Shown here piece after piece: positions 1 to 64,000 of a stretch of 64,000 nt of DNA. Location: contig NZ_CP067019.1 in assembly GCF_016599715.1 (NCBI RefSeq), positions 1,116,001-1,180,000 on the forward strand. The letters run 5' to 3'. The first letter of the stretch is position 1. Each line of letters starts with the position of its first letter. Under the pieces are notes generated by a model, which worked only from the letters and a program-made list of their open reading frames with translations, was not told where the DNA came from and did not search any database. This stretch comes from Acinetobacter sp. CS-2 (GTDB lineage: Bacteria; Pseudomonadota; Gammaproteobacteria; Pseudomonadales; Moraxellaceae). The position numbers and the translations under genes are program-made.

Positions 1-1
1 A

Positions 2-232
2 GAACTTCAGTATGGTGACATGTTGGTGTGTAATGTTGGTCGCACAGAACACCCGAATCATGCTGTGATTTGGCTTGGTGATCAGTGGCAATTAAAGTCA
101 GAAGAAAGCACAAGTTGTTTTGGTGGGCCATTGATTCTACATCACCCGTATGGCCGTAAATCTGTTCGTGAAATCTTTGGGCAACAATGGCAAGAGCGTG
201 TTGTCAAAATTGTGAGGCATAAGAATGCTTAA
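2..232 (+). CDS. Tail assembly protein, lambda K-like (C-terminal part)
   Basis: This reading frame is open from the first complete codon of the window, so only the C-terminal part of the gene is present. The visible residues include HPNHAVIWLGD and LHHPYGR followed by a WQ-rich end, which resembles the C-terminal NlpC/P60 peptidase half of lambda tail protein K. The family acts in tail tip assembly and is thought to cut peptidoglycan. It overlaps the next gene by 8 bases, as tail genes K and I usually do. The family call rests on a short fragment and on the neighbours. Confidence 0.75.
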   Translation, partial: ELQYGDMLVCNVGRTEHPNHAVIWLGDQWQLKSEESTSCFGGPLILHHPYGRKSVREIFGQQWQERVVKIVRHKNA

Positions 233-833
233 AACGATCAAATTATATGGCGTACTGGGAAAGAAGTTTGGTAAAGAATTTCATCTAGCTGTTGAAAGCA
301 CTCGTGAAGCTGTAAAAGCGCTATCAGTACAAGTGCCCGGCTTTGAGAAATTCATGCTAACAGCTCATGAGCAAGGTCTTGCCTTTGCTGTCTTTCAAGA
401 TGACGAAAATATCAGTGAGGATCAAATCGACTTTGAGACTGGCGCCAAAGTTATCAAGATCGTGCCTAAAGTTATTGGGGCGGGTGGTAATGGAATATTG
501 CAAACGATTCTTGGCGCGGTGATGGTTGTTGTAGGGGTTATCACACAGCAATATTGGGCCGTTGGTATGGGTATTGGCATGATGATTGGTGGTATAGCTC
601 AAATGCTTGCCCCTAAGGTTGATACAGAAGATCAAAACCAAGACGGAAACAGGGCTAATAAAGGCTTTGGTGGAGCAGTCACCACTATCGCACAAGGCAA
701 TCCAGTTCCGATTCTGTATGGTCAGCGTGAAGTCGGTGGATTTATTGTGAATGCTGGTCAATTTGCAGTAGATACTTTTAGCTCTGCGGATGCTGGTTAC
801 ACAGGCGGCGGCAGCAGCGGTGGAAAGAAATAA
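225..833 (+). CDS. Tail assembly protein I-like
   Basis: A 202-residue protein with a ubiquitin-like N-terminal part (residues 1-80), a glycine/valine-rich hydrophobic segment (about 90-130) and a glycine-serine-rich tail. This layout, together with the motif GNPVPILYGQREVGG, is typical of lambda tail assembly protein I, which helps build the tail tip together with K and J. It sits between the K-like and J-like genes in the order expected for siphovirus tails. The ATG overlaps the end of the previous gene, which suggests translational coupling. Confidence 0.85.
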   Translation: MLKTIKLYGVLGKKFGKEFHLAVESTREAVKALSVQVPGFEKFMLTAHEQGLAFAVFQDDENISEDQIDFETGAKVIKIVPKVIGAGGNGILQTILGAVMVVVGVITQQYWAVGMGIGMMIGGIAQMLAPKVDTEDQNQDGNRANKGFGGAVTTIAQGNPVPILYGQREVGGFIVNAGQFAVDTFSSADAGYTGGGSSGGKK

Positions 834-844
834 TTTAAAAACAC

Positions 845-868
845 AGGCGCAATGAGCGCCTTTTTTAT
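845..868 (+). terminator. Terminator-like hairpin between tail genes I and J
   Basis: GGCGC and GCGCC arms with a 6-base loop are followed by a T run. It lies inside the tail operon, so it must be leaky or overridden by late antitermination. Confidence 0.6.
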
Positions 869-883
869 TGTCTAAGGATAAGT

Positions 884-3800
884 ATGAACGCAGTAATTAA
901 AGGCGCAAAAGGCGGTAGCAAAAGCCAAAGACAACCCAAAATTGCAAACGATACAACCGCTTCAAAAACCTATGCACGCTTACAGTATGGCATGAGTGAA
1001 GGAGAAGTTGAGGGCTTAGCAAATGGCTTTAAATCAATCTTCCTTGATGACACACCAGTTGAAAGCGATAGTGGTGCAAGAAACTTTCAAGATGTCACCC
1101 TAGATTTTCGCTCAGGCACCAATGACCAGACATACATGGAAGGCTTTGAAAGCATTGCTTCTGAAGCCGCTGTTGGAGTTGAACTTAAAAGTGATACGCC
1201 TTGGGTTAAAGGGATTACCAATCTTAATCTCGATGCCGTGATTGTAAGGGTGCGTTTTGGGGCTTTAAAAAAGCAAGACCCAAGCAATGGCGATGTTTCA
1301 GGTATTGTTATTGATTACTCGATTGAAGTACAAACTGACGGTGGTGCGTGGGAGTTAATGCTTGACACCAAAATGTCAGGAAAAACTTCAGCAAATTATG
1401 AGCGTACTCACCGTATCGGCTTGCCAAAAGCCAATAATAATTGGTTGATTCGCGTCACACGTAAAACACCGAACTCAAGCTCTGAATATGTCAGCGATAA
1501 GATGTATATTCAAGCAATTACTGAAGTTATCGATCTTAAACTTACATACCCAAATACCGCAGTGATCGGCGTGCAATATGATGCTGAGACATTCTCGAAT
1601 ATTGCCAAAATCGCAGTTGATTTAAAGGGTGTAAAGATCAGAGTGCCAAGCAACTATGATCCAGTAAGCCGAACTTACATCGGGATATGGGATGGTACAT
1701 TTAAACGTGCTTATAGTAATAATCCAGCTTGGATTTACTATGACCTATGCACCAATAAGCGATATGCGCTTGGCAACCGTTTAACCGAGCAAATGATTGA
1801 TAAATGGTCTTTATATCGTTTAGCTCAATACTGCGATCAGTTAGTGCCAGACGGCAAAGGTGGTCAGGAGCCGCGTTTTACCTGCAATGTGTATATTCAA
1901 AGTGCTGAATCTGCTTTTGATATTTTAAGCAAACTAGCAGGCGTATTCCGTGCGATTTCATATTGGGACGGCAATTCAATCGTATGTGATGCTGATTTAC
2001 CACAAGATACTTATTTCACTTACACTCGCGCCAATGTCATTGATGGGCATTTTGAATATTCAGGCACCCGTGCGCGTGATCGTCACAATGCAGTCAAAGT
2101 CGCTTGGGATAACCCACAAAATCGCTATAAGACCGAATATGTATTTGTACGGGATGAAGCAGCGATTGCACGTGATCGAGGTGCAGTCAAACTGCTTGAG
2201 TTAGAGGCATGGGGTTGTACATCTGAGGGTCAGGCACAACGTGCAGGTCTTTGGGCTTTAAAATCTGAGCAGCTTGAAACCCGGACTGTGTCTTTTAAAG
2301 TTGGTCTTGATGGTTATATTCCACAGCCGGGCCGTGTCATTGAAATTGCAGACGAGCTTTTTGCTGGCCGTGCCAATGGCGGTCGTATTTCTGCTGTGAG
2401 TGCTGACCGCAAAATTATAACTTTAGATCGTGACGATGTGGTGTGTCGTGCAGGTGATCGACTGGTTGTAAATGGTGAAGATGGTAAAGCACAAGCTCGA
2501 ATCGTGTCATCCGTAAATGGTCGCAATATCACAGTCACAGTGGCGTTTGATTCTGTTGCTGCCCAGAATGTCTGGGTTGTTGATGCACAAGATTTGAAAA
2601 CTATGAAGTTTCGCGTCATGAGTATTACTCAAGACGACAAACATCAGTTCTCAATCACTGCTTTGCAATATGAATCAGCAAAATATGATGCGATTGATTT
2701 TGGTGCATTCATTGATGATCGTCCGATTTCCATTATTAATCCCACCGTTCAGGCGCCAGTCACCAATGTTTTAATTTCATCTGAAACCATGGTTCAACAA
2801 GGATTATCTATTGAAACAATGGTGATTGCTTGGGATCAGGCACAAGGTGCAACCAAGTATCAAGTTGAATGGCGCAAAGATGATGGCTCGTGGATTAAAT
2901 TGCCAATCACAGGCAGTAATTCAGTAGAAGTTCAGGGTATTTATGCGGGCAACTATGAAGCGCGTGTGATTGCATTGTCTGCGTATGATGTGGCTTCTTT
3001 GCCAACATATTCAAATCTGACAGCATTGAAAGGTAAAGCAGGAAAACCACCAAAGCTGGCTTATATCAGTGCAACAGGCATTTTGTTTGGTATGCAATTG
3101 AACTGGGGCTTTCCAGCGGTTGGGGCTTTGGATACGGCTTATACCGAGATTCGAGTTTCACCCGATGGTCAAAGCAATATTGCGGTGTTGGGGCAGTTTG
3201 CCTATCCAACCAATGCCCATACGATTCAAGGTTTACAGCCGAATTTAACCCAATATTATCAAGCTCGATTGATTGATCGGATTGGCAATATTGGCGATTG
3301 GTCGGACTGGACGCATGCGACCACTTCAGCGGATGCTTCCGATGTGCTGGATATTTTATCGGGCAAGATTACTGATTCGCAGCTACATCAAGACCTGCAA
3401 ACCAAGATTGACCGCATTGATACCGTTGATGGTGATATTGCCGACATTGTTCAAGCAGTACAGAACGTTGAAGATGGTTTGACACAAGAGCGTACTGAAC
3501 GCCAGTCAGGTGATCAGGACGTATTGAATCAGTTGACCATTTACAAAGTCAGTAATGATCAAGCAGTTGCTGCTGTGGTTGAAGAAGTTGAAACCTTAAC
3601 AACCGAGCAAGGAGCATTATCATCAAAAATTGATGGTGTGTTTGCCCAGGTGAACCCACCGATGATCGGATCAGAATCTGATTTGATCGGTAGTGAAGCA
3701 GGCTATGCCGGTGTGTGGTCAGAACAATCTGCGCGAATTGAAGGAGATATATCGCAAGCACAGCGGACTGAAACAGTACAAACCCAAGTGAATGAGAATC

Positions 3801-4753
3801 TGGCTTCAATTCAAGAAGTCTCATTGTCTGTCAATGGATTGTATGCTCAGAAGTACATCAAGCTTGATGTAAATGGCAAAGTTGCAGGTTGGGGTGGGAC
3901 CAACACAGGTAAAGAATCGGATTTCATTCTGAACTTTGATTCATTTGCGATTGGCAGCGGAAATAGTGCTGGGTATTACCCATTTATCTTTAGAAATACG
4001 CCTTACACAGATCCATTAACTGGAACAGTATTCCCAGTAGGTGCTTATCTGAAATCAGCATTTATTGATTACGCGTCGATTGATACAGCCAATATTAAAG
4101 TTCTGGCCGTAAAATCCGCGCAGATTGATGATTTAGCTGTGACTTCAGCAAAGATTAATAACGCTGCAATTACCACAGCTAAAATTAATGATGCTGCAAT
4201 TACCACAGCTAAGATTGGTGATCTTCAAGTAAGTACGCTGAAGATTCAAGATAATGCAGTAACTGTGCCTATTTATGTCAATGACACCGCCACATGGAAC
4301 AAAACGCTCACTAATGCAGAGCAAAACACGTGGATAGCCGCCAGCACAGCTACCCTATGGGGCATTAAGGCTGGTCAGCCTGTGTACTTGTTTGTAAACC
4401 GGGGTGCTGTAAATCCAAATTCCATCGATCAGTCTCAAGTTTATGCGGCTGTTCAGTACGGCTATGGACAAAATGGCTATGTGATGTGCGGCTTATTTGT
4501 AGGAGAGTCATTAAGTCGCCTTATCGGGAGTGGTAGAGGTAAAACATGGAGTTCTGGCAGTGATATTTACAATGAGGACGCTGTGTATGTTTTGAGCGAA
4601 ACTGTTATGAATCATTACTTTGTGTCCACTACAGACAACCCTACTGTATCTATTCGCTTTAAGGTGTATGGCGGCTACAACTCCAGTAGTTTCCCATGCG
4701 TAGTAAATAAACAGAATGCCGTAACGTGGTTAGCTTTAGGGGTGAAAAAATAA
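884..4753 (+). CDS. Host specificity protein J-like (tail tip / central fibre)
   Basis: A 1289-residue protein matching lambda J in size and layout. The N-terminal part (about residues 1-600, with YARLQYGMSEGEVEGLANG near residue 30) would form the tail hub. Fibronectin-like stretches follow near 620-820, then a coiled region and a C-terminal part with repeated ITTAKIND units (about residues 1080-1110) before the receptor-binding end. The family forms the tail tip and determines host range. The C-terminal 150 residues are probably the variable receptor-binding part. The start has an AAGGA upstream. Confidence 0.9.
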   Translation: MNAVIKGAKGGSKSQRQPKIANDTTASKTYARLQYGMSEGEVEGLANGFKSIFLDDTPVESDSGARNFQDVTLDFRSGTNDQTYMEGFESIASEAAVGVELKSDTPWVKGITNLNLDAVIVRVRFGALKKQDPSNGDVSGIVIDYSIEVQTDGGAWELMLDTKMSGKTSANYERTHRIGLPKANNNWLIRVTRKTPNSSSEYVSDKMYIQAITEVIDLKLTYPNTAVIGVQYDAETFSNIAKIAVDLKGVKIRVPSNYDPVSRTYIGIWDGTFKRAYSNNPAWIYYDLCTNKRYALGNRLTEQMIDKWSLYRLAQYCDQLVPDGKGGQEPRFTCNVYIQSAESAFDILSKLAGVFRAISYWDGNSIVCDADLPQDTYFTYTRANVIDGHFEYSGTRARDRHNAVKVAWDNPQNRYKTEYVFVRDEAAIARDRGAVKLLELEAWGCTSEGQAQRAGLWALKSEQLETRTVSFKVGLDGYIPQPGRVIEIADELFAGRANGGRISAVSADRKIITLDRDDVVCRAGDRLVVNGEDGKAQARIVSSVNGRNITVTVAFDSVAAQNVWVVDAQDLKTMKFRVMSITQDDKHQFSITALQYESAKYDAIDFGAFIDDRPISIINPTVQAPVTNVLISSETMVQQGLSIETMVIAWDQAQGATKYQVEWRKDDGSWIKLPITGSNSVEVQGIYAGNYEARVIALSAYDVASLPTYSNLTALKGKAGKPPKLAYISATGILFGMQLNWGFPAVGALDTAYTEIRVSPDGQSNIAVLGQFAYPTNAHTIQGLQPNLTQYYQARLIDRIGNIGDWSDWTHATTSADASDVLDILSGKITDSQLHQDLQTKIDRIDTVDGDIADIVQAVQNVEDGLTQERTERQSGDQDVLNQLTIYKVSNDQAVAAVVEEVETLTTEQGALSSKIDGVFAQVNPPMIGSESDLIGSEAGYAGVWSEQSARIEGDISQAQRTETVQTQVNENLASIQEVSLSVNGLYAQKYIKLDVNGKVAGWGGTNTGKESDFILNFDSFAIGSGNSAGYYPFIFRNTPYTDPLTGTVFPVGAYLKSAFIDYASIDTANIKVLAVKSAQIDDLAVTSAKINNAAITTAKINDAAITTAKIGDLQVSTLKIQDNAVTVPIYVNDTATWNKTLTNAEQNTWIAASTATLWGIKAGQPVYLFVNRGAVNPNSIDQSQVYAAVQYGYGQNGYVMCGLFVGESLSRLIGSGRGKTWSSGSDIYNEDAVYVLSETVMNHYFVSTTDNPTVSIRFKVYGGYNSSSFPCVVNKQNAVTWLALGVKK

Positions 4754-5337
4754 TGAAATTTTACACAAGTATGTTGTTAATTTCGGAAATGGGTCAAGTG
4801 CTTACCAATTATAAGGGTAAATTTGATGATGATGATGTTGCCTCTCTGAAAGGTAGCATCGACCCATCTGTAACTGTACTTCTAAATGTACAACCACCGG
4901 AAGAACAGTGTTTTTACGATCATGTTTCAGAGACCTTTGTTCGGCTTCCTGAGCAGCCGTCGCAAAATCATATTTTTGATTTTAAAATCAAAACTTGGCT
5001 TGATGCTCGATCAATTGCTGAAATCAAAGAGCAAAAATGGTCTGAAATTAAATCACAGCGTGATCAGCTAGAGTTTGGAGGCTTTGAGTTTGAAGGCAAT
5101 ATATATGATTCAGATCAGGTATCACAAGGACGAATCCTTGGTGCTGCATCCGCTGGTTTAAGTCAGGTATGGACCTTGGCTGATAATACAATCGTCAATC
5201 TCACTGCAGAGCAACTGGTTCAGCTTTATCAGGCATTACAAATCCATATCGCAATCGCACATGAGCGCGGGCGAACAGCTCGGGAAGCGATAATGTCCGC
5301 AACCACGAAAGAAGATGTTGATGCTGTAACGCTATAA
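4753..5337 (+). CDS. DUF4376 domain protein (tail-tip associated)
   Basis: A 194-residue protein whose C-terminal half (LEFGGFEFEGNIYDSD, then AHERGRTAREAIMSATT) matches the DUF4376 pattern found behind phage tail fibres. The N-terminal half is unrelated to anything I can name. I chose the ATG that overlaps the stop of the J-like gene (TAATG) because AGGGG lies at the right distance. The upstream in-frame GTG would add nine residues inside J. It is probably a chaperone or accessory of the tip protein, which is inferred from position. Confidence 0.75.
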   Translation: MKFYTSMLLISEMGQVLTNYKGKFDDDDVASLKGSIDPSVTVLLNVQPPEEQCFYDHVSETFVRLPEQPSQNHIFDFKIKTWLDARSIAEIKEQKWSEIKSQRDQLEFGGFEFEGNIYDSDQVSQGRILGAASAGLSQVWTLADNTIVNLTAEQLVQLYQALQIHIAIAHERGRTAREAIMSATTKEDVDAVTL

Positions 5338-5355
5338 ACCACTAATGAGATTTTC

Positions 5356-5383
5356 AAAGCACCCAATCGGGTGCTTTTTTTTA
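5356..5383 (+). terminator. Terminator before the lysis cassette
   Basis: AAAGCACCC and GGGTGCTTT arms with a 4-base loop run into eight T residues. It ends the tail transcription unit just ahead of the holin gene. Confidence 0.8.
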
Positions 5384-5406
5384 TGCCAAAAAATATAGGG
5401 GGCGAA

Positions 5407-5661
5407 ATGTCTGAAACCACCGCAGCGGTAGCGGAAACATCCGCAGCAGCTTTAGGATCAAAAGCAACAGTAACCGGCGGTGCGGCAAGTGCAGCCGGTT
5501 TTTTTATGGGTATCGATTGGATAGGGTGGGTTGGTATTGGGGTTGCAGTACTTGGTTTGCTTATCAATGTTTATTTTTCATGGCAGCGGAATCAGCGTGA
5601 AAAAGAGATTCATGAGCTGACAAAGCGAAAATTGAATGGTGAATGTAATGTCAAAGACTAA
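5407..5661 (+). CDS. Holin, HP1-like small membrane protein
   Basis: An 84-residue protein with an alanine-rich N-terminus, one strong membrane segment (about residues 36-58, IDWIGWVGIGVAVLGLL) and a charged C-terminus. It lies directly before the endolysin gene and overlaps it. This matches the HP1-type holin family, which makes the membrane lesion that triggers lysis. I chose the ATG behind AGGGGGCG. An upstream ATG-like extension would place the start in the terminator. A hairpin with a T run lies inside the gene (5472-5505). Confidence 0.8.
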   Translation: MSETTAAVAETSAAALGSKATVTGGAASAAGFFMGIDWIGWVGIGVAVLGLLINVYFSWQRNQREKEIHELTKRKLNGECNVKD

Positions 5662-6151
5662 AATCTCAGTCGCAATATTAGCAGCTTCGGCTGCTTTTTT
5701 TACGTCTTTAGAAATTCGAGAAGGATACTCAGCAAAACCCTATAAAGATGGTGGTGGAGTAGTCACTCAAGGCATCGGCTCAACCGTAAAACCCAATGGC
5801 CAGCCCCTCAAAATGACTGATCCGCCAATCACACGAAAAGTTGCCCAGGAGTGGGCAAAAGCGCATGTGGCCAAAGACGAGATTGCTTTCCGAAAATCAC
5901 TGCATGGCGTGAAATTGTCTCAAGTTGAATATGACACCTATCTGGACTTCACATACAACTTTGGCCAAGCCAACTGGAATCAATCCTCAATGCTTCGCAA
6001 TCTAAAGCAGGGCAAATACGTGCAAGCCTGCCAGTCTCTTTTGAAGTGGAAATATGTAGCCAAGCGCGATTGCTCAGTCCGATCCAACAACTGCTATGGC
6101 GTTTGGACCCGGCAAGTTGATCGTTATCAAAAATGTATAGGGGCACAATAA
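5648..6151 (+). CDS. SAR-type endolysin, GH24 lysozyme
   Basis: A 167-residue muramidase. The catalytic triad has exact T4-lysozyme spacing: Glu25, Asp34, Thr40 in REGYSAKPYKDGGGVVTQG. The N-terminal segment (residues 6-20) is weakly hydrophobic and rich in Ala and Ser, as in signal-anchor-release endolysins of the P21 type. Such enzymes are exported by Sec, held in the inner membrane and released when the holin collapses the membrane potential. The start overlaps the holin end, with GGTGA upstream. A perfect UUCG hairpin with seven T lies inside the anchor coding region (5680-5701). Confidence 0.9.
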   Translation: MSKTKISVAILAASAAFFTSLEIREGYSAKPYKDGGGVVTQGIGSTVKPNGQPLKMTDPPITRKVAQEWAKAHVAKDEIAFRKSLHGVKLSQVEYDTYLDFTYNFGQANWNQSSMLRNLKQGKYVQACQSLLKWKYVAKRDCSVRSNNCYGVWTRQVDRYQKCIGAQ

Positions 6152-6447
6152 TGAATGAGTTTAAAAAAGTAAGTAATGTTTTGCTTGAATCAAATGGTAT
6201 CTATTTCATTGAGTGCCCAGGATGTAAAACCTTACATCCTATCCATGTTGGTGAGCAGCATCGCATCCGATGGGGTTTTAATGGGAATTTAGATGCTCCA
6301 ACATTCACCCCATCATTGATGGTAAATCAAGGTCATCCAAGCCAATGTCACTCATTTATCACTGACGGGAAGATTCAATTCTTATCTGATTGTAATCACA
6401 GTTTAGCTGGTAAAACCGTTGATTTACTGCCAGTGGAGGAATTCTAA
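6151..6447 (+). CDS. DUF6527 family protein in the lysis cassette
   Basis: A 98-residue soluble protein with a zinc-ribbon-like pattern (ECPGCKTLHPIHV near residues 20-32, a Trp-Gly-Phe strand, and QCHSFI ... LSDCNHSLAGK near the end). These features match phage DUF6527 proteins, whose function is unknown. Its ATG overlaps the endolysin stop (TAATG), and its own stop overlaps the Rz start, so it belongs to the lysis transcript. I see no membrane segment. Confidence 0.75.
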   Translation: MNEFKKVSNVLLESNGIYFIECPGCKTLHPIHVGEQHRIRWGFNGNLDAPTFTPSLMVNQGHPSQCHSFITDGKIQFLSDCNHSLAGKTVDLLPVEEF

Positions 6448-6824
6448 TGCCAATACTTTTAGTCTTATGGAAATTCAAATACTGGGTCGCAATAGCGATC
6501 CTTTCTTTTTTATGGTTGGGCCAAATTGCTTATACCAATCATTTGTCCGGGAAGATTCAAGATGCCGAATCAAGGTGCCAGGCCAAAATTCAAAAAATTG
6601 AACAGCAACATTTAAAAGCCTTGGCTGAAAAACAGAATGCCATTAACCAGGTGAGTGCAGATTATGAAAAAGCAAAATCAGAACAGCGAGTACAAGTCGA
6701 AACCGTTACACGTGAAGTGCAAAAGATCATTGATCGTCCTGTGTATCAGCAGCATTGTTTTGACGCTTCTGGGGTGTCAGCAATCAACTCACTTATCACC
6801 AGTGATTCCAGCGAACCTCCTTGA
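6447..6824 (+). CDS. Inner-membrane spanin, Rz-like
   Basis: A 125-residue protein with an N-terminal membrane anchor (about residues 8-28) followed by a long helical, coiled-coil-prone periplasmic part. This is the layout of Rz-type i-spanins, which join with the outer-membrane o-spanin to fuse inner and outer membrane in the last lysis step. The sequence is not conserved, so the call rests on topology, position behind the endolysin, and the overlapping lipoprotein gene. Confidence 0.8.
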   Translation: MPILLVLWKFKYWVAIAILSFLWLGQIAYTNHLSGKIQDAESRCQAKIQKIEQQHLKALAEKQNAINQVSADYEKAKSEQRVQVETVTREVQKIIDRPVYQQHCFDASGVSAINSLITSDSSEPP

Positions 6825-6954
6825 ATCTTGTTCTGATTTACAAAAATTAGAATCCGGGCAGGGTAAAGCGGTGATGTTATGGTCTATTGATACCGTAGCA
6901 AAATATAATGATTGTAAAGCACGTCATGGTGCAATTGTGAAGGCCATCAAGTGA
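6664..6954 (+). CDS. Outer-membrane spanin lipoprotein, Rz1-like
   Basis: This gene starts inside Rz in another frame and runs past its end. It encodes a lipoprotein signal with the lipobox LTLLGC, so the mature protein starts at that Cys. The downstream part is short and has one Pro-containing stretch. Overlap of Rz and Rz1 is the normal arrangement. The start is uncertain: ATG 6664 gives a long charged N-region, and a GTG at 6712 would give a more typical signal peptide. Confidence 0.75.
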   Translation: MKKQNQNSEYKSKPLHVKCKRSLIVLCISSIVLTLLGCQQSTHLSPVIPANLLESCSDLQKLESGQGKAVMLWSIDTVAKYNDCKARHGAIVKAIK

Positions 6955-6960
6955 GCTATT

Positions 6961-6995
6961 AGGAAGGTATTTCAATTAATATGAAATACCTTCCT
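6961..6995. terminator. Long perfect hairpin between lysis genes and a reverse gene
   Basis: Arms of 14 bases (AGGAAGGTATTTCA and its exact complement) flank a 7-base loop. It lies between the end of Rz1 and the end of the leftward gene, so it probably stops transcription from both sides. It has only short T runs. Confidence 0.6.
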
Positions 6996-7000
6996 CTTGC

Positions 7001-7189
7001 TTATTTAGATTTTTTAACATCAGTTTCTTTAAATTCATCATCACTGTTTTTTGAATTTTCAGTCTTTATATTTTTGGATTCAGATGGAAAATCCAGAGTT
7101 GGGATAATCGGCATTGCTAATGCTGAAACACATGCAAAGGGCGATAGTGTTATTAATATTGCGAGAAAATTGCGTTTTAAACCGAACAT
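7001..7189 (-). CDS. Small secreted protein of unknown function
   Basis: A 62-residue product with a clear signal peptide (KRNFLAILITLSPFACVSALA, with cleavage likely after ALA near residue 25). The mature part is short, acidic and lysine-rich. AAGG lies 8 bases before the ATG. It is transcribed against the lysis genes and in the same direction as the integrase, beyond the lysis module, where phages carry accessory genes. I do not recognise a family. It could be a lysogenic-conversion gene. Confidence 0.5.
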   Translation of the reverse strand: MFGLKRNFLAILITLSPFACVSALAMPIIPTLDFPSESKNIKTENSKNSDDEFKETDVKKSK

Positions 7190-7394
7190 AATATTACCTT
7201 AAAAGTAAAATAAAGAATATTTAATCTAACCAATTAAATAGTTATTTGATTTAACAGAGAATATTATGGTTCGAGTATCACCAGAACTTGGTATTTTATA
7301 TCATGTAGAGCGGTTCTTATGTCTAATAGAAAATGTATTGACATTAATTCTGAAGCTAGATCAGTAAGGATTAAAGATCTATATTGGTATTATT

Positions 7395-7416
7395 AAAGCC
7401 CTCAAGTGAGGGCTTT
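7395..7416 (-). terminator. Integrase terminator
   Basis: AAAGCCCTC and GAGGGCTTT arms lie at the 3' end of the integrase gene and overlap its stop codon. Confidence 0.7.
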
Positions 7417-8635
7417 ATCCCTTCCACCCATCTACCATATCAGCCCAATCCTGCATCATTTCCCGTCTTTCCTCTAAGTTTTGCGCATGGTTGTATGTGC
7501 CGCGTACTGCATTTTTATCTACGTGTGCAAGCTGTAATTCAATCCATTCCGATGCATAACCTGCCTCATGCAATAATGTTGAAGCAGTGGCACGAAAGTC
7601 ATGGGCCGTTAGTGTCTCAAAACCCATAGAGCGTAATGCGGCATTAATCGTGGTTTTGTTCATAATTTTTGATTTATTGAACACTGAGCAAAACACATAC
7701 TCATCATTAGACTGCTCTTGCTGTGATTTGAGAATCTTGATCATTTGATTGCTTAGTGGAACCAGGTGCATGCGGTTCATTTTGATATTGCGCTCACCCT
7801 GATCCAGCTGCTCTTTTGTTGCTGGTGGGATAGTGATTAATCTTTTATCTAAGTCCACCCAATCCCACCTTAAACGGCAAATTTCAATCGACCGCATCAT
7901 TGAGTACATTAAGAGCATGATTGCATTTTTGACCATTTCAGTGCTTCGGCTATTTTTAATCGCACTATTAAACCGTGCTTTTTCTTCATCGGTCAGCGGT
8001 CTTGCTGTTTCTTTTGGTGGTCTTTCTACAGTTTGTCCAAGCGATATTGCAGGATTACTTTCACAGCGCAAATTAGCGATAGCATAGTTAAAAATAGAGT
8101 TCACCAGCTGCCGATTTCGGATAGCGGTACTTTCTCCGGTGCCGTGATTCATTTGCTTGGATACGCGCTTAATCGTATCTTTCTGCATCCTCAGCACATC
8201 ATGCGGTGTAATCGCTTTTATGTCTTTATTACCAAAAGCGGGGAGCAAGTCTCTTTCGAAAGCCTTCTCTACGGTGCGCCTGAATGATTCCGATCGCTTA
8301 TTTTTCTTTGTTTCATACCACTCAAGGGCGATATCCCTAAAAGTGGACTCGGCCTTTAATTTAGCCTGTTCTTTTTCTTCAATACGGTATTTAGCCGGGT
8401 CAATATTTTGATCCAGCAATGCTTTCTGCTCTACTGTTTTTTGGCGTGCGGTAGCCAAGCCCACAATCGGATATTCACCCAAACTCAACATAGAAGCCTT
8501 CCCGAGAAAGCGATAGCGAAAACGCCAGTGCTTTGATCCATTTGGCCGTACTTCTAAACATAGGCCGGAATGATCTGCAACCCGATACATTTTATCGCGT
8601 GGTTTTAATTGTTTGATCTTGGTATCATTTAGCAT
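7415..8635 (-). CDS. Tyrosine site-specific integrase of prophage 1
   Basis: A P4-type integrase of about 406 residues. The N-terminal DUF4102-like part (LNDTKIKQLKPRDKMYRVADHSGL) is followed by a core-binding domain and a catalytic domain. Visible catalytic residues are Arg in RSIEICRLRW, HDFR (His-x-x-Arg), LAHVD, and Tyr in RGTYNHA. It would integrate and excise the prophage at an unseen att site. The gene reads inward from the host junction. I chose ATG 8635 because family members start at this motif. A GTG at 8686 would add 17 residues across an inverted repeat and has no ribosome site. Confidence 0.9.
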   Translation of the reverse strand: MLNDTKIKQLKPRDKMYRVADHSGLCLEVRPNGSKHWRFRYRFLGKASMLSLGEYPIVGLATARQKTVEQKALLDQNIDPAKYRIEEKEQAKLKAESTFRDIALEWYETKKNKRSESFRRTVEKAFERDLLPAFGNKDIKAITPHDVLRMQKDTIKRVSKQMNHGTGESTAIRNRQLVNSIFNYAIANLRCESNPAISLGQTVERPPKETARPLTDEEKARFNSAIKNSRSTEMVKNAIMLLMYSMMRSIEICRLRWDWVDLDKRLITIPPATKEQLDQGERNIKMNRMHLVPLSNQMIKILKSQQEQSNDEYVFCSVFNKSKIMNKTTINAALRSMGFETLTAHDFRATASTLLHEAGYASEWIELQLAHVDKNAVRGTYNHAQNLEERREMMQDWADMVDGWKG

Positions 8636-8638
8636 AAG

Positions 8639-8676
8639 TTGTGAGTAACGAAGTGTCGAAAGCTTGTTACTCACAA
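8639..8676. repeat. Inverted repeat at the integrase start
   Basis: Two perfect 11-base arms (TTGTGAGTAAC and GTTACTCACAA) are separated by 16 bases. A third copy of the half-site (CTTACTCACAT) follows at 8679-8689. The array sits just upstream of the preferred integrase start, so it could be an operator or integrase/Xis arm sites. Confidence 0.6.
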
Positions 8677-8689
8677 TCTTACTCACATA

Positions 8690-9700
8690 TTGATTTAATG
8701 CAATTGATCTTTATTGAGCGTTATTGAGATTATAAAAATAACTATGTATTTGTTTATTGTTTTAATTGAGCTTTATTGTGCCTTGTTAATTATTGGTGTT
8801 TCTTCTCGATCATTAAAAGCATGAGCTAACCTATTGAAATTTGCGCACATATATGTGCTCGAATAGTCCAAGAATACTCGCATGATTCAGATTTTCACTG
8901 CCTGGTCCAACTTAAACTAAAGGCAGTAAAACGGCTAAAAAAATGGAGTGCGAATCATCATAGCAAAAAATAAACATTTTCGGCTGAACTATTTCCATGA
9001 TAATGATTTTATAGAAATCACTACATGAGAATAAGCTGATTTATTTGCATTTTATGTTGAAGAAAATTCATTGAAGATGAGGTTAATCATCTTATGTTAT
9101 TTTGAAAATACGCTACAAGTACCATCCCCATTTGAAAGCTTAATATAAGATACTTAGTTTGTATTAGTAATAAACTATTTTTAAGTAAGTATAGGGCTGG
9201 TTAAATTAATGTGATTGAAGTTTGGCTTCATAAAGGTTCATAAAACTGTTGCAATCAGATTAGCAGCTTGTCACCAAAATGGCGCAGAGTATTTCACGCT
9301 TGCGACTGTTTGAAATATCTGCAATTTAAGGGCCAAAAATAAAAAACATATCTATAATAATAAGATAGCTTGTATTTATGCTTTAGGTGAGTTTTAGCTT
9401 GAAATAGAAAATGCTGAAAATATTCAATAATGAAATCATTAACATGACAGAAAATAAATTATTAAGAATTTATTTTAAGCGGAACTGATGGATATTCAGG
9501 CAAATCGCAAGAAAAATAGGACTCTTATAAAAGGGAAAAATAAATATGCACCAATTTGATACACTAAAAGCTACTTTTCAAGTAAATGTGATTATGAGTG
9601 TTTGAATATGGTGCATTTAGATTTACACACAGTATAATAGCAACAAAGCAAAAGGCTCAAATCTTCTATTCTGATAAAGAATTCAATATTTTAGCTTTGC
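8690..9700. other. Gene-free phage/host junction upstream of glnA
   Basis: This stretch of about 1 kb has no credible coding frame. Near the integrase it holds repeated motifs (CTTTATTGAGCGTTATTGAG, GAGCTTTATTG) that resemble integrase arm sites. Near the other end lie TGCACCA (9547-9553) and TGGTGCA (9609-9615), which look like NtrC half-sites. The attR of prophage 1 must lie here or close by, since the integrase reads away from it. No tRNA or tmRNA was found, and the core cannot be placed without the left end. Confidence 0.5.
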
Positions 9701-9711
9701 TTTTTAAAAGT

Positions 9712-9727
9712 TGGTACGAGAATTGCT
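9712..9727 (+). promoter_or_regulatory. Sigma-54 promoter of glnA
   Basis: The sequence TGGTACGAGAATTGCT fits the RpoN -24/-12 consensus (TGG, GC spacing of 10) almost exactly and lies 60 bases before the glnA start. Sigma-54 promoters of glnA are activated by phosphorylated NtrC when nitrogen is short. The two inverted NtrC-like half-sites at 9547 and 9609 fit an enhancer. Confidence 0.85.
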
Positions 9728-9787
9728 TTATAGACACCAACTACTAACACGCACTTAGCAGGTGCAACAAAAAATCATCGGAGCAAA

Positions 9788-11203
9788 ATGAGCATGGCGA
9801 ACAAGGTCCTTCAACTCATCCAAGAAAGTGGCGCAAAATGGGTCGATTTTCGCTTTACTGATACTAAGGGTAAAGAGCAGCATGTAACTTACCCTGCAGA
9901 TACAATCGACGAAGATACTTTTGAAGACGGTAAAATGTTTGACGGTTCTTCAATTGCTGGTTGGAAAGGCATTGAAGCATCTGACATGATCTTGCGTCCA
10001 GACGCTGAAACATGTTTCCTTGACCCGTTCTTCGCTGAAGCTACAGTTGTGGTAACTTGTGACGTAATCGAGCCATCTACTGGTCAAGGTTATGAACGTG
10101 ACCCACGCTCTATCGCTCGCCGTGCAGAAGAATACTTAAAATCAACAGGTATCGGTGATACTGCATTCTTCGGTCCAGAACCAGAATTCTTCGTTTTTGA
10201 CGAAGTAAAATGGGACATCGACATGTCTGGCGCGCGCCACACATTGATCGCTGAAGAAGCTGCCTGGTCTACTGGTAAAGATTACGAAGCTGGTAACTCT
10301 GGTCACCGTCCACGTGTTAAAGGCGGTTACTTCCCAGTTCCTCCTGTAGATTCTTCACAAGATATGCGTGCTGATATGTGTGCCCGTATTGAAGACATCA
10401 TGGGTCCAGGTCGTGTAGAAGTACATCACCATGAAGTTGCATCTTGCCAGTTAGAAATTGGTGTGAGCTTCAATACTATGGTGCGTAAAGCTGACGAAGT
10501 TCAACAGTTTAAATATGCAGTTTGGAACGTTGCACACCAATATGCTAAAACTGCGACTTTCATGCCTAAACCAATGGTAGGTGACAACGGTTCTGGTATG
10601 CACGTGCATATGTCAATCTCTAAAGATGGCAAGAACCTGTTTGCTGGTGACGAATATGCAGGCCTTTCTGAAATGGCATTGTACTTCATCGGCGGTGTGA
10701 TCAAACATGCTCGTTCATTGAATGCGATCACTAACCCATCTACTAACTCGTACAAACGTTTAGTTCCGCATTTCGAAGCACCGATCATGCTTGCTTACTC
10801 AGCACGTAACCGTTCTGCTTCTATCCGTATTCCTTACGTTTCTAGCCCTAAAGGCAAGCGTATTGAAGCACGTTTCCCAGATCCAATGATGAACCCGTAC
10901 TTAGGTTTCGCTGCATTGTTGATGGCTGGTCTTGACGGTATTCAGAACAAGATTCACCCAGGTGAAGCTGCTGACAAGAACTTGTATGATCTTCCTCCTG
11001 AAGAAGAAGCTAAAATCCCTACAGTGGCTCACAGCCTGGATATGGCGCTTGAAGCTCTTGCAGCCGATCATGATTACCTGCTTAAAGGTGGCGTGTTCAC
11101 TAAAGAAATGCTTGAAGCCTATATCGAACTTAAAACTGAAGAAGTACGTCGTCTGAACACGACTACTCACCCAGTTGAATTTGATATGTATTACAGCCTG
11201 TAA
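9788..11203 (+). CDS. glnA: Glutamine synthetase type I
   Basis: A 471-residue enzyme that makes glutamine from glutamate, ammonia and ATP, and the main entry point of nitrogen in the cell. The N-terminal beta-grasp motif [13 protein letters not shown] and [12 protein letters not shown], the metal and substrate motifs ([25 protein letters not shown]), and [17 protein letters not shown] are all intact. Tyr400 in NLYDLPPEE is the adenylylation site used by GlnE, so this is a GSI-beta enzyme under covalent control. GGAG precedes the ATG. It forms a single-gene unit with a sigma-54 promoter and a strong terminator. Confidence 0.98.
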
Positions 11204-11227
11204 TTCATATTCGAATTTAGGTTCAAG

Positions 11228-11257
11228 AAAAACCCGCGCTTGTCGCGGGTTTTTTTT
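11228..11257 (+). terminator. glnA terminator
   Basis: AACCCGCG and CGCGGGTT arms with a 5-base loop and a run of eight T follow glnA by 24 bases. Confidence 0.9.
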
Positions 11258-11284
11258 GTATGATCTATTCAAATTACTTGAAGT

Positions 11285-11572
11285 ATGTACACGACTATGG
11301 CGCAGCGTAAAAAGCACACCGGTTTCTTTCCTTGGATTGATCCAAAGGATCATGAAAAAGGATTTAAACTGAACTTTTCAGACGTGACTTATATTGAGGT
11401 TGGGCGAACAGTGGAAGGTTATAAGCAAGCTGAATTCATCGCTTTGAAAAATCCTGAGCTGGCTCTGGATTATGCTTATCCTAAAAGTTTTTATTTAACT
11501 GCCGAAGGCATGATTTTAATTAAAACTCCGCAGGGAAAATTTGAAGTCATCGCCAAAACAGACAACAGTTAA
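11285..11572 (+). CDS. Conserved-looking small protein, unknown function
   Basis: A 95-residue soluble protein with no signal peptide or membrane segment. It starts with a basic patch (QRKKHTGFFPWIDPKDHEKGF) and contains beta-prone strands, ending EVIAKTDNS. I do not recognise a family. ATG 11297 (MAQRKK) is an alternative start, and neither site has a strong ribosome site. It stands alone between glnA and ubiC. Confidence 0.6.
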   Translation: MYTTMAQRKKHTGFFPWIDPKDHEKGFKLNFSDVTYIEVGRTVEGYKQAEFIALKNPELALDYAYPKSFYLTAEGMILIKTPQGKFEVIAKTDNS

Positions 11573-11669
11573 ACCAAAATTTCATTTTAAATTAAATGAT
11601 AACAAATAAACTCCAGTCTTCTGAATATCATTTAAACTGTGTATAAATTTTCATATTTTTAAGAGCTTT

Positions 11670-12176
11670 ATGGTTATGCGTGAACCGCTTGCATACGCAA
11701 ATCAAAATTCAACTATTTTACCTGCATTAAAATCGTGGTTATATGCTTCAGGTTCACTGACACAACAATTAACCGATTTTGCGGGTGGGGTATTCAAGGT
11801 CCAGCCTATTGAAGAGCACTATCAGCGGCTTCTACGTGCCGATGCACAATGGATGAATATGCCGCATCAGCATACATCTTGGGTACGTGAAAGCTATTTA
11901 TATGGTTGTGATGCAGAGCCGTGGGTCAAAGCGAAAAGCATTTTTCCAATCCTAAGCTTGCAGCGTCGGGCACGCCTTTTTAAGCATATTGGTAAAAAAC
12001 CTATAGGATGGTTTTTATTTCAACGCACAAACCCTATATGTCAGCGTCGTGTCATTCTGCTGGAAGATGGCTGGACACGGCAAAGTTGCTATACTTGGCA
12101 TGGTTGTAAATTTATTGTGCAGGAAACTTTTTTACCTGCATTTGAGCAATTTATTCAACAAAAAATTAAACAGTAA
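11670..12176 (+). CDS. ubiC: Chorismate lyase
   Basis: A 168-residue protein. Chorismate lyase converts chorismate to 4-hydroxybenzoate and pyruvate, the first committed step of ubiquinone synthesis. Family features are the LKSWLYASGSLTQQL start, WVRESYLYG with the conserved Arg, AKSIFP, and a C-terminal ending near a conserved Glu (VQETFLPAF). It is followed after 17 bases by ubiA, the next enzyme of the pathway. ATG 11676 is a possible alternative start. Confidence 0.9.
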   Translation: MVMREPLAYANQNSTILPALKSWLYASGSLTQQLTDFAGGVFKVQPIEEHYQRLLRADAQWMNMPHQHTSWVRESYLYGCDAEPWVKAKSIFPILSLQRRARLFKHIGKKPIGWFLFQRTNPICQRRVILLEDGWTRQSCYTWHGCKFIVQETFLPAFEQFIQQKIKQ

Positions 12177-12193
12177 TCTGGTTAAGGATTGTC

Positions 12194-13072
12194 ATGGCAA
12201 CTGCGCATCAAATTACCTGGCGTGAACGCCTGGAAGCTTATTATTATCTCTGTCGTTTTGATAAGCCGATTGGTACGGAACTGGTGTTTTGGCCAACCAT
12301 GTGGGCGCTATGGATTGCCAATCAGGGTATGCCATCCATCAGCATTTTGATTCCCATGATTTTGGGCACGATTTTTATGCGTGCGGCAGGCTGTGCCATT
12401 AATGATTTTGCCGACCGTAAAGTCGATGCACATGTGGAACGGACTAAAACCCGTCCACTGGCGACCGGAATTATCAGTGCTCAAGAAGCAATATATGTAT
12501 TTTTAGCTCTGGTTGCTGCCAGTGCCTGTATGTTGTTCTTTTTGCCGATTGAAACCTTTTACTGGTCATTTGGGGCGTTGTTTCTGGCATTTATCTATCC
12601 GTTTATGAAACGCTATACCCACTTGCCACAAGTCTTTCTTGGCGCGGCATTTTCATGGTCTATTCCGATGGCCTATACCGCAGTTGGACAGACACCGGAT
12701 TTAACCTGCTGGCTTCTGTACTTTGGTAATCTGGCCTGGACCGTAGCTTATGATACTCAATATGCCATTACCGACCGTGAATATGATTTAAAGATCGGGG
12801 TAAAATCCACAGCGATTTTATTTGGTAAATATGACATTGAAATTATTTCTTTATTGCAAGTTATTAGCCTTGTATTGATTGGCAGTGCCCTGTATTTGGA
12901 AAGTCTGTTGATGCCATTGGGTTTAATCGCATTGCTATGCGTTGCTGCAGATTTTATCTATCAGTGGAGCAAAACCCATGATCGTGATCCACAGCGCTGT
13001 TTTTGGGCATTCCGTCATAATCGCTGGGTAGGTGTTATGATTTTTGCCGGAATTTTTCTCGCTTTGTTTTAG
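12194..13072 (+). CDS. ubiA: 4-hydroxybenzoate octaprenyltransferase
   Basis: A 292-residue integral membrane prenyltransferase with eight or nine membrane helices. The two aspartate-rich motifs that bind Mg-diphosphate are present: NDFADRKVDAH (about residue 71) and DTQYAITDREYD (about residue 190). It attaches the polyprenyl tail to 4-hydroxybenzoate made by UbiC. It follows ubiC closely in one operon, and a strong bidirectional terminator ends the unit. Confidence 0.96.
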   Translation: MATAHQITWRERLEAYYYLCRFDKPIGTELVFWPTMWALWIANQGMPSISILIPMILGTIFMRAAGCAINDFADRKVDAHVERTKTRPLATGIISAQEAIYVFLALVAASACMLFFLPIETFYWSFGALFLAFIYPFMKRYTHLPQVFLGAAFSWSIPMAYTAVGQTPDLTCWLLYFGNLAWTVAYDTQYAITDREYDLKIGVKSTAILFGKYDIEIISLLQVISLVLIGSALYLESLLMPLGLIALLCVAADFIYQWSKTHDRDPQRCFWAFRHNRWVGVMIFAGIFLALF

Positions 13073-13098
13073 TGATTATTTGAAGTAAAAATCGTCAT

Positions 13099-13126
13099 AA
13101 AAAAGTATCCGTATGGATACTTTTTT
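13099..13126. terminator. Bidirectional terminator between ubiA and the LysR gene
   Basis: AAAAAAGTATCC and GGATACTTTTTT arms flank a GTAT loop. It serves the convergent genes on both sides. Confidence 0.9.
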
Positions 13127-13153
13127 ATTATGGGTTAAATGTAGGCTGCGACA

Positions 13154-14038
13154 TCAGCTCAACTGAGTTTGTATTTTTAGTTCCCGGGTAATGAACTGTA
13201 ATGCGGCATTTTTTGAATTTTTTCTAAAACTGGCATACAGCTGCAAGGTAGGAAGTTCGAATTCGGTCGCAACCACTTGCACATGATCGCCGAGAAATTT
13301 GAGCAGGTATTCCGGGACGAAACTAAAGCCCAAGCCCATATTGATCATGTTGATATGTTGCAGAACATTGGTCACCCAGAGCATCTGATGATGCGGTAGA
13401 TGTTTAAGCTGCAATTGTTGATTGATTTTTTCATAAAATACTGGCGAAGCGCTTTGCTCACACATGATGATGTTCTGTTTTCTCAGGTACTCACGGTTGA
13501 TCTGATGTTTAGAGGGATGTAATTTTTCTGCTGCTACAACATAGATTTTTTCAGTCAGTAAGCACAGGTTTTCATAATCATCATGCTGAATGGCGTAACG
13601 AGTAAAGGTCAGGTCTAGCTCAGCATTTTTTAGGCGCTGAATCTGCTCAAGGCAGGTCAGGCTTTGTACATGGATCTGCAGATCCGGAATTTGCTGCTTG
13701 AGTTTGTCTAGAATTAACGGCATGACCTTCAGTTCTGCCACATTTAAAAAGCCAATATAAATCTGGTTGTTTTTGTTATATGCCACCTGTCGTGCAGCGG
13801 AGATAGCGAGCTGGGCGCTTTCAAGTGCATTCTGTGCATAAGGCAAAAAGGCTTCACCTTCATCAGTTAGACGGATTTTTTTAGCAGAGCGGTCAAACAG
13901 TAATACCCCAACTTCTTCTTCCAGGTCTTTAATCTGCTGGCTTAATGAAGGTTGTGCGGTAAACATTTTTTCGGCCGCCTTGGTGAAACTGCCTTGCTGA
14001 ACTACGCTGACAAAATATCTTAAATGACGTAATTCCAT
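13154..14038 (-). CDS. LysR-family regulator, HcaR/CatM-like
   Basis: A 294-residue regulator. The winged helix-turn-helix lies at residues 3-62 (LRHLRYFVSVVQQGSFTKAAEKM, PSLSQQIKDLEEEVG), and the effector-binding domain follows from about residue 90. The N-terminus and overall length fit the HcaR/CatM/BenM group that senses aromatic acids. It is divergent from a TfdB-like hydroxylase, with 188 bases and clear dyads between them, so it very likely controls that gene. The effector is unknown. Confidence 0.9.
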   Translation of the reverse strand: MELRHLRYFVSVVQQGSFTKAAEKMFTAQPSLSQQIKDLEEEVGVLLFDRSAKKIRLTDEGEAFLPYAQNALESAQLAISAARQVAYNKNNQIYIGFLNVAELKVMPLILDKLKQQIPDLQIHVQSLTCLEQIQRLKNAELDLTFTRYAIQHDDYENLCLLTEKIYVVAAEKLHPSKHQINREYLRKQNIIMCEQSASPVFYEKINQQLQLKHLPHHQMLWVTNVLQHINMINMGLGFSFVPEYLLKFLGDHVQVVATEFELPTLQLYASFRKNSKNAALQFITRELKIQTQLS

Positions 14039-14126
14039 AATTCACCACACCTATAAACCCGATTGCACAGTCTCTTTCTGAGCTGATGCTGCAAATCAGA
14101 TTATGAAATGTGGCAGACCTAAAAAC

Positions 14127-14180
14127 TATGCAACCATAGTTTAAGTCTATGGGTGTTCTGCAAAATAACGTGGTTGCATA
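14127..14180. promoter_or_regulatory. LysR-type operator region with nested dyads
   Basis: Two kinds of symmetry lie in the divergent intergenic region. ATAG-N7-CTAT (14136-14150) fits the LysR-type ATAC-N7-GTAT pattern with T-N11-A. A perfect inverted repeat TATGCAACCA (14127-14136) and TGGTTGCATA (14171-14180) surrounds it. This is the layout of a recognition site plus activation site for a LysR tetramer. Confidence 0.7.
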
Positions 14181-14226
14181 CACTGAGATCAGACAGCTGA
14201 AGGGTGACATTGAAAAGGAGTAGGTG

Positions 14227-15969
14227 ATGTCTGAGCAATTTGATACGGATGTGCTGGTAGTAGGAACAGGTCCTGCAGGGTCAACCTTGGGGCTGGCATT
14301 GGCCAATTATGGTATTAAAGTCCAGCTTTTTACCCAGTTTAGCTGGCTGGCCAACAGTCCACGTGCACATATTACCAATCAGCGGGCCATGGAAGTGTTG
14401 CGCGATCTCGGCGTAGAAGAACAGGTCAAGCAGATTGCCACGCCTTGGGAACAGATGGGGGAAAGCCTGATTACCACCAGTCTGGTTGGGGAGGAAATTG
14501 CCCGTTTAAGTGCCTGGGGTACTGGTGATGAACGGCATGGCGATTATATTAAAGGCAGTCCCTGTCCATTGGTGGATCTGATCCAGCCGAAAATGGAAGC
14601 ATTGTTAGCAAAGAATGCCGCTGAACGCGGTGCGATTTATAACTTTAATACAGAATATCTGTCTCATACTCAGGATGAACACGGTGTGACGGCAACCTTT
14701 CTAAACCGGATTACCAATACCGAGTTTAGCTTACGTGCCAAATATCTGGTGGGTATGGATGGTGCACGCTCTAAAATTGTCGAGCAGTTAAATCTGCCGC
14801 TTGAAGGCATCATGGCGCGTGCCGGTACTGTGTATGTGACCTTCAAGGCGGATTTAAGCCAATATGTGCAGCATCGTCCAGCAATCCTGCAATGGATTGT
14901 CAATCCTGAAGCCAGCTTTGGTGACTTGGGTATGGGGCTGTTACGCGCCATTACCCCATGGAATGAGTGGATTATGGGTTGGGGCTTTGATATTTCCAAA
15001 GGTGAGCCGCAGGTGACTGAGGAACAGGTTCGTGCTCGCCTGAATGCCTTTGTCGGGACTGAAGTTGAAGAAGTAGAAATCCAAAAACTGTCGTATTGGT
15101 ATGTCAATCAGACCTGGGCGACAGAGTATTCCAAAGGTCGTGTATTCTGTGGTGGTGATGCCGTACACCGTCATCCACCATCTAGTGGTTTAGGCTCGAA
15201 TACCTGCATGCAGGATGCCTTTAACCTCGGCTGGAAACTAGCCTATGCGGTGAAAGGCTGGGCCAAAGAAAGCTTGCTGGATTCTTATACTCGTGAGCGT
15301 GCACCTGTGGGCAAGCAAATTGTGGCCCGTGCCAATCAATCCCGCTTTGACTACAAGCATCTCAAAGAAGTTTTTGGTTTTGATCATGGTGTAACAACAC
15401 AGGCAGAGATGTTACAGCGAATTTTCGCTGAAGATGATGCGGGTGCTGAGATTCGTCAAAAATTATTCCAGGCGCTCGAGATTAAGCATTTCGAATTTAA
15501 TGCCCAAGGGGTAGAGCTAAATCAGCGTTATGATTCAAATGCTGTGATTGCCGAGGCGACAGCGGAAACCTTTATGCAAGATTCGCAGCTTTACTTGCAG
15601 GCAACGACACGCCCGGGGGCAAAAGTGCCACATACCTGGCTGATTAATGCCAAAGGACAGAAGCAATCGACCCTGGATATCGTAGGACAGGGTCGCTTTA
15701 CCTTGTTGACTGGGCTGTCTGGTACAGGCTGGAAAAATGCGGTGCATGCTATGAATTTACCCTATCTGGACGTGATTCAGATTGGTTCCCACGAATACCG
15801 CGATGTTTACGGAACCTGGAACCAGAAATCTGAAATCTATGAAGCGGGTGCGATACTGGTACGTCCGGATGGTTATGTGGCTTGGCGAATGCAAGACAAG
15901 CCTGAAGCTGACTTTGATTATGTAAAAACCTTGCAAGAGGTATTGCAGCAAATTCAGCTTGCTGTCTGA
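14227..15969 (+). CDS. FAD-dependent aromatic hydroxylase, TfdB/PheA-like
   Basis: A 580-residue flavoprotein monooxygenase. The FAD-binding GxGxxG motif is at residues 13-18 (VVGTGPAG), the conserved DG motif is in LVGMDGARSKIVEQL, and the second FAD motif is FCGGDAVHRHPPSSG with LGSNTCMQDAFNLGWKLAY. The C-terminal 150 residues form the thioredoxin-like dimer domain of phenol hydroxylases. The closest remembered relative is 2,4-dichlorophenol 6-monooxygenase. Substrate is probably a phenol or hydroxy-aromatic, which is inferred. AAGGAG sits 6 bases before the ATG. The LysR gene next door is the likely regulator. Confidence 0.88.
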   Translation: MSEQFDTDVLVVGTGPAGSTLGLALANYGIKVQLFTQFSWLANSPRAHITNQRAMEVLRDLGVEEQVKQIATPWEQMGESLITTSLVGEEIARLSAWGTGDERHGDYIKGSPCPLVDLIQPKMEALLAKNAAERGAIYNFNTEYLSHTQDEHGVTATFLNRITNTEFSLRAKYLVGMDGARSKIVEQLNLPLEGIMARAGTVYVTFKADLSQYVQHRPAILQWIVNPEASFGDLGMGLLRAITPWNEWIMGWGFDISKGEPQVTEEQVRARLNAFVGTEVEEVEIQKLSYWYVNQTWATEYSKGRVFCGGDAVHRHPPSSGLGSNTCMQDAFNLGWKLAYAVKGWAKESLLDSYTRERAPVGKQIVARANQSRFDYKHLKEVFGFDHGVTTQAEMLQRIFAEDDAGAEIRQKLFQALEIKHFEFNAQGVELNQRYDSNAVIAEATAETFMQDSQLYLQATTRPGAKVPHTWLINAKGQKQSTLDIVGQGRFTLLTGLSGTGWKNAVHAMNLPYLDVIQIGSHEYRDVYGTWNQKSEIYEAGAILVRPDGYVAWRMQDKPEADFDYVKTLQEVLQQIQLAV

Positions 15970-15979
15970 CTGTAGAGAT

Positions 15980-16005
15980 AAAAAGCCGGTTTCGACCGGC
16001 TTTTT
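15980..16005 (+). terminator. Hydroxylase gene terminator
   Basis: AAAAGCCGGT and ACCGGCTTTT arms with a TTCG loop, followed by a short T run. Confidence 0.9.
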
Positions 16006-16109
16006 GATGCGGGTTTACAAAGTAGATGAATGATCTGTTGAGACAGCACAGGGTTTTGTTATATTGGACAGGTAAATTTAGTGTGTATATAGATTGACAG
16101 GTATTGATT

Positions 16110-16352
16110 ATGTCGCAGTCAGGCGCGAAGCCAAATCCCAAGAAGATGATTATTCTGATGAGCCTTGGTTTACTTATCCCGATTTTTCTGGTCTCTATGG
16201 CCTATCTGGCAGTCAGTAGCGACGAGAAAAACCAGCAAAAATATCAACAGCAGCAGGCTGAAATGCTGGAGCGGATCAAAGCCCGTGAAGCAGCTGAACA
16301 GGCTGCTTCTAAGCCCACTGTAGAGCTGTCTGAACAGCAAGCCAGCAAATAA
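16110..16352 (+). CDS. Small single-pass membrane protein
   Basis: An 80-residue protein with a basic N-terminus, one membrane helix (about residues 13-35, MIILMSLGLLIPIFLVSMAYLA) and a glutamine- and glutamate-rich helical tail. It probably sits in the inner membrane with the tail in the periplasm. No family recognised. AGG precedes ATG 16110, and a TTG two codons upstream is unlikely. It has its own terminator. Confidence 0.7.
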   Translation: MSQSGAKPNPKKMIILMSLGLLIPIFLVSMAYLAVSSDEKNQQKYQQQQAEMLERIKAREAAEQAASKPTVELSEQQASK

Positions 16353-16373
16353 TTGAGATCGATACTGAATTCA

Positions 16374-16400
16374 GCCACCGCATCATACGGTGGCTTTTTT
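16374..16400 (+). terminator. Terminator behind the small membrane protein
   Basis: GCCACCG and CGGTGGC arms with a 7-base loop and six T. Confidence 0.9.
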
Positions 16401-16414
16401 ATGTCGAAATGGAA

Positions 16415-16861
16415 TTAATTTAAAATGTCTTTTTTTAAGTTGTGGGTACTTGGAATATCAGTATAGCGATAGACCTGATAGCCTGCTTCGTTCAGCATGG
16501 CATCACGCTCGGCATCTTCCTGTTCCTTACCGAGATGGCTGGGATCATCCAGTTCAATAATTGCGACCACTTCGAGCTTTTGATTCAGTAAAACGAAGTC
16601 GGTGACTTTACGGTTAAACTTGTTGCGTATCTTAAAGTTATCATTGGTGATTAATGCACTAAAAGCAACTTGAGCCAGAATATGATGCTGTGGAAAAGCT
16701 TCTTTCAGCCGGATAAACATTTTGCTTTCAAAAGGCGTGATCACACGTTTAGGGAAAAATTTCTGCTGTGGTTTGAACAGTTGCTGAAAAACAAGGGTCA
16801 GCAAGGCAAGAGTGGCAATGCAACCAATAATAAAAAAAGTAAGTTGACTTGAATTGAACAC
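16415..16861 (-). CDS. DUF2726 domain protein with membrane anchor
   Basis: A protein of about 148 residues: an N-terminal membrane helix (QLTFFIIGCIATLALLTLVF) and a soluble DUF2726 domain (FESKMFIRLKEAFP, KVTDFVLL, VVAIIELDDPSH, RDAMLNEAGYQVYRY). The domain has the ELD(D)xSH and central Asp pattern of a PD-(D/E)XK nuclease-like fold. Its function is unknown. The longest frame starts with a GTG inside the tRNA terminator hairpin, so I prefer GTG 16861. The start is uncertain. Confidence 0.75.
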   Translation of the reverse strand: MFNSSQLTFFIIGCIATLALLTLVFQQLFKPQQKFFPKRVITPFESKMFIRLKEAFPQHHILAQVAFSALITNDNFKIRNKFNRKVTDFVLLNQKLEVVAIIELDDPSHLGKEQEDAERDAMLNEAGYQVYRYTDIPSTHNLKKDILN

Positions 16862-16880
16862 AATAAAATCTTGATATAAG

Positions 16881-16909
16881 AAAAAACCCACTCTGTTGAG
16901 TGGGTTTTT
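16881..16909 (-). terminator. Terminator behind tRNA-Asn copy 1
   Basis: AAAAAACCCACTC and GAGTGGGTTTTT arms with a TGTT loop lie directly downstream of the leftward tRNA. Confidence 0.85.
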
Positions 16910-16915
16910 AGAATT

Positions 16916-16991
16916 TGGCTCTCCAACCTGGGCTCGAACCAGGGACCTGCGGATTAACAGTCCGTCGCTCTACCGACTGAGCTATTGGAGA
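16916..16991 (-). tRNA. tRNA-Asn (GUU), copy 1
   Basis: A 76-base cloverleaf with acceptor TCTCCAA / TTGGAGA, discriminator G and encoded CCA. The D arm is AGCTCAGTCGGTAGAGC, the anticodon loop has CTGTTAA (anticodon GTT), and the T arm has GGTTCGAGCC. All parts pair as expected. Confidence 0.97.
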
Positions 16992-17002
16992 ATCTGGTAC
17001 GC

Positions 17003-17031
17003 ATTCTATGTATCTCAGCTTACAGGGTCAA
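17003..17031 (-). promoter_or_regulatory. Promoter of tRNA-Asn copy 1
   Basis: On the reverse strand TTGACC and TAGAAT are separated by 17 bases, with the tRNA starting about 11 bases downstream of the -10. A GC-rich discriminator follows, as in stable-RNA promoters. Confidence 0.75.
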
Positions 17032-17094
17032 GAGTTTAGTGTTAAAAAAGCCATGGAAATGAATTGAATGTTTTAAAAATAAACTTATTTTTGG

Positions 17095-17400
17095 TTATTT
17101 AAGTGATTTTATTAAGTCTATATAGTTTTCTTTGCTTTGTAATGGGTGGGCTTGACGGCATTCGTCCAGCAATTTCATCACTTCAGCTTGGGTAAGCTCA
17201 GGTTTGAGTTGCTGCTGAATGTGTTTTAAAACCTCCGGGTTCTTTTGGACTAAATTACGGGTGCAATGAAACAGGCGTTCATACATGAGCGCGGAAGCCT
17301 GCTTTTTATTTTCAGAATTTTGACTACATTGAAAAACGGCGAACATGACAACAATCAAAATAATCCAGAAAATGAGAGATTTTAACCAGGTGGCATTCAT
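17095..17400 (-). CDS. Small membrane-anchored protein, unknown function
   Basis: A 101-residue protein with one N-terminal membrane helix (about residues 6-24, LKSLIFWIILIVVMFAVFQC) and a helical soluble part with two Cys residues (FHCTRN, DECRQAH). The anchor could also be a lipoprotein signal, but no good lipobox is visible. No family recognised. It stands alone between tRNA genes. Confidence 0.6.
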   Translation of the reverse strand: MNATWLKSLIFWIILIVVMFAVFQCSQNSENKKQASALMYERLFHCTRNLVQKNPEVLKHIQQQLKPELTQAEVMKLLDECRQAHPLQSKENYIDLIKSLK

Positions 17401-17556
17401 AGCAGTTTATTAGAATATTGTTATTAGAATGAACATAACCAAATTTTAATCAGCGAACAAGAGATAGGAGAATGATCTACAATTTTAATAAAAAGTGATG
17501 ACTCAAAAGTAGAGATCGTAAAAGTGCAGATTGCAGGAAATGTAAATCTGCTGAAT

Positions 17557-17590
17557 AAAAAAAGCCCACTTCGCAATGAGTGGGCTTTTT
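17557..17590 (-). terminator. Terminator behind tRNA-Asn copies 2 and 3
   Basis: AAAAGCCCACT and AGTGGGCTTTT arms with an 8-base loop. It lies 8 bases past the CCA end of copy 2. Confidence 0.85.
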
Positions 17591-17597
17591 AGAATCT

Positions 17598-17673
17598 TGG
17601 CTCTTCCACCTGGGCTCGAACCAGGGACCTGCGGATTAACAGTCCGTCGCTCTACCGACTGAGCTATGGAAGA
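17598..17673 (-). tRNA. tRNA-Asn (GUU), copy 2, variant acceptor
   Basis: It is identical to the other copies in the D, anticodon and T arms. The acceptor is TCTTCCA / TGGAAGA instead of TCTCCAA / TTGGAGA, with compensating changes on both strands, so the stem still pairs perfectly. CCA is encoded. It lies five bases from copy 3 and is transcribed with it. Confidence 0.97.
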
Positions 17674-17678
17674 ATAGA

Positions 17679-17754
17679 TGGCTCTCCAACCTGGGCTCGA
17701 ACCAGGGACCTGCGGATTAACAGTCCGTCGCTCTACCGACTGAGCTATTGGAGA
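17679..17754 (-). tRNA. tRNA-Asn (GUU), copy 3
   Basis: The sequence is identical to copy 1 over the whole cloverleaf, with encoded CCA. It is the first gene of a two-tRNA transcript. Confidence 0.97.
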
Positions 17755-17765
17755 ATCTGATGCGC

Positions 17766-17794
17766 ATTTTAGGGATGAAAACTAAAGTCGTCAA
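17766..17794 (-). promoter_or_regulatory. Promoter of tRNA-Asn copies 3 and 2
   Basis: On the reverse strand TTGACG and TAAAAT are separated by 17 bases, and a GCGC discriminator follows the -10. This discriminator is typical of stringently controlled RNA genes. Confidence 0.8.
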
Positions 17795-17854
17795 CAAGAT
17801 AATGTAAAGAAATGAATTATTTGCTTTATTAATATGCGTTTGGGTCCTGAAAAT

Positions 17855-17884
17855 AAAAAAATCACCCATAAAGGGTGATTTTTT
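17855..17884 (-). terminator. sodB terminator
   Basis: AAAATCACCC and GGGTGATTTT arms with a short loop sit 28 bases past the sodB stop. Confidence 0.85.
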
Positions 17885-17912
17885 AAGCAAAAAATAAAAA
17901 ATATTTTATTTC

Positions 17913-18539
17913 TTATTTTTCAACGCCAGCAGCTTGACCAGCATATTTAGCATTTGCGTAATCCCAGTTTACCAAGCTTTCCAGGAAAGTTTTGATATAA
18001 GCAGGACGTGCATTGCGGAAGTCGATGTAGTAAGCATGTTCCCAAACATCAATAGTCAATACAGCAACTTTACCATGAGCAAGTGGAGTGTCAGCATTTG
18101 AAGTTTTAAGGATAGATAAGTTACCATTTACTTCATCAGCAACTAACCAAGCCCAGCCTGAACCGAATTGAGTAGTTGCAGCAGCAGCGAATTCTTCAGC
18201 AAATTTTTCATAAGAACCGAAAGCTTCATCAATTTTAGCCGCTAAAGCACCAGTCGCTTTACCACCACCATTTTTAGCCATACAGTTCCAGTAGAATGTA
18301 TGGTTCCAAACTTGAGCCGCGTTGTTGAACACGCCAACTTTAGCAGCATCACCAGCAGATGCTTTAATGATTTCTTCTAAAGTTTTGCCTTCAAGGTCTG
18401 TACCTTTGATCAGGTTATTCAAGTTTACAACGTAAGTGTTGTGGTGTTTGTCGTGATGGTATTCTAAAGTTTCTTTGCTGATGTGCGGAGCAAGATCTTC
18501 GTAACCGTATGGAAGTGCCGGTAAAGTAATCGTTGTCAT
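17913..18539 (-). CDS. sodB: Superoxide dismutase, iron type
   Basis: A 208-residue cytoplasmic enzyme that turns superoxide into hydrogen peroxide and oxygen. Metal ligands are visible in [13 protein letters not shown] (His near 27), WNHTFYW (His near 74) and [11 protein letters not shown] (Asp and His near 157 and 161). FGSGWAWL and GGGK motifs mark the iron-type family. The start [12 protein letters not shown] follows AAGGAAT, and the 12-residue upstream extension is unlikely. It is a single-gene unit. Confidence 0.96.
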
Positions 18540-18689
18540 GTCTTCAATTCCTTGCATTTTGCTGGGTTTTAACATTAAGTCGCTTTATTGTAATAGATTC
18601 TTGAGGAAAATTGCGCATTGCTTATAAATAACAATACAGAATAAAGCCTCAATTTATACGTATAAAGAAAATGTTAAACCGTCATTAAA

Positions 18690-19448
18690 TTAAATCGGAT
18701 TGTTTAATTCGAAGTAACTATACTCAATATCGAACTGTTCTGAAATAGCTTTTGCTAGACGTTGTACTCCATAACGTTCGGTGGCATGATGCCCGCAGGC
18801 ATAGTAGTGCACATTCAGTTCTTTGGCCTCATAAAAAGTCCGTTCACTGACCTCACCGGAAATGTAGGCATCACAGTTTTGCTCCGCCGCTTTGTCAATA
18901 AAATCCTGAGCGCCACCGGTACAATAAGCCACTTTCTGAATGCTGGTTTTTTCTGCGGGAAGATGGATGGCATTAAAATTTAAACGTTCAGATACATACT
19001 GTTTAAAGTCTTCAGCAGACATGGCATTTTTTAAATAACCAATATTGCCAATCGGGTTGCGTTCAGCTGGATCTAAAGCTTCAATATTTTCTAATGCTAA
19101 CATCTCGGCAATCGCGGCATTATTACCTAAAGTAGGGTGACTATCTAAAGGTAAGTGATAGCCAACCAGTGAGATATCATACTGAATCAGGCTTTTAATA
19201 CGTTTACCGCGCATACCTGTAATCGGGTAGGGTTCACCTTTCCAGAAATAACCATGATGAACCAGCAGTAAATCGGCACCTTGTTTAATTGCAGCCTCAA
19301 TCGCATCCTGAGATGCCGTAACAGCACACAAAATTTTGCTAATCTCCGGTTTGCCTTCTATTTGCAAGCCATTTGGTGCATAGTCTTTAAATTCGTGTGA
19401 TTTCAGGGTTTGATCACACCACTGAATAATCTCGCTGAGCTTTGCCAT
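18690..19448 (-). CDS. Nif3-like dinuclear metal-centre protein
   Basis: A 252-residue member of the Nif3/YbgI family (GTP cyclohydrolase I type 2). Metal-binding motifs are VHHGYFW, YHLPLDSHPTLGNN and YACGHHATERYG near the C-terminus. The family forms toroidal hexamers with two metal ions per subunit. Its true substrate is unsettled. I chose the ATG at MAKLSEIIQW, since upstream residues are not family-like. It is divergent from the DegS-like protease gene. Confidence 0.9.
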   Translation of the reverse strand: MAKLSEIIQWCDQTLKSHEFKDYAPNGLQIEGKPEISKILCAVTASQDAIEAAIKQGADLLLVHHGYFWKGEPYPITGMRGKRIKSLIQYDISLVGYHLPLDSHPTLGNNAAIAEMLALENIEALDPAERNPIGNIGYLKNAMSAEDFKQYVSERLNFNAIHLPAEKTSIQKVAYCTGGAQDFIDKAAEQNCDAYISGEVSERTFYEAKELNVHYYACGHHATERYGVQRLAKAISEQFDIEYSYFELNNPI

Positions 19449-19618
19449 AAATTTCTCAAAAGCCTTAATATTGAATATCATCAAAACATATTTTGAATTG
19501 TAACTAAAGCAGCACAAAACTCTGAATTATTTTTAAGTTTCCTGCTGTATTTCATTTTACAATGACCAATAAATTACTTAGTCATCAACGAATTAAAATA
19601 TTGTTAGAGGAAATTACC

Positions 19619-20800
19619 GTGCGCCGCACCTTTTCATGGTTACCTTGGGTTTTACTTGTTTTAGTCACTCTCGGTTTTCTTGTCTGGCAACATTCTCAGA
19701 AGCCGCAAGCCCCTGTTGCATCTGACGGTATAAAAATGCCAAGAGAAAAAGTCGAGCCTTTAGTTAATACCAACAGGGCGGGTGCAGTCGAATCTTACAG
19801 TAATGCCGTGAAAGTGGCGGCTCCTGCGGTGGTAAATATTTTCACTACCCAGAAAGTGAATAAAGCAGAGCACCCTTTGTTAAATGACCCTGCATTTCGC
19901 GAGTTTTTTGGTGATCAGGTTCCTGAACAGTTTGATCAGGAGCAAAATGAAAACAGTCTGGGGTCGGGTGTGATTGTACGTTCAGATGGCTATATCTTGA
20001 CCAACAATCATGTAATTGCTCAGGCTGAACAGATTGTGGTGGGTCTGAATGATGGACGCCGTGCAGTCGCTAAAGTGATTGGCACAGACCCGGATTCCGA
20101 TCTGGCGGTGATTAAGATTGAGCTGGATAAACTGCCAGTTTTGCCTTTTAAGCTCAGCGGCAATGAAGTTGGGGATGTGGTGCTTGCCATTGGTAACCCA
20201 TTCGGTGTGGGACAAACGGTCACTCAAGGGATTATTTCTGCCACCAACCGTTCAGATTTGGGCATTAATACTTATGAAGACTTCATTCAAACCGATGCAG
20301 CCATTAATCCGGGGAACTCGGGTGGGGCACTGATTGATGTGGCGGGTAATCTGATTGGTGTGAATACGGCTATTTTCTCGCAATCCGGTGGTTCATTGGG
20401 GATCGGTTTTGCCATTCCTGCAAAAGTGTGTCAGCAAATTCTCAATTCAATTCTGAAAGACGGTCGTGTAGTTCGCGGCTGGTTGGGCATTAGCCTCATG
20501 CCAGTACAACAGGACAATATTCTTGAACCTAAGCAAACTGGCGTAGTCGTTGCTGACGTACTTCCTCGTGGTCCTGCAGCCAAGGCGGGAATTAAAAAGG
20601 GTGATAAAATTATCCAGGTCAATGGTGAACCGATCACTTCTGCTTCCCATTTGATTAATTATGTAGCCTTGCAAGCACCGAATAGCACCATTAAAGTTGA
20701 AGTGGTGCGAGATGAGCAGCCATTAACCCTGAATGTGGTGGTGACTGAACGTAAAGCACAGAATAATAATTCACAATATATTCCTTTACCTCAACAATAA
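19619..20800 (+). CDS. HtrA-family serine protease, DegS-like
   Basis: About 393 residues: an N-terminal membrane anchor (SWLPWVLLVLVTLGFLVW), a trypsin-like domain with His (TNNHVIAQ), Asp (DPDSDLAVIKI) and Ser (NPGNSGGALID), and a single PDZ domain (GVVVADVLPRGPAAKAGIKKGD). One anchor and one PDZ domain fit DegS/AlgW, which senses misfolded outer-membrane proteins and starts envelope stress signalling. No sigma-E partner gene is in view, so a general quality-control role is also possible. I prefer the GTG behind GAGG; an ATG at 19562 lacks a ribosome site. Confidence 0.9.
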   Translation: MRRTFSWLPWVLLVLVTLGFLVWQHSQKPQAPVASDGIKMPREKVEPLVNTNRAGAVESYSNAVKVAAPAVVNIFTTQKVNKAEHPLLNDPAFREFFGDQVPEQFDQEQNENSLGSGVIVRSDGYILTNNHVIAQAEQIVVGLNDGRRAVAKVIGTDPDSDLAVIKIELDKLPVLPFKLSGNEVGDVVLAIGNPFGVGQTVTQGIISATNRSDLGINTYEDFIQTDAAINPGNSGGALIDVAGNLIGVNTAIFSQSGGSLGIGFAIPAKVCQQILNSILKDGRVVRGWLGISLMPVQQDNILEPKQTGVVVADVLPRGPAAKAGIKKGDKIIQVNGEPITSASHLINYVALQAPNSTIKVEVVRDEQPLTLNVVVTERKAQNNNSQYIPLPQQ

Positions 20801-20843
20801 AAACAATCCTGCTATTGATCCACGTTGAGGTGAGTGAACACAG

Positions 20844-20872
20844 AAAAAGCGCATTTCGGTGCGCTTTTTTTT
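20844..20872 (+). terminator. Protease gene terminator
   Basis: AAAAAGCGCA and TGCGCTTTTT arms with a TTTCG-type loop and eight T. Confidence 0.85.
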
Positions 20873-20928
20873 ATGGCCTGGCTTAGGATTTATCTGATGA
20901 TTAGATAATTATAGATTATTTAGGTAAT

Positions 20929-20960
20929 AAAAAAGCCCGCTTTAGTGCTGCGGGCTTTTT
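20929..20960 (-). terminator. Terminator behind tRNA-Asn copy 4
   Basis: AAAAAGCCCGC and GCGGGCTTTTT arms lie 7 bases past the tRNA end on the reverse strand. Confidence 0.85.
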
Positions 20961-20966
20961 CGTATT

Positions 20967-21042
20967 TGGCTCTCCAACCTGGGCTCGAACCAGGGACCTG
21001 CGGATTAACAGTCCGTCGCTCTACCGACTGAGCTATTGGAGA
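20967..21042 (-). tRNA. tRNA-Asn (GUU), copy 4
   Basis: Identical to copies 1 and 3, with encoded CCA. It is separated from the other copies by about 3.2 kb holding sodB, the Nif3-like gene and the protease gene. Confidence 0.97.
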
Positions 21043-21053
21043 ATCTGCATGCG

Positions 21054-21081
21054 ATTATAAGCAGATTTTACAGGGGGTCAA
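21054..21081 (-). promoter_or_regulatory. Promoter of tRNA-Asn copy 4
   Basis: On the reverse strand TTGACC and a perfect TATAAT are separated by 16 bases, 11 bases before the tRNA. Confidence 0.8.
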
Positions 21082-21205
21082 GCTAAAAGTGTCATGATTC
21101 CTTAATTTTTATGCCGTATGCTTTTTATTTAAACAACTCAATTAAAAATCCTAAAAAAAATTGCACAGCCAAAACTGGCTTGTTAGATTAAATGCATAAC
21201 AGAGC

Positions 21206-21225
21206 GTTTGAATGCAAATTCAAAC
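21206..21225. repeat. Short perfect hairpin upstream of a small gene
   Basis: GTTTGAAT and ATTCAAAC arms flank a GCAA loop, without a T run. It lies 55 bases before the next ATG and could be an operator or a leader hairpin. Confidence 0.4.
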
Positions 21226-21280
21226 AGTGTGGATTTAAACCAACTTGCCAGCACTAAAATGGCTAAACAGGAGAAAGCGA

Positions 21281-21739
21281 ATGCATACGCTGACGATTGC
21301 CGAAATTTTTTCAAATTTATCTTTTTATCAAGACAACTACCTTTCTATTATTCAAGACCCGCAGCGCTATCAGACCGCTGTTGAGGATGCTTATATCCAG
21401 GTCTGGCCTGTCGGAACTCAAGTCTTATATCTGGGTGACTTGTTGCAGCTTTGGTTTAGCGATAAATGGTTGATTAATTCACCTTGTCAATTGCTGCTGG
21501 ATAGTTATTCCAATGGTCGTAAGCAACCTTTGCAGCGTGATGATGATCTGTATTTGTATCAGTTGAATGGTAGTGCTTTATCTGGACGCAATAATTCTAA
21601 AGTATGGTCGGTGTCGGAACAGAAAAAACTATCTGTATCACTCGATAGCGTATTTAAGTATTTATGTATTTATAAAGGCACTTCACGTCCGGAAGTGGCT
21701 TTATCTGCTCTAACAAAATCATTTAAATCGGCCGTTTAA
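21281..21739 (+). CDS. Conserved-looking cytoplasmic protein, unknown function
   Basis: A 152-residue soluble protein beginning MHTLTIAEIFSNLSFYQDNYLSI. It has no signal peptide, membrane segment or known motif. The start follows AGGAG at 8 bases, which decides it against an ATG-like site 36 bases upstream. It may be monocistronic, with a small hairpin in its leader. No function can be assigned. Confidence 0.65.
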   Translation: MHTLTIAEIFSNLSFYQDNYLSIIQDPQRYQTAVEDAYIQVWPVGTQVLYLGDLLQLWFSDKWLINSPCQLLLDSYSNGRKQPLQRDDDLYLYQLNGSALSGRNNSKVWSVSEQKKLSVSLDSVFKYLCIYKGTSRPEVALSALTKSFKSAV

Positions 21740-21835
21740 TCATGTACTCGCACAAGAGCTTAGTAAATGACTTAAGCTCTAAGTGCGGCATATTGTCTAT
21801 TAACGAATAATCATACATGTTGCAGTGGCGTCGGC

Positions 21836-22232
21836 TTAAAGTTTGATTTCTTTATCTACAATTTTACCTTCAGTAATCTCCAGGTTTTATGGATATTGAT
21901 GATGGTTCCTGTGGCAACCAGTTGTTGATCTTGAGTAATAGGGCAGTACATTTTTATATTTAAATTGATGATGCCATAATCTGCACCTGTTTCCAGCATA
22001 CTGTGGGCGGCATAGCCTGTGTGACGGAATCCAAAACGGTGGCAGTAAAACTGACATGTACGCCCCCTAAAGGGTTTAAATGACGGTTATCCGCTTTCAC
22101 TTGGAAATGAATCGTGCCTTCCGAAACTTCATAAGGCTGCATGGGAACGGTTTCACTCATTGAGGGTGCTGCAATTCGGCCATTACACATGGCTTGTAAA
22201 AGTTGCAATCCAGTCATTTCTTTGGGATTCAT
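21836..22232 (-). pseudogene. Broken PaaI-type hotdog thioesterase
   Basis: The first 71 residues match the PaaI thioesterase pattern (NPLGGVHVSFTATVLDSVT). The frame then shifts near 22020. In the next frame TGYAAHSMLETGADYGII continues the family sequence, and a second shift near 21885 restores LEITEGKIVDKEIKL before an early stop. Two frameshifts plus the missing C-terminal strand make the gene non-functional. The conserved GGVHGG is also changed to GGVHVS. Confidence 0.8.
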
Positions 22233-22618
22233 TGTTATTATTTCCTTATTGATTTATAAGTTCCAAAAAGGAACTTGATTTTAAATTAGCGGTGTTGATC
22301 AAAACCGTCAAGAAATATGCAGCAGGTCTTAGGGAAATAAAATTTATTGAATGAGCAAAAGAATAGAAAATTATTAAAACATAAAACTAAGCGTACTATC
22401 TCTCATGCTATAAAAAGTTGCCAAAGGATAAGTCGAGAGTCACTTGCAGTAGTTTGTAAAGATTGAATGTTGATCATCAAGTGCGTGTGGATCATTGTTA
22501 TGTATCTCCAGAATTTTGCTCATGTGTATTTTTTATAAATTGAATCAGCAAATCTCTATGGATTTAAAAAGCTAGATTGGCTATATCTAAAGCAGGTTGT
22601 TGATAGGGATGCTCAACC
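22233..22618. other. Gene-free stretch between pseudogene and EamA gene
   Basis: I see no coding frame, RNA gene or strong hairpin in this 386-base AT-rich stretch. It presumably holds the promoter of the EamA transporter gene. Confidence 0.4.
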
Positions 22619-23470
22619 ATGCTGTTTAAAATCATGATTGCCATGCTGGCTTTTGCTGCCAATTCAGTTTTATGCCGTTTGGCATTGGCAGGCCAGCAAA
22701 TCGACCCGATGAGTTTCAGCTTGATTCGTGTCTGTAGTGGAGCCATCGTTTTATTGGTGCTTTACCTGTTTTCTGCACAAAAAGCCAAAATTGAGTGGAG
22801 TGTTAAAAACGGTTTTTTTCTGGCGCTGTATATAGTCGCTTTTTCACTGGCTTATTTACATATAGATGCCGGTGTCGGGGCATTGCTGTTATTTGGCACT
22901 GTACAGCTCAGTATGGTCGGTTATGGTCTATGTCATGGTGAAAAAATCAATCTGCGCCGTGGTGCCGGGTTGTGTATTGCCATTATTGGCATTTTCATTC
23001 TCTTGCTTCCGGGTGCAGATGCTCCAAATTTGGTTTATGCAGCCATTATGGTGCTTTCAGGAATAGGCTGGGCAGTGTACAGCATTGCGGGCAAAAATAT
23101 GCAAAACCCCTTGGCCAGTACATTGGCTAATTTTGTCATGGCGATTCCTTTTGTCTTGCTAGCTTACGCTGCGTTTTATGCACACAGCTTTACACAGCCT
23201 CAAGGTGTCCTTTTGGCAGTGCTGTCAGGCGGTTTGGCCTCAAGTGGTGCCTATGTGTTGTGGTATGTCATTGTGAAACAGATTGACCGTGTGACGGCCA
23301 GCAGTGTGCAGCTCTCTGTGCCGTGTTTGGCGATAATGGGTGGCGCGCTGTTTATTGGTGAGACTTTAAGCTGGCGGATGATCATGTCTGCCATCATTAT
23401 TTTAGCTGGAATTGCCTTGGTGATGAGAACTATGCCTGATCAGAAGCATGCGCAAAGCACATTGAAATAA
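22619..23470 (+). CDS. EamA/DMT-family transporter
   Basis: A 283-residue inner-membrane protein with about ten hydrophobic helices arranged as two EamA repeats (residues 3-130 and 140-275). FSLIRVCSGAIVLL and LSGIGWAVYSIAGK are typical of the drug/metabolite exporter superfamily. The transported compound is unknown. It is a single gene with its own terminator. Confidence 0.88.
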   Translation: MLFKIMIAMLAFAANSVLCRLALAGQQIDPMSFSLIRVCSGAIVLLVLYLFSAQKAKIEWSVKNGFFLALYIVAFSLAYLHIDAGVGALLLFGTVQLSMVGYGLCHGEKINLRRGAGLCIAIIGIFILLLPGADAPNLVYAAIMVLSGIGWAVYSIAGKNMQNPLASTLANFVMAIPFVLLAYAAFYAHSFTQPQGVLLAVLSGGLASSGAYVLWYVIVKQIDRVTASSVQLSVPCLAIMGGALFIGETLSWRMIMSAIIILAGIALVMRTMPDQKHAQSTLK

Positions 23471-23537
23471 TTAAAATGTGTTTAAAGCAGAATTACTCTG
23501 GATATTTTTTGGGTTTAAAAAGATCAATCCTGAGATT

Positions 23538-23567
23538 AAAAAAACCCGCGAAAATCGCGGGTTTTTT
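23538..23567. terminator. Bidirectional terminator
   Basis: AAAAAACCCGCGA and TCGCGGGTTTTTT arms with a 3-base loop serve the convergent EamA and aminotransferase genes. Confidence 0.9.
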
Positions 23568-23587
23568 CTTACTTTAGAAAAAGCAGA

Positions 23588-24814
23588 TTATTTTTCAGCA
23601 GCAATTGAAGCAATCGCAGCGTCAACGCCTTCGATTGAATCAGCAGCTTTCTTGATACGTGCAAGCGCATCTACCAGTACTTCGTCAGCAGTCGCATAAG
23701 AAATACGCATGTAACCGCCTAGACCGAATGCATCACCAGGAACAACGGCAACACCAGTTTCTTCCAGTAACCATGCAGAGAATTCTGTGCAAGATTTTAA
23801 ACCTTTGGCACGAATTAACGGACGGATGTTGGCATAAGCATAGAATGCACCGTCAGCAGGCAGGCAAGTAATACCATTGATGTCGTTCAAGCCTTTCACA
23901 ACCAGGTCGTGACGACGTTTGAAAGCTTCAACCATTGGCTCAAGAACGTCTTGAGGACCGTTCAATGCAGCTTCGGCAGCAACTTGTGAAATAGAAGTCG
24001 GGTTAGAAGTGGATTGAGACTGGATTTTTTTCATCGCACCAATCAGTTTAGCAGGGCCCGCTGCATAGCCAATACGCCAGCCAGTCATTGCATAAGCTTT
24101 AGATACGCCGTTAAGCACGATTACGCGGTCGTAAAGGTCTGGAGCAACAGTTGCGATGTTGTAGAATTCGTCGTCCCAACGGATTGGTTCGTACATGTCA
24201 TCAGAAGCCACGAGAACTTCTGGGTATTTACGAAGAACTTCAGCCAAAGCTTCAAGTTCAGCTTTGGTGTAGATCATACCAGTCGGGTTAGATGGGCTGT
24301 TCAATACCACTAAACGGGTTTTGTCAGTAATAGCAGCTTCTAATTGAGCAGGTGTGATTTTGAAACGTTGTTCTTCACCACATTTCACTACAACAGGCAC
24401 GCCTTCAGCAATGAGTACCATGTCTGGATAGCTTACCCAGTATGGCGCAGGGATGATCACTTCATCACCTTTATTTAACAAAGCAAGTGCCAAGTTAAAG
24501 AATGACTGTTTACCACCGCAAGAAACCAGAATCTGGTTTGCTGCATAGTCAAGATTATTATCACGTTTTAATTTCGCAATAATTGCTTTTTTAAGACCTG
24601 GAGTACCGTCAACAGCGGTGTATTTGGTGAAACCGTTGTTAATAGCTGCAATTGCTGCATCTTTGATGTGTTGTGGGGTGTCAAAATCTGGTTCACCTGC
24701 ACCCAAACCAATTACGTTTTTACCAGCAGCTTTAAGTTCGGCAGCTTTGTTGGTAACAGCAAGTGTAGGGGACGGTTTGATGGCATTTACACGATCAGAG
24801 AGACGTACGTCCAC
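23588..24814 (-). CDS. Class I aminotransferase, aspartate aminotransferase type
   Basis: A 408-residue PLP enzyme of the AspC/AatA type that exchanges amino groups between aspartate and glutamate. Substrate and PLP motifs include GAGEPDFDTPQHI, NSPSNPTGMIYTKAEL, and VSKAYAMTGWRIGYAAGP with the PLP-binding Lys near residue 240. Arg in MRISYATADE near the C-terminus binds the substrate carboxylate. The start is a GTG behind AAGGAAT; the longer ATG version has no ribosome site. The PLP enzyme subgroup Ib (thermophile-type) fits best. Confidence 0.92.
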   Translation of the reverse strand: MDVRLSDRVNAIKPSPTLAVTNKAAELKAAGKNVIGLGAGEPDFDTPQHIKDAAIAAINNGFTKYTAVDGTPGLKKAIIAKLKRDNNLDYAANQILVSCGGKQSFFNLALALLNKGDEVIIPAPYWVSYPDMVLIAEGVPVVVKCGEEQRFKITPAQLEAAITDKTRLVVLNSPSNPTGMIYTKAELEALAEVLRKYPEVLVASDDMYEPIRWDDEFYNIATVAPDLYDRVIVLNGVSKAYAMTGWRIGYAAGPAKLIGAMKKIQSQSTSNPTSISQVAAEAALNGPQDVLEPMVEAFKRRHDLVVKGLNDINGITCLPADGAFYAYANIRPLIRAKGLKSCTEFSAWLLEETGVAVVPGDAFGLGGYMRISYATADEVLVDALARIKKAADSIEGVDAAIASIAAEK

Positions 24815-25122
24815 GGCAGTATTCCTTCTTATAGGGATTAAAAAATAAAAAAGCACACTATCTTAGCTTAAATTGCGCCAAAAAGGGGAGGTCGAATATA
24901 GCAATATTGGAAAAAAGTATTTAATCCGGTTGAATCAGCTGAGCATTAACAATTAATAATTAAATATTTAGTCTGAATAAAAGGCCTGAGAATGACTAAA
25001 AAATGGCGGTAAAAGTGATAATTAAATGTGAATGACTAAGTGAAAAAGAACACTACAATTAGATGGTGCACTATTTAATTGTAGTGTGTGGAGTGTTAGC
25101 AAGTTGTCACAAAAACTAAACA

Positions 25123-25542
25123 TCAATAAGCATAATTCAGATCGGTATAATCATTTAAGGATTTTTGCAGATGGGTATTAATGAACTCATGTACATCAGC
25201 AGTGGTCATCGGTTGCCCCTGTTTGGTAATGACATGTTCAATCGGTTGTTGACCTTGAGCAGTAATTGTATAAACAAAATTACGCGTCACTTTATAACCT
25301 GCTTCTTCTTTAAGAATGCAAGTCACATAGCGGTACTGATGCTCGAAATTCAAATCGGTATGTGAAAACACAAACTGATCAAACAGTTTCATTTTTTGAC
25401 CGTTAGTCAAAGCTTTGAGTTCATCCACAATGCTGGCACTAAATTTCATGCCGTAACGTTCAGAGATAGGCTTGTGATCAATCAGTAGTGAAACTGTATC
25501 ATCATCATTTTGGGTTATGGTGACATTGCTAAAATCGGACAT
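25123..25542 (-). CDS. Small cytoplasmic protein, unknown function
   Basis: A 139-residue acidic protein beginning MSDFSNVTITQNDDDTVSLLI. It has no signal or membrane segment. The middle part contains beta strands with aromatic residues (HQYRYVTCILKEEAGYKVTRNFVYTI would be a sheet). AGGGA precedes the ATG. No family recognised. It stands alone between the aminotransferase and map. Confidence 0.65.
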   Translation of the reverse strand: MSDFSNVTITQNDDDTVSLLIDHKPISERYGMKFSASIVDELKALTNGQKMKLFDQFVFSHTDLNFEHQYRYVTCILKEEAGYKVTRNFVYTITAQGQQPIEHVITKQGQPMTTADVHEFINTHLQKSLNDYTDLNYAY

Positions 25543-25704
25543 GAAAAATCCCTGTGTTAAATTGAACTGTGCTGCAGTATGTGGAAAATAAAGTGAAAAT
25601 CAATTGAGTGTGGTACAGATTTTTAGCAAAACGTTCAAATAAAGACCACTTTAAATAAAAATGGCTACAAAAACAGTAGCCATTTAAATTAATTTGAAAT
25701 GAAC

Positions 25705-26532
25705 TTATTGATTAAAGCGGGACAGGTCTTCTTCAGGACGGGCAGTCAATACTTCAACACCGGTTTTTGTCACTAAAAGGGTGTGTTCATATTGTGCGGA
25801 CAAGCTATGATCTTTGGTCACCACCGTCCATTTGTCACCTAAGATTTTGGTTTTCCAGTCGCCAGCGTTTACCATCGGTTCAATGGTAAAGGTCATGCCT
25901 TCTTCAAGCACCATACCGGTATTGGGTTGACCATAATGCAAAACTTGCGGTTCGTCGTGGAATACGGTGCCAATACCATGACCACAATATTCACGTACGA
26001 CGCCAAAGCGTTCTGATTCAACATATTTCTGGATGGCATTGCCAATATCACCAATGGTAGAACCTGGTTTTACCGTCGCAATACCGAGGTACATGGCTTC
26101 TTGAGCCACTTTGCATAAACGATCGGCAAGAATTGAAGTTTCACTGCCGACGATATACATCATATTGGTGTCGCCGTGATAGCCGTCTTTAATGACAGTG
26201 ACATCAATATTCAGAATATCGCCTTTTTTCAGGATTTTGCTTGCAGATGGAATGCCGTGACACACTACGTGGTTGACGGAAGTACAAATGACATGCTGGA
26301 ATGCCGGGCGGCCAGGTGCTGCACCATAACCAAGACAGGCAGGAATGGCATCCTGTTTATTGACGATATAATCGTGGCAGATGGTATCCAGTTCGAGTGT
26401 AGAAACACCCGGTTTGATATGCGGTTTGATCATATCCAAAACTTCAGCCGCCAGTCGACCCGCCACACGCATTTTTTCAATTTCTTCAGGGGTTTTAATG
26501 AGTCGACGGGGAGCTTCGTAAGTACTGTTCAT
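25705..26532 (-). CDS. map: Methionine aminopeptidase type I
   Basis: A 275-residue enzyme that removes the N-terminal Met from nascent proteins. The five metal ligands can be seen: Asp in NIDVTV, Asp in HGDTNMM, His in CGHGIGTVFHDEP, Glu in TIEPMVNAG and Glu in QYEHTLLV. ICTSVNHVVCHGIPS carries the substrate His. The extra residues in GYGAAPGRPAFQHV distinguish it slightly from the E. coli form but look family-normal. It is divergent from rpsB, as in many gammaproteobacteria. Confidence 0.97.
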   Translation of the reverse strand: MNSTYEAPRRLIKTPEEIEKMRVAGRLAAEVLDMIKPHIKPGVSTLELDTICHDYIVNKQDAIPACLGYGAAPGRPAFQHVICTSVNHVVCHGIPSASKILKKGDILNIDVTVIKDGYHGDTNMMYIVGSETSILADRLCKVAQEAMYLGIATVKPGSTIGDIGNAIQKYVESERFGVVREYCGHGIGTVFHDEPQVLHYGQPNTGMVLEEGMTFTIEPMVNAGDWKTKILGDKWTVVTKDHSLSAQYEHTLLVTKTGVEVLTARPEEDLSRFNQ

Positions 26533-26547
26533 GATCTTTAAAAACTT

Positions 26548-26577
26548 TTGGAAATTTGTGTGTGACTATGGTATAAA
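26548..26577 (+). promoter_or_regulatory. Probable rpsB promoter
   Basis: TTGGAA and TATAAA are separated by 18 bases in the map/rpsB divergent region, about 55 bases before the rpsB leader hairpin. Confidence 0.55.
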
Positions 26578-26646
26578 TAGCCGCCCATTTTATCAAATGC
26601 TTTTTCGTGAATAAATTTCACGGGCTTTGTGCGATGGGGCAATAAA

Positions 26647-26703
26647 ATCCGCACATATATCGACACATTTCTCTGGGTGCCCTTAAGGGTGGAGAATGCG
26701 GAT
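26647..26703 (+). promoter_or_regulatory. Ribosomal protein S2 leader
   Basis: A folded leader before rpsB: outer stem ATCCGCA (26647-26653) with TGCGGAT (26697-26703), inner stem TTCTC with GAGAA, and an apical palindrome CCCTTAAGGG (26680-26689). Gammaproteobacterial rpsB leaders have such structures, which S2 binds to repress its own translation and that of tsf. Assignment by position and structure. Confidence 0.65.
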
Positions 26704-26739
26704 ATATGGAGGCCTAACCCAAACTTTAAGGTAAAGAAA

Positions 26740-27492
26740 ATGGCAGATTACAACGTAAGCATGCGCGACCTTCTTCAAGCAGGCGCTCACTTCGGTCACC
26801 AAACTCGTTTCTGGAACCCAAAGATGCGCGAATACATCTTTGGTGCGCGTAACAAAATTCACATCATCAACCTTGAGCACACTGTTCCTGCGTTAAATGA
26901 TGCTTTGAACTTTGTTAACAATCTTGCAAGCAAAAAGAACAAAGTATTGTTTGTTGGTACTAAACGTGCTGCTTCTAACATCATTCGTGAACAAGCTCAA
27001 CGCGCTGGTCAACCATATGTAGACCACCGCTGGTTAGGTGGTATGTTGACGAACTGGAAAACACTTCGCCAATCTATCAACCGTTTAAAAGATCTTCAAA
27101 CTCAATCTACTGACGGTACTTTTGCTAAACTTACTAAACGTGAAGCTTTAGAACGTACTCGTGAAATGGAAAAACTTGAACGTGCTTTAGGCGGCGTTAA
27201 AAACATGGGTGGTTTACCTGACGCATTATTCGTAATTGACGTTGACCACGAATCAATCGCGATTAAAGAAGCTAAAAACTTGGGTATTCCTGTAATCGGT
27301 ATCGTTGATACAAACTCTAACCCAGACAACGTAGATTACGTTATTCCTGGTAACGACGATGCGATCCGTGCGGTTACACTTTACGCTTCTGCTATGGCTG
27401 ATGCTATCCTTGCTGGTAAAGAGTACGCTCAATCACAAGCAAATGCTCAAGCTAAAGGCGAAGAAGCTGCTAAAGAAGCTCCAGAGGCTTAA
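26740..27492 (+). CDS. rpsB: 30S ribosomal protein S2
   Basis: A 250-residue ribosomal protein. The start [20 protein letters not shown] matches the family, as do [32 protein letters not shown] and [15 protein letters not shown]. The last 20 residues are Ala/Glu-rich, as in relatives. AAGG lies before the ATG, and the in-frame upstream extension belongs to the leader. It is followed by tsf in one operon, with an attenuator between them. Confidence 0.99.
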
Positions 27493-27559
27493 TGCGTTTT
27501 GACGCAGAATTGTCATTTTTGCGACATGTAACCGTGGCAAATTAAGCGTCAAGAAAGCG

Positions 27560-27592
27560 AAACGGTCCAGAGAACACTTTGGGCCGTTTTTG
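27560..27592 (+). terminator. Attenuator between rpsB and tsf
   Basis: ACGGTCC and GGGCCGT arms with a T run. It lies in the 140-base gap between rpsB and tsf and probably lowers tsf transcription by partial termination. Confidence 0.75.
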
Positions 27593-27632
27593 TTGAACAG
27601 ATTCATTTTTCTACCGTATTTAGGAGAATAAC

Positions 27633-28508
27633 ATGACTGCAGTTACTGCGAGCATGGTAAAAGAATTGCGTGACCGTACTGGTTTAGCAATGATGGAATG
27701 TAAAAAAGCATTAACAGAAGCGAACGGTGACATCGAATTAGCGATTGATAACCTTCGTAAATCTGGTCAAGCAAAAGCAGCTAAAAAAGCTGGCAACATT
27801 GCTGCTGATGGTGCAATCACTATCGTTCAAGAAGGCAATAAAGCTATTCTTGTAGAAGTAAACTGCCAAACTGACTTCGTTGCTAAAGACGAAAACTTTG
27901 CTGGTTTCTCGACTAAAGTTGCTGCTGCTGCGCTTGCTGCAAACGAAACTGATGCTGCTAAAATTGCTGAATTGAAACTTGAAGATGGTTCAACTGTTGA
28001 AGAAGCGCGTATTGCTCTTGTTCAAAAAATTGGTGAAAACATCCAAGTACGTCGTGCGAAAATTGTGGAAGGCGAAAACCTTGCAGTTTACAAACACGGT
28101 TTAAAAATTGGTGTTGTTGTATCTTACAATGGTGATGCTGCTACTGGTAAAGGTATTGCGATGCACGTTGCTGCGTTCAACCCGGTTGCTGTAACTGCGG
28201 AAGGCGTATCTGCTGATCTTATCGCTAAAGAAAAAGAAATTGCTGAAGCGAAAGCATTGGAATCTGGTAAACCTGCAAACATCGTTGAAAAAATGGTAAC
28301 TGGTTCAGTTGAAAAATACTTGAACGAAGTTGTTCTTGAGCGTCAAATGTACGTAATCGACAACGACAAGAAAGTTGCTGATGTTCTTAAATCAACTGCG
28401 ACTACAGTTGCTCAATTCGTTCGCTTTGAAGTGGGTGAAGGTATTGAGAAAAAAGCTGAACTTTCTTTCGCTGAAGAAGTTGCTGCTGCTCAAGCTGCTG
28501 CAAAATAA
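27633..28508 (+). CDS. tsf: Elongation factor Ts
   Basis: A 291-residue nucleotide exchange factor that recycles EF-Tu-GDP to EF-Tu-GTP. The UBA-like N-terminus (SMVKELRDRTGLAMMECKKAL) and TDFVAKDENF core motif are complete. TAGGAG precedes the ATG. Codon use looks strongly biased, as expected for a highly expressed gene. Confidence 0.99.
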   Translation: MTAVTASMVKELRDRTGLAMMECKKALTEANGDIELAIDNLRKSGQAKAAKKAGNIAADGAITIVQEGNKAILVEVNCQTDFVAKDENFAGFSTKVAAAALAANETDAAKIAELKLEDGSTVEEARIALVQKIGENIQVRRAKIVEGENLAVYKHGLKIGVVVSYNGDAATGKGIAMHVAAFNPVAVTAEGVSADLIAKEKEIAEAKALESGKPANIVEKMVTGSVEKYLNEVVLERQMYVIDNDKKVADVLKSTATTVAQFVRFEVGEGIEKKAELSFAEEVAAAQAAAK

Positions 28509-28524
28509 TTTCTGATTATTTGCA

Positions 28525-28554
28525 TAAAAAAAGCCCCGTTTGGGGCTTTTTTTA
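28525..28554 (+). terminator. rpsB-tsf operon terminator
   Basis: AAAGCCCC and GGGGCTTT arms with a short loop and seven T. Confidence 0.9.
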
Positions 28555-28587
28555 TGCAAAGTTTAAAATTGTGAGAGAGCAATAAAG

Positions 28588-29072
28588 ATGGCGAATAAAG
28601 CCCAGATGGGCATCGATGCCATTATTCTTGTTTTAGTTGCTGTCTATTTTTGTATTGATTTACAACAACGGCAAAATCCTTTAAATCAATTACTCAGCAA
28701 TTCAAAAGCACATACTGAAATTTTATCGAAATCACAATTTCAGAAAGCCTCTCTAGATTCGAAAGCATCAAATTTTCAAATTCCAAATGATGATGCAAAA
28801 ATTCAACAGGCCTTTCAAACACAAAAAACAATATACAGGTCCAGTCAAGCGGAACAGTCAAAGTGGTTTTAGTGGATGATAACAACGGCTCACGTCATCA
28901 AAAGTTTATTCTACAATTGCAGAATGGCCTAACCGTGTTAGTGGCTCATAATATCGATTTAAGTTCCCGCATTGATGGATTGAAAAAGGGAGATACGGTC
29001 GGGTTCTATGAAGAATATGAGTACTCTGAAAAAGGTGGGTTAATTCACTGGATTACTCACGCTCCACAGTAA
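28588..29072 (+). pseudogene. DUF3465 gene with a single frameshift
   Basis: Two overlapping reading pieces together give about 161 residues. The first 94 codons (28588-28872) hold an N-terminal membrane anchor. The second piece (28863-29072) holds LVDDNNGSRHQKFIL, VAHNID and GDTVGFYEEYEY, which are the DUF3465 signature. In that frame the family sequence runs on upstream through QVQSSGTVKVVL. Adding one base to the A6 run at 28823-28828 would join the frames. Either a real inactivating deletion or a homopolymer sequencing error. Confidence 0.7.
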
Positions 29073-29179
29073 TGATATGCGGAAGGATGGTTGAAATAGA
29101 AAGGGAGAATCTATCAATAAAGGTTCTTTAGAAGGCTAAAACGATAATTACTCTTAAATTGCGTTGTTTTGCGATTTTT

Positions 29180-29720
29180 GGCGGGTTTAAAATTTTGGTG
29201 GTGGTTTTATTGTGTAGGCATTCATGCACCATACGCGGCCAATCAGGAGGAACTGGAGATATTTAAACACGGAAGGCTTTTTTCTCTCGACTTTATGGCT
29301 ATAAAGTTGTCCGATTCAGGCTAAAATGAAAAGCGCAATATAAAATCCTGCTCCTAGAGGCAAAATAAAAATCAGCCACGCCATGATTAGAATGATATTA
29401 GCCATTGCAACAGCAAGGACTAAGTTTAGTCGTGTAAAAAACCAAGCTTAAAACCAAAATTAAGGCGGTGATTAACGCACTGAAATGAGCAAGAGCAATG
29501 ATCGAAAATAAAATAGCGAGCACATAAGCTCAGTGAATGCCTTTGTTAATTTTGTTCTGATGGTTTTCTCTATATTCATTCAGCCATTCTGTTATAGCTT
29601 TCCTTGTTTACTCCGGCTTTTTGTTGATGAACATCCATCAATCCATGCTTTATTCTTGTAAAGATAAAATATAAACCAGACAGCAGTCCTCACATGAGCG
29701 GCTTAGTAATATTTGTTTCT
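29180..29720 (-). pseudogene. Remnant of a small membrane protein gene
   Basis: On the reverse strand hydrophobic pieces appear in different frames: AYVLAILFSIIALAHFSALI, then after a frame change LVLAVAMANIILIMAWLIF, then an in-frame TGA after ALFILA. Upstream, SGLYFIFTRIKHG reads in yet another frame. At least two frameshifts and stops break it. It looks like a decayed multi-helix membrane protein. No family could be named. Confidence 0.5.
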
Positions 29721-29786
29721 AAAGGATGGGTGATGTTGGGGTCTAGTGAACAAGATTGAGGAGATGGGTACTTTTGGTCAGGCATT

Positions 29787-29811
29787 AAAAAAGCCACAAG
29801 AAGTGGCTTTT
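29787..29811 (-). terminator. rlpA terminator
   Basis: AAAAGCCAC and GTGGCTTTT arms with a 5-base loop lie about 35 bases past the rlpA stop. Confidence 0.8.
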
Positions 29812-29842
29812 GTGTCAAATGTATCAGGAGTCTGGCAAGCTC

Positions 29843-30451
29843 TTATGAATTTGGACCATCCACACGTTCGATGTTTACTTTTGCACTACCTGCATTAGTA
29901 ATACCAAGTTGTTTTGCAGCACCATAAGATAAGTCTAGAACACGGTTACCATGGAATGGACCACGGTCGTTCACTTTTACCACTACGCTCTTACCATTGT
30001 TTTTATTGGTTACGCGAATATAGCAGTTCAATGGCAGGCTACGGTGAGCTGCAGTTAAACCATTCATATCGAAAGTTTCACCACTTGCAGTTTTACGGCC
30101 ATGGAACTGACGACCGTACCAAGAAGCTGCACCAGTTTGGCTAAATTTACGTACTGTATTCGATGCAACAGTATTTAGCTTTTCAATCACTGAAGGCTCG
30201 TCTGTAGGGATTTCAATTTTTGCTGCAATCGTTTGGCGACGAATTTTATCACCAGAACGTTCAGCGATTGAAAGACTATTTAAATTTGAAAAGTGAGAGT
30301 TAAAATTCTGAGCATCTTTATTTAATACACGCGTGGCCAAGCGGGAGTTGTCACTATCGGTATTAAATGATGACTGCACCAATTCTGCTTGAGACTGACT
30401 CAGGGCAAAGGTGGTGGTTAAGGCTAAAATATACTTTATCGAGGAATGCAT
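29843..30451 (-). CDS. RlpA-like septal ring lytic transglycosylase
   Basis: A 202-residue exported protein. A signal peptide (MHSSIKYILALTTTFALSQSQA) is followed by a variable linker and a double-psi beta-barrel domain (GAASWYGRQFHGRKTASGE, AAHRSLPLNC, VKVNDRGPFHGNRVLDLSYGA). The conserved Asp in NDRGPF is the catalytic residue in RlpA, which cuts glycan strands lacking stem peptides. It has no SPOR domain and no lipobox, so it is shorter than the Pseudomonas form. AGGAG precedes the ATG. Confidence 0.85.
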   Translation of the reverse strand: MHSSIKYILALTTTFALSQSQAELVQSSFNTDSDNSRLATRVLNKDAQNFNSHFSNLNSLSIAERSGDKIRRQTIAAKIEIPTDEPSVIEKLNTVASNTVRKFSQTGAASWYGRQFHGRKTASGETFDMNGLTAAHRSLPLNCYIRVTNKNNGKSVVVKVNDRGPFHGNRVLDLSYGAAKQLGITNAGSAKVNIERVDGPNS

Positions 30452-30736
30452 TATTAAACTCCTAAAGACTGCTCTTTTATCTCAATTAAGCGATTGAAAT
30501 AAAAGCGATCAAGTCTGTTAATTCTCTTTTGCAACTACATTTGACGAGATGGATAATATTCATGCCAAGCTAAAGCTGTCTACTTTTTAATTAAAATAAT
30601 TACAAAAAGTACAGAAAAGCATCGTTTTTCGATTAAAATTTAATCAATATTGTAACATAATATTTAAAATGCCCGTTTTATGAACAATTTAGTAAAAATA
30701 AATCTTGACTTTGGTGTTGTTTGGTAAAAATCAGTC

Positions 30737-31738
30737 TTAACGACTGACGATTTCGTTACCTAATTGCCATACCGCTGTAGCATACATGCGACTCTTATTG
30801 TAGGTCGTAATGACCTGAAAATTTGGATAGGTAATATAATAAATCGGGCCATAACTATCTTGAAGTTGAATAATATTTACCATATCCAGATCATCAATTT
30901 GTACAATCGGATTGATCGGGGTGATGCCTTGATTTTTTAAAGCGCCATATGGTGTTGGCTGTTCCAAATCTTTTGCAATAATTGAGTCTGGATTATTCCC
31001 TGTATAGCGGGCAGCAAAGCCGATGGGTTGATTGCGTTGCCATCCATGTTGTGCCAAGTAGTTGGCAATAGAACCAATAGCATCTACGGCAGAATTTCTT
31101 AAGTCAATATGTCCATTGCCATCATAGTCCACGCCCATTTTGCTAATGTTGCTCGGCATGAATTGAGGATAACCAATCGCTCCAGCATAAGAGCCAACGA
31201 CTGAGCTGGCAGGTACTCCATCTTTATAGGTCCATGCAATCAGTGCCGCGAGCTCATCCTGGAAATACTGGGCACGTCGCTCATAGCCGAAGCCTAAGGT
31301 TGCCAGGGCATCACGGGTAATGAAATTACCCTTATTGGCACCAAAACCGGTTTCTACCCCTAAAATCCCTAAAATGATCGATTGCGGTACACCAAACTGC
31401 TGTTCAGCGCGGTTTAAAGTGTCGGCATATTGAGTTTTGAAACGTACCCCACGCTGAATGGTGCTTTCCGCCATAAAATTGGTTTTATATTCATACCAGG
31501 GTTTACTTTCACCAGGGCGGTTCATGATATTGATGATATTAGGCAGGTTTTTTGAGCCATTCATGGCCCAATCGACCTGTTCTGCACTCAAGCTATAAGT
31601 TTGCATGGTCTTTTGTTTAAAGCTGTTATATGCGGGGTGATTATAAAAATCGTTAGCTTGACAGAAACTGGTGATGGAAAGTGCACCGAGAAGTAAAGGA
31701 AGACGTTTAATGCTGTTATAAAAGTTGATACTTAACAT
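30737..31738 (-). CDS. mltB: Lytic murein transglycosylase B
   Basis: A 333-residue periplasmic enzyme that cuts the glycan backbone and forms 1,6-anhydromuramic ends. A signal peptide without a convincing lipobox precedes the domain. The catalytic Glu is in GILGVETGFGANKG. GAIGYPQFMPSN is family-typical, and DYDGNGHIDL resembles the EF-hand calcium loop of Slt35. ATG 31738 is preferred over a TTG three codons upstream. Confidence 0.92.
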   Translation of the reverse strand: MLSINFYNSIKRLPLLLGALSITSFCQANDFYNHPAYNSFKQKTMQTYSLSAEQVDWAMNGSKNLPNIINIMNRPGESKPWYEYKTNFMAESTIQRGVRFKTQYADTLNRAEQQFGVPQSIILGILGVETGFGANKGNFITRDALATLGFGYERRAQYFQDELAALIAWTYKDGVPASSVVGSYAGAIGYPQFMPSNISKMGVDYDGNGHIDLRNSAVDAIGSIANYLAQHGWQRNQPIGFAARYTGNNPDSIIAKDLEQPTPYGALKNQGITPINPIVQIDDLDMVNIIQLQDSYGPIYYITYPNFQVITTYNKSRMYATAVWQLGNEIVSR

Positions 31739-32614
31739 ATTACTCAAAGTTCCAAAAACATAATCAGTGTGTGTAAATTGACATCACGACGCTAAAAGAC
31801 GGTATTACAAATATAGTGACCAAAAATCCATTTCATGAAAGATAACGGAATTTTTCAAGTGGTTAAGATAGCATTGACCAGGGCTCTATCTACAAGTCCA
31901 TATACAAAAAAAGACAAAGAACGTTATTTGTTGCATAAATCCATGTATTTGATGCCAGTTCTTTGAACTGTACTGTGTATACTCAGCAGAAGAACTGCAA
32001 ATTAAAGTTCAGTCTGCTTGAGCTGATCCAGCCCGGTTCTTTATATTGTTTGCAATGATACGTTTTATATAAGCCCAGAATATGAAATTTAGTCGTGATT
32101 TTGCATTATAAGGAGGTGTTTGTCTGAAAAAACATCAGAACATTGTATCTGGTTGGATGGATGCTTAATTGTAATAAATCATCTAATATTTACCGGTCAG
32201 GTAAAAATATGTTCTGTTATGGCTTCTTTGTATCAGATCGCTAAAAAAGTCTATTTGAAAACAAAATTTCGAAGAATTCCTGCTTTTTTATCTCTTATTC
32301 AAGCATACGAGAATCTGCTTGCTAGACAACCATCTTACAAGTTCATAAATTGAAATTTTTCTTGATGATTGTTGCTATAAAAACGTGAAAGAGATAAAAA
32401 CTTAAGCCCTAAAATAGTAAAAAAGTGAATTCAGCAGGGTTTGATTTTGCTCAATGCTTTATATTGAAATTATTTGCATAAATGATGGAGGGATAGATCA
32501 TAAAGCCTTTTCTGAAATTTATATAATACCCAGTACATCTATAAATTTGATCAAGACAAATACCCACAAAGACAGTAGTGCTGCACTTATGGTTTGGGAA
32601 TAAAATTTTGCAAT
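31739..32614. other. Gene-free stretch between mltB and a DUF gene
   Basis: This AT-rich region of almost 900 bases holds no convincing gene. A 77-codon frame (32120-32353) starts with TTG only three bases behind a strong AAGGAGG. The spacing is short and the protein matches nothing. I see no tRNA or clear small-RNA terminator. It may hold a lost gene or an unrecognised RNA. Confidence 0.4.
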
Positions 32615-32640
32615 AAAAAACCTGGCGATTGCCAGGTTTT
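32615..32640 (-). terminator. Terminator of the queF/ABC operon end
   Basis: AAAACCTGGC and GCCAGGTTTT arms with a GATT loop lie just past the last gene of the leftward operon. Confidence 0.85.
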
Positions 32641-32658
32641 AGATCATGTTAAATGTGC

Positions 32659-33309
32659 TCAAGCATGAAATAAGGTATCGTGATATTCAGCCAGTACCAA
32701 TAACTCACCTTTAGTTAGATGCGGAATGATTTTTTCCACAGCAATATGTACGGCTTTAATCACTGCAGCAGAACCCAGATCGGCAGCTTTACGCTTGATC
32801 ATGCCTAAATCTAGGGTCTTATTAAAGTCATTCATGAAATGACGCACGGTCGCTTCAGCAAACTGCTTATAAAGTTCAGTTAAGGCTGCTTTATTTACCT
32901 CATTGCCTGCTTTAATTTCCGCATAACTATTTTTAAGATTGGTCACCAGACTGGCATCTAATGGTTCACCTACACGGAAATTGCCATCGGCATCTTTAAA
33001 CAGGCTTTTTTGTGAAAACTCAATGGATTGTTTTACTACATCATTGGAGGATTTGCTCAACAACTGTTTCAATAAAACTGCAACGGTTGATTTGACATAA
33101 CCGGCCAGTTTTTCAGCGGTATCACGTTTATCACTGGCTGGGAAACGACGCACAAGCTCAGTCAAAATAGCATCAATGATTTCATCATTGATCAGCAATG
33201 CAGTCTTGTCGCGTAAAGGGTATAGCGGTTCGCTGGAATTTTTCTTTTCCTGACCTGTTTGAATACTTGTTAATAATTCTGCAGAAGGAATAAAACCAAA
33301 AAATGGCAT
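32659..33309 (-). CDS. Conserved-looking helical protein, unknown function
   Basis: A 216-residue soluble, helix-rich protein beginning MPFFGFIPSAELL. I see no signal peptide, membrane helix or catalytic motif. It lies 26 bases behind queF and probably forms the last gene of that operon. GAGG precedes the chosen ATG; a TTG five codons upstream is unlikely. Confidence 0.65.
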   Translation of the reverse strand: MPFFGFIPSAELLTSIQTGQEKKNSSEPLYPLRDKTALLINDEIIDAILTELVRRFPASDKRDTAEKLAGYVKSTVAVLLKQLLSKSSNDVVKQSIEFSQKSLFKDADGNFRVGEPLDASLVTNLKNSYAEIKAGNEVNKAALTELYKQFAEATVRHFMNDFNKTLDLGMIKRKAADLGSAAVIKAVHIAVEKIIPHLTKGELLVLAEYHDTLFHA

Positions 33310-33335
33310 GTTAAACAACCTCAATATTCTTCATT

Positions 33336-34151
33336 TTATTGTCGCGCCAAACGAATGGGGCGAGGCATCCATGTCGCATCGGATACACGGCAAGGGTTGA
33401 TGTCTAATCCGCCACGACGTGTATAAGTTGCATATACCATCAGTTTTTCCGGCGCAAGGTTTTGCCAGATGTCGGCAAACATCTGTTCCACGCATTGTTC
33501 GTGGAAACCGTTATGCTGACGGTAGGAAATAATATAAGCTAAAATACTGCGATAACAAGGTTTTTTACCCTGATAACGTATAAAAACTGTGCCCCAGTCT
33601 GGCTGGCCGGTGACTGGACAGTTACTGCGGAGTAAATGTGAATAAAGTTGTACTTCAACTTGTTCACTATTTTCTGTGTCTAATGTTAATAAACTCGCAT
33701 CTGGATGGTTTTCCAGGCGTTCAGGGCTTAAATCATCAATACAGATTCCTTCAGGTTTGGAAATATCCAGATCATCTACCTGAAATAAAGTCAGCGTGAC
33801 CGGTGCACCTGCCGCAGCAGATAAATCTTTTTCGACCGTTGCAATAAATGCTTCTTTTGAATCGAATTGGGTAAAGTTCATACTATTAAAGTAGAGCTTG
33901 AGAGATTTTGATTCGATCAGGTTAGGTGAAGATGCCGGTAGAGTTATACGGCCAATCGCGACTTGAGGAATGCCAGCCGCATTGAGCCAGGAAATTTCAA
34001 AAACATGCCACCAGTCTTGACCTTGCTGAATACCTTCAACATGGGCGTATTTTTCACGCGCAGTGGCACGTGAAATTGGAAACAGAATATCGGGCTGATA
34101 TTCTGTTGGATAATTGGTGTCTTTACCTAAGAGAGAATGTTCTACACTCAT
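33336..34151 (-). CDS. queF: NADPH-dependent 7-cyano-7-deazaguanine reductase
   Basis: A 271-residue type II QueF (two T-fold halves). It reduces preQ0 to preQ1 in queuosine synthesis for tRNA modification. ESKSLKLYFNS is the QueF NADPH motif, and the active-site Cys is in LLRSNCPVTGQPDWG. C-terminal TRRGGLDINPCR is conserved. The start overlaps the stop of the ABC permease by one base. Confidence 0.97.
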   Translation of the reverse strand: MSVEHSLLGKDTNYPTEYQPDILFPISRATAREKYAHVEGIQQGQDWWHVFEISWLNAAGIPQVAIGRITLPASSPNLIESKSLKLYFNSMNFTQFDSKEAFIATVEKDLSAAAGAPVTLTLFQVDDLDISKPEGICIDDLSPERLENHPDASLLTLDTENSEQVEVQLYSHLLRSNCPVTGQPDWGTVFIRYQGKKPCYRSILAYIISYRQHNGFHEQCVEQMFADIWQNLAPEKLMVYATYTRRGGLDINPCRVSDATWMPRPIRLARQ

Positions 34152-34924
34152 TATTCACGCATTCCTGAACCACGAGAAAGTAAATAGTAAGCTATGCCAT
34201 AAAGCGCAACACAACATAAGGTAATGACGCTCAATGAAACTGAAACATTGACATCACTATGACCTAAAATGCCGAAACGGAAGGCATTGACCATATATAC
34301 GATCGGGTTAATTAAAGAGAGATTTTGCCAAAATGGACTTAAAGCACTAATGGCATAGAATACACCACCTAAATAGGTGAGTGGAGTCAGTACAAAGGTT
34401 GGAATAATTGAAATATCGTCAAAAGATTTTGCATAAACCGCATTAATCAGCCCACCGAGTGAAAATAATAATGAGGTAATTAAAACAGTATATATAGTCA
34501 CAAACCAGTTGGTGATATAGAGGTCAGTAAAGAACAGGCTCATTGCAGTCACAATAATGCCAACCAACACACCTCGACAGACGCCACCAATCACATAACC
34601 CCAAAGAATCATATGCAGTGGCACAGGACTCATGATCAATTCTTCAATGCTTTTTTGAAATTTTGCACTAAAGAAACTGGAAGATACGTTGGCATAGCTA
34701 TTGGTAATCACCGCCATCATAATCAGGCCAGGTACAATAAATTGCATGTAGCTAAAGCCGCCCATTGTGCCAATTCGTGAACCGACCAGATTACCAAATA
34801 TCACGAAATACAAACTCATGGTAATCGCAGGGGGTAACAGGGTTTGTGGCCAAATGCGCATAAAACGACGCACTTCTTTATGCACAAGGGTATACAGCGC
34901 AACACTGAGTTGATTAAAGTTCAT
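34151..34924 (-). CDS. ABC-2 type permease, YadH-like
   Basis: A 257-residue inner-membrane protein with six helices of the ABC-2 family. IMSPVPLHMILWGYVIGG and LTYLGGVFYAISALSPFWQNLSL fit the YadH group. With the ATPase encoded directly upstream (4-base ATGA overlap) it forms an exporter of unknown substrate. The operon continues into queF by one-base overlap, a linkage of unclear meaning. Confidence 0.9.
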   Translation of the reverse strand: MNFNQLSVALYTLVHKEVRRFMRIWPQTLLPPAITMSLYFVIFGNLVGSRIGTMGGFSYMQFIVPGLIMMAVITNSYANVSSSFFSAKFQKSIEELIMSPVPLHMILWGYVIGGVCRGVLVGIIVTAMSLFFTDLYITNWFVTIYTVLITSLLFSLGGLINAVYAKSFDDISIIPTFVLTPLTYLGGVFYAISALSPFWQNLSLINPIVYMVNAFRFGILGHSDVNVSVSLSVITLCCVALYGIAYYLLSRGSGMRE

Positions 34925-35856
34925 TGCGCAGCTCCGTCAAGATTTTTTTCAACCATTTTCACAAACAGTTCTTCTAAGCGATTCGATTTATTACGCATAC
35001 TGTGCACTTGAATGCCTTGTGCTTCCAGCAGTTGGAACAGTTCATTCAAGGTATGCGCCTTGTCCATGGTCACTTCTAAGGTCACTGGATCAATTAAATT
35101 AAAACGAACGCCGATAATTTCAAGATGCAGCGGTTGAATCGGTTCGACCAGATCAAAAATAAAGGATTCTTCACTGAGCTGATTCAAGAAAGATTTCATG
35201 CTGGTATCTTCTTTAATTACACCGCGGTCGATAATGGCGATGCGACGACACAGCATTTCAGCTTCTTCTAGATAATGCGTAGTCAGAATAATTGACGTAC
35301 CTTTTTCATTCATTTCGGTGAGAAAATCCCACATTGAACGGCGTAATTCAATATCTACACCGGCAGTCGGTTCATCTAAAATGAGCAGCCGAGGTTGATG
35401 CATCATGGCACGGGCGATCATCAAACGGCGTTTCATTCCGCCAGAAAGCATGCGTGCCTGTATGCCACGTTTTTCCCATAAGCCTAATTTTTCTAAATAT
35501 TCTTCAGCCCGGCTTTCTGCAATTTTTTTAGGAATACCGTAATAGCCGGCTTGAGTCACCAAAATATCAAAGGTTTTTTCAAACTGACCAAAGTTGAATT
35601 CTTGCGGTACGACACCTAGGCATTGTTTGGCTTCTGAAGGGTGGGTATCCAGATTATGGCCAAAAATTTCCACTGTACCGGAGGTTTTTTGGGTCAGTGA
35701 GCTAATGATGCTGATGGTGGTTGATTTACCCGCACCATTTGGACCAAGGAGGGCATAAAACTCACCTTCAGGTACCGTTAGGTTGATTCCTTTTAGTGCT
35801 TGAAAACCGTTACGATAGGTTTTGGATACGTCCCTCAAGGTCAATGCATCAGTCAT
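34921..35856 (-). CDS. ABC transporter ATPase, YadG-like
   Basis: A 311-residue ATPase with Walker A GPNGAGKST, Q-loop VVPQEFNFG, signature LSGGMKRR, Walker B LLILDEPTAGVD and the switch His in LTTHYLEEAE. The C-terminal 80 residues are the extra domain of drug-export-type ATPases. Start MTDALTLRDV follows AGGTGAG; the longer frame has no ribosome site. It is the first gene of the leftward exporter-queF operon. Confidence 0.93.
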   Translation of the reverse strand: MTDALTLRDVSKTYRNGFQALKGINLTVPEGEFYALLGPNGAGKSTTISIISSLTQKTSGTVEIFGHNLDTHPSEAKQCLGVVPQEFNFGQFEKTFDILVTQAGYYGIPKKIAESRAEEYLEKLGLWEKRGIQARMLSGGMKRRLMIARAMMHQPRLLILDEPTAGVDIELRRSMWDFLTEMNEKGTSIILTTHYLEEAEMLCRRIAIIDRGVIKEDTSMKSFLNQLSEESFIFDLVEPIQPLHLEIIGVRFNLIDPVTLEVTMDKAHTLNELFQLLEAQGIQVHSMRNKSNRLEELFVKMVEKNLDGAAQ

Positions 35857-36035
35857 GAAATTCTCACCTGGTGAATAGTATGAGTATTGTGAGTGATCTT
35901 GCTGAATAAACCAAGTAAATAAGCAGGAATTGTCTGTTGCAATAATGGAACATTGCTCAAAGTATAAGCACAAAAATTGATGACTTATATATAGTTGCTT
36001 TACCTTACGGTTTTTTTTGTTATGATGTGCATCGC

Positions 36036-36111
36036 GCGCTCATAGCTCAACTGGATAGAGTACAGGTCTCCGAAGCCTGTGGCGTGGGTTCGAGTCCCGC
36101 TGAGCGCACCA
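36036..36111 (+). tRNA. tRNA-Arg (CCG), attachment site of prophage 2
   Basis: A cloverleaf with acceptor GCGCTCA / TGAGCGC, anticodon loop CTCCGAA (anticodon CCG), T loop GTTCGAG and encoded CCA. It lies 166 bases before an inward-reading integrase gene, so its 3' end is the likely attL core. The tRNA remains intact because the phage restores the end. The matching attR lies beyond the window. Confidence 0.95.
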
Positions 36112-36127
36112 ATTACTATATAAAAAG

Positions 36128-36201
36128 CTGTATAAACTTGTATAAAGTTGTTGTAAACATTAGACATTATAAAAAAAACCTGTATAAACTTGTATGAAGT
36201 T
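36128..36201 (+). repeat. Direct repeats behind attL (integrase arm sites)
   Basis: Two 22-base copies of a sequence beginning CTGTATAAACTTGTAT occur at 36128-36149 and 36180-36201, with one mismatch. Shorter copies of TGTAA(C) motifs follow up to the integrase gene. Spacing of 52 bases and position between tRNA and integrase suit integrase arm-type sites. Confidence 0.65.
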
Positions 36202-36277
36202 TTTAAAGTTGTAACGTGTTTATGCATTACAGGATGCGTTACAAACTATTTTGTACTCCATGGTGTAACGCAAAAAC

Positions 36278-37558
36278 ATGCCAAAACAAGTCGTAGCCCT
36301 TACAGACAGCAAGATTAAAGCATTCATAAAAGACATTAAAAATAGTCATCCGAACGGTTTGACTACCGATATTCGCTTAAGTGATGGTGCTGGATTAAAT
36401 TTATTATTTAGAAAAAATGGCACGATCATGTGGCGTTTCGACTATACACGTCCGGTAACAAAAAAAAGAAACACCATGACCATTGGTAATTATCCACAAA
36501 TGTCATTGGCTAGGGCTCGTGAGTACAGAGAGCAATTCAGAGCTTTAATTGCGGAAGGCAAAGATCCACAAAATGAACGCCAAGGTGCTCAAGAAAAAGA
36601 GCGTGCAAAACAAGAATCAACATTTAAGGCTGTTTCTGAGCTGTATAAAAGTAAACAACTTTTAGCACCAGCAACGATTAAAAGAAATGAGCGAATTTTC
36701 CAAAAGCTATATCGTGAAATTGGAAATATGCCTATTGCTGAAATAACACCAAGAGATTTAGCAAAAGCAATTGAGCGTGACGAAAATCAAGGTCATATTG
36801 AAACTGCTATGCGTATCCGTTCAAAAGCATCACAAGTATTTCGTTTTGCTGTAAAGATGGGTTTCTGTGAACGAGATATTGCTCACGATTTGTCTGGCAC
36901 CATTACACAAAAAGAAAAACAGCACTATCCAGCATTAACAGATCCATTCGACTTTGCTGAGCTTTTATTTAATATTGATAATTATGAATCTCAAGTTCCA
37001 TATTTAAAGTATGCAGTACAGCTGGCACCATTGGTGTTCGTACGAATCGGTGAATTAAGAAATGCGAAATGGTCTGATATTGATTTTGAAAATGCAGTTT
37101 GGTCATATACTCCACCAAAAACAGCATCAAAAACAGGGTTAGATCACATAGTTCCGTTATCAAAACAAGCTGTGGCCATACTTGAAGAAGTTTATAAATT
37201 TACAAATAATTCAGAGTTTGTATTCCCATCAAGATCAGATAAACATCGTCCAATATCAGATATGTCTATTAATATGGCTTTGCGCCGTATGGGATATTCT
37301 AAAGGTGATATGACTGGCCATGGATTCAGAGCGATTGCACGTACATTGCTTGATGAGGTTCTGGAATTCCCGCTGAATATTATTGAACAGCAGCTGGCGC
37401 ACCAGGTGCGTGACATGCATGGCAGGGCATATAACCGTACCAAGCATTTAGATAAACGCCGTGTAATGATGCAACGATGGTCTGATTATTGTGATGAACT
37501 AAAATCACAATTGATTTCATCAAAACAATTACGATTTGAAGAAAATAAGCCCTCATGA
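36278..37558 (+). CDS. Tyrosine site-specific integrase of prophage 2
   Basis: A 426-residue P4-type integrase. The N-terminal DUF4102-like part includes RLSDGAGLNLLFRKNG. The catalytic domain shows Arg in VRIGELRNAKW, HGFR, QLAHQV and Tyr in GRAYNRT. It reads inward from the tRNA-Arg attachment site. It is related to, but clearly different from, the prophage 1 integrase. A hairpin at its 3' end also serves the convergent AlpA-like gene. Confidence 0.95.
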   Translation: MPKQVVALTDSKIKAFIKDIKNSHPNGLTTDIRLSDGAGLNLLFRKNGTIMWRFDYTRPVTKKRNTMTIGNYPQMSLARAREYREQFRALIAEGKDPQNERQGAQEKERAKQESTFKAVSELYKSKQLLAPATIKRNERIFQKLYREIGNMPIAEITPRDLAKAIERDENQGHIETAMRIRSKASQVFRFAVKMGFCERDIAHDLSGTITQKEKQHYPALTDPFDFAELLFNIDNYESQVPYLKYAVQLAPLVFVRIGELRNAKWSDIDFENAVWSYTPPKTASKTGLDHIVPLSKQAVAILEEVYKFTNNSEFVFPSRSDKHRPISDMSINMALRRMGYSKGDMTGHGFRAIARTLLDEVLEFPLNIIEQQLAHQVRDMHGRAYNRTKHLDKRRVMMQRWSDYCDELKSQLISSKQLRFEENKPS

Positions 37559-37577
37559 TGCGAGGGCTTGTTTTTTA
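37547..37577. terminator. Bidirectional terminator between integrase and leftward operon
   Basis: AAGCCCTC and GAGGGCTT arms with a 7-base loop and a T run. It overlaps both convergent gene ends. Confidence 0.85.
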
Positions 37578-37783
37578 TTGAAATTGTAATAAATAGTGGA
37601 TTTCCACCAATACTTATATCCACTATCACTTACCCAATCCGGTTCTGGAAATTGTTTTGTATTTACTAACTTCAAGATTGTGGATCTAGTTATTCCCAAC
37701 ATTTCGACAACTTCACTTGTTTTTAGCATGCGATCTTCTTCACCGTGTAATGATTCTTTTTGCATCTTAATAAAATCACTCAT
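37553..37783 (-). CDS. AlpA-like excisionase / regulator
   Basis: A 76-residue DNA-binding protein. LKTSEVVEMLGITRSTILKLV is an AlpA/MerR-type helix-turn-helix, followed by a wing with FPEPDWVSDSGYKYWW. AlpA proteins help excision by binding near att sites or controlling integrase. It is the last gene of the leftward operon, next to the integrase, which fits an Xis role. The ATG overlaps the end of the small zinc-ribbon gene upstream, which decides the start. Confidence 0.8.
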   Translation of the reverse strand: MSDFIKMQKESLHGEEDRMLKTSEVVEMLGITRSTILKLVNTKQFPEPDWVSDSGYKYWWKSTIYYNFNKKQALAS

Positions 37784-37895
37784 CTTCATACACTCCACAT
37801 TTACGACAAACCCAATCGATTTCACCACTATTTGCATCACGCTCGTATTCCCAAGCATGAAAGCAGAATAGGCGTTTCAAAAAATTAAATATCAA
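37776..37895 (-). CDS. Small zinc-ribbon protein, DUF1660-like
   Basis: A 39-residue product starting with TTG behind GGGAGGTG. It reads FCFHAWEYERD and WVCRKCGVYEDE, with one C-x-x-C pair and a Cys/His pair. This resembles DUF1660 phage proteins. The TTG overlaps the stop of the previous gene, and its stop overlaps the AlpA-like start, so the overlapping chain of the operon is unbroken. No function known. Confidence 0.65.
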   Translation of the reverse strand: MIFNFLKRLFCFHAWEYERDANSGEIDWVCRKCGVYEDE

Positions 37896-38101
37896 GACAC
37901 CTCCCTTAAACTCTGCAAAACCTCAAAAGGCAACTTCACATCAACACTGGCTTCATCATTTCGCATCCAAAAATCAACAGCGATATGATAAAGCGCAGAT
38001 ACCTGTTCAGCTGTAAGTGTTTTGACTGTGCCGGTTTTACTAATTACATGCGGAGCCAAGTCTTCAGCAAAGTCTTTTGCAATTTCTAGAATTTCATTCA
38101 T
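37892..38101 (-). CDS. Small phage protein, unknown function
   Basis: A 69-residue helical protein (MNEILEIAKDFAEDLAPHV). No known motif. It overlaps both neighbours by four bases, so translation is coupled. Confidence 0.65.
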   Translation of the reverse strand: MNEILEIAKDFAEDLAPHVISKTGTVKTLTAEQVSALYHIAVDFWMRNDEASVDVKLPFEVLQSLREVS

Positions 38102-38400
38102 TGTTTTAATCCTTGCTTAATGCGACTGCCTGCCTTAATTTCTTCATCAGTGGCATGGTCTTTAAGTTGAATAACAACAGGCCCATTTCTAAAATCAGGG
38201 GAAATTAACTTTCCGTCGAGCTGATTGCGCTCCCTGGGTGTTAAGTTGCGCCATTTCGCGATACACCAACTGCCTTTAAGAATCCCAATTGGCATATCCA
38301 TGCACATTGATCCATAGCTATAACCATGATCTTGTAACCATTTTCTAGCAGCATTCACAGCACTAAAATCACCGGTTTGATTGAATTCGATTTCAGTCAT
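38098..38400 (-). CDS. Small phage protein, unknown function
   Basis: A 100-residue protein beginning MTEIEFNQTGDFSAVN. It contains Trp-rich and basic stretches (SWCIAKWRNLTPRER) and no known motif. Its start lies in a repeated junction sequence shared with the next two genes upstream. Confidence 0.65.
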   Translation of the reverse strand: MTEIEFNQTGDFSAVNAARKWLQDHGYSYGSMCMDMPIGILKGSWCIAKWRNLTPRERNQLDGKLISPDFRNGPVVIQLKDHATDEEIKAGSRIKQGLKQ

Positions 38401-38557
38401 TGGCTGGCTCCACGCTTACAACAACACCATCAAAATCAGGGTATTCTTCATGGAAATATCCCAAAGCCAATTCTTTTGCATGTTCTTCACTTGCAGCTGT
38501 TGATATGGTTACGTGATAAGAGCCAGTGGCACTAATTTCAATCTGATATTCAGTCAT
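38393..38557 (-). CDS. Small phage protein (54 residues)
   Basis: Sequence begins MTEYQIEISATGSYHV and ends VEPAND. It is a beta-strand then helix protein with no recognised family. Its start and stop both overlap neighbours by 8 bases (ATGACTGA), so it fills the gap in the overlapping gene chain. Confidence 0.65.
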   Translation of the reverse strand: MTEYQIEISATGSYHVTISTAASEEHAKELALGYFHEEYPDFDGVVVSVEPAND

Positions 38558-38732
38558 TGACTGGCTCCAAATCAGGGTATTTGATTAAATCCATCAAGTA
38601 CGCATCAGTTTTACAAGTTGGACAACCATCGTGGATTTCACCTGTATCTTGATCAACAAGGTTCTGCTCAAGATCATAATCACTTTCAAATTCAAGTCCG
38701 CAGTTGGTGCAACGAATTGTATTTTCAGTCAT
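38550..38732 (-). CDS. Small zinc-ribbon phage protein
   Basis: A 60-residue protein with two C-x-x-C pairs (CTNCGLEF at residues 8-11 and CPTCKTD at 37-40), so it probably binds one zinc ion. Its ends are the repeated junctions (MTE start, EPVND end). Function unknown. Confidence 0.75.
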   Translation of the reverse strand: MTENTIRCTNCGLEFESDYDLEQNLVDQDTGEIHDGCPTCKTDAYLMDLIKYPDLEPVND

Positions 38733-39042
38733 TGGCTGGCTCCTGTGCTTCGATCATGGCTTCCAGTTTATTCGCAACATCTTGCCAAGCTAATTTTTCG
38801 CTATCAGGTCTTGCTTCTGAATACGTCATAAGATCGACTCTTGACACTGCTATAGCCAACTTTGCAATATCAAAGGTTTTAACCAAAACAAACCCCTCAG
38901 GCACCGCTTGGGCTTTGGCTGCTTGCTCGATAGCATTTGCAAAGTCATAAACATAAGCGTTTAAATCCATGTTTCCACTTGCTTGTTCTTTTAACTTGAA
39001 GCCATTTGCTAAGGCCAATTCTTTAATTTTTTGAATATCCAT
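38725..39042 (-). CDS. Small phage protein, unknown function
   Basis: A 105-residue helical protein (MDIQKIKELALANGFKLKEQ). It ends AQEPAND, in the same repeated junction as its downstream neighbours, and starts in the second junction type. No function can be named. Confidence 0.65.
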   Translation of the reverse strand: MDIQKIKELALANGFKLKEQASGNMDLNAYVYDFANAIEQAAKAQAVPEGFVLVKTFDIAKLAIAVSRVDLMTYSEARPDSEKLAWQDVANKLEAMIEAQEPAND

Positions 39043-39290
39043 CACGCCACCTTTCTACTATCAAGCCATTCTTTAAACTCAGAACGAGTTAACACATTAG
39101 GGTTGCCAAGCAGTTGCTCTACACTGAGATGAGCAGGGCGCAGGCAATTGCGATACACATCATCCCGATAAACAACCCCATCACAACCTAAGTAATAAAA
39201 ACGAGCCGTGGATAAGCTAACGTGTGAGAAAAATCCGCTTGATTTGACTTTCTTGGTACGCTTAACACGCTGTTTATTTGTTAATCCCAT
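39042..39290 (-). CDS. Small basic phage protein, unknown function
   Basis: An 82-residue protein with a strongly basic start (NKQRVKRTKKVKSS) and the sequence LSVEQLLGNPNVLTRSEFKEWL. It may bind nucleic acid, which is inferred only from charge. It begins and ends in junction repeat B. Confidence 0.65.
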   Translation of the reverse strand: MGLTNKQRVKRTKKVKSSGFFSHVSLSTARFYYLGCDGVVYRDDVYRNCLRPAHLSVEQLLGNPNVLTRSEFKEWLDSRKVA

Positions 39291-39712
39291 CACGCCACCT
39301 CAACTTTCAAAACGTACTTTTTACCGCCACTGGTAAACTCAACCGATTCACCTTTTCCAAGTAGGTAATGCCCAATGGCTTCCAAATTTTTAAGACTCAA
39401 GCCTGTTTTGGCTCTTGCTCTGCGGCGGTCACATTCAAGACAGATATTTGATTTCACAGATCGCTCGGAAGTACCACATGATCTGCATGGGGCAACCGGT
39501 TTATAGCTTTTTAAACCTTGCTTTTCAGCACGTGTACGCAAAATGTGGTTTTGGTGACTGTTAGGACGCTCAGCACTTTGCAAAACAGTATCTGCATTGC
39601 AGTAATTAAACTCAGCTTTATTGGTATTTACAGCCGGCTTAATCTGGCCACCATTCGCTACAAATTTTGCAACAGCTTCCTGGTAATCGGGTTTGATTTG
39701 AGTTCCAATCAT
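39290..39712 (-). CDS. Phage protein with Cys4 zinc-finger motif
   Basis: A 140-residue protein with CRSCGTSERSVKSNICLECDRRR near residues 75-100, a Cys4 zinc finger followed by an Arg-rich patch. The C-terminal part has LSLKNLEAIGHYLLGKGE. It probably binds nucleic acid. It lies in junction family B on both sides. No specific role is known. Confidence 0.7.
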   Translation of the reverse strand: MIGTQIKPDYQEAVAKFVANGGQIKPAVNTNKAEFNYCNADTVLQSAERPNSHQNHILRTRAEKQGLKSYKPVAPCRSCGTSERSVKSNICLECDRRRARAKTGLSLKNLEAIGHYLLGKGESVEFTSGGKKYVLKVEVA

Positions 39713-40020
39713 CACGCCGCCACCTTCAATATTTTTGGTGCCTGAGCACGCAAAGACTCAATCAACGATTTACCCACTTTCAAATACTGTTTAAGAAAAA
39801 TCGCATAGCGTTTCTGTGCTGCAGCATTCATCTTCCCGGTACCATCAATTTCCAGCGTTTCTTTATTGGGCATGCTGTAGCGTACGCATGGGACATGTCT
39901 AATAAACTTAGTCTGATAGCCGCCGTTTAAAAGCCACGTTTCAAATGGTCCTGCCAGTTGGAAGTGAATATGTTTGGTGCCTTCTGGCTCAATTGCCAGA
40001 TACTTCATTTGAATTTCCAT
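39712..40020 (-). CDS. Phage protein, unknown function
   Basis: A 102-residue protein beginning MEIQMKYLAIEPEGTKHIHF. A GTG one codon upstream is an alternative start. It ends KILKVAA at a junction-B site. No motif recognised. Confidence 0.65.
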   Translation of the reverse strand: MEIQMKYLAIEPEGTKHIHFQLAGPFETWLLNGGYQTKFIRHVPCVRYSMPNKETLEIDGTGKMNAAAQKRYAIFLKQYLKVGKSLIESLRAQAPKILKVAA

Positions 40021-40235
40021 CACCAGCCACCTCGATTATTGAGCATGCCGTACATGTCCAATTTTTTGCGCAGGGTGCCGCGGTTTAATCCAAGGATTTC
40101 GGCAGCTTTGGTTTGATTGCCATGACACTTGATCATGGTTGCTTTGAGCAATGGCTTTTCAAATTGAGCCAAGGCTGTTTGATACGCCGTACCTTTATTG
40201 GCATCAAAGAATTCAGCAGGGAAAAGAGTTGTCAT
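40020..40235 (-). CDS. Phage-encoded Fis-like DNA-binding protein
   Basis: A 71-residue protein whose C-terminal half (FEKPLLKATMIKCHGNQTKAAEILGLNRGTLRKKLDMYG) follows the Fis helix-turn-helix closely, including GNQT and NRGTLRKKL. It lacks the N-terminal beta-hairpin arm of host Fis. It may act in excision or regulation near the integrase, as host Fis does for lambda and Mu. This role is inferred. Confidence 0.85.
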   Translation of the reverse strand: MTTLFPAEFFDANKGTAYQTALAQFEKPLLKATMIKCHGNQTKAAEILGLNRGTLRKKLDMYGMLNNRGGW

Positions 40236-40501
40236 TGTTGATTCGCTCCTTTGTATTCAGCCTGGCGCGCCAAAGACTGTTCAGTTTGATATTGCACTTC
40301 ACGTTCAGAGCTGCGCAGGTACATGTAAGACAAGGCCAGAACAGTGATTAGGATTAAAAGGAATGAGCAAACGTTTGCAAAAATGTTCACAGGCTTGCCG
40401 TACATTTCTTCGTACGTTGGCTCCTGGTGAAGGATTGCAGTCGTTTGACTTTTGTTAGTGTCAAACGCAGGTGTTTGACTGTGGGATGGGTGGTGGGTCA
40501 T
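40232..40501 (-). CDS. Small phage membrane protein
   Basis: An 89-residue protein with one membrane helix (about residues 43-65, IFANVCSFLLILITVLALSY) and charged ends. GAGG precedes the chosen ATG. It is the first gene of the leftward operon, directly behind the operator region. Unknown function; superinfection or envelope-related roles are possible. Confidence 0.65.
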   Translation of the reverse strand: MTHHPSHSQTPAFDTNKSQTTAILHQEPTYEEMYGKPVNIFANVCSFLLILITVLALSYMYLRSSEREVQYQTEQSLARQAEYKGANQQ

Positions 40502-40590
40502 AATCGCCTCGTAAGCTTGCAAGTGTTTACATAAAGCCCTGATCCCGTCGGTCGAATGTCAGGGACTTTTTTGTTATCTGGTGAGATGTA

Positions 40591-40656
40591 ATTTAGTATT
40601 TACTAAATATTTAGTCAATAGTTTTGCTAAATAAATTTAGTAAAATATTTAGTAAA
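40591..40656. promoter_or_regulatory. Operator region of the leftward operon
   Basis: A perfect 18-base dyad (ATTTAGTA, TT, TACTAAAT) at 40591-40608 is followed by a near-perfect one (TTTGCTAAAT with ATTTAGTAAA) at 40622-40645 and a further half-site to 40656. Very similar sites lie in the repressor/Cro region. It lies before the leftward operon (start 40501) and a rightward small gene (start 40712). Confidence 0.75.
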
Positions 40657-40667
40657 TGATAATATAG

Positions 40668-40697
40668 ACAAAATAAAACCCACCGCTGGGGTGGGTT
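40668..40697 (-). terminator. Leftward terminator before the operator region
   Basis: AACCCACC and GGTGGGTT arms with a 5-base loop are followed by TTTTATTT on the reverse strand. It would stop transcripts from the gene at 40821-41054. Confidence 0.7.
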
Positions 40698-40711
40698 GGA
40701 TGGAGTCTATT

Positions 40712-40852
40712 ATGCTAACTCACGAAGAAAAACTTAACCTTGTATTGAGTCTAATTGCCACAGGATGTACTGATCCAGATGCAATTATTCATTGTATCAA
40801 CAAAATTGATGGCGATTTATTCAAGAAGGATCATCCTCCAAAATCGCCTTAA
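40712..40852 (+). CDS. Small phage protein (46 residues)
   Basis: Starts MLTHEEKLNLVLSLIATG and ends DHPPKSP. GGAG lies 6 bases before the ATG. It overlaps the end of the convergent gene by 32 bases and lies on the other side of the shared operator region, so it would respond to the same repressor. No family recognised. Confidence 0.5.
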   Translation: MLTHEEKLNLVLSLIATGCTDPDAIIHCINKIDGDLFKKDHPPKSP

Positions 40853-41054
40853 TATCCACACCAGACCAGCTCACAACTTTGTGGCACTGATTGTAGAGTT
40901 TTAGATAGTACTCTCGAGGGTTATTTTTCTTACCCTCATCTTTTCCTTTTAATTTCTCTACTTCCGCGATTCTAGACATTAAATCAAAAGCAACTCTCTC
41001 AACAGAATTATCTTTAATTTCAATAGGTCTGGTTACTGTAATACTATCACTCAT
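40821..41054 (-). CDS. Phage protein, unknown function
   Basis: A 77-residue soluble protein beginning MSDSITVTRPIEIKD, with a long basic helix (IAEVEKLKGKDEGKKNN). GGAG precedes the ATG; the longer frame is unlikely. It forms a small leftward unit with its own terminator. Confidence 0.6.
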   Translation of the reverse strand: MSDSITVTRPIEIKDNSVERVAFDLMSRIAEVEKLKGKDEGKKNNPREYYLKLYNQCHKVVSWSGVDIKAILEDDPS

Positions 41055-41209
41055 TATTATCTCCACCCGATCTGTTCTAAAAGACTGCGTCGGGTTCGCA
41101 GCATAGTGGCACACTATTGCGTATTATTTATTTATGTTTTACACTGTTATACATGGACCGGGGATTCCCAGTCGGCAGAAGGCTCTAGCGTTATGTTAGG
41201 GCCTTTTGT

Positions 41210-41971
41210 TTATCTAGAGTTTGGAAAAACCTTCAATCCATAACCGTGATAGCCTGTCCCTGCGCCATTTCGCCCATTAGAACTATAGAATTTAGCTTTT
41301 AATACATCAAAAGCCCTGTTAGGCTGATCAGGCTTTAAAACATGGTTTCCAATTGGTCTAGCCACTAAATCTGCGATTTGAAGACCTGAAGAATTTACTT
41401 TCTTGGAAGCCATCTTTATTTCAAATGGAAGGCAAATTTTCCCATAATTATTACCATCACAAACTCTTCTGAATTCAAGCTCTAAGTCTTTATCTTCTTG
41501 CAATCCACGCTGTTCAAACACAATGAATGTTTTCTTATCTTGCTGGCCTTTTTCTACTAAAAACTTATAAATTCTTTCTAAGCCAAACTCTAGAGCAATA
41601 AAATATGGATTTTTAGGGGTTGCATATCGCTTGATCAAGGAGTCTTTCCGAACAACGCATGAAATGAGAATAAAATGTGTCTCTTGCATCAATTCAGTAA
41701 GGTCATTTAGCAGAGCTTCTTTTTGCTCTTTTGATGAGTAATTTTTAAAATCTCCTGTCCCCTTAAGAATGTCTCGTTCATGCATAACAATGATGTCATG
41801 CCCGAAATGCTTGAACTTAAGCTGTTCTAATTTCTTAATTACAGTTTCTGTGTAATATCTTTTATGAAAAATACAAAAAGCTAAAACGAAAACAGGATAT
41901 TTAGAGTTATACCCATTAAGAGTGTGGTCACCACTCTCATCGACATACACAATGTAATCGCTAAAATCCAT
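41210..41971 (-). CDS. DUF3800 domain protein
   Basis: A 253-residue protein with the DUF3800 signature YVDESGDHTL at the N-terminus, the central FEQRG and the C-terminal SGLQIADLVARP. The family has an RNase H-like fold with conserved acidic residues and unknown role. It sits as a separate leftward gene next to the repressor, a common place for genes expressed from the prophage. This makes a defence or lysogenic-conversion role possible but unproven. Confidence 0.8.
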   Translation of the reverse strand: MDFSDYIVYVDESGDHTLNGYNSKYPVFVLAFCIFHKRYYTETVIKKLEQLKFKHFGHDIIVMHERDILKGTGDFKNYSSKEQKEALLNDLTELMQETHFILISCVVRKDSLIKRYATPKNPYFIALEFGLERIYKFLVEKGQQDKKTFIVFEQRGLQEDKDLELEFRRVCDGNNYGKICLPFEIKMASKKVNSSGLQIADLVARPIGNHVLKPDQPNRAFDVLKAKFYSSNGRNGAGTGYHGYGLKVFPNSR

Positions 41972-42087
41972 ACACCCTCAGTTCAATAAAAAATTATTGA
42001 TTGCTTGCAATCGGTTTGCTTTTAAATATCTTCTATAATCCAAAAATTAATAACCAGATCGGCTGTAGGTTGATCTGGTTCACAACT

Positions 42088-42300
42088 TTAATCTTGCTTA
42101 TTCACTATTGGCTGCCCAAGCTTTCCTTCTTTACACAGCTGGACGATCTGCTCATTAGTCAACACTGGCACGAAGTGAAGATCACCAATCTCTTCAGCAA
42201 GGATTTTGACTTCTTCAGCATCTAATACCAGAGGTTGATTGGCAGCCGCCGCCTCATTAATTCGGTCGACGATTTGATTCATGATTTGTTTCGGGTGCAT
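42088..42300 (-). CDS. Phage protein, unknown function
   Basis: A 70-residue acidic helical protein (MHPKQIMNQIVDRINEAAA). It follows the repressor gene after 17 bases, so it is probably co-expressed in the lysogen. No motif recognised. Confidence 0.6.
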   Translation of the reverse strand: MHPKQIMNQIVDRINEAAAANQPLVLDAEEVKILAEEIGDLHFVPVLTNEQIVQLCKEGKLGQPIVNKQD

Positions 42301-42317
42301 ATCAATCCTTTAGGTAA

Positions 42318-43073
42318 TCAAGGCTTAACTAAAGCCAACTCTAAGCGCCCAACAAAGTTGATTTCATTAAGCTGCTCATTATTAATAAATTCATCTGGGT
42401 ATCGTTTTTTATCAGGGTTATCACTGGTCAATTTCACAGTATTCGAGCCATAGCTGACAAAAATACGTTTCATTCTTAATTCATGATTATGTGTAAATAC
42501 ATACACATTCCCATTTTTTAAAGCGTTTGGATCTTTATCTGAAATATCTACAAATAACGGACTTTCTGGGGCAACAGTAGGGTACATGCTGTATTCAGCA
42601 GAATAGATTATTCGCAAGTTTTCTGGTTTGGTTTGTATACCCATAATTTTTAAGATGTATGGATCTATGTCGAGATACTCACTCACATCTTCTAAAAAAT
42701 TTTCTATGCCAGCGCCACATGAAGCCTTGATGTCTTTATAAATAGGAATTCTTACATTGGTTGGCTTTCTTTCACCACTTCTAAACTCGATGGGCGCTAT
42801 ATGGATTCCTCCAGTTTGACACGAATGTGGAGTTGATCCATCCGCTGAATAATCTTCATTGTCAAGCAATCCACTATCCCAGCCTATCTTTTTCTCAAGA
42901 TTTCTTGCTGCACGCTCACCAAAACTCCCATGCCCATTAATGAGTTGTGAAATATGACTGGCATTTAAATCGTAATGCTCACAAAAAGCTACGTCCGATT
43001 TAAACCCTAATTTCTTGTTGGCAGCATCAATGGCTGTGCGCAAATTTCTGCGTCTTAAAGCGATTTTATCCAT
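42318..43073 (-). CDS. CI-like phage repressor with S24 peptidase domain
   Basis: A 251-residue protein. The N-terminal helix-turn-helix covers about residues 20-60 (VAFCEHYDLNASHISQLINGHG). The C-terminal LexA/S24 domain has the catalytic Ser in YSMYPTVAP and Lys in ELRMKRIF. A likely self-cleavage Ala-Gly pair lies in SCGAGIENF. It should keep the prophage silent and be inactivated by RecA after DNA damage. It is divergent from the Cro-like gene over an operator region. Confidence 0.92.
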   Translation of the reverse strand: MDKIALRRRNLRTAIDAANKKLGFKSDVAFCEHYDLNASHISQLINGHGSFGERAARNLEKKIGWDSGLLDNEDYSADGSTPHSCQTGGIHIAPIEFRSGERKPTNVRIPIYKDIKASCGAGIENFLEDVSEYLDIDPYILKIMGIQTKPENLRIIYSAEYSMYPTVAPESPLFVDISDKDPNALKNGNVYVFTHNHELRMKRIFVSYGSNTVKLTSDNPDKKRYPDEFINNEQLNEINFVGRLELALVKP

Positions 43074-43074
43074 A

Positions 43075-43168
43075 TTTAGTATTTCATATAGTTTTTAGTA
43101 AAAAGTAAATTCGTAATCACTAAAGATTTATTGACATGGTTGCTAATAAAAATTAGTATTTACTAAAT
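43075..43168. promoter_or_regulatory. Repressor/Cro operator region with rightward promoter
   Basis: TTGACA (43131-43136) and TAGTAT (43154-43159) are 17 bases apart and drive the Cro-like gene. The dyad AATTAGTATTTACTAAAT (43151-43168) covers this -10. Half-sites of the same type occur at 43075-43085 and 43092-43110 near the repressor start. The dyad differs by one base from the one at 40591. Confidence 0.85.
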
Positions 43169-43189
43169 ATATTTATTAAGGAGATACGT

Positions 43190-43438
43190 ATGTCTTCCTC
43201 AAATACCGAGCAATTAAAAAGTTACCTTTTAAGCCTGACGCCTGAAGGGCGAAAAAATTTCGCAAAAGAATGCCTAACAACAGTCGGCAACCTCCAGCAA
43301 ATCATCTATGTAAATAAAAAGTGCGGGGCACCATTGGCTATTCGCATAGATAAAGCAAGCAAAGGTCAAGTTTCCTGCGACTCATTGTGTCCAGAAGCGG
43401 ATTTTGATTATTTGCGCAATCAAACACTTACCGCATAG
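43190..43438 (+). CDS. Cro-like / YdaS-type regulator
   Basis: An 82-residue protein with a YdaS-like helix-turn-helix (VGNLQQIIYVNKKCGAPLAIRIDKASKGQVS) and the CPEADF ending typical of Cro-like proteins. AAGGAG precedes the ATG. It is the first gene right of the repressor and should compete for the same operators. Confidence 0.8.
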   Translation: MSSSNTEQLKSYLLSLTPEGRKNFAKECLTTVGNLQQIIYVNKKCGAPLAIRIDKASKGQVSCDSLCPEADFDYLRNQTLTA

Positions 43439-43446
43439 GTGAATTT

Positions 43447-43722
43447 ATGAGTCTTGAAAAGAAATCTACACATGTCCGCTTATCTCCGGAAATCCATGAG
43501 CGAGCTAAAACACTCGCTGAAATTAAGGGTAAAGACCTTGCCCAATACCTGGCGTTTCTTCTTGAAAAAGAAATCGTCGGTGAGTGGCATGTACTTAATT
43601 TACAAGCAAAATCCTTTGAGCGCTTGGGATTAAAAGCTTTAGTGCGGGATATCTCTACTGAGGTGAGCTTCGGAGAGGGATTGGAAGGGATTAACGGAAA
43701 TTTAGGCAAAGAAAAAGCCTGA
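43447..43722 (+). CDS. Small ribbon-helix-helix-like protein
   Basis: A 91-residue protein whose first 45 residues (THVRLSPEIHERAKTLAEIKGKDLAQYLAFLLEKE) look like a ribbon-helix-helix DNA-binding fold. It may act as a CII-like or Arc-like early regulator. It is followed immediately by a terminator whose hairpin overlaps its stop codon. Confidence 0.65.
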   Translation: MSLEKKSTHVRLSPEIHERAKTLAEIKGKDLAQYLAFLLEKEIVGEWHVLNLQAKSFERLGLKALVRDISTEVSFGEGLEGINGNLGKEKA

Positions 43723-43740
43723 TCTTGGGGATCAGGCTTT
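43712..43740 (+). terminator. Terminator at the end of the Cro operon
   Basis: AAAGCCTGATC and GATCAGGCTTT arms with a short loop. The group II intron begins one or two bases after its T run. Confidence 0.85.
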
Positions 43741-43741
43741 C

Positions 43742-45574
43742 GTGTGCCGCAGCAAGCGGCGTAAGAGATGAGGGTATGGCCCCTCGCTATCGGCTTGCAG
43801 GAGCAGGTAGCAAACCACCATAAGCGGCTTGGATCAAAAGTCCCGGTCGTGAGCGTTATGGAAAAGGCATCGTAGAGATGTCAGGTAAGAATTAGGAAGG
43901 CGAACAACAGTGAACTGCCGTTCAAGTGTCGAAAGTACTCAAATGACATCAAAACCGGGGATGGAAGTTACCCCGCGATTAGTTTGGCCGTTACCTGCTT
44001 ACGGGCCATTCGGTGTCCGGCGTAGAGGCAGCGCGATCCTAATTCAGGCTCTTACGTTGAACTGCGGGAACCTTCGGTGGCGATGTCAAGCGAAAGGCAC
44101 AAGCTCAAAAGGCAAGGCTGATAATAGCAATGCGTCACCAAGGGGCGGAGCAACTCGTAGTAGTGTTGAAGTTACTGTAATGGTAATGGAGCGAAGGGGT
44201 TGCATTATCCAGGTCTACGGATTTGTCAACTGTGCAAGCAGGAGGAGCAAAACTTTATGACCAAACCATTTAACATTCCTAAAGCGTTAATCTGGGAGGC
44301 ATTTAAAAAAGTCAAAGAGAATGGTGGCGCTCCAGGCGTTGATCATGAATCTATTGAGCAATTCGAAAAGCATTTAAAGAACAACCTATACAAACTATGG
44401 AATCGACTTTGTTCTGGCAGTTATTTTCCACCGCCAGTTAAGGCTGTTCCGATTCCAAAGAAGTCAGGTGGCGTGCGTATACTAGGTATTCCAACAGTTG
44501 CAGATCGAGTCGCGCAAACAGCAGTTAAGCTCTTATTAGAGCCGAAAATTGATCCATTATTTCATCCAAACTCATATGGATATCGTCCGGGGCGTTCTGC
44601 CCATGATGCAATTGCGATAGTGAGGAGACGAAGTTGGGATTATGACTGGGTTGTGGAATTTGATATCAAAGGTCTCTTTGATAACATCGACCATGATTTA
44701 CTCATGCGTGCACTCAAGAAACACTGTGAAATTCCATGGATTCTTTTATATGTGCAACGTTGGTTAAAAGCACCAATGCAACACATAAATGGCCATCTTT
44801 TAGAAAGGAATCGCGGCACACCACAAGGTGGTGTTGTGAGTCCTTTATTGGCGAATTTATTTATGCATTATGCTTTTGATATGTGGATTACGAAACATCT
44901 TCAAAGTGTACGGTTCTGCCGTTATGCAGATGATGGCGTAATTCATTGTCGGAGTTTATCTCAAGCCAAACTTGTTTTACAAAAGATCGATGCACGATTT
45001 CGTGAATGTGGTCTCGAATTGCATCCAGACAAGACAAAGATTGTTTATTGCCAAGATATTAATCGTCGTAAAGCATATCCCGATGTTCAATTTACTTTTC
45101 TCGGGTACACGTTTAGGCCCCGTAAGGCTGTGGACAAGTATAAAAGAGTTTATGTAAATTTCTCTCCTGCAGTCAGTCGTGATGCACTTAAAGCAATGCG
45201 ACAGACTATTCGGAAATGGCATCTACATCTGATGTGTAATCGCGAATTAAGTGATTTATCTGCAATATTCAATCCAATTCTTCAAGGTTGGCAGCAATAC
45301 TATGGTCGATTCCATGGTTCAGCAATGTCAGCGATCTGGCAACACATGAATGCTTATCTTATACGCTGGATGAGGCGTAAGTATAAAAACTTGGCCCGTC
45401 ATAAAAGACGGGCTAGATATGCCTTAGGGCGACTTGCGCGTGATTTTCCAAATGCCTTTGTGCACTGGAAAATGGGATGTTTACCATCGGTTGGATAATG
45501 GGAGCCGGATGAGCTGAGAGGTTCATGTCCGGTTCTGCGAGGGGCTAAGGGTGAAATTCCCTTGGTCTACTCAC
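43742..45574 (+). mobile_element. Group II intron with maturase, inserted behind a terminator
   Basis: The intron starts with GTGTG directly after the terminator T run. Domain V is at 45502-45535 (GAGCCGGATGAGC stem, GAGA loop, two-base bulge, 34 bases). Domain VI follows with a bulged A near 45569 and the intron ends near TCAC at 45574 (uncertain by two bases). About 500 bases of structured RNA (domains I-III) precede the reverse transcriptase gene in domain IV. Insertion right behind a terminator is the hallmark of class C introns. The maturase has no endonuclease domain, which also fits. Confidence 0.92.
44257..45498 (+). CDS. ltrA: Group II intron reverse transcriptase / maturase
   Basis: A 413-residue protein with reverse transcriptase blocks: GVRILGIPTVADRVAQ, NSYGYRPGRSAHDA, FDIKGLFDNIDHDLL, GTPQGGVVSPLLANL and the active-site YADD in FCRYADDGVI. 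A maturase (X) domain follows (NPILQGWQQYYGRF). No HNH endonuclease domain follows; the protein ends in MGCLPSVG. AGGAGG precedes ATG 44257. It splices its own intron and drives its mobility. Confidence 0.96.
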   Translation: MTKPFNIPKALIWEAFKKVKENGGAPGVDHESIEQFEKHLKNNLYKLWNRLCSGSYFPPPVKAVPIPKKSGGVRILGIPTVADRVAQTAVKLLLEPKIDPLFHPNSYGYRPGRSAHDAIAIVRRRSWDYDWVVEFDIKGLFDNIDHDLLMRALKKHCEIPWILLYVQRWLKAPMQHINGHLLERNRGTPQGGVVSPLLANLFMHYAFDMWITKHLQSVRFCRYADDGVIHCRSLSQAKLVLQKIDARFRECGLELHPDKTKIVYCQDINRRKAYPDVQFTFLGYTFRPRKAVDKYKRVYVNFSPAVSRDALKAMRQTIRKWHLHLMCNRELSDLSAIFNPILQGWQQYYGRFHGSAMSAIWQHMNAYLIRWMRRKYKNLARHKRRARYALGRLARDFPNAFVHWKMGCLPSVG

Positions 45575-45605
45575 CCTAATTCAAAACACTTGCGGGGTTT
45601 CAAAT

Positions 45606-46526
45606 ATGAAAACAAATTTAGCACATAAGCAGGGGATAGACAACGAAATATCGTTACACCCATCCACTGTTAAAAAATTAGAGCGACAAGCTATGTCGAA
45701 GAAAGATGAGGGGTACTCGCCTTTACCTAATTTCATCTGTGATGATGGGTATTTAGCCGTACTAAACGGTGATGCAATTAAATGTATCGTGCTCTTGAAT
45801 AGACACATTAAGGGATTTCACCTTGAGCAAAAAGCGATGGGTGAGGTTTTAATAATGAAGATCACCGGAATTAAGGATAAAAGAACCGTACGCAAATGCA
45901 TGGCTGAATTGGCTAAATTCCAGCTAATCAGCATCACCAAATCAAGGGGCAAAAGTAGCACCTACACTTTAACTTTAGATGATCGAATTTCTATTGAAGA
46001 TGTAGCATCAAATGTAACTACTTCTAATGCATGTACATTAAATGCAGTTACATCTCATGTCACCACACCAGTGACATCAAATGCTACTACACCAGTAGCA
46101 TCAAATGTAACCACCACCAGTGACATCAAATGTCACTCTGTAAAAGAAATAGATTTAAAAGAAAATATTAAAGAAAACTTTAAAGAGAGTAACGCGCAAG
46201 AAAATTCAGTCGATGCAGTTTTAAATCTCTGGACACCAGATCTCCACTCTTTGAATTCTTGGTTGCAAAGATCAGGCGAAATGCCAATGACTCAAGAACT
46301 GGCAAACCAAGTTTTACTTGAAATCAATGCTCATTACGAACCACGTTTGAAATCAGGTCAACTTACTGACAGCCAGATGTATGCCAACTTTGTGAAGTGG
46401 GTGAAACGTGGTTACAAGCCTAAAGCTCAATCAAAAACAAATCTGAACGTCAACGATGCATGGGAAGGCATTCCTCAATTCCAAGGCCATGTTGAGCCAG
46501 TTGAAATACCGGAGGATTTTGTATGA
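45606..46526 (+). CDS. Replication initiator, DnaT-like C-terminus
   Basis: A 306-residue replication protein. The N-terminal part (about 35-120, LPNFICDDGYLAVLNGDAIKCIVLLNRHIKG then KDKRTVRKCMAELAKFQL) looks like a winged-helix origin-binding domain. A low-complexity Thr/Ser/Asn/Val stretch (about 133-178) is encoded by the iterons. The C-terminal part (WLQRSGEMPMTQELANQVLLEI, MYANFVKWVKRGY) resembles DnaT. With the DnaC-like gene downstream it would load helicase, like lambda O with P. Confidence 0.85.
   Translation: MKTNLAHKQGIDNEISLHPSTVKKLERQAMSKKDEGYSPLPNFICDDGYLAVLNGDAIKCIVLLNRHIKGFHLEQKAMGEVLIMKITGIKDKRTVRKCMAELAKFQLISITKSRGKSSTYTLTLDDRISIEDVASNVTTSNACTLNAVTSHVTTPVTSNATTPVASNVTTTSDIKCHSVKEIDLKENIKENFKESNAQENSVDAVLNLWTPDLHSLNSWLQRSGEMPMTQELANQVLLEINAHYEPRLKSGQLTDSQMYANFVKWVKRGYKPKAQSKTNLNVNDAWEGIPQFQGHVEPVEIPEDFV
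46002..46190 (+). other. Candidate prophage replication origin with iterons
   Basis: Copies of a 17-base iteron, consensus GT(G/A)(A/G)CATCAAATG(T/C)(C/A)AC, start at 46002, 46047, 46071, 46095 and 46120, with a degenerate copy between the first two. Spacing is 24-25 bases. The last copy, GTGACAT, CAA, ATGTCAC, is a perfect dyad. They lie in the coding region of the initiator and are followed by an AT- and purine-rich stretch (46140-46190). This mirrors the lambda origin in gene O. Confidence 0.75.
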
Positions 46527-47278
46527 ACGCCATGATCTCAATGAAATTTCAACAGGTACAGGCTTACTGCGCTGAACACAAAATTCAAAAAGTTCAAGCC
46601 GGACCTAATCAAATCTGTCCTGAGTGTGCAAAGAACCTGGTGAACAAGAACAACCAGGAGCATCAGGAATCTGTAAACAAGATGGTCCGTGAGTTGCACT
46701 TTGCAGGTGCCATGATTCCAGAGCGTCACAAGGATTCAGGCTTTAGAAATTACAACACGAATTTTGCTGGACAATCGAATGCCCTGAACAACTGTGTTGA
46801 GTTCTCAAGAGTCATGATTGCTGGTCAAAAGCGCAATTTCATCATGTCTGGTAAGACAGGTACAGGTAAAACCCATTTGAGCTGTGCGATAGCCAGAACG
46901 CTTTTGAACAAGGGAATTTATGTTCGCTATATCACTTCGGAAGATATGGCTAATGATATTGCCAATGCATGGAAGAGAGAGGCAAATGACAGTGAATCAA
47001 ACGCAATCTACCGGTTCACTGAGTATGACTTGCTGATCCTGGATGAATACGGCCTTCATGATCGTCATGAGAATCGCCTGCAACTGATCCACAAGGTTTT
47101 ATATTCACGCTATGACGCGGGTAAACCGACCATGCTGATTTCAAATCTTACATTGGCTGAATTGCAGAAGGATTTAGGGGATCGTCTTTGGTCTCGTTTT
47201 CAACATGATGGATTAACACTGGTTGAGTGTAATTGGGTGGATCAGCGTTTAGGGAAAAGCGCAGGGGGTGGGGTGTGA
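46523..47278 (+). CDS. DnaC-like helicase loader ATPase
   Basis: A 251-residue AAA+ ATPase. An N-terminal zinc-ribbon-like CPECAK precedes Walker A SGKTGTGKTHLS (about residue 110) and Walker B LLILDEYG. Sensor-type SNLTLAEL follows. The ATG overlaps the initiator stop by 4 bases. It probably loads host DnaB at the phage origin. Confidence 0.92.
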   Translation: MNAMISMKFQQVQAYCAEHKIQKVQAGPNQICPECAKNLVNKNNQEHQESVNKMVRELHFAGAMIPERHKDSGFRNYNTNFAGQSNALNNCVEFSRVMIAGQKRNFIMSGKTGTGKTHLSCAIARTLLNKGIYVRYITSEDMANDIANAWKREANDSESNAIYRFTEYDLLILDEYGLHDRHENRLQLIHKVLYSRYDAGKPTMLISNLTLAELQKDLGDRLWSRFQHDGLTLVECNWVDQRLGKSAGGGV

Positions 47279-47637
47279 GTTTTAAAGTTCCTGAAAAATT
47301 CAGAATAACTACTGGTCCATTGGGTAGCAATGAGAGTTTTGGAAACAATGGTGCTTTTTGGGTGAAGACCAAGAAATGCGTTTTCACTGTTATTGCTAGC
47401 GATCAGATGGGTTGGGAGCATGTCAGTGTTTCACTTCCAGTACGTTGCCCAACTTGGGAAGAGATGTGCTTCATCAAGTCACTATTTTGGGGTGAGACTG
47501 ATTGTGTAATCCAGTACCACCCGCCTAAAAGTGACTACGTGAACAATCACCCATATTGCTTGCACATGTGGCGACCAACCGAGCAATCATTACCAATGCC
47601 ACCAAGTTTTATGGTTGGTAAGGCAGGTGCAGCATGA
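47275..47637 (+). CDS. DUF7694-like phage protein
   Basis: A 120-residue protein starting with GTG, which overlaps the stop of the helicase loader gene (GTGTGA). ITTGPLGSNESFGNNGAFWVK, GWEHVSVS and CPTWEEMCFIKSLFW are typical of a family common in early phage regions. The function is not known. Confidence 0.75.
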   Translation: MSFKVPEKFRITTGPLGSNESFGNNGAFWVKTKKCVFTVIASDQMGWEHVSVSLPVRCPTWEEMCFIKSLFWGETDCVIQYHPPKSDYVNNHPYCLHMWRPTEQSLPMPPSFMVGKAGAA

Positions 47638-47849
47638 CCAGACTCCAATACTTATCACAATTCAGCAATGCGGTGCTTAGTCCTGAATTGAATACGTGTG
47701 CGATGCCACTCCCAAAGCATGGGTCAGCGTGGGCCACAGTTTTCGATCACAACCAGGGCGAAGTGAAATTAGATGAGATTGCATTTCGTAAAGCCTGGTG
47801 TGAACAGCAAATTGCTTTGATTGGTGAATTTGGTGCTGTGATGGGGTAA
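47634..47849 (+). CDS. Small phage protein, unknown function
   Basis: A 71-residue protein (MTRLQYLSQFSNAVLS) overlapping the previous gene by 4 bases (ATGA). No motif recognised. It belongs to the early operon. Confidence 0.6.
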   Translation: MTRLQYLSQFSNAVLSPELNTCAMPLPKHGSAWATVFDHNQGEVKLDEIAFRKAWCEQQIALIGEFGAVMG

Positions 47850-47855
47850 TGAAAC

Positions 47856-48119
47856 ATGAATGAACGAGAAACTGAATACGGCAAGGCTGCGGTTTTGGAT
47901 CGGGGCATTGATGTGTTGCTTGCAATCAAAAATACAAAGGTTGCTACTTCTGCGGAAATTCAAGCTCAAGCATTGCCAAATCTCTCGAAACGAGCAGTAC
48001 AACGATATTTGAAAAGCTTAGTTGTAATGGGGTTGGTTTATACCGTTGGAAACAATAACAGCGAGTACCGGTATTACCTAAGTGGAAAGGCAAAACAATT
48101 ATTTGGGATGGTTGCATGA
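47856..48119 (+). CDS. Small winged-helix protein
   Basis: An 87-residue protein with a likely winged-helix fold (VATSAEIQAQALPNLSKRAVQRYLKSLVVMGLVYTVGNNNSEYRYYLS). It may be a DNA-binding regulator of the early operon. Closest relatives are unknown to me. Confidence 0.65.
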   Translation: MNERETEYGKAAVLDRGIDVLLAIKNTKVATSAEIQAQALPNLSKRAVQRYLKSLVVMGLVYTVGNNNSEYRYYLSGKAKQLFGMVA

Positions 48120-48184
48120 CAGACCTAAATTTAGAAGAAGAGTTATTGTTGGAACAGGGATGGGAAGCGAATGAAGATTGGTGA
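48116..48184 (+). CDS. Possible 22-residue peptide
   Basis: MTDLNLEEELLLEQGWEANE and two more residues. The ATG overlaps the previous stop (ATGA) and the gene chain continues. At 22 residues it is at the limit of credibility. Confidence 0.35.
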   Translation: MTDLNLEEELLLEQGWEANEDW

Positions 48185-48189
48185 ATTGA

Positions 48190-48435
48190 ATGACCAAGAT
48201 TAGATGTGGAAAGTGTATTGCATGCACAAAGTTTAACGGTAGTCACGGGAATGGGTATCAGCCTTGCCATAATCCTAAAATACCTGTACCACCACAAATT
48301 CCTGCACCTCCAATACGGATTATAGGTTGTGATGATAGATCGACAAATAGCTCGGATTCATATGATTGGTTATTTGGGTTGTTTTGTGTGTATATCGGTA
48401 TAGCGATTGGTATTTGGTTAGTAAAGATTATTTAA
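48190..48435 (+). CDS. Small phage membrane protein with Cys-rich N-terminus
   Basis: An 81-residue protein. The N-terminal part has CGKCIACTKF and a further Cys (YQPCHNPK), possibly a zinc site. A proline-rich linker follows, and one membrane helix lies at the C-terminus (LFGLFCVYIGIAIGIWLV). GGTGA precedes the ATG. Function unknown. Confidence 0.55.
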   Translation: MTKIRCGKCIACTKFNGSHGNGYQPCHNPKIPVPPQIPAPPIRIIGCDDRSTNSSDSYDWLFGLFCVYIGIAIGIWLVKII

Positions 48436-48461
48436 ATTTAAGGTGAGATTGGAGGTGTGTG

Positions 48462-48626
48462 GTGATTAATGAATACTTGGTTTTAGATGATGCTGAATGT
48501 GGGAAGTGTCGAACACATGATGATGTAGTTATTGATGAGGATGGGGATTTAATTTGTACAGATTGCCTATTTGAAAGGACTTGTGACGAAATGTTTTCTG
48601 ATGAATATGATGGGGACGATGAATGA
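48462..48626 (+). CDS. Small zinc-ribbon protein (54 residues)
   Basis: A GTG start lies 6 bases behind GGAGG. The product has two C-x-x-C pairs (CGKC at residues 13-16 and CTDC at 32-35) and a strongly acidic tail (DEYDGDDE). Its stop overlaps the start of the RuvC-like gene, which supports its reality. Confidence 0.65.
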   Translation: MINEYLVLDDAECGKCRTHDDVVIDEDGDLICTDCLFERTCDEMFSDEYDGDDE

Positions 48627-49078
48627 AAATCCTCATTGGCATAGATACAGGAGTAAACACCGGTTTCGCCGTTGCTATTGATAGTGGCAACGGTGGAGAC
48701 CTGCAAAAAGTTGAATGTTTATCCATTACTCAAGCTATGGCCAATATTAATGACTTAGTAACTGAGCATGGAAAAGAAAACATAAAACTTTATATCGAAG
48801 ATGCACGTTTACGAACTTGGTTTACAGGTGGGCGAGAAAAGGCGCAAGGGGTTGGATCTGTTAAGCGTGATGCTCAAATTTGGGAATCTTGGTGTAAAGA
48901 ACAAGATTTGAATTACATCATGATCCATCCAAAAGCAAACGCAACTAAAACAAAAGCAGATGTATTTAAAAAAAGAACAGGCTGGTCAGGTCGCACCAAC
49001 GAGCATGCTCGTGATGCAGCAATGTTGGTTTTTCGCCGTTTCTATAAACCATCCATTGAAAAGTCAGAATTATTTTAG
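48623..49078 (+). CDS. RuvC-like resolvase / RNase H-fold nuclease
   Basis: A 151-residue protein with IGIDTGVNTGFAV at the N-terminus (catalytic Asp), YIEDARL (Glu) and NEHARDAAMLV (C-terminal Asp). This is the acidic pattern of phage RuvC-like Holliday junction resolvases. It may process replication or packaging intermediates. It overlaps the zinc-ribbon gene by 4 bases. Confidence 0.8.
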   Translation: MKILIGIDTGVNTGFAVAIDSGNGGDLQKVECLSITQAMANINDLVTEHGKENIKLYIEDARLRTWFTGGREKAQGVGSVKRDAQIWESWCKEQDLNYIMIHPKANATKTKADVFKKRTGWSGRTNEHARDAAMLVFRRFYKPSIEKSELF

Positions 49079-49086
49079 AGGGCAGT

Positions 49087-49482
49087 ATGCAGGACGATAT
49101 TTCAGATTTGAAAGGTGATTTACACGCAATTGCTGAAGTATTGGGCAGACAAAAGGCATTGTATTTGGTGAGTAAGTGTCCGCGCTACAAGGTCGAAAAA
49201 CGACAGGGTGCAGGACAGTTATTGTTATATGTACCAAAGCTGAAAAACTTTGATCTGAAACATAATCTGGTGCAAATGCTGGGTTATGAGGATGCGTATA
49301 AACTTAGCCAACATTTTGGCGGTGAGCTATTAACACTTTCCCAGTGCAAACAGATTATCCTGAAAAATCGCAATCTAGGCATTAAGGCCATGCTGCAGCA
49401 GGGGTTTAAAAAAGAGCAGATTGCAGAGTTCTTTGATTTAACGCCGCGTGCGGTTTGTATGGTTGCTTCTGGCACTAATTAA
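49087..49482 (+). CDS. Mor-like late-gene regulator
   Basis: A 131-residue protein. The C-terminal half (FGGELLTLSQCKQIILKNRNLGIKAMLQQG, QIAEFFDLTPRAVCMV) resembles the Mor/C transcription activator helix-turn-helix, and the N-terminal half is variable. It is the last gene before the late region, in the position of an antiterminator or late activator. Role inferred. Confidence 0.7.
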   Translation: MQDDISDLKGDLHAIAEVLGRQKALYLVSKCPRYKVEKRQGAGQLLLYVPKLKNFDLKHNLVQMLGYEDAYKLSQHFGGELLTLSQCKQIILKNRNLGIKAMLQQGFKKEQIAEFFDLTPRAVCMVASGTN

Positions 49483-49541
49483 CTATTAGGTGATATATTA
49501 ATCAATAAGTAAAACTTTAGAACCAAAGAAAAGAGATAAAT

Positions 49542-50174
49542 ATGTCATTTATTAATGGGTTGTTTGCAATACTAACTTTAGTTTTGTTCATTTTGTTAAT
49601 TATCGGGTTAATTAAACCAAGCGTTGTTAAAATGAAGACCAGAGGGAAAGCATTTTTAGTATTTTTTGTAGGCATGATTATTTCATCTTTAATTTTTGAT
49701 GCAACCATGTCGGATGAAGAGAAGGCTCAAGCACAAGCAGCAGCCGTAAAAGATGCTGAGAAAGAAAAAGCAGTAGAGGTTCAAGAGGAAGTGAGTGAAG
49801 TCCTAACTCAAGCCGAAACTAAGCAAGAAGAGCTACCAGCAGAGCCAGTGGGGGAAAGCCTAACCAGACCGCAACTGAATGCAGTTAGATCAGCAGAGAA
49901 TTATCTGAGCTTTACTGGATTCTCACGTGATGGACTTATACAGCAACTGTCATCCAGTGCTGGTGATGGTTATGATGTTGCTGATGCTACTGTTGCAGTT
50001 GATAGTTTGAATGTTGACTGGAATGAGCAGGCAGTCAGATCTGCAAAGCAATATCTTGAGCTCACAGGATTCTCTTGCAGTGGCCTTGTTGAGCAGCTCT
50101 CATCGAGTGCGGGTAGTAAGTACACTGTGGATCAGGCTAGATATGGAGCACAACAAGCTGGCGCTTGTTCATAA
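49542..50174 (+). CDS. Ltp-family protein, superinfection exclusion candidate
   Basis: A 210-residue protein: two N-terminal membrane helices (about 4-24 and 36-53), a charged linker, and two Ltp repeats (about 108-150 and 156-203), each with AxxYLxxTGFSxxGLxxQLSSSAG. The same repeat occurs in the host-surface lipoprotein Ltp of Streptococcus phage TP-J34, which blocks DNA entry by other phages. This protein has no lipobox and is anchored by helices. It has its own leader and terminator, so it is probably expressed from the prophage. Confidence 0.8.
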   Translation: MSFINGLFAILTLVLFILLIIGLIKPSVVKMKTRGKAFLVFFVGMIISSLIFDATMSDEEKAQAQAAAVKDAEKEKAVEVQEEVSEVLTQAETKQEELPAEPVGESLTRPQLNAVRSAENYLSFTGFSRDGLIQQLSSSAGDGYDVADATVAVDSLNVDWNEQAVRSAKQYLELTGFSCSGLVEQLSSSAGSKYTVDQARYGAQQAGACS

Positions 50175-50212
50175 CCTGATTAAAAATGATCCATGCATAA
50201 GTTAATATAACC

Positions 50213-50242
50213 AAAGCCCTTCAATGTGAGGGGCTTTTTTAT
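50213..50242 (+). terminator. Terminator behind the Ltp-like gene
   Basis: AAAGCCCT and AGGGGCTTT arms with an 8-base loop and six T isolate this gene from the lysis cassette. Confidence 0.8.
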
Positions 50243-50325
50243 TACCTGGTGAAAAACTACATAATGAATAAAAACATGGAATAAAGTGAAATTGTCAAAA
50301 ATGAATCCAAGAGACTTGCAAAATA

Positions 50326-50706
50326 ATGAACTTGCATGATTTGTACGCAGCTTTAATGAAGATTTTAGGGGATTTTCAGTATTTCATTGCTGGTGCAATA
50401 GGAGCCGCAATTGTGACTAGATACCATAAAGACCAACTCAAAAACCCTGCTGATTATGCTGTTTTTATTCTGTCTGGTGCGTTTATGGCGCATTACTTAA
50501 CGCAGTTAGTTGTTCTCATTTCCGGCAAGTTCGGATGGGCTATTGATGTAGCTAGTGCTGGGGCAGTTGGATTTTTACTTGGTTCGTTCGGTGGTTTGAT
50601 TTTTCAGGAAATTATTAGCTACATCAAGTCTGGCGCATGGAAGGAAATGTCCTTGCGTCAGTATTTTGTCGAACTGTTTAAGGCTTGGATAGGTAAGGGG
50701 AAATAG
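50326..50706 (+). CDS. Putative holin
   Basis: A 126-residue protein with three or four hydrophobic segments (about 18-32, 47-67, 74-97) and charged ends. It lies immediately before the endolysin gene. It fits a class I-type phage holin, but no sequence family is certain. Confidence 0.75.
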   Translation: MNLHDLYAALMKILGDFQYFIAGAIGAAIVTRYHKDQLKNPADYAVFILSGAFMAHYLTQLVVLISGKFGWAIDVASAGAVGFLLGSFGGLIFQEIISYIKSGAWKEMSLRQYFVELFKAWIGKGK

Positions 50707-50708
50707 TA

Positions 50709-51158
50709 ATGTCAGACTTTGAACAGCAAATTACCCGTTTATTACGTGCTGAGGAAGGCGAGGTCTTAACCGAGTACAAGGACCATCTCGGCTACTCAAC
50801 CATCGGTGTGGGGCGCCTGATCGACAAGCGCAACGGCGGTGGAATCACGGCGGAAGAGTCAGCTTTCTTATTGAAGAACGATATTCAAAAGCGCATTACT
50901 GCACTAGAAGCAAAATTACCCTGGATTAAAACACTTGATGATGCACGCCGTGGCGTATTGCTATCAATGGCTTTTCAGATGGGTGTCGATGGTCTACTCG
51001 GTTTTAAGAACACATTAGCCATGATCCAGGCAGGAAAATACACAGAGGCCGCTAATGGCATGATGAATTCAAAATGGGCCAAGCAAACGCCGTCACGTGC
51101 TCAGCGCCATGCAGAACAGATGCGCACAGGCAAATGGGTCATTAAGGCAGGATTCTAA
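50709..51158 (+). CDS. Endolysin, T4-type lysozyme (GH24)
   Basis: A 149-residue muramidase. The catalytic triad with exact T4 spacing is Glu16, Asp25, Thr31 in EEGEVLTEYKDHLGYSTIGVG. The C-terminal part ends near TPSRAQRHAEQMRTG, also typical. Unlike the prophage 1 endolysin it has no anchor segment, so it needs a classical holin. Two bases separate it from the holin gene. Confidence 0.95.
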   Translation: MSDFEQQITRLLRAEEGEVLTEYKDHLGYSTIGVGRLIDKRNGGGITAEESAFLLKNDIQKRITALEAKLPWIKTLDDARRGVLLSMAFQMGVDGLLGFKNTLAMIQAGKYTEAANGMMNSKWAKQTPSRAQRHAEQMRTGKWVIKAGF

Positions 51159-51655
51159 TGAATATCAGATTAATTATCGGATTGTTGTGTGTTGCATTCA
51201 TTTCTTATGTGTCCTGGTGCAGTTATGATTATGGCTATAAGAAAGCACGAACAGAACAAATCGATAGTTATGAGAGCATGATTCAGCAACTGAAGGCTGA
51301 TGTAGGCAAGGCGCTCCAACGTGAGCGTATTGCTTATGCTAAACAAGAGCAAATTGAATCCAACTATCTTGCCAAACACAAGGAAATCGAGCACAATGCG
51401 AATAGCACTATTGATGAGTATCGCACTAACAATGTTAGGTTGCGTGAGTCACTCAAAGCCAAACAATGTCCCGATGTGTCCTCAGTTGCCAGCAGCACCA
51501 GCGGCAATCATGCAGAAACAACAGGCGGACTTCTCGACACAGATGTCGAGTTTCTTATTCGTCAAGCCGCAAGGGCAGACCAAGTCGCAGAGCAACTAGC
51601 AGCTGCGCAGCAACTCCTAGAGCAAGATCGGGAGGTGTGTAATGGTCAGACGTGA
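51158..51655 (+). CDS. Inner-membrane spanin, Rz-like
   Basis: A 165-residue protein with an N-terminal membrane anchor (about residues 5-22) followed by a long coiled-coil region (residues 40-160). It overlaps the endolysin stop by one base, and a lipoprotein gene is nested inside it. This is the standard Rz layout, and it forms the i-spanin. Confidence 0.85.
   Translation: MNIRLIIGLLCVAFISYVSWCSYDYGYKKARTEQIDSYESMIQQLKADVGKALQRERIAYAKQEQIESNYLAKHKEIEHNANSTIDEYRTNNVRLRESLKAKQCPDVSSVASSTSGNHAETTGGLLDTDVEFLIRQAARADQVAEQLAAAQQLLEQDREVCNGQT
51396..51599 (+). CDS. Outer-membrane spanin lipoprotein, Rz1-like (nested)
   Basis: A 67-residue product read in another frame wholly inside Rz. The signal MRIALLMSIALTMLGC ends in a lipobox; a Pro-rich stretch follows (PQLPAAPA), as in Rz1. 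It pairs with the i-spanin at the outer membrane. The nesting is complete, unlike prophage 1, where Rz1 runs past Rz. Confidence 0.8.
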   Translation: MRIALLMSIALTMLGCVSHSKPNNVPMCPQLPAAPAAIMQKQQADFSTQMSSFLFVKPQGQTKSQSN

Positions 51656-51770
51656 TGTAACTCATTGTTTAAAAATAATAGTTTCTCAAGGTACTTCCCA
51701 GGGGGCACCCCAAGCGGGGGCAAAGACCTCGCGTGGTTCAACATCTGCGTCAATTTTCAAACCGGTTTAA
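51642..51770 (+). CDS. Possible small ORF across the cos-like region
   Basis: A 42-codon frame, MVRRDVTHCLKIIVSQGTSQ at its start, overlaps the end of Rz behind GGAGG. It covers the cos-like sequence. It may be a real small gene or chance. Low confidence. Confidence 0.3.
   Translation: MVRRDVTHCLKIIVSQGTSQGAPQAGAKTSRGSTSASIFKPV
51714..51735. other. Candidate cos site
   Basis: GCGGGGGCAAAGACCTCGCG resembles the lambda cosN core (GGGCGGCGACCTCGCG) and shares GACCTCGCG exactly. It lies between the lysis genes and the Nu1-like terminase gene, where cos is expected for a lambda-type GpA terminase. It stands out as a GC-rich island in AT-rich DNA. Confidence 0.5.
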
Positions 51771-51813
51771 ACATCTATATCTCAACCATATTTGAGCTGG
51801 AACTTGTGCTTTT

Positions 51814-52317
51814 ATGTCAGTCACACAAAAGGGTCGAATCGTAAACAGGACGGGGCTTTCAGAGGTTTTTGGAGTCGCGCTCAATACGATCGATTCTTGG
51901 GTTCGCCAAGGTTGTCCAGTTGTTCAAAAGGGTGGTGGAAAAGGGCAGGAATGGCAGTTCAATACAGCTCATGTTTCAAAATGGTTGCGTGATCGAGATG
52001 TGGAAGAAGCTACTGGCGGCATTCCAGATGACATTGAGATGCTGCGGATCCGTAAGCAGAAAGCAGAAACGGAATTAGCAGAGCTGGAACTGGCCACAAA
52101 AAAAGGTGAAGTGGCATTAATTGCGGAATTTGAACGGATTCAAGCCATGGCCTTTGCTGCGATTCGTGCCAATGTCATGAACGTTCCTCAACGTGCGGTT
52201 CTGCAGTTACTGGGTGAAACGGATGAACGAGTATTCAAGGAAAAATTGAAAACTGAATTAGTCCTGGCTTTGGAAACTTCAGCTGAATCTGACTTTGAGG
52301 ATGATGAAGATGACTGA
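51814..52317 (+). CDS. Terminase small subunit, Nu1-like
   Basis: A 167-residue DNA-packaging protein. The N-terminal winged helix-turn-helix (LSEVFGVALNTIDSWVRQGCP) is Nu1-like and recognises the packaging site, followed by a helical C-terminal part that binds the large subunit. The acidic C-terminal end overlaps the start of the large subunit gene. Confidence 0.9.
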   Translation: MSVTQKGRIVNRTGLSEVFGVALNTIDSWVRQGCPVVQKGGGKGQEWQFNTAHVSKWLRDRDVEEATGGIPDDIEMLRIRKQKAETELAELELATKKGEVALIAEFERIQAMAFAAIRANVMNVPQRAVLQLLGETDERVFKEKLKTELVLALETSAESDFEDDEDD

Positions 52318-54295
52318 TTTATCCACTTTCAGTAATTTTGGTTCTGTTCTGGATGCTGTTAGACGTTCAATGCAGCACCTGATCCCGCCACCAGACATCA
52401 AGCCAAGCGAATGGGCTGAAAAGAATATTAAAATTCCGGTGGGGAATGCCATACCTGGTCCAATCAATTTTGACAATGCACCGTACCAGCGTGGCATGAT
52501 CGATGCCATTAAAGAATATGGTGTGCGCCGTATTACTTACATGACTGGTGCACAGCTGGGGAAAACCACCATTCAGCAATGTGCCACCGGTTATTTCATT
52601 GCGCATGAACCTAAATCACAAATCTTTGTCCAACCTACGCAGGGTGACGTTCAGACCTTTCTCGAAACCAAATTACGGCCGATGATCGAGGCGAATAAAT
52701 CCATTTCAGAAAAAATGGCAAAGCCGCGTAGCCGCGATGGTGTGAATAACAGCCGCATGATTTCGTATGTCGGTGGATGGCTGATGTTCAGCTGGGCAGG
52801 TTCACCAAAAACCTTGCGTTCACGTTCAGCACCGATTACGCACGCGGACGAGATCGACGGGATGGAGGCTACAGCCGAGGGCGATCCGGTCGAGTTGCTT
52901 TCACAGCGTTCAGCCACGTTTGGCGACCAGTCGCTTAGAACTGAGTCCAGTACGCCTACGGTGAAAGGTGTCAGCCGTGTTGAAACGGCATTTTTAAATG
53001 GTGACCGTCGCCGTTATTACGTGCCATGTCCACATTGTAGTGAAGCCCAGTTTTTAAAATGGGAAAATGTCACCTGGGAAGGGCGTAAATCCAGCAATAT
53101 TCAGGATGCGCGTGAAGATTTAGACCAGGAACATCATCCGGAAACCGCCGGTTATCGCTGTGAGTGTTGCGGTCAGGTCTGGACCGATGGCGAACGGATT
53201 GCCGCCATTCGTAATGCGGAAAAACTGGGACATGGTTGGAAGGCAGAAAAACCGTTCCATGGTCATATCAGTTTTCATGCACCGGAAATGCTGTCCACAT
53301 TCCGTAAAATGCGCGATATCGTGCAGTCTTATCTGGACAAGCTGGCACTGGATGATTTGCAGGTATTCGTCAACGTATCACTGGGTGAAACCTACGAGGA
53401 AAAAGGTGATAAAGCCGATCCGGAAACCTTGCAAAACCGGGCTGAAGAGTACAAATCCACGGTGCCCAATGGTGGTGTGTATCTCACCTGCGGCATCGAT
53501 ATGCAGATGGACCGTTTAGAACTGGAAATTGTCGCTTGGGGAGCAGGTGAGGAAAGCTGGTCGATTGATTACCGTGTGCTATGGGGTGATCCACTGGGTG
53601 AAGAAGTCTGGGAAGATTTAGACGATATTCTGGAAAGTACCTATCTGCATGAATCCGGTGCTCAGCTATCGATTTCAGCATCGTGTCTGGATACCGGTGG
53701 TACAGCTGGCTATACACAACGGGCCTATGAATACGTGAAAAGCCGCCGCAACCGTAAACTGTTTGCTATTAAAGGCCGTGGTGGTTGGGGTATGCCAATT
53801 GTGCAAAGCCCACAGCGTAAACAGTCGGGTAAAGACAAACGTAAAATTGACCTGTTCATTGTCGGCACGGATGAAGCCAAACTGGTAGTGATGCGTCGTT
53901 TGGATCTGGACAAACAAGGGCCGGGCTATTGTCATTTCCCGATTGAACGGGAAACAGAATGGTATCGGCAATTAACGGCTGAAAAATTGGTGACGCGCTA
54001 CATTAAAGGCCAGCCGATCCGCGAATGGCACAAGCCAGACCGGGCACGTAACGAGGGCTTGGACTGTCGTGTGTATGCGTTGGCCGCTTTGAAAATCATG
54101 CAGCCAAATTTAAAACGCATTGCGGAACGTGTGGCGATGGGTGGCGATCATATTCGTACTGTTCAATCTGATGAACCAGTGAAATCATCATCTACCATCA
54201 TTCGCAAGAAAGCGAAAGTTGCTGAAAATAACGTGGATGCAGTGCAGCCGGCTACGATCATTAAAAAGCGTAAGGTGTTCGGGAACAAGAAATGA
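52310..54295 (+). CDS. Terminase large subunit, GpA-like
   Basis: A 661-residue packaging ATPase/nuclease of the lambda gpA family. The Walker A-like GAQLGKTTIQQ is near residue 80, followed by SWAGSPKTLRSRSAP and THADEID (Walker B). A zinc site is visible (CPHCSE, CECCGQVW), and the C-terminal nuclease domain includes CGIDMQMDRLE, LDTGG and NEGLDCRVYALAAL. ATG 52310 overlaps the small-subunit stop. GpA-type terminases cut at cos sites. Confidence 0.96.
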   Translation: MTDLSTFSNFGSVLDAVRRSMQHLIPPPDIKPSEWAEKNIKIPVGNAIPGPINFDNAPYQRGMIDAIKEYGVRRITYMTGAQLGKTTIQQCATGYFIAHEPKSQIFVQPTQGDVQTFLETKLRPMIEANKSISEKMAKPRSRDGVNNSRMISYVGGWLMFSWAGSPKTLRSRSAPITHADEIDGMEATAEGDPVELLSQRSATFGDQSLRTESSTPTVKGVSRVETAFLNGDRRRYYVPCPHCSEAQFLKWENVTWEGRKSSNIQDAREDLDQEHHPETAGYRCECCGQVWTDGERIAAIRNAEKLGHGWKAEKPFHGHISFHAPEMLSTFRKMRDIVQSYLDKLALDDLQVFVNVSLGETYEEKGDKADPETLQNRAEEYKSTVPNGGVYLTCGIDMQMDRLELEIVAWGAGEESWSIDYRVLWGDPLGEEVWEDLDDILESTYLHESGAQLSISASCLDTGGTAGYTQRAYEYVKSRRNRKLFAIKGRGGWGMPIVQSPQRKQSGKDKRKIDLFIVGTDEAKLVVMRRLDLDKQGPGYCHFPIERETEWYRQLTAEKLVTRYIKGQPIREWHKPDRARNEGLDCRVYALAALKIMQPNLKRIAERVAMGGDHIRTVQSDEPVKSSSTIIRKKAKVAENNVDAVQPATIIKKRKVFGNKK

Positions 54296-54313
54296 GTGCG
54301 AATCTTTATTGTT

Positions 54314-54355
54314 AAAAAAGCACCTTATTGGGGTCAGATCATTATGGTGCTTTTT
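54314..54355. terminator. Terminator at the end of the terminase gene and the antisense cassette
   Basis: AAAAAAGCACC and GGTGCTTTTT arms flank a long loop. It lies between the rightward terminase gene and the convergent leftward cassette. Confidence 0.7.
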
Positions 54356-54950
54356 CTTCATCTATTGCTAATACTCTTCTTATTTCAGATCTAAAGTCAT
54401 CTCTCAGTGTACGGAATTCAGCATCTTTTTGAATACCCTCTTCACTAAGTTTGTTTGCGGTATCAATATCACCTTGGATAGCTTTTACCTCAGCCTGTTT
54501 GAATTTATCCAGCGTATAGCTAGAAAAACCGAATCCAATTATATGCAATATTTTCTCCTCGAGTTTCTTAGGTATAAATATTGCGTTCTCATAAAAAGCC
54601 GTTTTAAAGTCATCTAAGACTGTACTTGGATTAATTTGTTGTTGATCAAGCCTAGATGGGTTCCGTCTTTGATGAATAGAAGATTCATAATCTAATAATA
54701 ATGAATAGAGCTTCTTTAAAGCGTCAACTTGTTCCTGGTAAACGCCTGAATATGCGATATGTAACCTGGAATTTTGATGACTTAATTGACTTTTTAACAA
54801 TTCTACGTCTGTGTTTAGTTTTGCTTGTAAATTAAGCTCATCCTTACGGATATACTTATCTAATAATTTAGTTAAGAGAAGTGTTAATGCTGTAGAACTA
54901 CCAATTACATGATAGTTTTCAGCAAGAAAGGTTAAGATGCTCATTAGCAT
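54342..54950 (-). CDS. Membrane-anchored coiled-coil protein of an antisense cassette
   Basis: A 202-residue protein with one N-terminal membrane helix (about 12-28), then a long coiled-coil and helical region (KLNTDVELLKSQLSHQNSRL). No family known to me. It is the second gene of a leftward two-gene unit, 3 bases behind the Arc-like gene, inserted among late genes on the opposite strand. Likely lysogen-expressed. Possible roles are superinfection exclusion, abortive infection or a toxin part. None is shown. Confidence 0.7.
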   Translation of the reverse strand: MLMSILTFLAENYHVIGSSTALTLLLTKLLDKYIRKDELNLQAKLNTDVELLKSQLSHQNSRLHIAYSGVYQEQVDALKKLYSLLLDYESSIHQRRNPSRLDQQQINPSTVLDDFKTAFYENAIFIPKKLEEKILHIIGFGFSSYTLDKFKQAEVKAIQGDIDTANKLSEEGIQKDAEFRTLRDDFRSEIRRVLAIDEEKAP

Positions 54951-54953
54951 TTT

Positions 54954-55310
54954 TTACTTCCTACGCGCATCTTGACTAGCAGGAATTGAATACCAATAAC
55001 GGATTTTGTAACCGTCATTAAGTGTTTCCACGTTGATCAGATCATATTCAGGATTTTCATAAAATAAATCTGAAATACACTTCATGATGTAGTCTTGCTG
55101 TTCTCGTAGAGAAACTTCTTTAATGTTATCTACGCAATTCATATCATTAAAAAAAATTGAGCGGCCAGAGTTGGTTTCACTTTTTAATGATTTCTCAAGG
55201 ATACTTACAATTTCACCATTCATGGTTCTATGGTTGAGTTTTGCTCTGCCTTCAATAATTGATTTCAAATCTTGGGGAAGTCTAATTTTTAGTTGAGCAT
55301 CTTCAGTCAT
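54954..55310 (-). CDS. Arc-like ribbon-helix-helix regulator
   Basis: A 118-residue protein. Residues 1-46 (AQLKIRLPQDLKSIIEGRAKLNHRTMNGEIVSILEKSL) form an Arc-like ribbon-helix-helix domain. The remaining 70 residues are a separate domain (DYIMKCISDLF, YDLINVETLNDGYKIRYWYS) with no known family. A perfect inverted repeat lies 49 bases upstream and is the likely operator, so the operon may be self-regulated. Confidence 0.8.
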   Translation of the reverse strand: MTEDAQLKIRLPQDLKSIIEGRAKLNHRTMNGEIVSILEKSLKSETNSGRSIFFNDMNCVDNIKEVSLREQQDYIMKCISDLFYENPEYDLINVETLNDGYKIRYWYSIPASQDARRK

Positions 55311-55358
55311 TTTTTTCTACCTAGTTAAAATTGGTAAATTTAAAATAACAGATAATAA

Positions 55359-55379
55359 AATAAACCACAATGGTTTATT
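55359..55379. promoter_or_regulatory. Candidate Arc-like operator
   Basis: Perfect 9-base arms AATAAACCA and TGGTTTATT flank CAA. It lies just upstream of the leftward Arc-like gene and is the only strong dyad in this region. Confidence 0.6.
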
Positions 55380-55535
55380 TTTGGATCAAATATGATTTTT
55401 ATTTAACCTTTATTCATGGTTTTTCCTGATACATTTACGTTCAAGGTACAGTCATGAAAAACTGAATAATGAAAAAAACCCGCTGATTATCGAAGATTGA
55501 CGCTAGAAAAAGCGCATTTTCGGTAATCATTCTTC

Positions 55536-56081
55536 ATGAGTTATGTACGATTCCCCACAAAAATTACGGCAGGTGTGACGTTTAAGCATAGCTTTAACTT
55601 AACCGCATATCCTGCAACGGGTGGCTGGTCACTGGTGGTTTATCTGCGTGGTGCCACGAGCATAAACATGCAATCCACTGCCGATGGCAACCAGCATCTC
55701 TTCAATATTTCCGCTGAAACCACAAAAACCTACCAGGCCGGGCATTACGGCTATTCATTACGTGCCATCAATATTTCCGGTGAAGTTGAAGAACTGGACA
55801 GTGGTGTGCTGGAAATTATTGCCGATTTATCTGCGATTAACACCAGTACAGACCTGCGCAGCCATGCACAGAAAACACTGGCCGCACTGGAAGCGGTGAT
55901 CGAGGGGCGTGCGTCACTGGATCAGGAACGTTACCGCATCAATAACCGTGAACTGTACCGGACACCCTTAGAAACTTTACTGAAATTGCGCTCTTTATAC
56001 CGTGCCGAAGTCGCACGTGAACAAGCCAAGGCCAAAGGCAAAAGCCTGTTTGGTCAAGTTGTCCGTGTGACGTTGGAGTAA
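55536..56081 (+). CDS. Phage head module protein, unknown function (before portal)
   Basis: A 181-residue protein. The first 95 residues look like an all-beta domain (YVRFPTKITAGVTFKHSFNL, WSLVVYL). The C-terminal 60 residues are helical (RYRINNRELYRTPLETLLKLRSLYRAEVARE) and resemble a gpW-type head-tail joining segment. It lies directly before the portal gene, where lambda W is found. Role inferred. Confidence 0.65.
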   Translation: MSYVRFPTKITAGVTFKHSFNLTAYPATGGWSLVVYLRGATSINMQSTADGNQHLFNISAETTKTYQAGHYGYSLRAINISGEVEELDSGVLEIIADLSAINTSTDLRSHAQKTLAALEAVIEGRASLDQERYRINNRELYRTPLETLLKLRSLYRAEVAREQAKAKGKSLFGQVVRVTLE

Positions 56082-56087
56082 GTGCGT

Positions 56088-57650
56088 ATGTTTAGTTTTA
56101 AAAGCCAGATTCCTGATGTTCCGCATGTTACCCAGATTGAAAATGCGGCGATTGAGTCAGTAAACAAGGGTCGTCGTCTTTACCGTAATGCAGTACGCAT
56201 GTTTAAGGCCGGTGTTAGTAATCGTTTAACTAGCAATTGGCCATCTACACCGATGACTGCCGATCTGATCATTGAGCGTTATCAGCGTACGCTTGTTGCT
56301 CGTAGCCGTGAACAATGCACAAACAATGATTATGGCAAGCAATACCTGCGTTTAACCCATCAGAATATTGTTGGTCCGCAAGGCGTGACACTTCAGGCAC
56401 AGATCAGAACAGCAGCTGGTAAGTTGGACAATAAAGCCTGTGATGCTATTGAAATAGCCTGGGAGCAATGGAGCAAAAAACAGAACTGTGATATTCAAGG
56501 CAAGAAGTCATGGCGCTCCATTCAGCGTTCATGTGTGATTTCAGCAGCCAAGGATGGTGAATTTTTTGCCCGGATTATTCGTGGTGATGATGCAGGGCCA
56601 TTGGGGTTTTCAATTCAGTTGATTGATGCCCAGCGTTGCCCAGTGAGTTATAGCGCAAATTTACGAGATGGCTATTTCATCCGACAGGGTATTAAGTTCA
56701 ACAAATATGGCCGCCCAGTGTCTTATTTTTTTGATGCAGACACTGAAGAAGAAACCCAATATCGACACGGCAGTGGCAACTATATCGAAGTGCCAGCTGA
56801 TCAGATCATTCATGGTTATTTGGAAGAAATTATCGGACAGAAACGTGGCTTGCCCTGGACTGCAACCAGCCTGTTCCGCATGCGTCAGTTGTCCGAGTTT
56901 GAAGATTCAGCACTTATTAATGCGCGTACATCAGCAAACAAGATGGGCTTTATCCAGTGGAAGGATGGGCATGGGCCTGAGTTTGATTCAGAGGAAGATG
57001 AAATTCTGATTGAATCACAGGCCGGTGAATTTCCTGTACTGCCACAAGGTGCTGAACTGAAAGAATGGTCACCCAACTATCCGACCGGTGAATTTCTGCC
57101 ATTTCACAAAACCATGTTGCGCTCGATGGCCGCTGGTATGGGCGTGCTTTATAACAATCTGGCCTCTGATCTGGAAGGTGTGAACTTCAGTTCGATCCGT
57201 CAGGGTACATTGGATGAGCGTGAACACTGGAAAGAGTTACAGCAATGGCTGATCGAATCGCTAGTTGAGCCGGTTTATAACGCATGGCTTGAGTACGCAT
57301 TACTTCGTGGTCAGATTTCAAAAGGAAATTTGCCACTTAAAGCAGTTGATATTGATCGTTACAGAGCAGTGTCATGGCAGCCGCGGCGCTGGCAATGGAT
57401 TGATCCATCCAGTGATGTTGCTGCTGCTGAAAAATCCAAAAATAACATGCTGACTTCACCAGGTGCCATCATCCGTGAACAGGGCAAAGACCCACAAACC
57501 GTATGGGCTGAAATTGCTCGTGATACTCGCGCCATGATTGATGAACTGGTGGGTCAGGGCATTTCACAGGAAGTTGCAGAAGAAATGGTACTGGCCAGCA
57601 TGGGCCGTAAACAAACAGGCGCTGTAGGTCGTCCAAAAGAGGGTATGTAA
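56088..57650 (+). CDS. Portal protein, lambda gpB-like
   Basis: A 520-residue head portal of the lambda family. FKAGVSNRLTSNWP, ARSREQCTNNDYGKQYL, QRCPVSY, HGYLEEIIGQKRGLPW and GVNFSSIRQGTLDERE are typical. It forms the dodecameric DNA gate at one vertex of the head. The ATG is preferred over a GTG two codons upstream because of the distance to GGAG. The stop overlaps the capsid gene start (TAATG). Confidence 0.95.
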   Translation: MFSFKSQIPDVPHVTQIENAAIESVNKGRRLYRNAVRMFKAGVSNRLTSNWPSTPMTADLIIERYQRTLVARSREQCTNNDYGKQYLRLTHQNIVGPQGVTLQAQIRTAAGKLDNKACDAIEIAWEQWSKKQNCDIQGKKSWRSIQRSCVISAAKDGEFFARIIRGDDAGPLGFSIQLIDAQRCPVSYSANLRDGYFIRQGIKFNKYGRPVSYFFDADTEEETQYRHGSGNYIEVPADQIIHGYLEEIIGQKRGLPWTATSLFRMRQLSEFEDSALINARTSANKMGFIQWKDGHGPEFDSEEDEILIESQAGEFPVLPQGAELKEWSPNYPTGEFLPFHKTMLRSMAAGMGVLYNNLASDLEGVNFSSIRQGTLDEREHWKELQQWLIESLVEPVYNAWLEYALLRGQISKGNLPLKAVDIDRYRAVSWQPRRWQWIDPSSDVAAAEKSKNNMLTSPGAIIREQGKDPQTVWAEIARDTRAMIDELVGQGISQEVAEEMVLASMGRKQTGAVGRPKEGM

Positions 57651-59635
57651 TGCGTACAAATCGAGTGAATTTTGCAATGGCATTAGCGGGCATGAGCTTT
57701 ACCCGTGAAGCCTCACAGGCACAGCTGCCAGAATTTAACAAGGAAGCCTTAACCCGCTCATTCATTTTTGAGCGTGCGTCCGTGGATGAGGATAAACGCA
57801 CGGTTGAGCTGTCCTTTTCCAGTGAAGTAGAAGTGGAGCGCTGGTTTGGTTATGAGGTTTTGGACCATTCATCTGGCGCCATGCGGATGGATCGCATCAT
57901 TGGCGGTTCGTTGCTGATCAATCATGACTGGGATGATCAGGTTGGGGTAGTGGAATCTGTTCGTGTAGATGCCGACAAGAAAGGACGCGCCGTGGTACGT
58001 TTTGGCCGTTCATCCCGTGCTGAAGAAATCTTCCAGGATGTCAAAGACGGTATCCGTAAGCAGGTATCGGTAGGTTACCGCGTACTTGGGGCGAAACTAA
58101 AAGAAACCCGTGAAGATGACGATGTGTATCTGATCACCGACTGGGAGCCTTACGAGATTTCACTGGTGTCTGTACCTGCTGACATCACTGTCGGTGTGGG
58201 GCGTTCCGGTGAAAAACTGAATAATGAAAAACCGCTGGTCAATGCTGAAAATGAAACTAAAGCAGCTACTCCAGCGAAACAGCAAAGAGCACTCAATATG
58301 AAGTTTGAATATTTTACCGATGCGAATGGCAACTACTGCCGCCAGCAAGTCAACGAAAATGGTGAGCGTTTCGGCCAGATCGAAATCGTGCGTGCAGCAG
58401 ATGATACAGCGCAACGTGGTGCCGAAACTGAACGTAAACGTGTTGCTGAATTGATGCAACTGGGTGAGCGTTTCGGTGCTTCTGATCTGGTACGTCAGTA
58501 CATTGATGATAACAAAACCCCTGCTGAATTGCAGACTGCCATTTTAGAGCGTCAGCACGGTAAACAAGGCAAACCCATTACTGAAAAACCAAAAGTACAA
58601 AATGCCAATATTGGCATGACTGGTGATGAAGTTCGCCGTTTCTCATTGATGCGTGCTGTGCGTGCCATGTTACCCGGTGCAACTCAGGCAGATATTGAAG
58701 CAGCAGCATTTGAGCGTGAATGCTCTGAAGCAGCAGCACAAGCCTATGGTCGTAGTGCACAAGGCATCATGGTTCCTGCGGACGTTTTAAGCCGTGCATT
58801 TGAAATCGGTGGAAATACATCTGGTGCAACTTTGGTGGGTACAGATCATCGTTCTGATCTGTTTATTGACCTGTTACGTAAGCGCACAACATTACTTCAA
58901 CTGGGTTACATGATGAATGGCCTTGTGGGTGATGTGGATATTCCTAAACAAACTGGTGGTGCAACCGCTTACTGGGTGGGTGAAGGCGAAGCGTCAACCG
59001 GTTCACAACCATCAGTCGGTCAACGTAAATTGTCACCACATACTGTTGCTGCTTACACCGACATTACCCGTAAATTGCTGCAACAAGGCACTCCAGATGC
59101 TGAAAATCTAGTTTGGAATGACTTAAACAAAGCGATTGCATTGGAACTTGACCGTGCTGGTTATTACGGTACTGGTTTAAATAACCAACCTACTGGTTTG
59201 AAAAATATTTCGGGCATCAATGCAGTGAACTTTGCTGCAACCGATCCGACATTTGCTGAACTGGTGAGTATGGAAACTGCCGTGGCTGCCGACAATGCCG
59301 AAGTGGATCGCATGGCCTATGTTGTGAATGCAACCACACGTGGTGCATTGAAAACTACAGCAAAATTCGGTTCAGGCACAGAAGCAACTATCTGGGAACA
59401 AGGCAATACTGTCAATGGTTACCGTACTGAAGTAACCAACCAGATCGCTGCTGGTGATGTGTTCTTCGGTAATTTCGCTGATCTGATCATCGGTTTGTGG
59501 GGTGGTTTGGATATTACTGTTGATCCGTATGCACTGAGCACATCTGGTGGCTTGCGTATCGTTGCATTCCAGGACGTAGATTTTGCTCTGCGTAACAATG
59601 AATCTATTTGCTACGGTGTGAAACCTGCCATCTAA
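57650..59635 (+). CDS. Prohead protease fused to major capsid protein
   Basis: A 661-residue fusion. The N-terminal 180 residues are a U35-type prohead protease (FSSEVEVERWFGYEVLDHSS, INHDWDDQVGVVESV with the catalytic His, KQVSVGYRV with the Ser). A scaffold-like helical part follows (200-330), then an HK97-fold capsid (HRSDLFIDLLRKRTTLLQLGY, DIPKQTGGATAYWVGE, AGYYGTGLNNQPTGL). The protease would process the capsid domain from the same chain. Confidence 0.9.
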   Translation: MRTNRVNFAMALAGMSFTREASQAQLPEFNKEALTRSFIFERASVDEDKRTVELSFSSEVEVERWFGYEVLDHSSGAMRMDRIIGGSLLINHDWDDQVGVVESVRVDADKKGRAVVRFGRSSRAEEIFQDVKDGIRKQVSVGYRVLGAKLKETREDDDVYLITDWEPYEISLVSVPADITVGVGRSGEKLNNEKPLVNAENETKAATPAKQQRALNMKFEYFTDANGNYCRQQVNENGERFGQIEIVRAADDTAQRGAETERKRVAELMQLGERFGASDLVRQYIDDNKTPAELQTAILERQHGKQGKPITEKPKVQNANIGMTGDEVRRFSLMRAVRAMLPGATQADIEAAAFERECSEAAAQAYGRSAQGIMVPADVLSRAFEIGGNTSGATLVGTDHRSDLFIDLLRKRTTLLQLGYMMNGLVGDVDIPKQTGGATAYWVGEGEASTGSQPSVGQRKLSPHTVAAYTDITRKLLQQGTPDAENLVWNDLNKAIALELDRAGYYGTGLNNQPTGLKNISGINAVNFAATDPTFAELVSMETAVAADNAEVDRMAYVVNATTRGALKTTAKFGSGTEATIWEQGNTVNGYRTEVTNQIAAGDVFFGNFADLIIGLWGGLDITVDPYALSTSGGLRIVAFQDVDFALRNNESICYGVKPAI

Positions 59636-59694
59636 TAGCTAAAGGACAAGCCACATCACGTGGCTTGTTTTAACTCATAATTTTGGTGATGAAT

Positions 59695-59997
59695 ATGTCA
59701 AAAGTAGTTATTGCACTGACTTCAGCGATTGTGATTAGTGGTGTGATCCGTAAAGCCGGTGAAGAAGTAGAAGTCACTCAGGAATTTGCACGAGAGTTGT
59801 TGCACCGTGGCCGTGGCACATTGGTCCAGGTGGATGCCGTTCAGGATGATGAACATGAGGAAACCATTGATTTATCCAAAATGAAAAAGGATGAACTGGT
59901 GGCCTTGGCGGCTGAATACCAGATCGAGAATCCGGCCTCTTTTACCAAAGAACAGCTGATTGAAAAGATTTCTGCTGCTGCACACGAGGCTGACTAA
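59695..59997 (+). CDS. Small head protein with HeH/LEM-like C-terminus
   Basis: A 100-residue protein. The N-terminal half is beta-rich, and the C-terminal half (IDLSKMKKDELVALAAEYQI) is a HeH/LEM-type helix-extended-loop domain often seen in head-completion proteins. ATG 59695 is preferred over nearby ATG and GTG codons because of its distance from GGTG. Role inferred from position between capsid and head-tail genes. Confidence 0.75.
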   Translation: MSKVVIALTSAIVISGVIRKAGEEVEVTQEFARELLHRGRGTLVQVDAVQDDEHEETIDLSKMKKDELVALAAEYQIENPASFTKEQLIEKISAAAHEAD

Positions 59998-60335
59998 TGC
60001 CTGCGCCAAGTTGGGAAAATCTGGATGTTTTTCTGCAGACGGATGCTGCTGGCGGTTTTGCGATTTCCGCCACGGTTGAGTTTGCCAATGGATCAGCAAG
60101 CCGGAACATTACCGGTATCTTTGATGAGCCGTATCTGAATGCCCAGCTTGGAGAATATGAGGTTGACGATGCTCAGCCTCGCTTTACCTGTAAAGAAATA
60201 GATGCCGTTGGAATCAAACGCCAAGATACTTTAATGCTGGGTGATGGTCGACGGTTTTTTATCATGTCTTATCCTCAGCCAGATGGCACCGGCATGTCGA
60301 TGCTGAAACTTGAGGTACTAGATGATTCAACTTGA
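59997..60335 (+). CDS. Head-tail attachment protein, lambda FII-like
   Basis: A 112-residue protein with DVFLQTDAAGGFAIS, GIFDEPYLNAQLGEYEV and GDGRRFFIMSY. The pattern matches the FII/Gifsy-2 phage attachment family that joins head and tail. It overlaps the preceding stop by one base and the next gene by 14 bases. Confidence 0.8.
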   Translation: MPAPSWENLDVFLQTDAAGGFAISATVEFANGSASRNITGIFDEPYLNAQLGEYEVDDAQPRFTCKEIDAVGIKRQDTLMLGDGRRFFIMSYPQPDGTGMSMLKLEVLDDST

Positions 60336-60840
60336 TATTCGTGCCGAAGGGATTCAGGCCATTGTTGATGAACTGGAACCTACTGAAAAACAGGCACAAG
60401 CTGCTTTAAGGCGAACCCTTAGCCGCATGGCGAAATGGTTACAGACTCGTACTGCACGTGGTTTAAGTAAAGAACTGGAAATGCCGCAAAGGATTATCCG
60501 CCGCCGCCTCAAAAAAAGCTCGATTGTGAAAACCAGTGCAGGATTTTCTATCCGTTTGTTCTACGGTTTGAATGATGTGGCGCTGATCCATCTGGGTGCC
60601 AGACAGACCAAACGTGGTGTATCTGCCGGCAAGCGCCGTGTCGATGGTGCGTTTATCAGTAAAACCAAGCATCAAGTCTTCAAACGTGTCGGAAAGGCAC
60701 GCCTACCTATCGAAAAACAGGCCGAAACCATCAAGGCCAAAGCAGACAGCTATCTGGAAGGTGCTGAATTTAATTCAGTCGATTTTCACGCGCAGTTTTT
60801 TAAGACATTGGAGCATGAATTGAAATGGCAAATGCGTTAG
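60322..60840 (+). CDS. Minor tail protein Z-like
   Basis: A 172-residue basic protein with LRRTLSRMAKWLQTRTARGLSKE, RLKKSS and LGARQTKRGVS, which match the lambda tail protein Z group. The family completes the tail end that joins the head. Overlaps on both sides indicate coupling. Confidence 0.8.
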   Translation: MIQLDIRAEGIQAIVDELEPTEKQAQAALRRTLSRMAKWLQTRTARGLSKELEMPQRIIRRRLKKSSIVKTSAGFSIRLFYGLNDVALIHLGARQTKRGVSAGKRRVDGAFISKTKHQVFKRVGKARLPIEKQAETIKAKADSYLEGAEFNSVDFHAQFFKTLEHELKWQMR

Positions 60841-61394
60841 CCGGTGCTGATCTGGAGCTTTTGCACAGCACCCTTGTTGAAAAACTAAAAGCTCAATTCC
60901 CGCAGTTCAAAATTGTCGAGTTTTATCGTGAGGAAGAAGAACGCCGTGCGCCAAGCCAGCAGAATTTGCCTGCGTTAATTCTGGACCTGCCGGAACTGGA
61001 ACTGGATCCTGAAGGCGATATGTGCACGGAACAGTTGCCACTGGTGGCACGTTTTGAAGCACGGGTGATTGATACCTTTAACCAGCCAAACGCCAAACTC
61101 AATATTAAAAAACTGGCCGTTCAATTGGCCTATTACATTTTTAAAAACAAACGCTTTCACGCCTTGAATAATTCGGCGGTAGGTCATGCCACGGTGGATG
61201 CCATTGTCGAAGATGATTTCTTTCCGGAACTGGACCGTTTTGAAGTCTGGCGGGTGGATTTCTCCATGCAGCTCGGCATTGGTGCAAATATCTGGGATGA
61301 AACCGGCGAAGTGACACCGGATAATCCCGTTTTTAGTTATGCGCCTGATACCGGTACTGTCAATGCGGATGATTATCAGCAGGTGATGCCATGA
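60825..61394 (+). CDS. Tail terminator-like protein
   Basis: A 189-residue protein. Strands with EEERRAPSQQNLPALILDLPE and LPLVARFEARV, then WRVDFSMQLGIG, suggest a tail-terminator-type fold. It lies between gpZ-like and gpV-like genes, so it is expected to end the tail tube. The family name is uncertain. Confidence 0.6.
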   Translation: MANALAGADLELLHSTLVEKLKAQFPQFKIVEFYREEEERRAPSQQNLPALILDLPELELDPEGDMCTEQLPLVARFEARVIDTFNQPNAKLNIKKLAVQLAYYIFKNKRFHALNNSAVGHATVDAIVEDDFFPELDRFEVWRVDFSMQLGIGANIWDETGEVTPDNPVFSYAPDTGTVNADDYQQVMP

Positions 61395-62017
61395 GTTATG
61401 AAGCATCACAAACAGACCGATTACTGGCAAATTTAATCCGCTATGGCCGGGTTCAATCCGTTGCTGGCGGTATGGCCACTGTTGATTTTGATGGTGAAGT
61501 CGTTTCAGGTCTGACCTGGACCAAACAGCGTGCCGGGGATGATCGGCAATACCATGCGCCCAGTGTCGGGGAACAAGTGGTAGTCCTTTCTCCCAGTGGA
61601 GAATTATCGCAAGGCGTGATTGTTGGTTCGATTTCTCAGGACCTTTTCCCGGATGCCGGCAGCGATGCCAATCCGAGAACCATCTATGCAGATGGCACGG
61701 TCATTGAGTACAACAAAACCAGCCATACGCTGACGATTGATGCCAGTGCATCATCTGGCGCGGTCCTGATCAAATGTAACGAGGCCAACATTGAAGCGGC
61801 TTCAAGCGTCACGATTGACGCGCCGAACACCACATGCACCGGTAATTTATCGGTGGCCAAATCACTGACCATGGGTGCTGGTGGCGGTACGGCAACCATT
61901 ACCGGCAATGTGGCCATTAGTGGCGGAACATTAACCCATAACGGCAAAAACATTGGTGCGACACATCAGCATACTGGCGTGCAGACAGGCGGTGGCAATA
62001 CCGGCGGGGTGCTGTAA
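61391..62017 (+). CDS. Baseplate assembly protein V-like (spike)
   Basis: A 208-residue protein. The OB-fold N-terminal part (RYGRVQSVAGGMATVDFDG, SPSGELSQGVIVGSI) is followed by a beta-helix spike region (residues 115-170, IEAASSVTIDAPN) and a Gly-rich, His-containing tip (HQHTGVQTGGGNTGG). This is typical of P2 gpV, the membrane-piercing spike. It opens the contractile-tail module. Confidence 0.9.
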   Translation: MSYEASQTDRLLANLIRYGRVQSVAGGMATVDFDGEVVSGLTWTKQRAGDDRQYHAPSVGEQVVVLSPSGELSQGVIVGSISQDLFPDAGSDANPRTIYADGTVIEYNKTSHTLTIDASASSGAVLIKCNEANIEAASSVTIDAPNTTCTGNLSVAKSLTMGAGGGTATITGNVAISGGTLTHNGKNIGATHQHTGVQTGGGNTGGVL

Positions 62018-62353
62018 ATGATGAGTCGTGACACGGGAAAAACTGTAGAAGGACTGGAACATCTGAAACAGTCCATTATTGACATACTGACCACACCGAT
62101 TGGCAGCCGAGTAATGCGCCGTGATTATGGCTCGCGGCTGTTTGAGCTGATCGACGCGCCAGTCAACCGGGAAACACTGGTGGACTATTATGCCGCTGTT
62201 GCTGAAGCGCTGGATCTTTGGGAACCTCGGATTCAACTGCAGCAAGTAGATATTACCAGCGCGGTGGTTGGGTCAATCACTTTGAGCATCACCGGTAAAT
62301 ATCTGATTGATGGTCAGGCTGTGAGACTGGATGGAATTGTAATTAACAAGTAA
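62018..62353 (+). CDS. Baseplate wedge protein W-like (GP25 family)
   Basis: A 111-residue protein with LKQSIIDILTTPIGSRVMRRDYGS and LFELIDAPVNRETL, the signature of P2 gpW / T4 gp25. It is a core piece of the baseplate wedge. It starts one base after the spike gene stop. Confidence 0.93.
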   Translation: MMSRDTGKTVEGLEHLKQSIIDILTTPIGSRVMRRDYGSRLFELIDAPVNRETLVDYYAAVAEALDLWEPRIQLQQVDITSAVVGSITLSITGKYLIDGQAVRLDGIVINK

Positions 62354-62360
62354 GGGTTAT

Positions 62361-63323
62361 ATGAGCTTAGCAGATTTCAGCACGATTGCAGCGCCAGAAC
62401 TTATTGAAGAACTGAGTTTTGAAACGATCTTTGCGCAGCGAAAAGCTGCTTTTCTTGCTCTATACACCGATGCAGCTGCAAAAGCTGCAATGACCGAAAC
62501 ACTGGCTTACGAATCTGAACCTATCGTTAAGCTGCTTGAAGAAAGTGCTTATCGTGAGCTGTTATTCCGGCAGCAAAGAAATACAGACGTCAAATCACTG
62601 TTGGTGCTTTATTCAAGCGGAACGAATCTGGACAATCTGGTCGCTGACCGTGGATTAAAGCGTTTAACCATTACGCCGGCTACAGAAACCACGGCCGCCG
62701 TGATGGAAAGCGATGATGATCTGCGTTACCGCTATATTTTGGCAATGGATGGTTTAAGTGTTGCCGGTCCTACATCCGCGTATGAGTTTTATGCGCAATC
62801 TGCCGACGGTCGTGTTGGTGATGTGTCCGTGGTATCACCTCAGGTGGATCTCGCCAATATTGTGTTGGAGAACCTAACGCAGCAGCAATTAATCGACTTA
62901 ATCAGAACGCTTTTCTATGTCGATATTTATGTGCTGCAAAATGATTCGATCAATGGTGAAGCATCAGCAGAGCTTATCGCTATTGTGCAGGCTGCTTTGG
63001 ATGATGAAACGGTACGTCCATGCTGTGACAAAGCCGTTGTGCGAAGTGTGACAGCAGTGAATTACAGCATTTCCGCTACGATTTATGCAGAACAGACCGC
63101 TCAGGCCGCAAGTGTATTGGAACAAGCTCAGGCAAACTTGGCTGCTTATGTTGAGGATCAGAAGCGCATTGGTCGTTCAATCCGCCGTTCAGCCATTTTT
63201 AAAGCATTGCATGTGGATGGGATTGAACACGTTGAAATCACGACGCCAGCAGCAGACATTCTGATTGATCAGACGCAGGCTGGTTATTGCACTGGTGTAA
63301 CTGTCACTGTAGCGGCGTACTAG
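62361..63323 (+). CDS. Baseplate assembly protein J-like
   Basis: A 320-residue wedge protein of the P2 J / T4 gp6 family. TLAYESEPIVKLLEESAYRELLFRQQ, SGTNLDNLVADRGLKRL and YEFYAQSADGRVGDVSVVSP are conserved. It works with W and I in the baseplate. Confidence 0.95.
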   Translation: MSLADFSTIAAPELIEELSFETIFAQRKAAFLALYTDAAAKAAMTETLAYESEPIVKLLEESAYRELLFRQQRNTDVKSLLVLYSSGTNLDNLVADRGLKRLTITPATETTAAVMESDDDLRYRYILAMDGLSVAGPTSAYEFYAQSADGRVGDVSVVSPQVDLANIVLENLTQQQLIDLIRTLFYVDIYVLQNDSINGEASAELIAIVQAALDDETVRPCCDKAVVRSVTAVNYSISATIYAEQTAQAASVLEQAQANLAAYVEDQKRIGRSIRRSAIFKALHVDGIEHVEITTPAADILIDQTQAGYCTGVTVTVAAY

Positions 63324-63325
63324 AT

Positions 63326-63859
63326 ATGACCACCTTATTACCGCCCAATTCGACAGAGCTTGAGTACAAGCTGGAAATTGCAAAAAGTGCAGAGACCAAT
63401 CTTGAGCGTCGTTTAAACAGCATGATCAATGTGGACAGTATTCCGGATGTATTCCTTGATTTCCTGGCTGTGCAATTGTCAGTGGATTACTGGCGGTTTG
63501 ACTGGATGCCATCATTAAAACGTAGCCGCTTAAAACAGGCATTTGATCAGCATCGTAAAAAAGGCACGCCGTACGCCATCAAGAAAGCACTAGAACCCTT
63601 TGGTTATGCGGTGAAATTGGTGGAGTGGTGGCAGACCAATCCGGTGGGTATCCCTGGGACATTTTATTTAGAGCTGGATCTGGTCGGTAAAGAACTAACC
63701 AAAGAAACCTACAAAGAAGTAAACCGTTTGATTGATGAAACCAAGCCAGCCAGCCGCCGTATTTCATCCGTCAACATCACATCCAATCCTGTGCTGAATA
63801 TGGGCAACATTATTGCCATGCAGGACTCCATTATCTTTGAATGTAATCCAGGACCATAA
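63326..63859 (+). CDS. Tail protein I-like (P2 type)
   Basis: A 177-residue protein with TLLPPNSTELEYKLE, QLSVDYWRFDWMPS, RKKGTPYAIKKALEPFG and ELDLVGKELT. This is the P2 gpI pattern. It links the baseplate to the tail fibre encoded next. ATG 63326 is chosen over an extension inside the J gene. Confidence 0.92.
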   Translation: MTTLLPPNSTELEYKLEIAKSAETNLERRLNSMINVDSIPDVFLDFLAVQLSVDYWRFDWMPSLKRSRLKQAFDQHRKKGTPYAIKKALEPFGYAVKLVEWWQTNPVGIPGTFYLELDLVGKELTKETYKEVNRLIDETKPASRRISSVNITSNPVLNMGNIIAMQDSIIFECNPGP

Positions 63860-63861
63860 AC

Positions 63862-64000
63862 ATGGCATCTCAATTTTATAACGTCACAACCAACAATGGT
63901 GATGCAAAGATTGCAAATGCCATTGCAACAGCAACTAAGCTCAATATTACTCATGTGGTGTTTGGCGATGGTAACGGTAGCGTGCCGACACCAGATAAGA
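63862..64000 (+). CDS. Tail fibre protein, N-terminal part (P2 H-like)
   Basis: The first 46 residues (MASQFYNVTTNNGDAKIANA) match the tail-collar N-terminal domain of P2-type tail fibres. The rest lies beyond the window. The fibre decides host recognition. Confidence 0.8.
   Translation, partial: MASQFYNVTTNNGDAKIANAIATATKLNITHVVFGDGNGSVPTPDK

Follow-up and report, generated by a model that had tools for sequence, protein, structure and literature searches.

A probable lambda-type replication origin within a prophage initiator gene, and initiator tails that track the type of helicase loader

Around the initiator gene at 45606..46526 of the window (the whole 64-kb stretch of DNA that was analyzed), our results very probably identify a replication module, comprising the origin and the initiation genes, of a temperate phage that currently resides as a prophage in an Acinetobacter-type chromosome, with sequence features predicted to serve binding, melting, and helicase loading. 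While this layout proved to be ordinary for the O-like initiator family to which the gene belongs, two aspects are new, specifically the modularity of the initiator gene and a rule whereby the type of motif in the initiator tail tracks the type of loader encoded next to it.

The initiator gene and its neighbors

The features on which the argument rests, all on the + strand, are as follows.

45606..46526, +, lambda-O-like replication initiator gene, 306 aa (open reading frame; PHROG matches)
45723..45980, +, winged-helix DNA-binding domain, about residues 40-125
46002..46018, +, iteron 1, GTAGCATCAAATGTAAC
46032..46048, +, degenerate iteron, 30 bp past iteron 1 (seen by eye; relatives have a clear copy at the same offset)
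46047..46063, +, iteron 2, GTTACATCTCATGTCAC
46071..46087, +, iteron 3, GTGACATCAAATGCTAC
46095..46111, +, iteron 4, GTAGCATCAAATGTAAC
46120..46136, +, iteron 5, perfect 7+3+7 dyad GTGACATCAAATGTCAC, in a reading frame unlike that of the others
46137..46190, +, AT-rich stretch, presumed unwinding element
46209..46406, +, helical C-domain, about residues 202-267 (AF2 models)
46446..46463, +, codons of the tail motif NVNDAW, residues 281-286 (associated with DnaC-like loaders; kept as protein, with varying codons)
46511..46515, +, GGAGG, presumed loader ribosome-binding site, read from the sequence, within the final codons of the initiator (IPEDFV)
46523..47278, +, DnaC-like AAA+ helicase loader, whose start overlaps the initiator stop (phrog_50, E 2.1e-63)

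The initiator matched phrog_678 (E 3e-20) and phrog_18020 (E 2.5e-18), both labeled “replication initiation O-like”, and the Phage_rep_O domain (PF04492) was matched at E<=0.01 by all 52 of the 52 relatives in alignment A3. The match of the window initiator itself to PF04492 (E 0.0077) was under the Pfam cut-off, as was its match to TIGR01610 (E 0.0031), a model whose cut-off is cleared by its relative L044 (53.7 vs 45.5 bits). The downstream gene is predicted to encode an AAA+ ATPase homologous to DnaC-type loaders, its product being 27% identical to E. coli DnaC over 230 positions (E 4e-27, BLASTP), and a CI-like repressor gene lies upstream of the initiator on the opposite strand. Where relatives were named, Acinetobacter was the source in 16 of 16 loci, and one Acinetobacter phage and one Alcaligenes phage were also found, which points to Acinetobacter as the probable host. 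A PDB sequence search with the single initiator protein returned no match, and searches of the PDB with initiator profiles returned chance-like matches only, the best being an acyl carrier protein (E 0.008-0.011).

Iteron array and AT-rich stretch

The first-pass annotation had described five clear 17-bp iterons and a degenerate copy within the initiator gene, the last copy being a perfect dyad, followed by an AT-rich stretch. All of these were found where they had been placed, the dyad having 7+3+7 architecture and the six 50-mers with the highest AT content in the gene (84%) starting at 46135-46143, beside the last iteron. The spacing of 24-25 bp that it gave holds for the last four copies, but not for the first interval of 45 bp or for the degenerate copy 30 bp after the first; the steps between the five clear iterons are 45, 24, 24, and 25 bp. 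In close relatives, the steps are 30, 15, 24, 24, and 25 bp, such that a clear copy stands where the window has its degenerate one. With up to two mismatches, GTNACATCAAATGTNAC was matched six times in the 64-kb window (five places, one of them matched on both strands), always inside the iteron segment, against a chance level of 0.30 on average and 2 at most in 100 dinucleotide shuffles. Further, the repeat score of the gene was 25 for 17-mers, compared with no more than 21 in 100 synonymous-codon shuffles, and 23 for 15-mers, compared with no more than 16 in 40 such shuffles. The change of frame at the last iteron is retained in nine listed close relatives. Relatives with the same protein and no repeats, named in the first-pass annotation as counter-evidence, were not found, as the array is present in all 10 listed genes of at least 74% identity.

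The same segment stands out by its codons. Codons were compared at conserved residues among 22 genes of at least 74% identity, which represent 12 distinct DNAs (including the window's own copy). Codon identity was 0.60 for the DNA-binding domain and 0.73 for the C-domain, as against 0.90 for the iteron block and 1.00 for the AT-rich stretch. None of the 184 30-codon windows elsewhere matched the iteron block (best, 0.886), and in the AT-rich stretch all 17 of the scored codons were identical in every compared relative that retained the residue. Because the repeat score exceeds that of synonymous shuffles, the last iteron is off-frame, and the codons are frozen, selection appears to act on the DNA of the iterons and AT-rich stretch, not on the protein that they encode, in line with the earlier proposal that the linker peptide is a by-product of the DNA repeats.

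By analogy with lambda, the winged-helix domain would bind the 17-bp dyads as dimers, the array would wrap into an O-some-like complex, and the AT-rich stretch beside the last iteron would melt. The C-domain and the tail, the latter being a putative loader docking site, may then bring in the DnaC-like loader, which, again judging from lambda, could load DnaB, the helicase of the host, onto the strand thus exposed.

Iteron arrays across the initiator family

A survey of 215 initiator open reading frames, from which 139 distinct genes free of N runs were tested, revealed three or more clustered 15-mer copies in 130 genes. Arrays outscored every one of 30 synonymous shuffles in 120 of the 139, and 113 of the 130 array genes had copies in two or more frames. 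Of the 126 distinct downstream genes, 80 were tested, and one had an array. The nine initiators with fewer than three copies are counted as such by a detector that misses some arrays, since copies are visible by eye in L064, which it scored below three clustered copies. The commonest step was 24 bp, with 204 of at least 444 steps (the 14 commonest values being counted), followed by 25 (48), 33 (40), 19 (34), 40 (28), and 23 bp (19), and irregular steps were common. The iteron sequence varies by subfamily (GTNACATCAAATGTNAC, GGGACTAGTACC, ACTCCCAAAAATGGGG, AGTACTAATAATCCG, CTAGTAAAAAT, and others). In a set of 80 genes, less 3 with N runs and 11 with fewer than three clustered copies, dyad symmetry was evident at p<=0.05 in 57 of the 66 arrays; in the other nine p exceeded 0.05, and seven of these belong to the GGGGACTACTCCC and AGTACTAATAATCC classes. 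The lambda O gene, used as a control, scored 17 against a maximum of 6 in 30 shuffles, with steps of 20, 24, and 23 bp.

Sequence comparison thus places the window origin as a well-supported lambda-type member of an O-like initiator family in which the in-gene iteron layout appears to be ordinary. The first-pass annotation was right to invoke a lambda-type origin inside the initiator gene and a likeness to lambda gene O, given PF04492 in all aligned relatives, the array, and a lambda control with the same layout. Its view of the combination as unusual is not supported, given the arrays in 130 of 139 distinct family genes. Within the family, DNA-binding domains are naturally paired with iteron sequences many times over on similar geometry (a 24-bp step being commonest), making it useful for working out a recognition code.

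Two other accounts of the repeats deserve weighing. That they arise as a by-product of a Thr/Val/Ser-rich linker selected as protein might be argued from the four of five copies that share one frame, encoding V(A/T)S(N/H)(V/A)T, and from relatives that keep a single frame throughout, for example, the nine copies of L046. However, the last copy is off-frame and most array genes use more than one frame, which largely refutes the idea; moreover, frames rotate with 22-23 bp steps in L074, L020, and L030, most arrays outscore every synonymous shuffle, synonymous sites are frozen, and other iteron classes encode unrelated peptides, all of which renders a protein-selected linker extremely improbable. 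It is also highly unlikely, albeit a shade less so, that the dyads are transcription operators for the initiator or another phage regulator and not an origin: winged-helix-bound dyads can be operators, yet these lie inside the initiator gene and adjoin its most AT-rich stretch and the loader gene, as in lambda. An origin within the initiator gene remains our preferred reading.

Outside the family, in-gene arrays beside DnaC-like loaders are not universal. Twelve phage regions with DnaC-like loaders, plus Rac, served as outgroups, and nine of their initiators were tested for arrays. Arrays above all 30 shuffles were present in three (L219, L221, and L226) and absent from six (L216, L217, L223, L224, L227, and L228). 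Among the latter, L227 has three copies at 24-bp steps that tie with the best shuffle, and L217 combines an Acinetobacter-type tail with the absence of an in-gene array.

Comparison with known systems

Lambda O, together with the O proteins of Stx phages, is among the nearest known counterparts. Residues 15-162 of lambda O match L049 (30% identity, E 9e-13), and the in-gene iterons of lambda are part of its replication origin (PMC7466680). As here, the lambda iterons (18 bp, at the steps given above) lie inside the initiator gene in changing frames, an A-rich AT stretch comes directly past them, and the next gene serves replication. The two differ in that the window loader is DnaC-like whereas that of lambda is P, in the C-domain and iteron sequence, which are unlike, and in copy number (five plus one in the window, four in lambda).

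Structural matches of the window N-domain include 4pql, 4pt7 (“Structure of initiator”), and 5kbj (“Structure of Rep-DNA complex”), which we take to be RepA_N proteins; the RepA_N domain itself gave no match for the window initiator in a Pfam scan at E<=0.1. In the RepA_N system of pSK41, PMC5703833 describes origin boxes in the middle of the rep gene, a winged-helix N-domain, a dispensable linker encoded by the origin, and a separate C-domain, and it reports that pPR9 differs from pSK41 in a ~500-bp block of N-domain plus origin, with C-domains >97% identical. The central in-gene origin, origin-encoded linker, and separate C-domain of pSK41 and pPR9 have counterparts in the window, as may their winged-helix N-domain, although RepA_N initiators, unlike that of the window, belong to Gram-positive plasmids and have a C-domain that binds primase. 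Both pPR9 and lambda O are precedents for the block exchange described below.

Exchange of blocks within the initiator gene

Across 42 nonredundant arrays of the 66 (762 pairs), iteron similarity correlated with DNA-binding-domain identity at rho 0.53 and with C-domain identity at rho 0.25 (Mantel 0.547 vs <=0.226 in 500 permutations), a correlation with the DNA-binding domain that is partly plain linkage because both sit in one gene. Similar DNA-binding domains do not always bring similar iterons: those of L013 and L014 are 62-69% identical to those of L001, L003, and L005, with iteron similarity of just 0.45-0.66, where unrelated pairs have about 0.5.

Individual pairs exemplify the exchange. 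Nearly identical C-domains are joined to divergent DNA-binding domains in L010/L003 (identities of 0.97 and 0.34, respectively), L063/L055 (1.00 and 0.42), and L065/L043 (0.95 and 0.24), and the converse is found in L080/L068, where the DNA-binding domain (0.89) and iterons (0.89) agree and the C-domain (0.26) does not. The window protein is 99% identical over residues 190-275 to P0051, which has a different DNA-binding domain. Further, the DNA of L038, L198, L182, and L039, of other iteron classes, is 37-60% identical to that of the window before 46146, just past the last iteron, and 77-85% identical beyond it; therefore, the AT-rich stretch travels with the C-domain. The blocks that the sequences show to be exchanged are the DNA-binding domain with the iterons, the AT-rich stretch with the C-domain, and the tail with the loader. 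This modularity of the initiator gene is a new part of the present findings.

C-terminal tails and the loader partner

When 138 distinct initiators were grouped by their downstream gene, the motif (N/D)VNxxW near the end was present in 103 of the 105 followed by a DnaC-like gene, in none of the 22 followed by a DnaB-like helicase (20 of which end in GDW), and in none of the 5 followed by a P-like gene. The remaining 6 were cut off or without a recognized neighbor; L049 and L008 among them carry the motif, and in L049, scored as lacking a partner, an extra open reading frame (3365-4301) follows the initiator and precedes a DnaC-like loader (4302-5027). As for the two exceptions, L025 has QVNAAW, and the motif codons of L209 lie past the stop of the open reading frame, in another frame. 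Among 1027 non-initiator open reading frames, the motif occurred in two (L084 and L217), both of which are themselves initiator-like, though divergent, and lie upstream of a DnaC-like loader. L014, which has no motif and a P-like partner, shares C-domain DNA with L081 (about 270 bp) and L170 (about 330 bp), both with the motif and a DnaC-like start downstream; identity is 93-100% per 30-base window and falls away about 80 bp before the L014 stop. The DNA-binding domains of L081 and L014 are 0.14 identical.

That the motif type tracks the loader type is the novel part, and it suggests that the initiator tail is a putative loader-docking peptide. Among the papers listed from an open-licence library, none dealt with a loader-docking tail, whether in DnaT or in phage initiators, or with in-gene iterons of these Acinetobacter prophages. 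A scan with the Skulduggery loader returned no matches.

Tails beyond Acinetobacter and the relation to DnaT

A tail of the form (V/I)NxxSxPDxx(I/V)PxGFRG ends Rac YdaU, the initiators of E. coli phage PhiR5_2 and Klebsiella phage Kp4885-1, and DnaT, all of which precede DnaC-type genes that are mutually 48-85% identical. In the E. coli dnaT-dnaC and Rac ydaU-ydaV pairs, specifically, a protein with the tail VNTVSxPDSxIPPGFRG lies directly upstream of a DnaC-type gene; unlike the window gene, Rac ydaU has no in-gene array above shuffles. The BLAST link is confined to the last 20 residues for YdaU and PhiR5_2, to the last 24 for DnaT and PhiR5_2, and to the last 45 for DnaT and Kp4885-1, and YdaU and DnaT have about 80 C-terminal residues in common (40%, E 7e-8). 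The N-domain of PhiR5_2 is 62% identical (159 positions) to that of Acinetobacter phage A1626.2, and their tails differ, each being of the type of its own loader clade.

At 80 loci with a Kp4885-type loader, the 57 distinct initiators fall into two bodies (39 and 18) with no BLAST link between them. Of the 57, 39 conform to the strict (V/I)N pattern, as many as the larger body group contains; in the group of 18, PN mostly replaces (V/I)N, and NxxS and FRG are kept in 56 of the 57 (list read by eye). Other tails accompany the 15b-type loader clade (55 loci, 44 distinct), with KDYG(Q/K)T in 29 of the 44, as counted from the list, and further tail types occur in the outgroup initiators L218, L219, L221, L224, L226, L227, and L228. 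The Rac-type tail set is redundant, one sequence making up 71 of its 78 tails.

We judge it an even bet that the last ~25 residues serve these initiators as a docking peptide, specific to the loader and exchanged along with it, and that DnaT bears one of the same kind (RDVNTVSEPDSQIPPGFRG). The tail might instead dock nothing, its motif hitch-hiking with the loader gene or reflecting translational signals, which we regard as possible but somewhat doubtful. The motif lies about 60-77 bp before the loader start, such that crossovers would seldom part the two, and the final IPEDF or GFRG codons hold the presumed ribosome-binding site of the loader; linkage and translation signals thus explain part of the pattern. 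However, the VN core is constant as protein while its valine codons vary (GTG 41, GTC 35, GTA 22, and GTT 3; n=101), 31 of 79 identical residue pairs in the four enterobacterial tails have a codon in common, and similar tails close proteins whose bodies are unlinked by BLAST. If the docking peptide is real, the tail of DnaT, and not its N-domain alone, would recruit DnaB/DnaC in replication restart, and DnaT would be related through its tail to phage initiators with differing DNA-binding parts. DnaT is not known to be a sequence-specific origin binder. The tail rule would also turn DnaB/DnaC recruitment by an initiator or by DnaT into a simple short-peptide test. A 2026 paper on preprimosome structure calls this recruitment step unknown and suggests the DnaT N-domain (PMC13377028).

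The DnaT-like C-terminus that the first-pass annotation had proposed is not supported as stated: only the last ~25 residues recall DnaT, and, unlike YdaU, the window C-domain is not detectably related to it. Specifically, a DnaT-like fold of the C-domain is not supported, profile-profile comparison by hhalign having returned a probability of 0.4% against one DnaT and 0.3% against 20 DnaTs. The DnaT C-terminal domain (PF17948) was matched by 9 of 36 members, all below threshold (best E 0.0036), with the window C-domain reaching 12.5 bits against a cut-off of 25. The C-domain model has a mean pLDDT of 67, and the top Foldseek E-value of 0.51 was taken as noise; the structure search gave no recognized fold and no DnaT fold among the matches listed, which excludes nothing.

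Additional observations

Initiators ending in GDW in place of the NVNxxW/IPEDF tail, beside a DnaB-like helicase, include L005, L006, L012, L018, L020, L060, L066, and others, and the C-domains of L005, L067, L012, L018, and L020 are 54-61% identical to that of the window despite the GDW/DnaB-like context. Another initiator region is present twice on one contig of the window's genome (L066 and L067, at about 1081500 and 1283500). Its copies, which have GTAACATCAAATGATAC iterons and are partnered by a DnaB-like helicase, are separated by about 200 kb and show 100% identity across 3916 bp.

Within the window, a group II intron (about 43741-45577; maturase open reading frame 44200-45498) ends 28 bp before the initiator start, and its site is empty in the relatives L089, L107, and L109. 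An 11-bp AT-rich repeat, TATTTAGTAAA, recurs about five times at 40597-40657, and a 30-bp tandem repeat (2.4 copies) lies at 4146-4216. Between 16919 and 21042 lie four tRNA genes whose Rfam scores are almost equal, and an 81-bp unit containing a tRNA gene is duplicated in tandem at 17598-17756.
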